From the IMG/VR virus record IMGVR_UViG_3300044733_001532, positions 1-25,648 of that record: a stretch of 25,648 bases of DNA; one strand, 5' to 3'. Source of the stretch: a virus. The notes beneath the pieces are model-generated. The model did not search any database. It saw nothing but the letters and a program-made list of their open reading frames with translations, and was not told where the DNA came from. Positions 1 through 25,648 of the stretch are shown here, in pieces. How positions within the stretch are numbered: the first letter of the stretch is position 1; each line of letters opens with the position of its first letter. The position numbers and the translations under genes were made by a program.

Positions 1-1062
1 ATTGATACATCCGGCAGGCTCTTAGTTGGCACGTCTACTGCGCGTACCAACTTCAACACTGGTGCGGAGCAATCTCACATCCAGCTTGAAGGAACGACCT
101 TCAATACCTCAAACCTAAGCATTGTTCGTAATTCAGCAAATGATGGCACGGCTGCATTGACACTTGGAAAATCGCGTTCAGCAACTGTCAATGGAAACAC
201 CGTTGTTGTAAGTGGTGATCCACTTGGTTTTATTAACTTTGAGGGCGCAGATGGCACCAATATGGTGCGTGGTGCATCTATTACAGCCCAGGTAGACGGC
301 ACCCCTGGCACTAACGACATGCCAGGCCGCCTAGTGTTCTCCACTACCGCCGATGGAGCGAGCAGCCCGACGGAGCGGATGAGGATTCGCAATGACGGTT
401 CAATTTTAATTCAGCAAACAGCGCTTTCAAGCGCGTCCGACGGTTGTTATTTTAACGCCAATACTCCTGCTAATTTTCATCAATTACTTTGCCACAGTAC
501 CGCGACTTCAAGCCTGGCCAACTTGTACCTTAATCGGCAAGGATCTGATGGCACTTTAATTGACTTTAGACAGGCAGATACGACTGAGGGATCCGTTTCC
601 GTTTCTGGTACCACTGTTAGTTTTAATGGTGGCCACCTATCGCGCTGGTCGCAATTGCCTAATGAGGAAGATCCTTCAAGCATCCTAAAAGGCACCGTGA
701 TGTCAAACCTGGATGAGATGTGCGAGTGGGGTGAAGAAGACAATGAACAACTTAACAAAACCAAAGTAAGTGACGTTGAAGGCGATCCTAATGTTGCTGG
801 TGTCTTTGTCGCCACCTCGTTCTCCGAAGACGGTCCCCTGGATTTCTATCTGGCAATGACCGGCGACATGATCATCCGCATTGCCGAAGGTGTCACGGTG
901 CAGCGCGGTCAACTTCTTATGTCTGCAGGAGACGGAACTGCAAAGCCTCAAGGTGATGGGTTTGTTCAGGACAAGACCATCGCCAAAGTGACCAGCACTC
1001 ACGTCACCTGCACCTACGACGACGGCAGCTACTGCGTCCCCTGCGTTCTAATGGCTTGCTGA
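1..1062 (+). CDS. Tail fibre / receptor-binding protein, C-terminal part (5' end outside window)
   Basis: The frame is open from base 1 to the stop at 1060-1062 (353 codons seen), so the start lies upstream. The N-terminal part shown carries the IDTSGRLLVGT type motif common in phage tail fibres, followed by Ser/Thr/Asn/Gly-rich beta-structured sequence. The last 150 residues (from about GHLSRWSQLP to DGSYCVPCVLMAC) look like the C-terminal chaperone or autoproteolytic type domain found at the end of many cyanophage fibres, with the GD-x-II-R and TIAKV motifs. The likely role is host recognition at the outside of the short tail. The neighbouring small late genes and lysis genes fit a T7 gene 17 position. 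Cleavage of the terminal domain is inferred, not visible. Confidence 0.8.
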   Translation: MDTSGRLLVGTSTARTNFNTGAEQSHIQLEGTTFNTSNLSIVRNSANDGTAALTLGKSRSATVNGNTVVVSGDPLGFINFEGADGTNMVRGASITAQVDGTPGTNDMPGRLVFSTTADGASSPTERMRIRNDGSILIQQTALSSASDGCYFNANTPANFHQLLCHSTATSSLANLYLNRQGSDGTLIDFRQADTTEGSVSVSGTTVSFNGGHLSRWSQLPNEEDPSSILKGTVMSNLDEMCEWGEEDNEQLNKTKVSDVEGDPNVAGVFVATSFSEDGPLDFYLAMTGDMIIRIAEGVTVQRGQLLMSAGDGTAKPQGDGFVQDKTIAKVTSTHVTCTYDDGSYCVPCVLMAC

Positions 1063-1105
1063 GACACAGAAGTCCTACTCACTAATGGTCAAAAACAGCG
1101 AAAAG

Positions 1106-1122
1106 ATCGGATTTTATCCGAT
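1106..1122 (+). other. Small hairpin between tail fibre and next gene
   Basis: ATCGGAT and ATCCGAT pair around a short T loop. No U-tract follows, so this is not a standard intrinsic terminator. It may mark an RNA processing or stability element in the 120-base gap after the fibre gene. Confidence 0.35.
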
Positions 1123-1184
1123 GATGCCTTTAAAACTAAACAAAGACGCTTTCCCTTAAACTAATTCAGAAACGTTTTACCTCA

Positions 1185-1493
1185 ATGTCTACTTCTTTTA
1201 CTTGGCGCGTTGCAAACCTTGAACGCGAAACCAGCGATGGTTACGTTTACACCATTCACTACACTGTGGATGCCAAAGACGATACCTACAGCGCTGGTGC
1301 TTACGGCTCTATTGGCCTTGAGCGCCCTGAAGGCGATTTGATTCCGTTCAGCGAGCTGACTGAAGATCAAGTGGTCATGGAGTGGCTGCTGCCTAAGATT
1401 GGCGAAGAAAAGGTCCAAGGCGTATTGGCCGCCCTTCAGGCTCAACTCGACGAGCAACGCCAACCCACTAAAGCCTCTGGGGTCCCGTGGTAA
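1185..1493 (+). CDS. Conserved small late protein of unknown function
   Basis: A 102-residue soluble, acidic protein with no signal peptide or membrane segment. Its sequence (FTWRVANLERET near the start, AGAYGSIGLERPEGD near residues 38-52) resembles a protein often seen beside tail fibre genes of cyanophages, but no function is known to me. ATG at 1185 is the first start after the fibre stop. There is no convincing Shine-Dalgarno sequence. It directly precedes, and overlaps by seven bases, a tiny Lys-rich ORF. A virion or fibre-associated role is only a guess from position. Confidence 0.75.
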   Translation: MSTSFTWRVANLERETSDGYVYTIHYTVDAKDDTYSAGAYGSIGLERPEGDLIPFSELTEDQVVMEWLLPKIGEEKVQGVLAALQAQLDEQRQPTKASGVPW

Positions 1494-1618
1494 GCAAGAA
1501 AACCCTGAGCGGTAAACCAGTCCGCCTTCCTCCTAAACCCAAGCAAACGACCCAAGGTTCTAGCAAAAACAGCAAACCTAAAAAGGGTCAAAAAGCTTAT
1601 CGAGGTCAGGGTAAGTAA
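1487..1618 (+). CDS. Small Lys-rich basic protein, unknown
   Basis: A 43-residue ORF that starts with GTG at 1487, inside the last codons of the upstream gene (GTGGTAA overlap). About a third of its residues are Lys or Arg, with several Pro, Gln and Gly and few hydrophobics, so it should be disordered and may bind nucleic acid or virion DNA. The overlap with the upstream stop and the terminator-like hairpin 30 bases after its stop support a real gene. No homologue is recognised. Confidence 0.55.
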   Translation: MVSKKTLSGKPVRLPPKPKQTTQGSSKNSKPKKGQKAYRGQGK

Positions 1619-1647
1619 AACTTTTAAAAACCTTTAATTCTATTTGC

Positions 1648-1676
1648 AGCCTGGGTTAGTAACCTGGGCTGTTTTT
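1648..1676 (+). terminator. Intrinsic terminator
   Basis: A 10-bp stem (AGCCTGGGTT paired with AACCTGGGCT, two G-U pairs) with loop AGT is followed at once by GTTTTTG. This is the best terminator in the late small-gene region. Confidence 0.7.
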
Positions 1677-1711
1677 GTTAGTAACATTTTTAAAGAGTTT
1701 GTTTTAGCCCC

Positions 1712-1858
1712 ATGCCGTTTAGTTCTGAGAAGCAAATGCGTTATATGTACTCTCAGCATCCTGAGATTGCTAAGCGTTGGTCTAAAGAAGCCAAAGCTGC
1801 AGGTAAGCCACAGATCCAAAAGGATGGCAAGATGAAAAAAGGTTATAAAACCAAGTAA
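1712..1858 (+). CDS. Small late protein (MPFSSEKQ type), unknown
   Basis: A 48-residue basic ORF starting at ATG 1712. The N-terminal pattern MPFSSEKQMRYMYSQHPEIA, followed by KRWSKE, resembles a family of very small proteins near virion genes of many cyanophages, whose common theme is F-x-SE-K-Q-R-Y and a following E-IA-W. The C-terminal half is a Lys/Gly-rich tail. It stands four bases before the next ORF. The function is unknown, and a minor virion protein is possible. Confidence 0.7.
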   Translation: MPFSSEKQMRYMYSQHPEIAKRWSKEAKAAGKPQIQKDGKMKKGYKTK

Positions 1859-1862
1859 ACCC

Positions 1863-2348
1863 ATGCCAATCAAACGCGGCGGACAGACTCGTAGTAACGC
1901 GGGTCGCTACGCTCCTGAAGGTCAAGGAGCCACTCAACGAGGTCGTAATCTTCCGACCCCTAAAGGTAACGAACGGCCTATGCAAACGGCTCGGTTGCCT
2001 CGGGCCAATATGCCTGGCACTGTGACTACCTCAGGGGCCGCTAGAACCGCTGCAGGGGCTTCTGGGGGCGGTATGTTGTCTCGTCTGTCCATGGTCCTGC
2101 CTCATCTCGCTGCAGCCGCTGCTGGTCTTTCTGCTGGTGCTGCAAAGGCTCCTGGGCTGACTTCTCAAATGAAGCAGGAGTATTACAACGAAGCCAAAGG
2201 TAAACGGCAAATGGAACTTCGTGATCAACAGATGAAAGCAGATAAAGGTTCGTTTGATGATGCGTTTGCTGCAGCTCGTGAAGCTGGCCGTCAAGATTTT
2301 TCTTGGAGAGGCCGCAAGTACAACACTAAAGTTCGCGGAGAAGGCTAA
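1863..2348 (+). CDS. Basic Gly/Ala-rich late protein, unknown
   Basis: This 161-residue protein has a disordered basic N-terminal half with many Arg, Gly and Pro, a hydrophobic Ala/Leu-rich stretch near residues 75-100, and a C-terminal charged helix ending in a FDDAFAAAREAGRQDFSWRG motif. That last module (F-x-AF-x-x-AR-x-xG-x-x-x-F-x-W-x-G) recurs at the ends of phage internal or tail-associated proteins. The stop overlaps the next start (TAATG). A virion-associated or ejected protein is likely. The hydrophobic stretch might be a membrane-active segment. Confidence 0.7.
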   Translation: MPIKRGGQTRSNAGRYAPEGQGATQRGRNLPTPKGNERPMQTARLPRANMPGTVTTSGAARTAAGASGGGMLSRLSMVLPHLAAAAAGLSAGAAKAPGLTSQMKQEYYNEAKGKRQMELRDQQMKADKGSFDDAFAAAREAGRQDFSWRGRKYNTKVRGEG

Positions 2349-2443
2349 TGGCTAAAGGTCCCTGCTGGAAAGGCTACGAAATGGTTGGTACCAAAAAGAA
2401 AGGTGCCAAAACTGTTCCTAATTGCGTACCCAAAGGTAAATAG
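2348..2443 (+). CDS. Tiny Cys-containing basic protein, unknown
   Basis: A 31-residue ORF whose ATG overlaps the upstream stop by one base (TAATG). It has two Cys (PCWKGYEMVG and PNCVPKGK contexts) and nine Lys. The same GPCWKGYEMVG-type peptide is familiar from cyanophage genomes as an unannotated mini-gene, which supports translation. No function is known. The two Cys could bind metal or form a disulphide. Confidence 0.65.
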   Translation: MAKGPCWKGYEMVGTKKKGAKTVPNCVPKGK

Positions 2444-2445
2444 TT

Positions 2446-2622
2446 ATGCCTTCTTTTGAAATCAAGCGTGAGTCTGGCGGTACTAAACCGGGTCCTCAAC
2501 TCCCCAAAATTCAAGAAACCAAACCTCTTCCTAAAGGCCATCCGTATCGCCCTGGTTCGATTGATGTAGACGCCGTTCGTCTTGCTTACAAAATGAAGAA
2601 AGGCTTTAGCGGTATGGCCTAA
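2446..2622 (+). CDS. Small Pro/Lys-rich late protein, unknown
   Basis: A 58-residue ORF starting two bases after the previous stop and overlapping the next start by one base (TAATGG). It has a Pro/Lys-rich middle part and a short predicted helix at the C-terminus (VDAVRLAYKMKKGF). The tight packing between neighbours supports a real gene. No family is recognised. Confidence 0.65.
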   Translation: MPSFEIKRESGGTKPGPQLPKIQETKPLPKGHPYRPGSIDVDAVRLAYKMKKGFSGMA

Positions 2623-2870
2623 TGGATCCTTCCTTTCTCCTGTCCACAATCCTTGGTATCGCTAGTCTTGCTGGTGGTACCTTTGCTTGGTCACATAAGC
2701 GGCATTCAGAACTTGACCGTCGTATTGACCAAGTAGAGATGACGGTTCACAAAGAGTTTGTTAGAAAGGACGAGCTCATGCCGATGATGGACCGCATTGA
2801 CCAGCGGATTCAACACATCGACGAGAAACTCGACCGGATTCTTCTCAATGGCCGACATCTCTCTTCGTGA
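2622..2870 (+). CDS. Single-membrane-segment coiled-coil lysis-type protein (holin or inner spanin candidate)
   Basis: This 82-residue protein has one N-terminal hydrophobic segment (about residues 4-23, FLLSTILGIASLAGGTFAW) and then a long charged heptad helix (residues 28-77) that should form a coiled coil. The topology fits an inner-membrane spanin or a small holin. The gene overlaps the start of the endolysin gene by 23 bases, the usual place for lysis partners. It could instead be a membrane-bound structural protein. The exact lysis role is inferred from layout and topology only. Confidence 0.6.
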   Translation: MDPSFLLSTILGIASLAGGTFAWSHKRHSELDRRIDQVEMTVHKEFVRKDELMPMMDRIDQRIQHIDEKLDRILLNGRHLSS

Positions 2871-3948
2871 TGTAGCTAAGTACTACAGCGATCAAGAACA
2901 TCAAAACTTTGCTTTGGATTTCCTAGAGGACAATACGCCTCCTGGAATCTTGGCAAAATTTTCTGATTTGTGGCGATCAGGCCCAAAGAACACAATTCCC
3001 AGTAACGGCTCGTGGGACGGTGTAGTAGAACTTGCTCGTGAAGCTGGAGCAAAGTTTCCAGAGCTAGTAGCTGCTCAGTGGGCTCTTGAAAGTAACTGGG
3101 GTCGATCCACATCAGGCACTCACAATTACTTTGGTTTAAAAGGTAAAGGTACAACCACTACAACAACGGAGTATGTAAATGGAGTACCTATTTCTGTTCG
3201 GGACGGGTTTCTTAATTTTGGTTCTCTCAAAGAGTGTGTTGAATACCTTGTTACCCGGTGGTACAAAAACTACAAACAATACAGCGGAATTAATAACGCA
3301 AAAACGACGTTAGAAGCAGCTCAACAACTAACAAAACAAGGATATGCAACAGATCCTGTTTATGCCGCAAAGTTGATAACACTTGTTCAACGTCAACGGC
3401 CAAAGCAGGAGGTACAACAAGCGGGAAAGTTGCTAAAGGTACCTTACGAGTACCAACTAGACAATGGACCCACTGGGTATCGGGAGTGTTTCAGCTCTAG
3501 TTGCGCCATGGTGGCTAGCTACTACGGCAAGATCAAAGGTGACGATGCGTATAACAAGCTCAGGGCACGTTATGGGGACTCTACGAGCGCCGATGCTCAA
3601 CTCAAGGCCCTCAGGTACCTCGGACTAGATCCTAAATTTATTCAGAACGGCACCCCAGAGCTTCTCAGAGGCGAGATAGACGCTGGTAGACCTGTAGTAG
3701 TCGGATGGCTCCACAAAGGCCCTGTAAGCGCTCCTAGTGGCTCTGGGCACTACAGTGTGGTCATTGGCTACACAGAAGGTGCTTGGATACATCACGACCC
3801 TAATGGTGAGGCCGATATGGTCCGTGGAGGATATGTCAACCACACGAAGGGTAAAGGCGTGGCTTATAGCCAAAAGAACTGGAATAAAAGGTGGCTTGTT
3901 GAAGGTCCTGGGTCGGGTTGGGCTATCTTGATCAAGAAACCGTCCTGA
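2848..3948 (+). CDS. Two-domain endolysin: GH73-type glucosaminidase plus C39-like cysteine peptidase
   Basis: A 366-residue protein starting at ATG 2848, inside the preceding lysis gene. A start further upstream in frame is possible but would add only shadow sequence. Residues about 50-180 match the mannosyl-glycoprotein endo-beta-N-acetylglucosaminidase (FlgJ/GH73) family: AQWALESNWG with the likely catalytic Glu81, then HNYFGLKG. Residues about 200-366 match peptidase C39-like folds: ECFSSSCAMVASYY with Cys214, GHYSVVIGY with His301, and HHDPNG with Asp317 as the probable triad. One half would cut the glycan chains and the other the peptide cross-links of the host wall, or process a protein. 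No signal peptide is seen, so release would need the upstream membrane protein. Confidence 0.85.
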   Translation: MADISLRDVAKYYSDQEHQNFALDFLEDNTPPGILAKFSDLWRSGPKNTIPSNGSWDGVVELAREAGAKFPELVAAQWALESNWGRSTSGTHNYFGLKGKGTTTTTTEYVNGVPISVRDGFLNFGSLKECVEYLVTRWYKNYKQYSGINNAKTTLEAAQQLTKQGYATDPVYAAKLITLVQRQRPKQEVQQAGKLLKVPYEYQLDNGPTGYRECFSSSCAMVASYYGKIKGDDAYNKLRARYGDSTSADAQLKALRYLGLDPKFIQNGTPELLRGEIDAGRPVVVGWLHKGPVSAPSGSGHYSVVIGYTEGAWIHHDPNGEADMVRGGYVNHTKGKGVAYSQKNWNKRWLVEGPGSGWAILIKKPS

Positions 3949-3956
3949 TTATTTTT

Positions 3957-4121
3957 ATGGACCTCTCTGATCCTTCAGTACAAGCAGCGCTTTGGCTGAG
4001 TGCTTTTGCTGCTTCTGAACTTATTGCTGTTTCTAAGTTGAAAGAGAACAGTCTCATACAATTGGGAGTGAAACTGTTCCGAGTTATCTATGGCAGCCGC
4101 TCCAAAAAAGTCTCTAAATAA
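3957..4121 (+). CDS. Small membrane-type protein, unknown
   Basis: ATG 3957 gives 54 residues. It follows the endolysin stop by eight bases and overlaps the small terminase start by 32 bases. Residues 7-26 are hydrophobic (VQAALWLSAFAASELIAV) and the C-terminus is basic (GSRSKKVSK). A second holin-like or membrane role is possible from its place directly behind the endolysin. An in-frame ATG at 3918 would start inside the endolysin and is less likely. Confidence 0.6.
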   Translation: MDLSDPSVQAALWLSAFAASELIAVSKLKENSLIQLGVKLFRVIYGSRSKKVSK

Positions 4122-4362
4122 GACTGAGGGTCTGGCTTCAGAAGATGATCTGTTTAGTCTTCACCGTCTGGTGGCTACCAAACTGATTGATCAACTGAAC
4201 CGTGATGACGTTAAAGCGTCTGACCTCGCTAACGCTATTAAGTTCCTGAAAGACCAAGGTATTACTGCTCTTAACGGCGGTGATGTTTCTGCTATTTCTG
4301 AAATGATTTCTGCACTGCCAGAAGTCGATCTGAAGAAAGTTCGGTCTTATATTAGTGCTTAG
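4090..4362 (+). CDS. terS: Small terminase subunit (T7 gp18-like DNA maturase A)
   Basis: This 90-residue, helix-rich protein contains a central helical region HRLVATKLIDQLNRDDVKASDLANA, abridged here: residues 25-52 hold HRLVATKLIDQ and KASDLANAIKFLKDQGI. That pattern is typical of the short small terminase subunits of T7-like phages. It would recognise concatemer DNA and load the large subunit for packaging. Size and position, three genes before the large terminase, agree. Its start lies within the previous ORF. A hairpin follows the stop. Confidence 0.75.
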   Translation: MAAAPKKSLNKTEGLASEDDLFSLHRLVATKLIDQLNRDDVKASDLANAIKFLKDQGITALNGGDVSAISEMISALPEVDLKKVRSYISA

Positions 4363-4383
4363 GAATTAACCCTTCCTATATGT

Positions 4384-4434
4384 ACAAAGCAGAGCCCTCG
4401 GTATGGTGATTCGTTCGCCATCCGGGGGCTTTGT
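4384..4434 (+). terminator. Long hairpin after terS, covering the first possible HNH start
   Basis: ACAAAG (4384-4389) pairs with CTTTGT (4429-4434), GCCCTCGG with CCGGGGGC, and ATGGTG (4403) with CGCCAT (4416). The result is a nearly continuous stem of about 18-20 bp with an internal bulge. Only a weak U-tail follows. It may act as a leaky terminator after terS and hides the ATG at 4403. Confidence 0.5.
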
Positions 4435-4777
4435 CTATTTGACACCAGAGGCTGCTATGGCGAATCTTCAAGCCCTCCAGCGTCGTGAAGCAGTAAAGCA
4501 ATGGAGACAATCAATTAAAGAAGCGTTTGGTTGTAAATGTGCCTACTGCGGTGTCAAAAGCGAACAGTTAACTCTTGATCACATCCATCCCAAAACCAAA
4601 GGTGGTGAAGATTTAGCCACCAATATTGTTCCAGCTTGTCAGCGTTGTAACCACGAAAAGGGTAGTTCTCACTGGAAAATGTGGTTTCAAAGCCGTCCTG
4701 ACTATTGTGAGGAGCGCGAAGCGGTTATCAACCAATGGATGAACTACCACCTCTGCCCAGTTTCGATCTCTCCATAG
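4403..4777 (+). CDS. HNH endonuclease beside the terminase genes
   Basis: The protein has up to 124 residues. The HNH fold is clear: two CxxC knuckles (CAYCG and CQRCN), the LTLDHIHPKTKGG core with the catalytic His, and the NIVPACQRCNHEKGS block. Stand-alone HNH proteins next to terminase genes are known in several phages to assist packaging nuclease activity. A selfish homing nuclease is the alternative. The start is uncertain: ATG 4403 lies in a hairpin, TTG 4439 gives TPEAAMANLQ, and ATG 4457 has AGAGG five bases upstream. The conserved part is present in all cases. Confidence 0.8.
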   Translation: MVIRSPSGGFVYLTPEAAMANLQALQRREAVKQWRQSIKEAFGCKCAYCGVKSEQLTLDHIHPKTKGGEDLATNIVPACQRCNHEKGSSHWKMWFQSRPDYCEEREAVINQWMNYHLCPVSISP

Positions 4778-4950
4778 AGCAGCAGCTACGAGTGGAACAG
4801 ATGAGGCGAGACATCCCAAACGCTTCTCGCAAAGACTTGGAGGAGATGCTGTATCAGTTCATCAAAATGAACATCGTCCTGCAGAATAACTTGAGCCAAG
4901 TTTTTAAGTGGGCGAGTAAATCCAATGCCAAGAGCCAGCAGCCAGACTGA
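4735..4950 (+). CDS. NblA-like small helical protein (phycobilisome degradation adaptor candidate)
   Basis: A 71-residue protein overlapping the HNH gene by 43 bases and the large terminase by 26. Residues 10-57 follow the NblA pattern: FDLSIEQQLRVEQM at the start of helix 1, a turn with Ser, then a helix with the DLEEMLYQF and IKMNIVLQNNL segments. NblA adaptors of cyanobacteria and some cyanophages bring phycobilisomes to the Clp protease, freeing amino acids. This would fit a Synechococcus host. The similarity is judged by eye, and many T7-like cyanophages have a small helical gene at this spot, so a packaging helper is an alternative. Confidence 0.55.
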   Translation: MDELPPLPSFDLSIEQQLRVEQMRRDIPNASRKDLEEMLYQFIKMNIVLQNNLSQVFKWASKSNAKSQQPD

Positions 4951-6682
4951 ACGGATTATTCAAGAAGCAGCAGCTTCGTTCCCTGTCTTTGCTACTTATC
5001 TCTGGGACTACTTAAGACTCCCTAGTCCCACTCCAGTTCAGTATCAAGTTGCTGACTACCTACAGACCGGTCCTAACCGCCGGATCATCATGGCGTACAG
5101 GGGCTGCGGTAAGTCGTTCCTGACGGCTGGTTATGTGCTGTGGAGGCTACGCCGAGATCCAGACTGTAAGGTGCTGGTGATCTCTGCAGCTCAGGACCGT
5201 GCAGATGCGTTCTCCGTCTTTTGTCATGACCTGCTCCGAAACTGGTTCATGGTCAAAGACCTGTTTCCTAGCGACACCCAACGGTTCTCAAAAGTTGCTT
5301 TTGACGTTTACGGAGCGAAACCAGACCAGTCTCCTTCGGTACGTTCCAGCGGCATTTTTGGTCAGATTACTGGCTCACGTGCTGATCTCATCGTTGCTGA
5401 TGACGTTGAAACACCACAATCCTGTGAAACCCAACTGATTCGAGACAAGCTTCGGGAATCAATCAAAGAGTTTGACTCCGTGATCAAACCCGGTGGGGAG
5501 ATCGTGTTCCTTGGAACTCCTCACACCCAAGACAGTGTTTACGCAAAGCTTGAGGTCTCTGGCTACGAAGTCAGGATCTGGCCTGCCCTGTACCCCACTA
5601 ATAAGAAGTTTAAGGACTACTACGGCGACCGTCTGGCACCAAAGATCAAAGCAGACCTAGAAGCCAACAAAGACCTTGCAGGACACCCTGTAGACCCTGG
5701 ACGCTTTGACTGGGAAGAACTGGAAGCTAGACAACTTTCCATTGGCCGTAGCACGTTCAACCTCCAGTTCCTCCTCGACATCAGCTTGAGTGATGAGGAG
5801 AAGTTTCCTCTCAAGCTCAGAGACCTCTGTGTGTTCCGCTTAAACCGCGAACAAGGTCCTAACAAAGTCATCTGGCTGGCTAACGGCGATAAAGCCCTTG
5901 ATCTGCCCTCAGTAGGTCTTCATGGTGATCTTTTCTACAAACCGGCTCAGATAGGGGATGAGTTTCTTGAATACACCGGGGTTGTCATGGCTGTTGACCC
6001 CTCTGGACGCGGCACTGACGAGCTTGGCTATTCGGTAGTTGCATACCTGAACGGCAACCTTTTCCTTCTCGCTAGCGGTGGCCTTCGGGGTGGCTACAGC
6101 GAACCGAACCTCAAAAAGCTTGCCCTCATCGCTAAGGAGTACAAGGTCAAGCAAATAATTGTTGAAAGCAACCTCGGCCTCGGGATGTTCTCTGAGCTTC
6201 TCAAGCGTTACCTCGGCACGATTTACCCCTGCAGCGTTGAAGAGGTCCGACACACAAAGCAAAAGGAACTCCGCATCATCGACACCCTTGAGCCTGTCCT
6301 TAACCAACACCGGCTCATGGTCGACACGAACGTAATCCTTCAAGACCTCGCCTCCACGGAGACCTACCCAAGCGAAACTAGAAGCCAGTACCAACTGTTC
6401 TTTCAGCTCACTCGGATTACCAAAGAGAAAGGCAGCTTGAGGCATGACGACAGGCTGGATGCTCTGGCTATGGCCGTTCAGTACTTTACGGAGTCCATGG
6501 CTCAAACAGAACAGAAAGCTATGCAGGCTCGTGAATCGGCACAGTGGGAACTAGAGCGTCGGTTTATCCAAGGAGACGGTGGTTTAAAGATCGACGCCAT
6601 TGGTTACGCAACGAGCCTTGAGGACCTCGAAAAGGCCCTTACAGCGTCCTCAGGTGGCGCTAATTGGCTCAGTGAGCTTTAA
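4925..6682 (+). CDS. terL: Large terminase subunit (T7 gp19-like)
   Basis: A 585-residue, full-length packaging motor. The ATPase half has Walker A AYRGCGKS (Lys63) and Walker B LIVADDVE (Asp159/Asp160), followed by the FLGTPHTQDSVY coupling motif. The RNase H-like nuclease half has VMAVDPSGRG (Asp358), IIVESNLG (Glu414) and HDDRLDALA (Asp508/509/512). It docks on the portal, pumps DNA into the prohead and cuts the concatemer. ATG 4925 overlaps the preceding gene. It is the last rightward late gene before the non-coding junction. Confidence 0.95.
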   Translation: MPRASSQTERIIQEAAASFPVFATYLWDYLRLPSPTPVQYQVADYLQTGPNRRIIMAYRGCGKSFLTAGYVLWRLRRDPDCKVLVISAAQDRADAFSVFCHDLLRNWFMVKDLFPSDTQRFSKVAFDVYGAKPDQSPSVRSSGIFGQITGSRADLIVADDVETPQSCETQLIRDKLRESIKEFDSVIKPGGEIVFLGTPHTQDSVYAKLEVSGYEVRIWPALYPTNKKFKDYYGDRLAPKIKADLEANKDLAGHPVDPGRFDWEELEARQLSIGRSTFNLQFLLDISLSDEEKFPLKLRDLCVFRLNREQGPNKVIWLANGDKALDLPSVGLHGDLFYKPAQIGDEFLEYTGVVMAVDPSGRGTDELGYSVVAYLNGNLFLLASGGLRGGYSEPNLKKLALIAKEYKVKQIIVESNLGLGMFSELLKRYLGTIYPCSVEEVRHTKQKELRIIDTLEPVLNQHRLMVDTNVILQDLASTETYPSETRSQYQLFFQLTRITKEKGSLRHDDRLDALAMAVQYFTESMAQTEQKAMQARESAQWELERRFIQGDGGLKIDAIGYATSLEDLEKALTASSGGANWLSEL

Positions 6683-6683
6683 A

Positions 6684-6771
6684 AGCCTCTGAGAGGCCTC
6701 AGAAGCCCCTTTGGCTACCCTGACACCTAAAACGTCTTAGAGGGGCCTTGCAGGGGCTTCTAGGGGCCTCT
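6684..6771 (+). repeat. GC-rich CCT/AGG repeat cluster, copy group 1
   Basis: Directly after the terminase stop lie GCCTCTGAGAGGC (a small dyad) and AGGGGCCTTGCAGGGGCTTC followed by TAGGGGCCTCT. AGCCTCTGAGAG (6684-6695) recurs at 8462-8473. AGGGGCCTTG (6741-6750) recurs at 8164-8173. CTTCTAGGGGCCTCT (6757-6771) recurs with one change at 11079-11093. Confidence 0.6.
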
Positions 6772-6941
6772 CAAAGCGTATTAAGTGCTTTGTTTACCAG
6801 TATGGGGATTGCTTCGTCTAAAGACAGCTTAAAAGAACCTTTTTTTGTCCAGGTTTTTAATTTTTGATATGACTCGGTTGTGAGTATTACAGGAACCAAA
6901 ATTTCGATTGTCCCCTGCTCTGAGTCAAATAAAACAGGCAC
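6771..6941 (-). CDS. Small reverse-strand protein, unknown
   Basis: Reading leftward from GTG at 6941 gives 56 residues ending at the TGA at 6771-6773. The sequence has normal composition and looks folded: a beta-like start (TIEILVPVILTT), then a helix with YQKLKTW, a basic KKGSFKL turn and a C-terminal helix LDEAIPILVNKAL. That layout recalls a small ribbon-helix-helix type DNA-binding protein, but this is only a resemblance. An in-frame stop lies just upstream of the GTG and no Shine-Dalgarno sequence is seen. It sits alone in the late/early junction, opposite to the genes around it. Confidence 0.45.
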   Translation of the reverse strand: MPVLFDSEQGTIEILVPVILTTESYQKLKTWTKKGSFKLSLDEAIPILVNKALNTL

Positions 6942-6949
6942 GGTGGGTC

Positions 6950-7010
6950 ATACGCCAAAGACAGCCGGAGCTTAGACACCCTTTTTGGTTAATACGTCAA
7001 AAACAGCCAG
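6950..7010 (+). repeat. Two imperfect direct repeats 42 bases apart
   Basis: ATACGCCAAAGACAGCC at 6950 and ATACGTCAAAAACAGCC at 6992 differ at two positions. GACAGCC appears again at 7045. They lie in AT-rich non-coding DNA just before a promoter-like TTGACA. Confidence 0.55.
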
Positions 7011-7042
7011 CTTTCTAAGTGTCACAGCAAAGCTCAGCTTTC

Positions 7043-7071
7043 TTGACAGCCGTGATTAGAGTGTATTTAAG
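7043..7071 (+). promoter_or_regulatory. Candidate host sigma70-type promoter
   Basis: A consensus -35 TTGACA (7043-7048) is followed after 17 bases by TTTAAG (four of six matches to -10), with TATTTA as an alternative closer in. Transcription would run toward thyX. A hairpin starts about eight bases after the -10, so leader RNA would fold at once. Confidence 0.4.
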
Positions 7072-7078
7072 AGTAATT

Positions 7079-7116
7079 AAAAAGATTCTTTAAGTAAGTA
7101 CTTAAAGAGTCTTTTT
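7079..7116 (+). terminator. 18-bp AT-rich perfect hairpin, terminator-like on both strands
   Basis: AAAAAGATTCTTTAAGTA pairs with TACTTAAAGAGTCTTTTT (one G-U pair) around a minimal loop. A/T runs at both ends make it terminator-like in either direction. It could also extrude as a cruciform at an origin. Confidence 0.5.
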
Positions 7117-7286
7117 TAAAAGGTCTTTTATCGTAGTAAAGGTAAATAACGTTTGTTATAAATAATTACCCTGTTTTAAAGGGTCTTTTACTGTCTCCCT
7201 TTTAAGACCTTCTTAAGACACTTATTAAAGAGGTCTTTAGAGGTACCACTTAAAGGCCTCTTAGAGCTACCTTTAAGTGCCTCTTT
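7102..7286 (+). repeat. Iterated TTAAAGRGGTCTTTA-type palindromes, cluster A
   Basis: Near-palindromic units occur at 7102-7115 (AAAGAGTCTTTT), 7118-7129 (AAAAGGTCTTTT), 7174-7190 (TTTTAAAGGGTCTTTTA), 7197-7210 (inverted, CCCTTTTAAGACCT), 7225-7239 (TTAAAGAGGTCTTTA) and 7250-7263 (TTAAAGGCCTCTTA). The last element TTTAAGTGCCTCTTT (7272-7286) recurs exactly at 11977-11991. The stretch is AT-rich, has no gene, and abuts thyX. Confidence 0.65.
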
Positions 7287-7300
7287 AATTAGCAATTAAA

Positions 7301-7939
7301 ATGCCTAGTGTTTCTTTGGTCACTGTGACACCAGATGCAGAGGAACTCCTGGTGTATATGGCAAGAGTCAGTAACCCAGCTAACCAAGTCACTGGTAAAG
7401 GATCTGAACGACTTATTCAATACCTCATAGACCACAAGCACTGGTCTCCCTTTGAGATGGTCCACATGGTCCTGGAGATCAATACCACTAGATCTATTGC
7501 TGCTCAAATCCTGAGGCATAGGTCTTTTTCGTTCCAAGAGTTCTCTCAGCGGTATGCAGATACAGAACTGATTGGTTACGCCAAACCTCCTCACCTCAGA
7601 CGACAAGACCAAAGCAACAGGCAGAACAGTATTGATGATTTGACTGCTGATAAAACTCAGATTTTTTACCGAAGGATCCATCAGCACTTTGAAGAGGCTC
7701 AAGACCTGTACCGAGAGATGGTCTCAGTAGGGGTAGCTAAAGAATGTGCTCGTGATGTCCTGCCCCTAGCCACTCCAACCAGGATGTATATGGCTGGTAC
7801 AGCTCGGAGTTGGATTCATTACATCGATCTACGGTCTCAAAATGGGACTCAAATGGAACATATGAATATTGCTAACGAGGTTAAACAAATCTTTTGCAAA
7901 GAGTTTCCTACTATTGGTAAAGCATTGAACTGGGTCTAG
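7301..7939 (+). CDS. thyX: Flavin-dependent thymidylate synthase ThyX
   Basis: This 212-residue protein has the diagnostic RHR-x7-S motif (RHRSFSFQEFS, Arg72-His73-Arg74 to Ser82), the upstream HWSPFEMVHM block and a C-terminal ARSWIHYIDLR segment for dUMP and FAD binding. It methylates dUMP to dTMP with methylene-tetrahydrofolate and reduced flavin in the cytoplasm, feeding phage DNA synthesis alongside the ribonucleotide reductase encoded later. The start ATG 7301 lies immediately after the palindromic repeat cluster, without a Shine-Dalgarno sequence. An HNH gene follows after two bases. Length is normal for the family. Confidence 0.95.
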   Translation: MPSVSLVTVTPDAEELLVYMARVSNPANQVTGKGSERLIQYLIDHKHWSPFEMVHMVLEINTTRSIAAQILRHRSFSFQEFSQRYADTELIGYAKPPHLRRQDQSNRQNSIDDLTADKTQIFYRRIHQHFEEAQDLYREMVSVGVAKECARDVLPLATPTRMYMAGTARSWIHYIDLRSQNGTQMEHMNIANEVKQIFCKEFPTIGKALNWV

Positions 7940-7941
7940 CT

Positions 7942-8163
7942 GTGGCTGAGCGTAACTACCGAAAGGAATACGACAACTACCACTCAAAACCCGAACAACG
8001 GGAAAATAGGTCTAGTCGTAACAAAGCTCGTCGCAAGATGGCTAAACACGGTTACAAACTGAACGGAAAGGACGTAGATCACAAAGACGGTAACCCTCGC
8101 AATAACAGCCGCTCTAACCTTCGGATACAGAGTCCGAATACTAATAGGGCTAGGAATAAGTAG
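7942..8163 (+). CDS. Small HNH endonuclease
   Basis: GTG 7942 gives 73 residues. The N-terminal part is very basic (EYDNYHSKPEQRENRSSRNK then ARRKMAKHG), and the C-terminal part is a compact HNH motif: KDVDHKDGNPRNNSRSNLRI with His and Asn in the expected places, then a short NTNRARN helix end. Such small HNH proteins are frequent in T7-like phages, as homing or DNA-nicking enzymes. It follows thyX by two bases, so both should share one transcript. The GC-rich repeat begins on its stop codon and a strong terminator follows. Confidence 0.85.
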   Translation: MAERNYRKEYDNYHSKPEQRENRSSRNKARRKMAKHGYKLNGKDVDHKDGNPRNNSRSNLRIQSPNTNRARNK

Positions 8164-8195
8164 AGGGGCCTTGTAGGAGCTCCTGGAGGGGTCTC
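8164..8195 (+). repeat. GC-rich CCT/AGG repeat, copy 2
   Basis: AGGGGCCTTGTAGGAGCTCC and the following TGGAGGGGTCTC align with 6741-6772 at about three of four positions, including the exact 10-mer AGGGGCCTTG. An AGGAGCTCCT dyad sits inside. Confidence 0.55.
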
Positions 8196-8205
8196 AGGAG
8201 GTTTT

Positions 8206-8236
8206 AGAGGGTTTTAAGAGGCCCTCTTTTTTTTTT
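8206..8236 (+). terminator. Strong intrinsic terminator after thyX-HNH
   Basis: AGAGGG (8206-8211) pairs with CCCTCT (8222-8227) and is followed by ten T residues in all (8227-8236). It should end the thyX-HNH transcript. Confidence 0.8.
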
Positions 8237-8586
8237 ATTGGTACCCAAAAGGTTTTGCTTCGAATTTTTGAGCACTAGTTATCGCATTCCACCCGGCCAG
8301 AAGCCCCCAGGGGGGTCTATAGCCTCGCCTTATTGCAAATGCCTTTCAATAGCACTGCAGGGGTCCTAAGGCGGACTGACTATGAGTTAGCGGAGCCATG
8401 CGGTTATGCGTCAAGGCGCATATATACGCGCGCTCATGGCCACACCTAACTAGGCCCTAGGAGCCTCTGAGAGCCCTCTAAAACCCTCTCAGCACCTAAG
8501 ACACCTAGGAACCTTCACAAGGCCCTTGCAGCCTCTCCTGGGCCCTTCTCACGCTTTGTAACGATTCACAACAACTCCCTAGCCTT
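8237..8586 (+). other. Non-coding stretch with nested hairpin
   Basis: No ORF of normal composition is seen on either strand. It contains CCCCCAGGGGGG near 8307-8319 and a nested fold at 8395-8440: outer GCCATG/CATGGC and inner TATGCG/CGCATA around TCAAGG. No tRNA pattern fits. Confidence 0.5.
8455..8545 (-). repeat. GC-rich CCT/AGG repeat cluster, copy group 3 (inverted)
   Basis: Here the family is mostly in the opposite orientation: AGCCTCTGAGAG at 8462-8473 (exact 12-mer also at 6684), CCCTCTAAAACCCTCT (inverse of the TTTTAGAGGG type sequence near 8202), and AAGGCCCTTGCAGCCTCTCC near 8520. Confidence 0.5.
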
Positions 8587-8645
8587 AGCCCTGACAGGCT
8601 GTAGGGTAGCCTCAAGCGAGCCGAAAGGTTTCGCCTAGTCCTACA
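8587..8645 (+). promoter_or_regulatory. Folded RNA leader with GAAA tetraloop
   Basis: Three stems can be drawn. AGCC/GGCT (8587-8600) comes first. A long hairpin then has outer TGTAGG (8600-8605) with CCTACA (8640-8645) and TAG with CTA (8607-8609, 8635-8637). Its inner GCGAGCC pairs with GGTTTCGC around a GAAA tetraloop (8616-8634). It ends 12 bases before the ATG of the next gene train, which has no Shine-Dalgarno sequence, so it may control that train. Confidence 0.5.
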
Positions 8646-8657
8646 TCCTTCGATCCA

Positions 8658-8855
8658 ATGCCTACTACCTACATCACAAAAAGCAGGCGAGAAGACTTAA
8701 TAGATCAGTATCTTGACTATTGGTGGGAAACCCACAGCTATTCAACAGAAGAACAATCAGAAACAGAAGCCCTCTGGGTTCGTAATCAGCTGGAAGCTAT
8801 GAACAACAGCGAGCTAGTTAGCTATGTAACAGAGTCTGGTTGGGGGATTAAATGA
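8658..8855 (+). CDS. Small early protein, unknown
   Basis: A 65-residue acidic protein with aromatic residues (DQYLDYWWETHSYSTEEQSE, then TEALWVRNQLEAMNN). It looks like a small all-helical protein. No membrane segment and no known family are seen. It is the first gene of an overlapping rightward train. Its stop overlaps the next start (ATGA). The folded leader just upstream is the only control element seen. Confidence 0.65.
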   Translation: MPTTYITKSRREDLIDQYLDYWWETHSYSTEEQSETEALWVRNQLEAMNNSELVSYVTESGWGIK

Positions 8856-9049
8856 CAGACCTTCGCTTCCACGTCGAAACAACCTACGGAAGGTTCAGAG
8901 CCTACCCAGTAGATCAAACAGCCATCTTGCTAATCCGTTTGGCTAAGTCCAAGACCCTTCTTCCTGGAGATCTAGGAACTTTCGCAGGCCTTGGCTACAG
9001 ATGTGTAGATCAAGACGGCAATGAAATTACACTTAGCCAGCTGTACTAA
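8852..9049 (+). CDS. Small early protein, unknown
   Basis: A 65-residue protein starting in an ATGA overlap with the gene before it and ending in a TAATG overlap with the gene after. The sequence has a beta-rich look (RFHVETTYGRFRAYPVDQTA, later GLGYRCVDQDGNEITLSQLY). Such small beta proteins are common among host-takeover genes, but no function is recognised. Confidence 0.65.
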   Translation: MTDLRFHVETTYGRFRAYPVDQTAILLIRLAKSKTLLPGDLGTFAGLGYRCVDQDGNEITLSQLY

Positions 9050-9171
9050 TGAAAGAGTTTCTGTTTGCTACAGCTTCTGTTTGTTTCCTAGTCCTTATGG
9101 CTATTGAAGAAACAGCCAAACAACCTACAACCTATTCAGGATCTCAACAATTAGTAAGGGTCAGCCGATGA
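9049..9171 (+). CDS. Tiny membrane or exported peptide, unknown
   Basis: A 40-residue ORF linked on both sides by overlaps (TAATG in front, ATGA behind). Residues 4-18 are hydrophobic (FLFATASVCFLVLMA) after MKE, so it should insert in the membrane or be a signal peptide. The remaining 20 residues are polar. The double coupling to neighbours makes translation likely. The role is unknown. Confidence 0.55.
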   Translation: MKEFLFATASVCFLVLMAIEETAKQPTTYSGSQQLVRVSR

Positions 9172-9452
9172 CATACGAACAACTCTGCTTAGACGTTATC
9201 AACTCTTCTTTCTTCTCTTCTCCCATAATCCCTTCACTTCTCCCTGCTTACGATCGTGACTATTCAAAGAAAGCTGACATAGCCTCAGACCTTAACGCTA
9301 ATAAAGACTTTTTAATGAGTAGCTTCAACCTTAACTACTGCCCCATTAACAAAGAACAACTGATTAAAGAAGGCTTTAACACTGTTGTAGTTAGGTATGG
9401 CAATCAACGCAAAGTCACCAGCCTGAAACTAGTTAAAGGGGAATTCAAGTGA
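9168..9452 (+). CDS. Early protein, unknown
   Basis: A 94-residue soluble protein. Ser/Phe/Pro-rich residues 13-28 are followed by a helical part (KKADIASDLNANKDFLMSSF) and a C-terminal beta-like part (NTVVVRYGNQRKVTSLKLV) with a basic end. The YGNQRKVTSLKL strand pair recalls small DNA- or RNA-binding folds, but this is weak. ATGA overlap precedes it and GTGA follows. Confidence 0.6.
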   Translation: MTYEQLCLDVINSSFFSSPIIPSLLPAYDRDYSKKADIASDLNANKDFLMSSFNLNYCPINKEQLIKEGFNTVVVRYGNQRKVTSLKLVKGEFK

Positions 9453-9628
9453 CACCATACTTTGATAACGACTCTGCCTTCTGGGCCTATTACCAATGGG
9501 CAGAAGAACAACTATCACGCTGGGAGGAAGAACAGTACCTAGCAGAGCAAGAAGAAAAAGAAGAATCTTACGAAAATTCAGACTGGTTTAACGATCCCAA
9601 CAACGTAATGTCCCGCCATCATTACTAA
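9449..9628 (+). CDS. Small very acidic protein, unknown
   Basis: A GTG start at 9449 overlaps the preceding stop (GTGA). The 59 residues are rich in Glu, Tyr and Trp, with an uninterrupted acidic helix near residues 17-42 (WAEEQLSRWEEEQYLAEQEE and following). Strong acidity suggests a DNA-mimic or protein-binding role, as in other early phage inhibitors, but there is no direct evidence. The stop is five bases before the next gene. Confidence 0.55.
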   Translation: MTPYFDNDSAFWAYYQWAEEQLSRWEEEQYLAEQEEKEESYENSDWFNDPNNVMSRHHY

Positions 9629-9633
9629 CCACA

Positions 9634-10347
9634 ATGCAGAACCCTTCCACCTTTCACCTCTCCAAAAGTTCAAACAAAAAGCTTGGTAAAAACGTCTACG
9701 CTTCAACGTCTAGCTCTGACACTTGTCCCATCACTTGTGGAATGTATAAAGAATGTTACGCAAAGAAAGGTCCTCAGTCTTGGCATTGGAACAAAGTTAG
9801 TCGCGGTCAAAGAGGAACAGACTGGCTAAGTTTCTGTGCTGATGTAGAGAAACTAAAACCAGGCACTTTGTTTAGGCATAACGTTTCAGGTGATCTACCT
9901 TACGTTGCTCGCTACCCTGGCGATACCTGGCGTTGCATAGACACTGTGGCCTTAGATCAACTGCAGTGTGCAGTCACAAACAGTGGCGCTAAGTTCTATA
10001 CCTACACTCACACTCACACTGATAATGTCTACAGCAAAACAAACCTAGACACAATCAAACGATTCTCACAGCCTGGGTTTGTTATCAACCTTTCAACTGA
10101 GAAACCTAGGGATGCTTTTAAGTTTAAACAACTTGGGTTTGATGTAGTAATAACAAACACTTTTGTGTTTGAGTTAGCAGTTGACTCTATTAAGACTCAC
10201 AAAAAGCCTGCAACTATTATGTTTGGCGGTGAGTCTGTGCCTGTTATTCCTTGCCCAGAACAATACACTGAGAGCGCTACTTGTGCTACTTGCAAACTCT
10301 GCGCGAGAGCTAATCGGGATTATGTAATTGCTTTTAAGAAACACTAA
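9634..10347 (+). CDS. Cys-rich conserved phage protein (gp88-like), predicted metal-binding
   Basis: A 237-residue protein. The N-terminus has KLGKNVYASTSSSDTCPITC, then a CYAKKG turn, which gives Cys at spacing 3 and 5. A SWHWNKVSRGQRGTDWLSF segment follows. The C-terminus has CPEQYTESATCATCKLCARA, which gives four more Cys in C-x9-C-x2-C-x2-C form. This layout matches a family of phage proteins of unknown role sometimes called gp88-like, in which the Cys clusters should bind Zn or an Fe-S cluster. The middle part (THTHTDNVY, FVINLSTEKPRDAF) looks like an alpha/beta fold. It is the largest gene of the early train. Confidence 0.7.
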   Translation: MQNPSTFHLSKSSNKKLGKNVYASTSSSDTCPITCGMYKECYAKKGPQSWHWNKVSRGQRGTDWLSFCADVEKLKPGTLFRHNVSGDLPYVARYPGDTWRCIDTVALDQLQCAVTNSGAKFYTYTHTHTDNVYSKTNLDTIKRFSQPGFVINLSTEKPRDAFKFKQLGFDVVITNTFVFELAVDSIKTHKKPATIMFGGESVPVIPCPEQYTESATCATCKLCARANRDYVIAFKKH

Positions 10348-10421
10348 TGTATAAATACTCTGAACTTTGCATTTATCTACTGTTCCTATCTAGTTTCTGT
10401 TTAGCTTTAATCCTGCGCTGA
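10347..10421 (+). CDS. Tiny membrane peptide, unknown
   Basis: A 24-codon ORF whose ATG overlaps the upstream stop (TAATG). Residues 7-22 are strongly hydrophobic (CIYLLFLSSFCLALIL), with an Arg at the end. It is directly followed by an intrinsic terminator, so it would be the last gene of the train. Translation is uncertain because of the small size. Confidence 0.4.
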   Translation: MYKYSELCIYLLFLSSFCLALILR

Positions 10422-10432
10422 ATATAACTAAC

Positions 10433-10458
10433 GGCCTCCAATCGGGGGCCTTTAATTA
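10433..10458 (+). terminator. Intrinsic terminator of the small-gene train
   Basis: GGCCTCC (10433-10439) pairs with GGGGGCC (10444-10450) around AATC, followed by TTTAATTA. The 7-bp stem has one G-U pair. Confidence 0.7.
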
Positions 10459-10469
10459 TGCAAACTGTT

Positions 10470-10527
10470 ATTGAGAATGCGTCGCAATTGCAGGTAGGTC
10501 TAGAACTTATTGAGAATGACTCGCAAT
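10470..10527 (+). promoter_or_regulatory. Twin Fur-like dyads
   Basis: ATTGAGAATGCGTCGCAAT (10470-10488) and ATTGAGAATGACTCGCAAT (10509-10527) agree at 17 of 19 positions and start 39 bases apart. Each is a partial dyad (ATTGMGA with TCKCAAT) and resembles Fur-family boxes of the TGAGAATGATTCTCA type. AGGTCT and AGACCT flank the second copy. No clear promoter is seen between them. Confidence 0.5.
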
Positions 10528-10540
10528 AGCAACAAGACCT

Positions 10541-10629
10541 AGGAGGCAAGAGAGGGGAGGAAGAGGGAAACGGGGGGTTCGGGTTTAACTACTATCACGG
10601 CCCCCCGCTCAAAAGTTAAAACTTAACTT
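10541..10629 (+). other. Polypurine tract, G6/C6 hairpin and 7-bp palindrome
   Basis: From 10541 to 10577 the top strand is almost all purine. CGGGGGG (10571-10577) can pair with CCCCCCG (10601-10607) over a 23-base loop. AAGTTAA and TTAACTT (10613-10629) form another stem just before the next gene. The function is not known. Confidence 0.5.
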
Positions 10630-10651
10630 AGCTTTGAAGCAGCGACGACAT

Positions 10652-11044
10652 ATGTTGATGCTGGTCCCTGCAAACGCCAAGGAGAAGTTCTACGCACCAC
10701 TTAAGCAAGTGGCAGCTCAGTACGTTCCACTCCTGATGGCACGAATGACGGTCTTACAAGATCGAGCCAATCGAGCTCTTGAGTTCCTGGATGCTGAAGA
10801 AGAGGAAGACCAAGAGTTGGTGTGGATGGATGACGCAGAGAAAGTAGTTGCTGTTGCAGAGGCACAATCCGTCCTTCATAAGTCAGTAGTAGAAGCAGGG
10901 ATGTGCCAATCGTTAGTCGGAGCATTTGCAGATTTGTTGGAGAACGATTACCAAAGGCTCAGAGATAGCCGGTGTGCGTTCCTCAACGAAGAGGGTGAGT
11001 TGGAATCTCTTTACGAAGATGATGAATCCAATGAAGGGCTCTGA
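10652..11044 (+). CDS. Acidic helical protein, unknown
   Basis: ATG 10652 gives 130 residues; a TTG at 10634 would add six. The protein is helical and acidic, with FLDAEEEEDQELVWMDDAEK in the middle and an acidic tail (LYEDDESNEGL). It has a hydrophobic N-terminal helix (MLMLVPANAKEKFYAPLKQV) without signal-peptide features. Its 3' end runs 34 bases into the leftward gene 11011-11292, so the two are convergent. No family is recognised. Confidence 0.6.
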   Translation: MLMLVPANAKEKFYAPLKQVAAQYVPLLMARMTVLQDRANRALEFLDAEEEEDQELVWMDDAEKVVAVAEAQSVLHKSVVEAGMCQSLVGAFADLLENDYQRLRDSRCAFLNEEGELESLYEDDESNEGL

Positions 11045-11292
11045 GCGCTTGGTAAGTTATCAAGCCTACCAGCAGCCCTTCTAAGGGCCTCTAAGGCCCC
11101 TTCAGATCCCTTCGGCTCCAACCACCCCAGAAGGACCTCAAAGAGGGCTTCAAGGCGCTCTGGGGCATCAATGAGACTCTCTCCGAACCTCTTGTTATCC
11201 CAATACGCCACGAGGCACCGAGCTTTGAGGTCGTCTAGCTCAGCCTTGTCACACATTTGGTTGAGCTCTTCCTCGGTGTACTGGTCAATCAC
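11011..11292 (-). CDS. Leftward small protein 5 of the reverse cassette, unknown
   Basis: The start is chosen as GTG at 11292, not an upstream ATG, because GGAGGA stands five bases before it and GTGATTGA overlaps the stop of the upstream gene. The 93 residues begin with a helical acidic part (QYTEEELNQMCDKAELDDLK), then ALFEVLLGWLEP, and end in a Ser-rich tail. Part of the C-terminal coding sequence (11079-11093) coincides with a copy of the GC-rich repeat. It is the last gene of the leftward cassette and overlaps convergently with 10652-11044. The function is unknown. Confidence 0.6.
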   Translation of the reverse strand: MIDQYTEEELNQMCDKAELDDLKARCLVAYWDNKRFGESLIDAPERLEALFEVLLGWLEPKGSEGALEALRRAAGRLDNLPSAQSPSLDSSSS

Positions 11293-11518
11293 AATCTTCC
11301 TCCAGTTTTTGAGTGATCTTTGATTGCCAATACTGCCAACGCACAAGTGCTGGTACAGAGGATGGTTGGATTCCCATGTTTTCCAAAAGTAATTCAAACC
11401 ACTGAGCTACAGCTTCGATTGTTGAGTCAACTTTGGGGTGACCCGGTGAGTAATCAAGAGCATCTCCAATCAAGTGTTGGAGCTTTGTGTAGTTGCTTTC
11501 GTCGTCAGTAGTTGTCAT
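11285..11518 (-). CDS. Leftward small protein 4 of the reverse cassette, unknown
   Basis: A 77-residue acidic helical protein from ATG 11518. It contains NYTKLQHLIGDALDYSPGHP, then EAVAQWFELLLENMGI and a WQYWQSKITQKLEED end. The Trp-rich C-terminal helix is unusual. Its start lies inside the end of the preceding leftward gene and its stop overlaps the next GTG. No family is recognised. Confidence 0.6.
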   Translation of the reverse strand: MTTTDDESNYTKLQHLIGDALDYSPGHPKVDSTIEAVAQWFELLLENMGIQPSSVPALVRWQYWQSKITQKLEEDCD

Positions 11519-11675
11519 CAGACCATTCAGGTTGTAGTGAAACTTTGAATTGTTTGATGTGTGGATACAGCTCTTGAAAAGAGGTAATAGCTAATGACGA
11601 ATCAAAAGCCATTACCTCAAATTCAAAATCTTTAGCTGTTACACAAAAGGTTTTGGGTTTATGGATCAATGTCAT
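11505..11675 (-). CDS. Leftward small protein 3 of the reverse cassette, unknown
   Basis: ATG 11675 gives 56 residues with normal composition: a beta-type N-terminal half (FCVTAKDFEFEVMAFDSS) and a helix-turn (AITSFQELYPHIKQFKVSL), ending in acidic DDNY. It overlaps the gene before it by 17 bases and the gene after by 14, the same linked style as the whole cassette. The function is unknown. Confidence 0.55.
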   Translation of the reverse strand: MTLIHKPKTFCVTAKDFEFEVMAFDSSLAITSFQELYPHIKQFKVSLQPEWSDDNY

Positions 11676-11829
11676 TGATTACAACCTCACCACAAAGACT
11701 TTCAAGAGCAGCTAAATACCCATCCCAAAAGTCTTTCTGTTGATCACCTACAGCTTTTTTGTATTGATCACGAGCGTATTCATATTCATCAATCACAACT
11801 TCAACATCAAGAGTTACTGCTTCTGACAT
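11659..11829 (-). CDS. Leftward small protein 2 of the reverse cassette, unknown
   Basis: ATG 11829 gives 56 residues. An in-frame ATG at 11868 would add 13 residues that only shadow the upstream gene. The protein is acidic with aromatic helices (VEVVIDEYEYARDQYKKAVG, QQKDFWDGYLAALESL). The DEYEYARDQYKKA part looks like a helical-hairpin protein. The start follows the previous stop by one base. The function is unknown. Confidence 0.6.
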   Translation of the reverse strand: MSEAVTLDVEVVIDEYEYARDQYKKAVGDQQKDFWDGYLAALESLCGEVVINDIDP

Positions 11830-11830
11830 T

Positions 11831-11977
11831 TCACTTCTGCTCCCACACGGAAGGATCAAAGTAGTCATCAGTAGTAGCTTCTTCTTTCTCTTGTTCTTGT
11901 TCCTGTTTAATTACTTCCAAAAGATCTTCTAGTAACTGATCAAGTTGTTTGTTGTCAGTTGGATCCTGGGGAGTCAT
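11831..11977 (-). CDS. Leftward small protein 1 of the reverse cassette, unknown
   Basis: ATG 11977 opens the cassette. The 48 residues are very acidic and Gln-rich (LDQLLEDLLEVIKQEQEQEK, then EEATTDDYFDPSVWEQK) and should form one long helix with a flexible end. The start codon touches the 15-base repeat TTTAAGTGCCTCTTT, so the promoter must lie in the palindrome-rich stretch to its right. The function is unknown. Confidence 0.6.
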   Translation of the reverse strand: MTPQDPTDNKQLDQLLEDLLEVIKQEQEQEKEEATTDDYFDPSVWEQK

Positions 11978-12124
11978 TTAAGTGCCTCTTTGAATGGCGA
12001 TAAAAGAACCTCTTTAAAAGGGCGCTCTAAGTGGCCTCTGAAGGAAGACCGCTAGAGACCTTTTTAAGAAGGCCTTTAAAACTTAAAGAGGGTCTTTCTC
12101 AAAGGCCACTTAAAGAGGCCACTT
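11977..12124 (+). repeat. Palindrome cluster B between divergent operons
   Basis: TTTAAGTGCCTCTTT (11977-11991) repeats 7272-7286 exactly. AAGTGGCCTCT (12029-12039) and AGAGGCCACTT (12114-12124) are a perfect 11-bp inverted pair. GCCACTT also occurs at 12104. AGACCTTTTTAAG (12056-12068) pairs with CTTAAAGAGGGTCT (12082-12095) around AAGGCCTT. The stretch separates the leftward cassette from the SSB gene and must hold both promoters. Confidence 0.65.
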
Positions 12125-12177
12125 CAAGAGCTGGCCTAAGACCCCTCTACGAGGCGTAAGCACCGCAGGTACCTTCT

Positions 12178-12762
12178 GTGGGTCCTTTCGACTTAAAGGC
12201 CATGCAGATCCAAGGAACCCTTACGGGCTGGATCCCTGACTTTTACGAAACCCCTACCTACAACGGTGAGACCTCCGACTTCCGTCTCAAGGTTCTTGTT
12301 CAAGACGCTGCTGAGATTGTCGAAGAGATCAGCGACGAGTACGACAAAGCGTGTGAGTGGTATCGGGATGCCACTGGCAAGAAGAACTTTTTTGATGCCC
12401 CGTTTGAGATGAACGAGGATGGCTCAGCCGTAATCAAGCTGACTGCCAAGACGGTGTATGGGGAGTTCCCTCTGCCTGTGGTGGACACTGAGCTGCAGCC
12501 CATTGCTCGTGATCTCAAGCTGCGTGAAGGCTCTGAGATCCTGGTGGCAATCAAGTACACCTACATCCCTCGCAAGAGCCCTCGTGGTGGCCTCCGGCTG
12601 TGCCCTAAGGGTATCCAGGTCCTGAAGGCTGTTACCACGGCTGGTAGCGACAGTGGTGACTTCGACATCGCTAAGGCTTTCAAGAAGCAATCAGGCTTCA
12701 AGCAATCCAAGCCAAACGTGAAGGAACTTGCTACTGTGTCGGGCGAAGATCCTGACTTTTGA
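12178..12762 (+). CDS. Single-stranded DNA-binding protein (T7 gp2.5-like)
   Basis: A 194-residue protein beginning at GTG 12178; ATG 12202 (MQIQGTLTGW) is an alternative. It fits gp2.5: an OB-like core with the IQGTLTGWIPDFYETPTYNG start, a middle with PFEMNEDGSAVIKLTAK, a YIPRKSPRGG loop, and an acidic C-terminal tail ending SGEDPDF. The terminal Phe after acidic residues is the contact used by gp2.5 to bind polymerase and helicase. It coats ssDNA at the fork and aids annealing. It is the first gene of the replication block, four bases before endonuclease I, and divergent from the leftward cassette. Confidence 0.85.
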   Translation: MGPFDLKAMQIQGTLTGWIPDFYETPTYNGETSDFRLKVLVQDAAEIVEEISDEYDKACEWYRDATGKKNFFDAPFEMNEDGSAVIKLTAKTVYGEFPLPVVDTELQPIARDLKLREGSEILVAIKYTYIPRKSPRGGLRLCPKGIQVLKAVTTAGSDSGDFDIAKAFKKQSGFKQSKPNVKELATVSGEDPDF

Positions 12763-12766
12763 GTAG

Positions 12767-13156
12767 ATGGCCCGACGATTCCATAAGTACGGCAAGCGCC
12801 AAGCAGATGGATTTCGTTCGGGCTTTGAATCGCAGGTAGCCTGTAACCTGGCCGGGAAAACGAATTGGAGCTATGAGGGCCGAAGCTTTGACCTCCTAAT
12901 TCCCCGGAGCTACACGCCTGACTTCTTCCTCGATAACGGAGTCGTGCTGGAGGTAAAGGGCTACTTCGATGCGGAGGACAGGAGGCTGATCAAGCTGTTC
13001 AAAGAGCAGCACAGTTCAGTCGACATTCGAATGGTCCTACAAAAACCGCATCAAAAGCTCACCAAAACCGGCAGTATGACCTACGCCGCTTGGTGTGATA
13101 AGTACCACGTCCCCTGGTGTGAAGGTCCCTCGGTCCCGTCCAGTTGGCTGCTATAG
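12767..13156 (+). CDS. Endonuclease I, Holliday junction resolvase (T7 gp3-like)
   Basis: This 129-residue protein has the T7 endonuclease I catalytic set in order and spacing: Glu21 (RSGFESQV), Asp52 (YTPDFFL), Glu62 and Lys64 (LEVKGYF), then DIRMVLQ and the Trp-containing C-terminal part. As a dimer it cuts branched DNA and helps degrade host DNA during infection. It starts four bases after the SSB stop. Its stop codon overlaps a TATAGT that may be a promoter for the next gene. Confidence 0.9.
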   Translation: MARRFHKYGKRQADGFRSGFESQVACNLAGKTNWSYEGRSFDLLIPRSYTPDFFLDNGVVLEVKGYFDAEDRRLIKLFKEQHSSVDIRMVLQKPHQKLTKTGSMTYAAWCDKYHVPWCEGPSVPSSWLL

Positions 13157-13157
13157 T
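13149..13157 (+). promoter_or_regulatory. Candidate extended -10 promoter
   Basis: TGCTATAGT matches TGn plus a -10 with one mismatch to TATAAT. No good -35 exists 17 bases upstream. Transcription would start near 13164 and enter the hairpin leader of primase/helicase. Confidence 0.3.
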
Positions 13158-13184
13158 CAGTTCGGACAAGGATGAAAGGACACT

Positions 13185-13223
13185 GACCTCCGGGGGTTTC
13201 AAGACACCCTTGGAGGTCTTTTT
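13185..13223 (+). terminator. Terminator hairpin containing the primase/helicase Shine-Dalgarno (attenuator-like)
   Basis: GACCTCC (13185-13191) pairs with GGAGGTC (13212-13218), the inner GGGT with ACCC, and TTTTT follows directly. The GGAGG seven bases before the ATG is in the stem. GTCAGT (13156-13161) can pair with ACTGAC (13182-13187), which would open the terminator stem. Confidence 0.65.
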
Positions 13224-14858
13224 ATGTCCCGCGTCGTGTCGCGTTTGTCTTGCCCCAAATGTGGGTCACGCGACAACGTTGCTCTTTACGACGATGGGGG
13301 TCAGCACTGCTTCACCCCTGGTTGCTCGTACCACCTTTCTGGTTCTTCCTCTTCTTTCCTCATGTCCCCTGTTCAGAATGAATCCCACACTGAGATCGAC
13401 CCGGTTATTGGAACTTATCAGTCCATACCAAGCCGGGGGATCGGAGACGAGACTTGCCGCCTCTTCGGATACTTCAAGAGTACCTATGGCGACAGTGAGG
13501 CTTATTTCTGGCCCATCTACGACAAAGAACGTCGTCTCACTGGTTACAAGATTCGTAAACCAAACAAGACTTTTGTCCAACACGGAACCAATCCTGATAA
13601 TACGTTTCTCGGCCAAGAGAAGTGGAGTGGTGGCAAGCTGCTGGTTATCTTTGAAGGTGAGTACGACTGCCTCAGCTACGCCACGGTACGGAAGAGCTGG
13701 CCGTGTGTCTCGCTACCTAATGGTGCTGACTCTGCGGAGAAATGCATTCGGAGTAACCTCGATTGGCTTCTGAAGTTCGAAGAAATCATTCTGTGCTTTG
13801 ACAGCGACGAGCACGGTCAGAAAGCGGTCAAGAAGGCGATCCAATTACTGCCGCCTCGCGTAGGTAAGATCGGCAAGATTGAGGGCTACAAGGACGCCAA
13901 CGAGGCGCTAGTAGGGGGCAACAGCAAAGCCATCATGCAGATGGTGTGGACGGCTGCTGAGTACGAACCCGATGGGATTATCAGTGGCACCAAGCTGCTG
14001 CAGATGGTCCTTGAAGACCCCAAGGTCAGCAGTGCTGAGTACCCCTACAAGTTCCTCAACGAGAAGCTTCATGGGCTGCGTAAGGGCGAGCTCGTTACTA
14101 TCACGGCTGGTTCAGGGATTGGGAAGAGTACGTTTGTATCAGAAATTGCTTATGACCTCCTCACTCGCCAAGGTGAAACGGTTGGTTACGTCGCCCTTGA
14201 AGAGAACATCAGACGGACTGCTAGGCGGTTTGTTGGTATGGAGCTTGATTACCCTGTCCACATTGATCGCGGCCACTTCACCGATGCACAGATCGAACAA
14301 GCCTTTGACAGCACTCTTGGCACGGGCAGGCTATTTCTGTACGACCATTTTGGCTCTCTTGACCCTACCGTTCTGCTTAACCGTATACGTCACTTGGTTT
14401 CTGGCTGCGGGTGTAGCTGGATTGTGTTCGATCACCTTTCGATTCTTGTCTCAGGTTTGGACCAAGGAGATGAGCGTCGGGCTATTGATCAAACGATGAC
14501 CAAACTCCGCAGTTTTGTTGAAGAGACTGGCTGCGGGATGCTTCTTGTGTCACACTTACGCCGCCCTACAGGAGACAAAGGCCATGAAAACGGAGCTCAA
14601 ACCTCTCTTTCTCAGCTTCGCGGTAGTGCTGCTATCGGCCAACTTAGTGACATCTGTATTGGTCTTGAGAGAAATCAACAATCTGAAAACGATTCAGAGG
14701 GTACCGTGGTACGCGTTCTCAAGAATCGTTTCACAGGCTGGTGCGGGATTGCAGGGTCCGTGAAATACAACGAAAACACAGGCAGAATGTTGGAGTTTAA
14801 AAATGGCGGCAGTAGTAAAACCGCAACGTTCGATGATTCTTTTGAAGCCGACTTTTGA
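13224..14858 (+). CDS. Primase/helicase (T7 gp4-like)
   Basis: A 544-residue fused enzyme. The N-terminal zinc module has Cys10, Cys13, Cys29 and Cys34. The TOPRIM primase part has VIFEGEYDC (Glu144) and LCFDSDEHG (Asp193/Asp195). The RecA-like helicase part has GSGIGKST (Lys301), a Glu-containing LEENIRRTARRF strand, WIVFDHLSI (Asp403) and RGSAAIGQLSD, plus KNRFTGWCG near the C-terminus. The acidic end SFEADF resembles the SSB tail and should bind the polymerase. It unwinds the fork and makes RNA primers. ATG 13224 has GGAGG at the right distance, but that site lies inside a terminator-like hairpin. Confidence 0.95.
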   Translation: MSRVVSRLSCPKCGSRDNVALYDDGGQHCFTPGCSYHLSGSSSSFLMSPVQNESHTEIDPVIGTYQSIPSRGIGDETCRLFGYFKSTYGDSEAYFWPIYDKERRLTGYKIRKPNKTFVQHGTNPDNTFLGQEKWSGGKLLVIFEGEYDCLSYATVRKSWPCVSLPNGADSAEKCIRSNLDWLLKFEEIILCFDSDEHGQKAVKKAIQLLPPRVGKIGKIEGYKDANEALVGGNSKAIMQMVWTAAEYEPDGIISGTKLLQMVLEDPKVSSAEYPYKFLNEKLHGLRKGELVTITAGSGIGKSTFVSEIAYDLLTRQGETVGYVALEENIRRTARRFVGMELDYPVHIDRGHFTDAQIEQAFDSTLGTGRLFLYDHFGSLDPTVLLNRIRHLVSGCGCSWIVFDHLSILVSGLDQGDERRAIDQTMTKLRSFVEETGCGMLLVSHLRRPTGDKGHENGAQTSLSQLRGSAAIGQLSDICIGLERNQQSENDSEGTVVRVLKNRFTGWCGIAGSVKYNENTGRMLEFKNGGSSKTATFDDSFEADF

Positions 14859-15075
14859 CGTTCACATCTCGGAGATGAATTCGCTGAAGGTAACAGCTCT
14901 GGCTGCTACCGAGATGGCGAAGAGGTATCTACAGTCCTTCTTCAAGTCCAATGACACCTGCCACCAGCTCACCTACGACAAGCTTGAGGACCTCCTCGAC
15001 TTCTGCTACAGCCGAAACCTCAAAGTCTGCATCGACGATAACGTTCGACGTGGAGACGGATGCTCTGAAGACTAG
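14803..15075 (+). CDS. Small protein between helicase and polymerase, unknown
   Basis: ATG 14803 has GGAG seven bases upstream and overlaps the helicase end by 56 bases, giving 90 residues. A later ATG at 14875 (67 residues) is possible and avoids most of the overlap. The likely folded part is LAATEMAKRYLQSFFKSNDT and DKLEDLLDFCYSRNLKVCID. It overlaps the N-terminal extension of the polymerase ORF by 125 bases. No function is recognised. Confidence 0.6.
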   Translation: MAAVVKPQRSMILLKPTFDVHISEMNSLKVTALAATEMAKRYLQSFFKSNDTCHQLTYDKLEDLLDFCYSRNLKVCIDDNVRRGDGCSED

Positions 15076-16789
15076 GGACGTTACAAAGATCCACTGTTGC
15101 GTTGTCAACGATGGATCTGGTTCTGTCCTCTACAAGGATCCAAAGGAGTGGTTACCAATACTTGAACAGGCTGATGAGTTGGTCGGCCACAACATTATTC
15201 AGTACGACATACCAGCAATACAAACGGTTTACCCAGAGTTCAAGCCGAGGGGAAAGCAGATTGACACGTTGATCCTGTGTCGGATGCTGTACCCAAACAT
15301 CTTGGACACTGACCTCAAGAAGAAGTGGGAAGGGATGCCCATGCAGCTTTACGGGCGTCACAGCCTTGAAGCTTATGGGTTCCGCCTCGGCCATAACAAA
15401 CGTCACGCCGACCTTGTGGACTTCAGTGTGCTAACTGAGGAACTGGCTGAGCGATGCATCTGTGATGTTGAACTAAACCTTAAGCTTTGGCGCAGGTTGC
15501 AACCGAAGGCCGACAGCATCCCTTGTGCCGTTGACCTTGAGATGCGCTTTGCACAGCTCATCGCCCTGCAGGAACGATCTGGCTTTGGTTTCAATGTTCA
15601 AGGGGCTTTGGAACTTGAAGCTGAGATCAACCAACAACTGAATACTCTCAGCGAACGATTGAGACAACGGTTCCCGTTCGTTGACGGAGGGCTCTTCACC
15701 CCAAAGCGAGACAACGCGCCAAGAGGATATGTAGCCGGTGCAGCAATGTGCCGTCTTACTGACCTCAACCCGAACTCTCGGGAGCACATCGCTTGGGTAC
15801 TCCAAAACAGTCTGGAGTGGAAGCCAGATGAATTCACCGATACAGGGAAACCGAAGGTCGATGAAACCGTTTTGTCGAAGATTCCTGGAGCTGAGGATTT
15901 TGTTTCACACCTCACACTCCAAAAGCGATTGGGTCAACTCAGCACGGGCAACAATGCTTGGTTGAAACTAGTGGAACGTGACAACAGGATTCACGGCAGT
16001 GTGATTACTGTTGGCTGCGCCACTGCTCGCTGTAGCCACGTCAACCCCAATATGGCCCAGGTTCCTGCTGTCAGGTCAGCCCTGGGACCGGAGTGCCGAG
16101 CTCTGTTTGGACCTGGCTCCCTTGGAAGGGGGAGAAGCACCAAGCAGGTTGGCGTGGACCTCAGTGGAATTGAAGCGCGATGTTTAGCGCACTACCTCTG
16201 GCCGTTCGATGACGGCAAGTTTGCAGATGAGGTGCTCAACGGTGACATCCATACAGCCAATCAAAAGGCTGCTGGACTAGCCACTAGAGACCAAGCCAAG
16301 ACGTTCTTTTACGCCTTGATGTACGGTGCAGGACCGGACAAGCTTGGTTTGATTACGGGTCAGGACGGAGCAGCGCTAAAGCGTAAATACTTCCGCAATA
16401 TGCCTGCTCTGGCTTCTCTCACCAAACGAGTTATTGCAAAGGCAGAAGATGAAGGATTTGTGAAGGCCTTGGACGGTAGACAGATACAAATCCGGTCCTC
16501 ACATAGCGCTTTGAACTTCCTTTTACAGAGCGCTGGTGCCATCATTAGCAAGCTTTGGTACAACACCTGCTACGACGAACTTACGGCAGCAGGGTTTACC
16601 TACGGCGTTGATTGGTCCTTCCTAGCTCACGTTCACGATGAAGTGCAATTCGCAGTCGCAGGAGAACGCGCAGAAGAGCTTGGACTTATTGCAGTCGGGT
16701 CTTCTCGCTTGGCAGGAGATGCACTTGGACTCCGTATTGCAATCGATTCAGAGTACAAAATTGGAGACAATTGGGCAGAGTGTCACTAA
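14951..16789 (+). CDS. DNA polymerase I family (T7 gp5-like, family A)
   Basis: A 612-residue ORF with a 3'-5' exonuclease and a polymerase domain. Exo motifs are ITFDVETDAL (Asp33, Glu35), VGHNIIQYDIP and CICDVELN. Polymerase motif A is GVDLSGIEAR (Asp403), motif B is RDQAKTFFYALMYG (Arg446, Lys450, Tyr454), and motif C is HVHDEV (562-564). Tyr454 is the position of E. coli Pol I Phe762, as in T7. The thumb insertion for thioredoxin is much shorter than in T7. The start is unclear: ATG 14951 adds about 29 Ser/Thr/Ala residues ahead of the exo motif, and no ATG, GTG or TTG lies nearer than a TTG at 14984. Confidence 0.95.
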   Translation: MTPATSSPTTSLRTSSTSATAETSKSASTITFDVETDALKTRDVTKIHCCVVNDGSGSVLYKDPKEWLPILEQADELVGHNIIQYDIPAIQTVYPEFKPRGKQIDTLILCRMLYPNILDTDLKKKWEGMPMQLYGRHSLEAYGFRLGHNKRHADLVDFSVLTEELAERCICDVELNLKLWRRLQPKADSIPCAVDLEMRFAQLIALQERSGFGFNVQGALELEAEINQQLNTLSERLRQRFPFVDGGLFTPKRDNAPRGYVAGAAMCRLTDLNPNSREHIAWVLQNSLEWKPDEFTDTGKPKVDETVLSKIPGAEDFVSHLTLQKRLGQLSTGNNAWLKLVERDNRIHGSVITVGCATARCSHVNPNMAQVPAVRSALGPECRALFGPGSLGRGRSTKQVGVDLSGIEARCLAHYLWPFDDGKFADEVLNGDIHTANQKAAGLATRDQAKTFFYALMYGAGPDKLGLITGQDGAALKRKYFRNMPALASLTKRVIAKAEDEGFVKALDGRQIQIRSSHSALNFLLQSAGAIISKLWYNTCYDELTAAGFTYGVDWSFLAHVHDEVQFAVAGERAEELGLIAVGSSRLAGDALGLRIAIDSEYKIGDNWAECH

Positions 16790-17156
16790 GACTTGCAAAG
16801 TCTGTAAAGAAACAAAAGATATTAGTCAGTTCGGTCGCAACGGTACTTGGCATCGTCCTGACTGTTTGTCTTGCAACGCCAAAATGCAAAGGGATTACTT
16901 AAAAATCCGAAAGAAACATAAAACTCCGCCACTTGGTACGCCGTGTGAGTGTTGCGGTAAGACCAGTGAGAAGCTTCATTGGGATCATTGTCACGACAGC
17001 AGTGAGCACCGTGGTTGGCTGTGTAACAACTGCAACACGGGCATCGGCAAGCTAGGTGACAATATCGAAGGCGTCCTCAAAGCAGTGGACTACCTAGCCA
17101 AGGTCAATAAGCTGGGAACCCATCAAGGAGGTACTGATGACTTGGCTGCTGCTTGA
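16719..17156 (+). CDS. Recombination endonuclease VII-like nuclease
   Basis: The frame is clear but the start is not. ATG 16719 overlaps the polymerase by 71 bases and gives 145 residues, and TTG 16761 is another option. From residue 25 on there is a C-x2-C pair (CKVCK), then DCLSC, then the endonuclease VII core: CECCGKTSEKLHWDHCHDSS followed by RGWLCNNCNTGIGKLGDN. It resolves branched DNA and clears packaging blocks. The gene runs into the exonuclease start by 20 bases. Confidence 0.85.
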   Translation: MHLDSVLQSIQSTKLETIGQSVTKTCKVCKETKDISQFGRNGTWHRPDCLSCNAKMQRDYLKIRKKHKTPPLGTPCECCGKTSEKLHWDHCHDSSEHRGWLCNNCNTGIGKLGDNIEGVLKAVDYLAKVNKLGTHQGGTDDLAAA

Positions 17157-17916
17157 CGCAGATATGCTGCTGTTCCAAGCAGTCGTTTCCGCTGAAGTTG
17201 AGATTGAATGGTCCACCGACATCATCACAACTCACCTTCCTGTCAAAGAAGCTCAGTTCATTTTCAATGAGCTACTTGAAACCAAACGCAACCAAGCACA
17301 AGCTGATCGATTCACGCTTTGTTGGACTGCTAATGAAAACTTCCGTAAGGACGTTGCACCCACCTATAAAGCACACCGTACTCGTTACGACCGTCGCAAA
17401 CCTGTGGGGTATAGAGCAGTACGACGTTGGGCTGAACAGCAGTTCCCCTCCGAGTGCTGGCATCGACTAGAGGCTGACGATGTTCTTGGCATCCTTGGTA
17501 CTCGACACCAGTACAAAACAGTTATCTGGTCTGGCGATAAGGATCTTAAACAGATCCCAGGTCTTCACCTAGATAACGAAGGCAACATCTATCACATTTC
17601 CCAACTTGAAGCTGATGTCTATTTTTATCGTCAGGCTCTTACCGGTGATTCCACTGACGGCTATCCTGGCTGCCCTGGCGTGGGACCAAAAACAGCGGAA
17701 AGACTTATCGAGGAAACTGGGTTTGACGAAGCCGCCGCATGGAGAACTGTAATCAGTCAGTACAAAAAGAAAGGTTTAGGTGCTGATTACGCCTTGACCC
17801 AAGCACGCCTTGCTCGCATCCTCCGTGACACTGAGTACACATTCGATGAAGTTCAACTATGGACCCCAACTTCGATCCCATCTGTCCCAGCCACTACGCC
17901 TTCGACGAAGGAGTAA
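17137..17916 (+). CDS. 5'-3' exonuclease (T7 gp6-like)
   Basis: This 259-residue protein has the FEN/gp6 acidic motifs: LLLDADMLLF at the N-terminus, RLEADDVLGIL, IWSGDKDLKQIPG and the helix-hairpin-helix like GYPGCPGVGPKTAERL. It degrades host DNA and removes RNA primers, feeding nucleotides to the phage reductase. ATG 17137 has the best Shine-Dalgarno of the block (AAGGAGG at 17125-17131). Its 3' end overlaps the next gene by 58 bases. Confidence 0.9.
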   Translation: MTWLLLDADMLLFQAVVSAEVEIEWSTDIITTHLPVKEAQFIFNELLETKRNQAQADRFTLCWTANENFRKDVAPTYKAHRTRYDRRKPVGYRAVRRWAEQQFPSECWHRLEADDVLGILGTRHQYKTVIWSGDKDLKQIPGLHLDNEGNIYHISQLEADVYFYRQALTGDSTDGYPGCPGVGPKTAERLIEETGFDEAAAWRTVISQYKKKGLGADYALTQARLARILRDTEYTFDEVQLWTPTSIPSVPATTPSTKE

Positions 17917-18188
17917 TTGAATGTATTGATTACATCGAAAGCCACGCCTTTGATTTTATTGAAGGCAACATCATTAAATACGTCACTCGGCACCAACACA
18001 AAAACGGTACTGAGGATCTCAAAAAAGCTCGGTGGTATCTCGACCGCTTGATCAAACGATCAGAAGAATGGGACGCCAAGTGGAGCAAACGCCAAAACAT
18101 TTATCAGGAGGTTATTGACGATGCTGACTTCGAACTCCGAATTAGTTCGGACTTGGATGCAACGAGCGGACCAGTTAACCAATCCTGA
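17859..18188 (+). CDS. DUF3310-like protein (T7 gp1.7-related module)
   Basis: A 109-residue protein. The N-terminal part has the pattern P-x-HY, then ECIDYIES, FIEGNIIKYVTRHQHKNG and DLKKARWYLDRLI, which is the DUF3310 type sequence also seen in T7 gp1.7-related and other phage proteins tied to nucleotide metabolism. The C-terminal 35 residues are charged and variable. It overlaps the exonuclease and the MazG-like gene. The exact reaction is not known from the sequence. Confidence 0.7.
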   Translation: MDPNFDPICPSHYAFDEGVIECIDYIESHAFDFIEGNIIKYVTRHQHKNGTEDLKKARWYLDRLIKRSEEWDAKWSKRQNIYQEVIDDADFELRISSDLDATSGPVNQS

Positions 18189-18462
18189 TAACGAACAGCG
18201 TGAACAGCAACTTGCGTATGTCGAAGAAGAGTTCTATGAACTTCTTTACGCGTATCGCAATGAGTCTCGCGCACAAGTTATCAAAGAAGCCTGCGACCTA
18301 CTATGGGTCACTTATGGTTTGCTTCTTACCTTGGGTGTGGATCCTGATTCTGCTTTCGATCGGCTCTACACCTCTAACTGGTCCAAGTTTCCTTTCACAA
18401 AAGTGGATGGAAAAGTCCAGAAAGGTCCCCATTACCAACCCGTCGACTTTTCAGACCTATGA
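18121..18462 (+). CDS. mazG: MazG-like nucleotide pyrophosphohydrolase
   Basis: ATG 18121 is chosen because AGGAGG (18106-18111) stands nine bases upstream; a TTG at 18115 is too close. The 113 residues carry the all-alpha NTP pyrophosphatase signature: E37-x2-E40 (EEEFYELLYA) and E56-x2-D59 (KEACDLLW) for Mg binding. MazG-type enzymes in cyanophages are thought to hydrolyse dGTP/dCTP or alarmone-like nucleotides. The ATGA overlap couples it to the next gene. Confidence 0.75.
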   Translation: MLTSNSELVRTWMQRADQLTNPDNEQREQQLAYVEEEFYELLYAYRNESRAQVIKEACDLLWVTYGLLLTLGVDPDSAFDRLYTSNWSKFPFTKVDGKVQKGPHYQPVDFSDL

Positions 18463-18761
18463 ACCCTTACGATGAAATCCTGTCCAAAATTCCTCAAGCA
18501 GCTTGGCAGTATGTCGAAGCTGAATATGAAGAGGATGACGACGGCAACGGTTCAATCCAATTCTTCTGGGATGAAGAAGAACATCCCGAGCTTGCACCAC
18601 TGTCTGAACTAGACGAAGACCAGTGGAGCGACTTTGTAATTAATTCCCTTCAACGAGTAATCGACGCATCTGAGACCAATGAAGCTGACCAAGGAAGCAC
18701 TGAACCCAGCGATCGCAATGACGGGGAGAGTGGAGAGCTGGCTGGAGAACCCGACTCGTAG
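18459..18761 (+). CDS. Acidic protein before nrdA, unknown
   Basis: A 100-residue protein starting in an ATGA overlap with the MazG-like gene. The N-terminal half looks folded (EILSKIPQAAWQYVEAEYEE, IQFFWDEEEHPEL, ELDEDQWSDFVINSL). The C-terminal third is disordered, rich in Glu, Asp, Ser, Gly. It overlaps nrdA by 83 bases if the latter starts at 18679. It may be a small regulatory partner of the reductase, but only position suggests this. Confidence 0.6.
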   Translation: MNPYDEILSKIPQAAWQYVEAEYEEDDDGNGSIQFFWDEEEHPELAPLSELDEDQWSDFVINSLQRVIDASETNEADQGSTEPSDRNDGESGELAGEPDS

Positions 18762-20076
18762 GTATCCAGTCTCTTGTACTGTGTTTGTCGTGGAAGACAC
18801 GATGGACGAAAACCCTGATGGTCTGGAAGGCTCTTGGCAGTTTGCTAGCAAGGCTCTCCGATACGGTGCAGGGGTGGCTATTCACCTTTCTAAGCTTCGC
18901 GCTAGAGGCACCACGAATAGCCATGGAATGGTCGCTTCAGGCCCTTGTGGGTTCATGGAGATCTACTCCAAGTTCAACGAGATCCTTCGTCGCGGGGGCA
19001 CATATCGCAACGGTGCGATTGTTGCGCATCTTGACGCAGATTCTCCTGACATTTTGGAGTTTGTTAATTACGATCGCACTCGTATTCCTTGGATCAAACG
19101 TTGCGTTAACGTTGATCCTCAAATCATCGACGAGCCAGACAAACTGAACGCAATTATGAACGCTGCTCGTAAGGGCGACGTTTGGATTGTGAAAAAGCAG
19201 TACGACGCCAATGGTGAGCGTATCTATTCCAATGTGTGCCAAGAGATTCTTTTGAAGTCTCGTGACACCTGCCTGCTGAGTCACATCAACCTGGGTATTA
19301 CTGAAATCAAAGACATTCCTAAAGCCTTTAAAGATGGCATGGAGTTTCTTTGTGAGCTGTACACCCAAACTGGTGTTGATGAGTCTGGTATCTACAGCCG
19401 CAAAGATAACCAAGTTGGTCTTGGTGTTCTTGGTCTTGCCAACCTGCTCGCCATTGAAGGCGTGACGTATGCAGACTTTGTTGCTGCTCTGCGTCGCAAA
19501 AACCTTGGTGTGGGCTCTGCTGATACCAAAGCTGGTGAGATTGCTAGTGCCCTCTTTGCGGGCTTTGCAGAGGCCTCTAAGGTGGCCGCTGACTACAAGA
19601 TGTCACGAGCGTTCACAGTGGCTCCTACAGCCTCTTGTGCGTACCGCTATGTGGATCGTGACGGGTACACCACAGCACCTGAAATCTCTCCCCCGATTAG
19701 CCGGGAGATAGATCGTGATAGTGCAACTCTTGGTGTGCAAAGTTACAAGTTCAACCCGAAATGTGAGACCGCCGAAGAGGTTGGTTGGGATACATTTTTT
19801 GAGTTGAACTGTGAGTGGCAGCGCCTGATGGACGGCACTGGAATGGCTCACGCAATTTCTATGAATTGGTGGTCTGATATGACAACTATGGACCGTCAAT
19901 TTATGGCACGATGGTTGAACTCCCCCCTGAAGAGTTTGTATTACTCTCTTCAGGTAATGTCCGACACCCAAGATAAATCCAGCGCCTACGCAGCGATTAG
20001 CGACGTAGATGTTGAGGATTACCTTGCCAATTTGTTGGAGGGAGATTCCGCACCTGATTGCAATTGCGCCGAATGA
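18679..20076 (+). CDS. nrdA: Ribonucleotide reductase class I, catalytic (alpha) subunit, compact form
   Basis: This 465-residue protein is much shorter than the about 750 residues of E. coli NrdA and has no ATP cone. Key sites are present: Cys33 (PVSCTVF) and Cys198 (CLLSHINLG) as the redox pair, Asn185-Cys187-Glu189 (SNVCQEI) on the finger loop, APTASCAYR, and Tyr421-Tyr422 (SLYYSLQ) of the radical path, which indicates class I. The C-terminal DCNCAE holds the re-reduction Cys pair. It reduces NDPs to dNDPs. ATG 18679 is used; ATG 18718 is a shorter alternative. It is linked to nrdB by ATGA. Confidence 0.85.
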   Translation: MKLTKEALNPAIAMTGRVESWLENPTRRYPVSCTVFVVEDTMDENPDGLEGSWQFASKALRYGAGVAIHLSKLRARGTTNSHGMVASGPCGFMEIYSKFNEILRRGGTYRNGAIVAHLDADSPDILEFVNYDRTRIPWIKRCVNVDPQIIDEPDKLNAIMNAARKGDVWIVKKQYDANGERIYSNVCQEILLKSRDTCLLSHINLGITEIKDIPKAFKDGMEFLCELYTQTGVDESGIYSRKDNQVGLGVLGLANLLAIEGVTYADFVAALRRKNLGVGSADTKAGEIASALFAGFAEASKVAADYKMSRAFTVAPTASCAYRYVDRDGYTTAPEISPPISREIDRDSATLGVQSYKFNPKCETAEEVGWDTFFELNCEWQRLMDGTGMAHAISMNWWSDMTTMDRQFMARWLNSPLKSLYYSLQVMSDTQDKSSAYAAISDVDVEDYLANLLEGDSAPDCNCAE

Positions 20077-20786
20077 ACCCGTACCAGAAATTGCTCGCCC
20101 GCAAGCGCACTTGGACTCCCATTCAATCCACAGCTGGCAAACTCAAAGAGGGCTCGGAGGAGGTGATCTTCCGGGCTCTTGCCCTTCGGCACATGGAGCT
20201 GCCAGTTGGTGACTTTATTGATGAAGCACTGAAAAATGAAGTACCTAAGGCGTCAGTGGACCTCCTACGATCCAACATCAAAGACGAGGAGAAGCACGAC
20301 CTTGCGCTCGGTTACATCACCAACGCTTTGGGCATGGATGAGAAGGCTGAATCCGAGGCCATCAGGCTTAGGGATGCATGGATTCAACATCCAGATCACA
20401 CGGTCCTCAAAGCAATGGTGGCCGAGCGTGCAATTTTCTTCGTCCTACTTCCCTTTTTCCGTTTCAACGGTGACGCTGGACTGAGGACGGTATCTGCAGA
20501 CATCTCTCGTGATGAACAAGTTCACGTTGCTGCCAATAGCCTTGTTTGTCGTGAGCTGGGGCTTAGTGTCTCTCCTTCTCTTGATAAATTGCGTAAGGCA
20601 ACTATTAATTGGGTAATGCAACCCCTTGGTAGTTCCGATAACAAGTATCTGGACAAGCAGTTCTGGCTGGATCAAAGCGATAGCCTGATGTACGCAGGTA
20701 AAGCCGAAGGTCTGATTGAGACTCAACGAGGAAGAATGCCTGCGTTCTTTGAGACAAGTAACTCTGATCTTCCCAGCTACGCTTGA
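20073..20786 (+). CDS. nrdB: Ribonucleotide reductase class I, radical-generating (beta) subunit, short ferritin-like
   Basis: ATG 20073 overlaps the nrdA stop (ATGA) and gives 237 residues, about two-thirds of a usual NrdB. The metal ligands of a ferritin-like four-helix bundle are seen: Glu in helix 1 (EGSEEVIF or RHMELP), Glu72-x2-His75 (DEEKH), Glu118 (AERAIF) and Glu148-x2-His151 (DEQVH). The residue four after His75, where E. coli has the radical Tyr122, is Leu79. The C-terminal DLPSYA supplies the tail Tyr needed for electron transfer to alpha. A metal-centred oxidant is therefore likely instead of a tyrosyl radical. Confidence 0.8.
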   Translation: MNPYQKLLARKRTWTPIQSTAGKLKEGSEEVIFRALALRHMELPVGDFIDEALKNEVPKASVDLLRSNIKDEEKHDLALGYITNALGMDEKAESEAIRLRDAWIQHPDHTVLKAMVAERAIFFVLLPFFRFNGDAGLRTVSADISRDEQVHVAANSLVCRELGLSVSPSLDKLRKATINWVMQPLGSSDNKYLDKQFWLDQSDSLMYAGKAEGLIETQRGRMPAFFETSNSDLPSYA

Positions 20787-20805
20787 TACATAAAGGGTTC
20801 TTGTT

Positions 20806-21498
20806 ATGGCGCTGCTGACTAAAGATCAGTTCTTTGAAGTTTGGTACCCAACAAGCTACTGGGCTCAACAGTTTGGTGGAGTTGGGGATCCAAACAATCG
20901 CCGTAACGCACGGGAATCTCCTAACGGAAGTCGTCAATTTGAAGCAGCTTGGAATAGCTTCAACCAACGACAAGTTCTTTTAGGAGATTCAAACGTTGTT
21001 GAAGAACCCTTTTATGGTTACAAAGCTCCACCTTCAGTAAAGGTTCCAACCTTTCAAGTAGGTCAGGGAAATTTTAGAGATTACCTTGCTCAATTTGATG
21101 CTCAATATCAAGCACAACTTGAGTATGAACGAGTTTCAAACGAAGCTCTTCAAGCTATTACACAACAAAAAGTTGCTCTTGCTCAACAACAAAAAGAAGA
21201 AGAAGCAGTTAAAACTGAGTTTCAAAAAGTTTTAACTGAAACTCAACAACAAGCTGCTGTTGCTAAAAAACAATCTCAAGCTGTTGTAGGTAAACAGCGT
21301 GCTCAGTCCGCTTTGAGTGAAGCTCAAGCTCGCCAAGAGGCTCAAAGAACTGCACCAACACAAACACAACAAACCCGAAGAACACAAAACGTTGGACAGC
21401 CTGGTGTTTCTAGAACTCGTGTTAGTGGTCGGTTTGGCATTGGTGGCTATGGTGGTACCGCCCCTGGTCGCGTCAATCCAACTGGCTTGAACATATGA
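20806..21498 (+). CDS. Gln-rich virion-type protein (possible T7 gp7.3-like tail/ejection protein), copy 1
   Basis: A 230-residue protein. Residues 1-90 look folded (FFEVWYPTSYWAQQFGGVGD, then NGSRQFEAAWNSFNQRQVLL). Residues 105-190 are a Gln/Ala coiled coil. The Gly/Arg-rich end finishes PTGLNI. T7 gp7.3 also ends in a short Ser/Gly stretch plus NI, and stands before the portal gene as here. The second protein downstream ends TGGLNV. A virion tail or ejected role is likely but not proven. Confidence 0.6.
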   Translation: MALLTKDQFFEVWYPTSYWAQQFGGVGDPNNRRNARESPNGSRQFEAAWNSFNQRQVLLGDSNVVEEPFYGYKAPPSVKVPTFQVGQGNFRDYLAQFDAQYQAQLEYERVSNEALQAITQQKVALAQQQKEEEAVKTEFQKVLTETQQQAAVAKKQSQAVVGKQRAQSALSEAQARQEAQRTAPTQTQQTRRTQNVGQPGVSRTRVSGRFGIGGYGGTAPGRVNPTGLNI

Positions 21499-21668
21499 TT
21501 CCTTACATCGAACCAGCGATTATTCAATACCTAGAAGAGTTGTATCCAGATAAATCTCCTGACCTTAGTATGGAAGAGAAACTTATCTGGTTTGCTGCTG
21601 GACAAGTATCTGTTGTACGGCATTTGAAAGACCAGTACAACTTACAAGAAGAAACCAAGTACAGCTAA
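21495..21668 (+). CDS. Small protein between two virion-type genes, unknown
   Basis: A 57-residue helical protein (IPYIEPAIIQYLEELYPDKS, later EEKLIWFAAGQVSVVRHLKD) starting in an ATGA overlap and ending in TAATG. The tight coupling on both sides supports it. It lacks a membrane segment. The function is unknown; a chaperone or assembly helper for the neighbouring Gln-rich proteins is possible. Confidence 0.6.
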   Translation: MIPYIEPAIIQYLEELYPDKSPDLSMEEKLIWFAAGQVSVVRHLKDQYNLQEETKYS

Positions 21669-22183
21669 TGGCTAAACAAGACTCTTCTAATTTGTTCCTA
21701 GCCTTAGGTGCTTTAGCTCTTGGTGCTGGTCAAGCTTATTCTGGTTACCAGCAAGCTCAAGCTGCTCGTCAACAAGCTGAGGCATCTAGAGCTCAAGCAG
21801 CAGCCACTCGTGAAGCAGCTTTGCGTCAAGTGCAACAGATGCAGGCCGAAGCTACTCAGCGTTCTCAGCAGTTCCAGCAACAGATTGAACAAAGCCGTCT
21901 TCAAACGACTCAAGCTGCTGAATCCGCCAAGATGGCTCAGCAGACGGCAATGCAGCAGATTGCTCAGCAAAAGTCTCAGTCTGCTCTAGCTATTCAACAA
22001 GGCCAACTGCAAGCTGCTATTCAACGTCAGCAGGGTGTTTCTAACGTTGGCTCTCCTGTTCGCCGTCGTGTTGGCACACCTGCTGCACTGCGTACTAGTT
22101 TGGAGATACAATCCCCTCTTACTGCTGGTGCTAGCGGTATGGGTATGGGAGCAAGTACTGCAACTGGTGGTTTGAATGTCTAA
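21668..22183 (+). CDS. Gln/Ala-rich coiled-coil virion-type protein (gp7.3-like), copy 2
   Basis: This 171-residue protein has a hydrophobic N-terminal stretch (LFLALGALALGAGQAYSGY), a long Ala/Gln coiled coil from 25 to 125, a VRRRVGTPAALRTSL segment and a Gly/Met/Ser-rich end closing in TGGLNV. The end resembles T7 gp7.3 and the copy-1 protein. It overlaps the portal start by eight bases. A role in the tail or in DNA ejection through the host membrane is inferred. Confidence 0.6.
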   Translation: MAKQDSSNLFLALGALALGAGQAYSGYQQAQAARQQAEASRAQAAATREAALRQVQQMQAEATQRSQQFQQQIEQSRLQTTQAAESAKMAQQTAMQQIAQQKSQSALAIQQGQLQAAIQRQQGVSNVGSPVRRRVGTPAALRTSLEIQSPLTAGASGMGMGASTATGGLNV

Positions 22184-23768
22184 CGCTGCGGCTCGTTATT
22201 CGGCTCTTGAGCCGGAAAAGACTATTTATCTGGATCGAGCTATTGAGTGCAGCAAGTACACTCTGCCGACTCTAATCACGGATAACGACCGTAGTACTGG
22301 TAAGAACCTCTATACCAAGATTCAAACCACCTACCAAGGTCTTGGTGCTCGTGGTGTAAACAACCTGGCTAGCAAACTGCTGATTGCTTTGCTGCCTCCT
22401 AACCAAGCTTTCTTCCGTCTCTCTGTAGACGACATGAAGCTCAAGCGGGAGCTTGAGAATTACAAAGAGCTGCAGTCACAGTTTGACCAGCAACTGGCTC
22501 TCATGGAACGTTCCGTCATGCGGGACATTGAAGAGTCTGGTGATCGCACCGCGCTGTTTGAGGCTCTCAAGCATCTGATCATTGGCGGTAACGCTTTGTT
22601 GTATGTCGCTGAAAGTGGCACCAGGGTTTACCCATTGAAGTCTTTTGTATTGAACCGTGACCCTGAAGGAAACATCCTTGAGGTTGTGGTGCGTGAGGAA
22701 GTTAACCCTGATGTGCTGCCTGTAAAGATTGCTCCCAAGGACGCCGAAGGTAAGTTTGTAGATAAAACTGTTTTCCTGTTTACTCACGTTAAGTGGGATT
22801 ACAAAGCTGACCGCTGCAATTGGTATCAAGAGGCTTACGGCAAACAAATTGGTAAGCCTGGTTCTGTTCCAATTGATAAGAGCCCTTGGATCCCCCTGCG
22901 GATGTTCCGTGTGGCTCACGAAGCTTATGGCCGTGGCTATTGCGAAGAGCTGCTGGGAGACCTGAAGAGCCTTGAGTACCTCTCTAAAGCCATCGTGGAG
23001 GGCTCTGCAGCAGCAGCCAAGATCATCTTCCTGTGCAACCCTAACGGCACAACTCGCCCTGACGCTCTTGCTCGGGCTGCCAATGGATCAATTGTTGCTG
23101 GCAACCCAAACGATGTGGCTCCTCTTCAAATGCAGAAGCAGGCAGACCTCACGGTTGCTTTGAACACCATCGCTCGTATCGAACAACGATTGAGCTTTGC
23201 GTTCCTGCTTAACAGCGCTATTCAAGCTGGTACCTCTGGCCGGGACCGAGTGACAGCCGAAGAGATCAGAATGGTTGCACAAGAGCTGGAAGCCGGACTC
23301 GGTGGCATTTACAGCATCCTCAGTGTTGAACTGCAGCTTCCACTTGTGAACCGCAAGATGGCCCTTATGGAGCGTCAAGGGCGTCTTCCGAAGCTTCCTA
23401 AGGACATTGTGAAGCCTCAGATCACCACTGGTCTTGATGCCCTGGGACGTGGTAACGACAAGGCAAAGCTGATTGAGTTCCTTCAAACCATTGCTGGAAC
23501 CCTTGGTCCCGAAACGATGATCAAGTATGTCAACAGCCGTGAGTTGATTACTCGCCTTGCAGCCTCTGACGGTTTGGATACTTACAAACTGATTAAGAGC
23601 GACGAGGATCTGATGGCTGAAGAACAACAAGCAGCTATGATGATGCAGCAACAAATGGCCCAGCAAGATCCCAATAACGATCCTGCTAAACAGGCCGCTC
23701 TCGTTAAAGCTGAAAATGACTCAATCCGGGCAAGTCAAGAAATCGGTGGAGCCCCTGGAGGCTTCTGA
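22176..23768 (+). CDS. Portal (head-tail connector) protein, T7 gp8-like
   Basis: A 530-residue, full-length portal. Typical gp8 segments are the N-terminal FLDRAIECSKYTLPTLI-like start (YLDRAIECSKYTLPTL), LGARGVNNLASKLLIALLPP, the KHLIIGGNALLYV strand, PLRMFRVAHEAYGRGYCEE, ALNTIARIEQRLSFAFLLN and RDRVTAEEIRMVAQELE. The C-terminal Gln-rich crown part (QQAAMMMQQQMAQQDP) is low complexity. The dodecamer forms the DNA entry ring that docks terminase and the tail. The start overlaps the previous gene. A small ORF overlaps its last 53 bases. Confidence 0.95.
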   Translation: MSNAAARYSALEPEKTIYLDRAIECSKYTLPTLITDNDRSTGKNLYTKIQTTYQGLGARGVNNLASKLLIALLPPNQAFFRLSVDDMKLKRELENYKELQSQFDQQLALMERSVMRDIEESGDRTALFEALKHLIIGGNALLYVAESGTRVYPLKSFVLNRDPEGNILEVVVREEVNPDVLPVKIAPKDAEGKFVDKTVFLFTHVKWDYKADRCNWYQEAYGKQIGKPGSVPIDKSPWIPLRMFRVAHEAYGRGYCEELLGDLKSLEYLSKAIVEGSAAAAKIIFLCNPNGTTRPDALARAANGSIVAGNPNDVAPLQMQKQADLTVALNTIARIEQRLSFAFLLNSAIQAGTSGRDRVTAEEIRMVAQELEAGLGGIYSILSVELQLPLVNRKMALMERQGRLPKLPKDIVKPQITTGLDALGRGNDKAKLIEFLQTIAGTLGPETMIKYVNSRELITRLAASDGLDTYKLIKSDEDLMAEEQQAAMMMQQQMAQQDPNNDPAKQAALVKAENDSIRASQEIGGAPGGF

Positions 23769-23931
23769 GGTTAAAGAGCTTCCAAAAAAGCCTGAGCCTA
23801 AATCCAAGATGGATCTGCTCATTGCAGAACTGAAGGCAGAGAAGCCTGAGGTGTATGAGCAATATGTCGCTGCTGCTAAGGCAAAGCGTCCTGTTTGGAT
23901 CTATCCTGATCTGACCGTTCGTATCGGCTGA
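23716..23931 (+). CDS. Small Lys/Glu-rich protein overlapping the portal end, unknown
   Basis: A 71-residue protein. The N-terminal 30 residues are a Pro/Lys/Glu-rich linker lying inside the portal frame. The folded part is KMDLLIAELKAEKPEVYEQY and the C-terminal KRPVWIYPDLTVRIG. It is followed after two bases by the scaffold gene. A minor structural or assembly role is likely from context. No family is named. Confidence 0.6.
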   Translation: MTQSGQVKKSVEPLEASEVKELPKKPEPKSKMDLLIAELKAEKPEVYEQYVAAAKAKRPVWIYPDLTVRIG

Positions 23932-23933
23932 TC

Positions 23934-24554
23934 ATGGAAGTCATTGCAGATAACTTCTTGGCACAGGAAACTGGGCCTTATAGCGAGCAAGACATTGAAG
24001 CCCTTGAAGCTGCTGAAAGGCAGGAACAACAAGAGGAACTGATTGCTGGCAAGTTCCGTTCTCCTGATGAGCTGCTTAAGGCTTATCAAGAGCTTGAGAA
24101 GAAACTGGGTGGCCGTAGTGGCTACGAAAAGGCTGCTGAGGAGTCCCCTACTGAGGAAGTAGAGGAACAGGAAGTTGTTGTCCTGTCTCAGGATGAAGAA
24201 GCCACCATTATGGAAAGCATTGGTGGTCAAGATAACTTTGAAGCTGTTCAAGGGTGGGCTCGGGAAAACCTCGATGCTGCTGAACTTGAGGCTTACAACC
24301 GTGAAGTGAACAGCGGTGATTACTACCGTGCTCGTAACGCTTTGCAATCTCTGTACTACGCCTTCCAAGAAAACTCTGGCTATGAGCCTGAACTGATCGG
24401 TGGCAAGCTGTCTGGTAGCAGCAGCGATGTGTTCCGTTCCAGTCAGGAAGTCATGGCTGCTATGAATGATCCTCGGTATTTGCAAGATCCTGCTTATACC
24501 CAAGACGTTCAAGACAAATTGATCCGTAGCGACGTTCTAGGTCCTAGGGGTTAA
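23934..24554 (+). CDS. Capsid scaffolding protein, T7 gp9-like
   Basis: A 206-residue, acidic (Glu-rich) and largely helical protein, as expected for a scaffold. It has an SPDELLKAYQELEKKLGGR segment, FRSPDELLKAY being a common marker of cyanophage and T7-like scaffolds, then an acidic middle (EEVEEQEVVVLSQDEEA) and a C-terminal helix-rich half (YYRARNALQSLYYAFQEN). It guides assembly of the capsid around the portal and leaves the prohead. It stands between portal and capsid as in T7. Confidence 0.85.
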   Translation: MEVIADNFLAQETGPYSEQDIEALEAAERQEQQEELIAGKFRSPDELLKAYQELEKKLGGRSGYEKAAEESPTEEVEEQEVVVLSQDEEATIMESIGGQDNFEAVQGWARENLDAAELEAYNREVNSGDYYRARNALQSLYYAFQENSGYEPELIGGKLSGSSSDVFRSSQEVMAAMNDPRYLQDPAYTQDVQDKLIRSDVLGPRG

Positions 24555-24563
24555 TATTTCATT

Positions 24564-24628
24564 AGCGAACGTAAACATTGTTGCCGCTGAGGCGATAACA
24601 ACAGTTGAGTTACGAGCGCCCGTAAACA
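24564..24628 (+). promoter_or_regulatory. Hairpin and direct repeats upstream of the capsid gene
   Basis: AGCGAACGTAAACA (24564) and AGCGCCCGTAAACA (24615) are direct repeats 51 bases apart. Between them TTGTTGCCGC pairs with GGCGATAACAA (24578-24601). No U-tail follows. The element may set the high level of capsid mRNA by processing or as a weak promoter. Confidence 0.4.
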
Positions 24629-24647
24629 GTCACTAACCTAACTAACG

Positions 24648-25648
24648 ATGCCTGACCTCAACGCATCTCTTAGCCGGTTGGGGAGTATTAATGGCGTTCA
24701 ATATAACGCTGGCTCTGCCTCCGGTAACTATGAGCGCGAAAGCGCTAACTTCCTCAAGATTTTCTCTGGCGAAGTTCTGACGACCTTCAACCGTGAGACG
24801 ATCTTCAAGGATCTGACCATGAAGCGCACCATCTCTTCGGGCAAGAGCGCAAGCTTCCCGATCACTGGTCGTTTCTCCAGCCGCTACCACCGTCCTGGTG
24901 ACTTCATCACCGGTCAGGGTAACAAAGGCATGATTGGCGAAAAGATCATCACCATTGATGACCTGCTGATCGCTGACGCTTCGATCTATGACCTGGACGA
25001 GGCCAAACTGCACTGGGACGTTCGTTCGATCTATTCGACCGAGCTTGGCCGCGCTCTGGCTCGGGCTTATGACCAGCGCCTGGCTCGCACCCTGCTGTCT
25101 GCTACCGAGTCTGATGGCCGCATTAAGGATTGGGATTCCAAGCGATTCCAACTGAATGGTGGTACTTACTCCTCTGTGAGCACCAACACCGTTACCCTGA
25201 GCGCTAACTTCCAAACCTCTGAGCTGACCTTCTGGGCAATCGGTGAGGTTGTGTATGGCGAGAACTCTGGTTCTTATGGTGTGATCACCACCGCTCCTAC
25301 CAACGGCGCTGCTACCTTCGACATCAACCCGATTGGTTCGATTGGTACCGGTACTGGTGTTGGCTTCCAAGTGGGCGAGCGTCTGTTCGTTCTGAACCGG
25401 ATGCCTGGTGGTACTTCGTTCACCGGTATTGACCTGAACGGTGCTGCTGATCGCAACGCTCGTGGTGACCTGATCGTGGAGAACCTGTTCAAGGCTTGCC
25501 AAGCCCTGGACGAGAAGGATGCTCCTAAGGAAGGCCGTGTGTGCGTCCTGAGCCCTGGTGCTTACTACGACGTGCTGAACAGCGACCGTGCCATCAACAC
25601 CGACTTCAACGCTGCTGGCGGTGCTAACGGCTCGATCTACCAGAACCG
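24648..25648 (+). CDS. Major capsid protein, T7 gp10-like (3' end outside window)
   Basis: ATG 24648 opens a frame that runs to the window end (333 complete codons). The HK97-fold N-terminal half aligns well with T7 gp10: FLKIFSGEVLTTFNRE, RTISSGKSASFPITGR, EKIITIDDLLIADASIYDLD and DVRSIYSTELGRALARAYDQ. Then comes a segment of roughly 118 residues rich in Gly, Thr, Ser and Val (25110-25465), where T7 has only about 30-35, before the conserved LDEKDAPKEGRVCVLSPGAYY part returns. It forms the icosahedral shell. The upstream scaffold supports the assignment. Confidence 0.95.
   Translation, partial: MPDLNASLSRLGSINGVQYNAGSASGNYERESANFLKIFSGEVLTTFNRETIFKDLTMKRTISSGKSASFPITGRFSSRYHRPGDFITGQGNKGMIGEKIITIDDLLIADASIYDLDEAKLHWDVRSIYSTELGRALARAYDQRLARTLLSATESDGRIKDWDSKRFQLNGGTYSSVSTNTVTLSANFQTSELTFWAIGEVVYGENSGSYGVITTAPTNGAATFDINPIGSIGTGTGVGFQVGERLFVLNRMPGGTSFTGIDLNGAADRNARGDLIVENLFKACQALDEKDAPKEGRVCVLSPGAYYDVLNSDRAINTDFNAAGGANGSIYQN

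Follow-up and report, generated by a model that had tools for sequence, protein, structure and literature searches.

Five short genes that run leftward through an otherwise rightward phage genome fragment proved to be real protein genes under purifying selection. We propose, at a probability of about 0.72 for the proposal taken in its entirety, that they form a counter-transcribed accessory (cargo) operon of a P-RSP2-like cyanopodovirus lineage, in which genes A and B on one side and gene E on the other are the bookends of an exchangeable middle, and whose small acidic proteins would act on the cyanobacterial host. The fragment, hereafter the window, comprises 25,648 bases of an IMG/VR record and belongs to a genome that is longer than this. 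The cassette is a variant of the phage accessory or host-takeover locus and not a new kind of system.

The rightward genes of the window encode a T7-type tail fibre, an endolysin, TerL, ThyX, SSB (gp2.5), an endonuclease, a primase-helicase, a DNA polymerase, an exonuclease, a ribonucleotide reductase, and connector, scaffold and capsid proteins. The cassette converges on a conserved acidic gene (10634-11044, + strand; pI 4.4), which has a homologue in P-RSP2, and diverges from the conserved gene of the gp2.5-like ssDNA-binding protein (SSB; 12205-12762, + strand). Gene A (11831-11977, - strand; 48 aa, pI 4.05) leads the leftward operon and is followed by B (11659-11829, - strand; 56 aa, pI 4.05), the best conserved gene of the cassette. 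Next come C (11505-11675, - strand; 56 aa) and D (11285-11518, - strand; 77 aa), two pieces of exchangeable cargo of which the former occurs in some relatives only and the latter is also met on the + strand in unrelated phages. The conserved gene E (11011-11292, - strand; 93 aa) ends the operon. A and B are one base apart, while B/C, C/D and D/E overlap by 17, 14 and 8 nt, respectively; E begins with a GTG that has GGAGGA 5 nt upstream, and shares 34 nt with the stop end of the acidic gene. The start of B is uncertain, an in-frame ATG upstream at 11868 giving 69 aa, and the open frame of E extends back to a TTG at 11397 (128 aa). This layout is the one described in the initial annotation, which had counted four acidic proteins out of five. 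In fact all five are acidic (pI 4.05-5.04), a property common to other small proteins of the same genome.

Relatives were collected from IMG/VR: SSB as a query retrieved 55 loci, and later queries (DNA polymerase, TerL, B and E) enlarged this set. Of 53 distinct intervals between the acidic gene and SSB, 51 have B and 39 have E on the strand opposite to these two genes, and in no interval does either share their strand. When all loci were taken without deduplication, each of the 172 B and 150 E matches that have a neighbour was opposite to it, and all B and E matches among 2.9 million IMG/VR contigs adjoin SSB or the acidic gene. The place and orientation of the block between these two genes are fixed. 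Differences in codon positions 1, 2 and 3 of the reverse frames, summed over pairs, numbered 686, 472 and 1036 for B and 516, 467 and 919 for E. In nearly all pairs compared, dN was well below dS; the ratio was roughly 0.1-0.6 in the case of A, B and E, and did not exceed about 0.1 in that of D (dN 0.09-0.13 and dS above 1 between the window and the copies in unrelated phages). Such conservation of the reverse strand at one place, combined with purifying substitution, is far beyond chance. Two of the checks put forward in the initial annotation, a comparison of the locus in related cyanophages and a search for synonymous-biased substitution, favoured genes, and the overlaps of neighbouring frames are usually 4, 8, 14 or 17 nt.

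One could argue that the reverse ORFs are spurious, or that an antisense transcript matters and not the proteins, given that E runs into the 3' end of the acidic gene and that the intergenic DNA folds strongly as a single sequence. Yet the excess of third-position changes and the dN/dS below 1 are found in the reverse frames, the proteins are kept at about 28-40% identity in distant relatives, whole genes are exchanged at start/stop junctions, and the consensus fold is not conserved. Spurious ORFs are refuted by the coding signal, the protein conservation and the whole-gene exchange, and we give this explanation, antisense transcript included, practically no chance.

Across relatives the gene order is A <- B <- variable genes <- E. 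The core consists of A-B at the operon start and E at the operon end, retained around a middle slot. The conserved part of A is its C-terminus (EATxDDxxDPxxWEQK); in L048-L054, this part stands at the head of the B gene and there is no E, which leaves one conserved reverse gene. The W-GY core of B is invariant, and the protein is predicted to fold as a two-helix hairpin (pLDDT 81). Two helices are likewise predicted for E (pLDDT 73), the core of which reads AYWxNxxFxxSLIDAPER, with W, N and SLIDAPER invariant.

The middle genes are replaced even between close relatives. The slot holds C and D in the window, C and a SPAAQA-type gene in L009, a SPAAQ-type gene in L008, a 48-aa gene in L005 and no insert in L002, despite the fact that the SSB genes of these five are 92-99% identical at the DNA level. 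Among relatives, C is present in L004, L009, L011, L025-L027, L033 and L034 only. The cassette is thus modular. YTEEELNQMCD, the N-terminus of E, recurs on another cargo protein in L014, L025 and L028; taken together with the usual frame overlaps, this suggests that cargo may be exchanged at gene junctions.

D was also found, rightward, in the unrelated phages L066-L071. In L066, a phage with an RNA polymerase (RNAP) gene, it comes after ThyX; in L069 it sits between primase-helicase and DNA polymerase, preceded by a SPAAQA-type gene; and in L068 it precedes several ITPPPEL-type genes. It was not found in bacterial genomes. ITPPPEL-type proteins occur in the isolates S-H1, S-CBS2 and S-RIP1 as well. 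The presence of D and of ITPPPEL types elsewhere, with D in rightward orientation, indicates that the cargo is common to cyanophages and not bound to a strand, and that it is the slot that is strand-bound. The small-protein families SPAAQA..LRAAADQ..AIADELE and ITPPPELVxQW..AAQWGADQELEA..IRRALEQL recur, sometimes in tandem, in different kinds of cyanophages, the sites being those of L066-L071 and positions 6537-7570 of L068.

Deep relatives fill the same slot with other genes, among them hli (high-light-inducible), which serves to protect photosynthesis, and the gene of a cyanophage outer-membrane protein (Phage_OMP). P-RSP2 (HQ332139), a Prochlorococcus phage from an outlier clade of marine cyanopodoviruses, shares with the window the succession of acidic gene, counter-oriented small genes, SSB and endonuclease; its SSB is 49% identical, and no RNA polymerase was found in it. 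The homology of SSB and of the acidic gene, with a counter-oriented block between the two, places the window in the P-RSP2-like cyanopodovirus lineage. Two counter-oriented ORFs are annotated in this interval of P-RSP2. Unlike the window, it carries there, in place of A-E, a counter-oriented hli-like gene, which is unannotated, and a KGLYANIHAKRKRI-type protein (PHROG_16028). The former is a 35-aa ORF at 41895-42002 (+), repeated at 153-260 (+), which matches hli (PHROG_178, E 3.8e-18). L148 has a counter-oriented 58-aa hli (PHROG_178, 2e-20) together with Phage_OMP (PF24653, 1.8e-38), L147 has B together with Phage_OMP (PF24653, 1.1e-37), and the proteins of L151 are those of P-RSP2. All hli and Phage_OMP genes of P-RSP2, L147 and L148 are counter-oriented and lie within the acidic-to-SSB interval, and both of the 53 intervals that are without B hold a counter-oriented hli gene. 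These cyanophage auxiliary genes are matched by none of A-E, PHROG_178 and PF24653 having been found in P-RSP2, L147 and L148 only, which are deep branches sharing few or no genes with the cassette of the window (L147 shares B). The occupation of the slot by other genes in deep relatives indicates that the counter-oriented slot is older than any single gene in it. It is also mainly this known host-directed cargo that leads us to read the cassette of the window as accessory and host-directed. Of note, the hli carriers listed in a 2015 comparison all belong to MPP-B, apart from two phages of MPP-A (PMC4646655); P-RSP2 is not among them, yet carries an hli-like gene.

The leftward block had first drawn attention as an oddity in a T7-like genome, in which transcription was expected to run one way. 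The likeness to T7 is borne out by gene content. Homologues of gp2.5, gp3, gp4, gp5, gp6, connector, scaffold, capsid and TerL are shared with T7 and P-SSP7, and gp2.5, gp4, gp5, gp6, connector, capsid and TerL make the replication, packaging and head genes of the window T7-type. The expectation of one direction is less safe. In T7, the RNAP gene precedes that of SSB, and in P-SSP7 it does so directly; these phages have rightward early genes and RNAP in the stretch before SSB, whereas the window has the leftward cassette in that stretch and no RNAP was found in it. T7 itself carries a single leftward promoter for the host polymerase, A0, close to the left end of its genome. A single-subunit RNAP (PF00940) was detected neither in the 25.6-kb window nor in P-RSP2 (42.3 kb), G000-G004 and G007-G013, the search covering long relatives of 39.4, 40.7, 43.4 and 40.9 kb and others; G005 was positive in the first of two PF00940 searches, the second of which was run without a positive control of its own. 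The T7-type combination of an RNAP gene with a single direction was thus not found in this lineage, and we infer from the relatives that the phage of the window probably lacks a single-subunit RNAP too. In that case the host RNA polymerase would probably transcribe the genome and gene orientation would be freed, which makes leftward genes less odd. Loss of the phage polymerase may have removed the constraint that holds T7-type genes on one strand.

No other stretch of the window is as rich in short repeats as the 230 bp that separate the leftward gene A from the rightward SSB gene (11978-12204; z 8.4). Repeats of the CCTCTTTAAAAG type lie there in both orientations, and a box that hardly varies, GCACCGCAGGTACCTTCTGTGGGTCCTTTCG, is located at about 12160-12190. 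The region is the natural place for putative divergent promoters; a simple scan of the region for sigma-70-type promoters gave none, and Rfam and tRNA scans were empty. Single-sequence folds of the region yielded a hairpin (z about -3.5 to -3.9), which was rejected as a conserved element when a 17-sequence consensus did not retain it. In the sequence of events that we propose, the host RNA polymerase would transcribe the cassette leftward from this repeat-rich region, which is shared with the SSB operon, translation would be coupled through the overlapping stop and start codons, and the small acidic proteins would act, probably early, on host processes or physiology. Recombination at gene junctions and in the conserved flanks would swap the cargo.

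What the proteins do was approached through family searches. As had been surmised from the sequence, none of the five has a significant match in Pfam or PHROGs; PADLOC gave no matches and no anti-defence family, and B and E did not match PDB sequences. As no recognised family is found among the five, the proposal that they act on the host draws on the cargo of relatives and on general precedent. The initial annotation had suggested an accessory, defence, anti-defence or host-control module. The accessory, host-directed part of this suggestion agrees with the position, the strand, the selection, the exchangeable middle and the hli and Phage_OMP genes of relatives, whereas defence and anti-defence found no support in the PADLOC, Pfam and PHROG searches, which gave no significant match. 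Small acidic proteins such as DNA mimics or RecBCD inhibitors could nonetheless serve as anti-defence proteins or nuclease inhibitors. The size and pI of the five proteins and the predicted two-helix hairpin of B would fit such a role, and two B homologues weakly match the PHROG "host RecBCD nuclease inhibitor" (E 0.028-0.18). These matches are not significant and span 25-30 residues around the W-GY motif, the PADLOC, Pfam and PDB sequence searches gave no match, and acidity is shared by other small proteins of the genome; we consider this role unlikely. A block of toxin-antitoxin or superinfection-exclusion genes retained through addiction would resemble the cassette in form only, through short, translationally coupled, counter-oriented and exchangeable members. 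No toxin, antitoxin or exclusion family was matched, none of the five proteins is basic, and the conserved A, B and E are unlike an exchangeable pair, which makes an addiction block very improbable.

Another explanation concerns the place of the cassette, which could lie in or beside a direct terminal repeat and thus be present at both genome ends and enter the host first, like the T5 pre-early and SPO1 host-takeover genes. Synteny with T7 and P-SSP7 would put the genome end between TerL (4925-6682) and SSB, and the repeat-rich array on the SSB side recalls the short-repeat regions that flank the terminal repeat of T7 (in the short-repeat test, z was 25 for the T7 control and 8-19 for several relatives). 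Nearly all T7 repeats are direct, whereas those found here occur in both orientations, and the intergenic stretch between TerL and ThyX (about 6930-7300) is repeat-rich as well. The ends of the P-RSP2 record form a 515-bp near-identical repeat located exactly between SSB and the acidic gene, with the counter-oriented ORFs inside. This was first read as a direct terminal repeat, a reading weakened by control records: those of P-GSP1 and S-RIP1 overlap at their ends by 356 bp (RNR/connector region) and 447 bp (capsid region), and these overlaps stem from assembly and do not mark termini, so the P-RSP2 repeat may be an assembly overlap too. How such assemblies mislead has been shown (PMC3350473), and P-SSP7 has a proven 206-bp DTR (PMC3350473). 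No terminal repeats were found at the ends of the long relatives G001 and G002, whose contigs continue across the junction. On balance a location inside a terminal repeat, by analogy with T5 and SPO1, is plausible, though at rather less than even odds. The stretch at 6930-7300 (z about 4-5) is an alternative candidate for the genome end.

The SPO1 host takeover module comprises 26 genes, among them several that attenuate the growth of the host (PMC6873191). Like it and the T5 pre-early genes, the cassette is a tight cluster of small genes thought to act on the host, possibly at a genome end; no homology to either was found. In a bolder version, which we regard as doubtful, a takeover island read leftward by the host polymerase and located at the genome end would have taken the place of the early region and polymerase in this RNAP-less lineage. 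This island would lie inside the terminal repeat and hence be carried twice, with fixed bookends and swapped host-directed cargo (hli and OMP, elsewhere small acidic proteins).

Read as an accessory operon, the cassette would point to one site at which host-directed genes gather and are exchanged in a cyanophage group that is widespread but has hardly been studied, and the fixed flanks (acidic gene and SSB) make its cargo readable from metagenomes. It would also account for the transcription layout of a T7-related phage without its own RNAP, a bidirectional host-type promoter region replacing the early region. The small protein families added here (A, B, D, E, and the SPAAQA and ITPPPEL types) can be screened on cyanobacteria.

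Some minor observations concern the surroundings of the cassette and the relatives. The 125,842-bp contig G003 (L042/L079-L081) is three times the expected genome size; the genes of the phage occupy roughly its first 37 kb, and at the far end there is another endolysin, 50% identical, along with further genes, so it is possibly a chimeric or multi-phage assembly. A GC-rich, terminator-like hairpin, GGCCTCCAATCGGGGGCC, lies at 10433-10450 (+), downstream of a DUF7227 gene (9634-10347), and is followed by a T-rich stretch. Upstream of the acidic gene, at 10471-10527 (+), TTGAGAATGNNTCGCAAT is present in two copies 39 bp apart (chance expectation 0.02). Sites of this type occur in many relatives, in one to several copies usually 32-44 bp apart, and some are nearly perfect palindromes, such as TTGAGAATCATTCTCAA. 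We take these sites to resemble Fur-type operators, and their conservation suggests that a phage gene may be under host iron or stress regulation.
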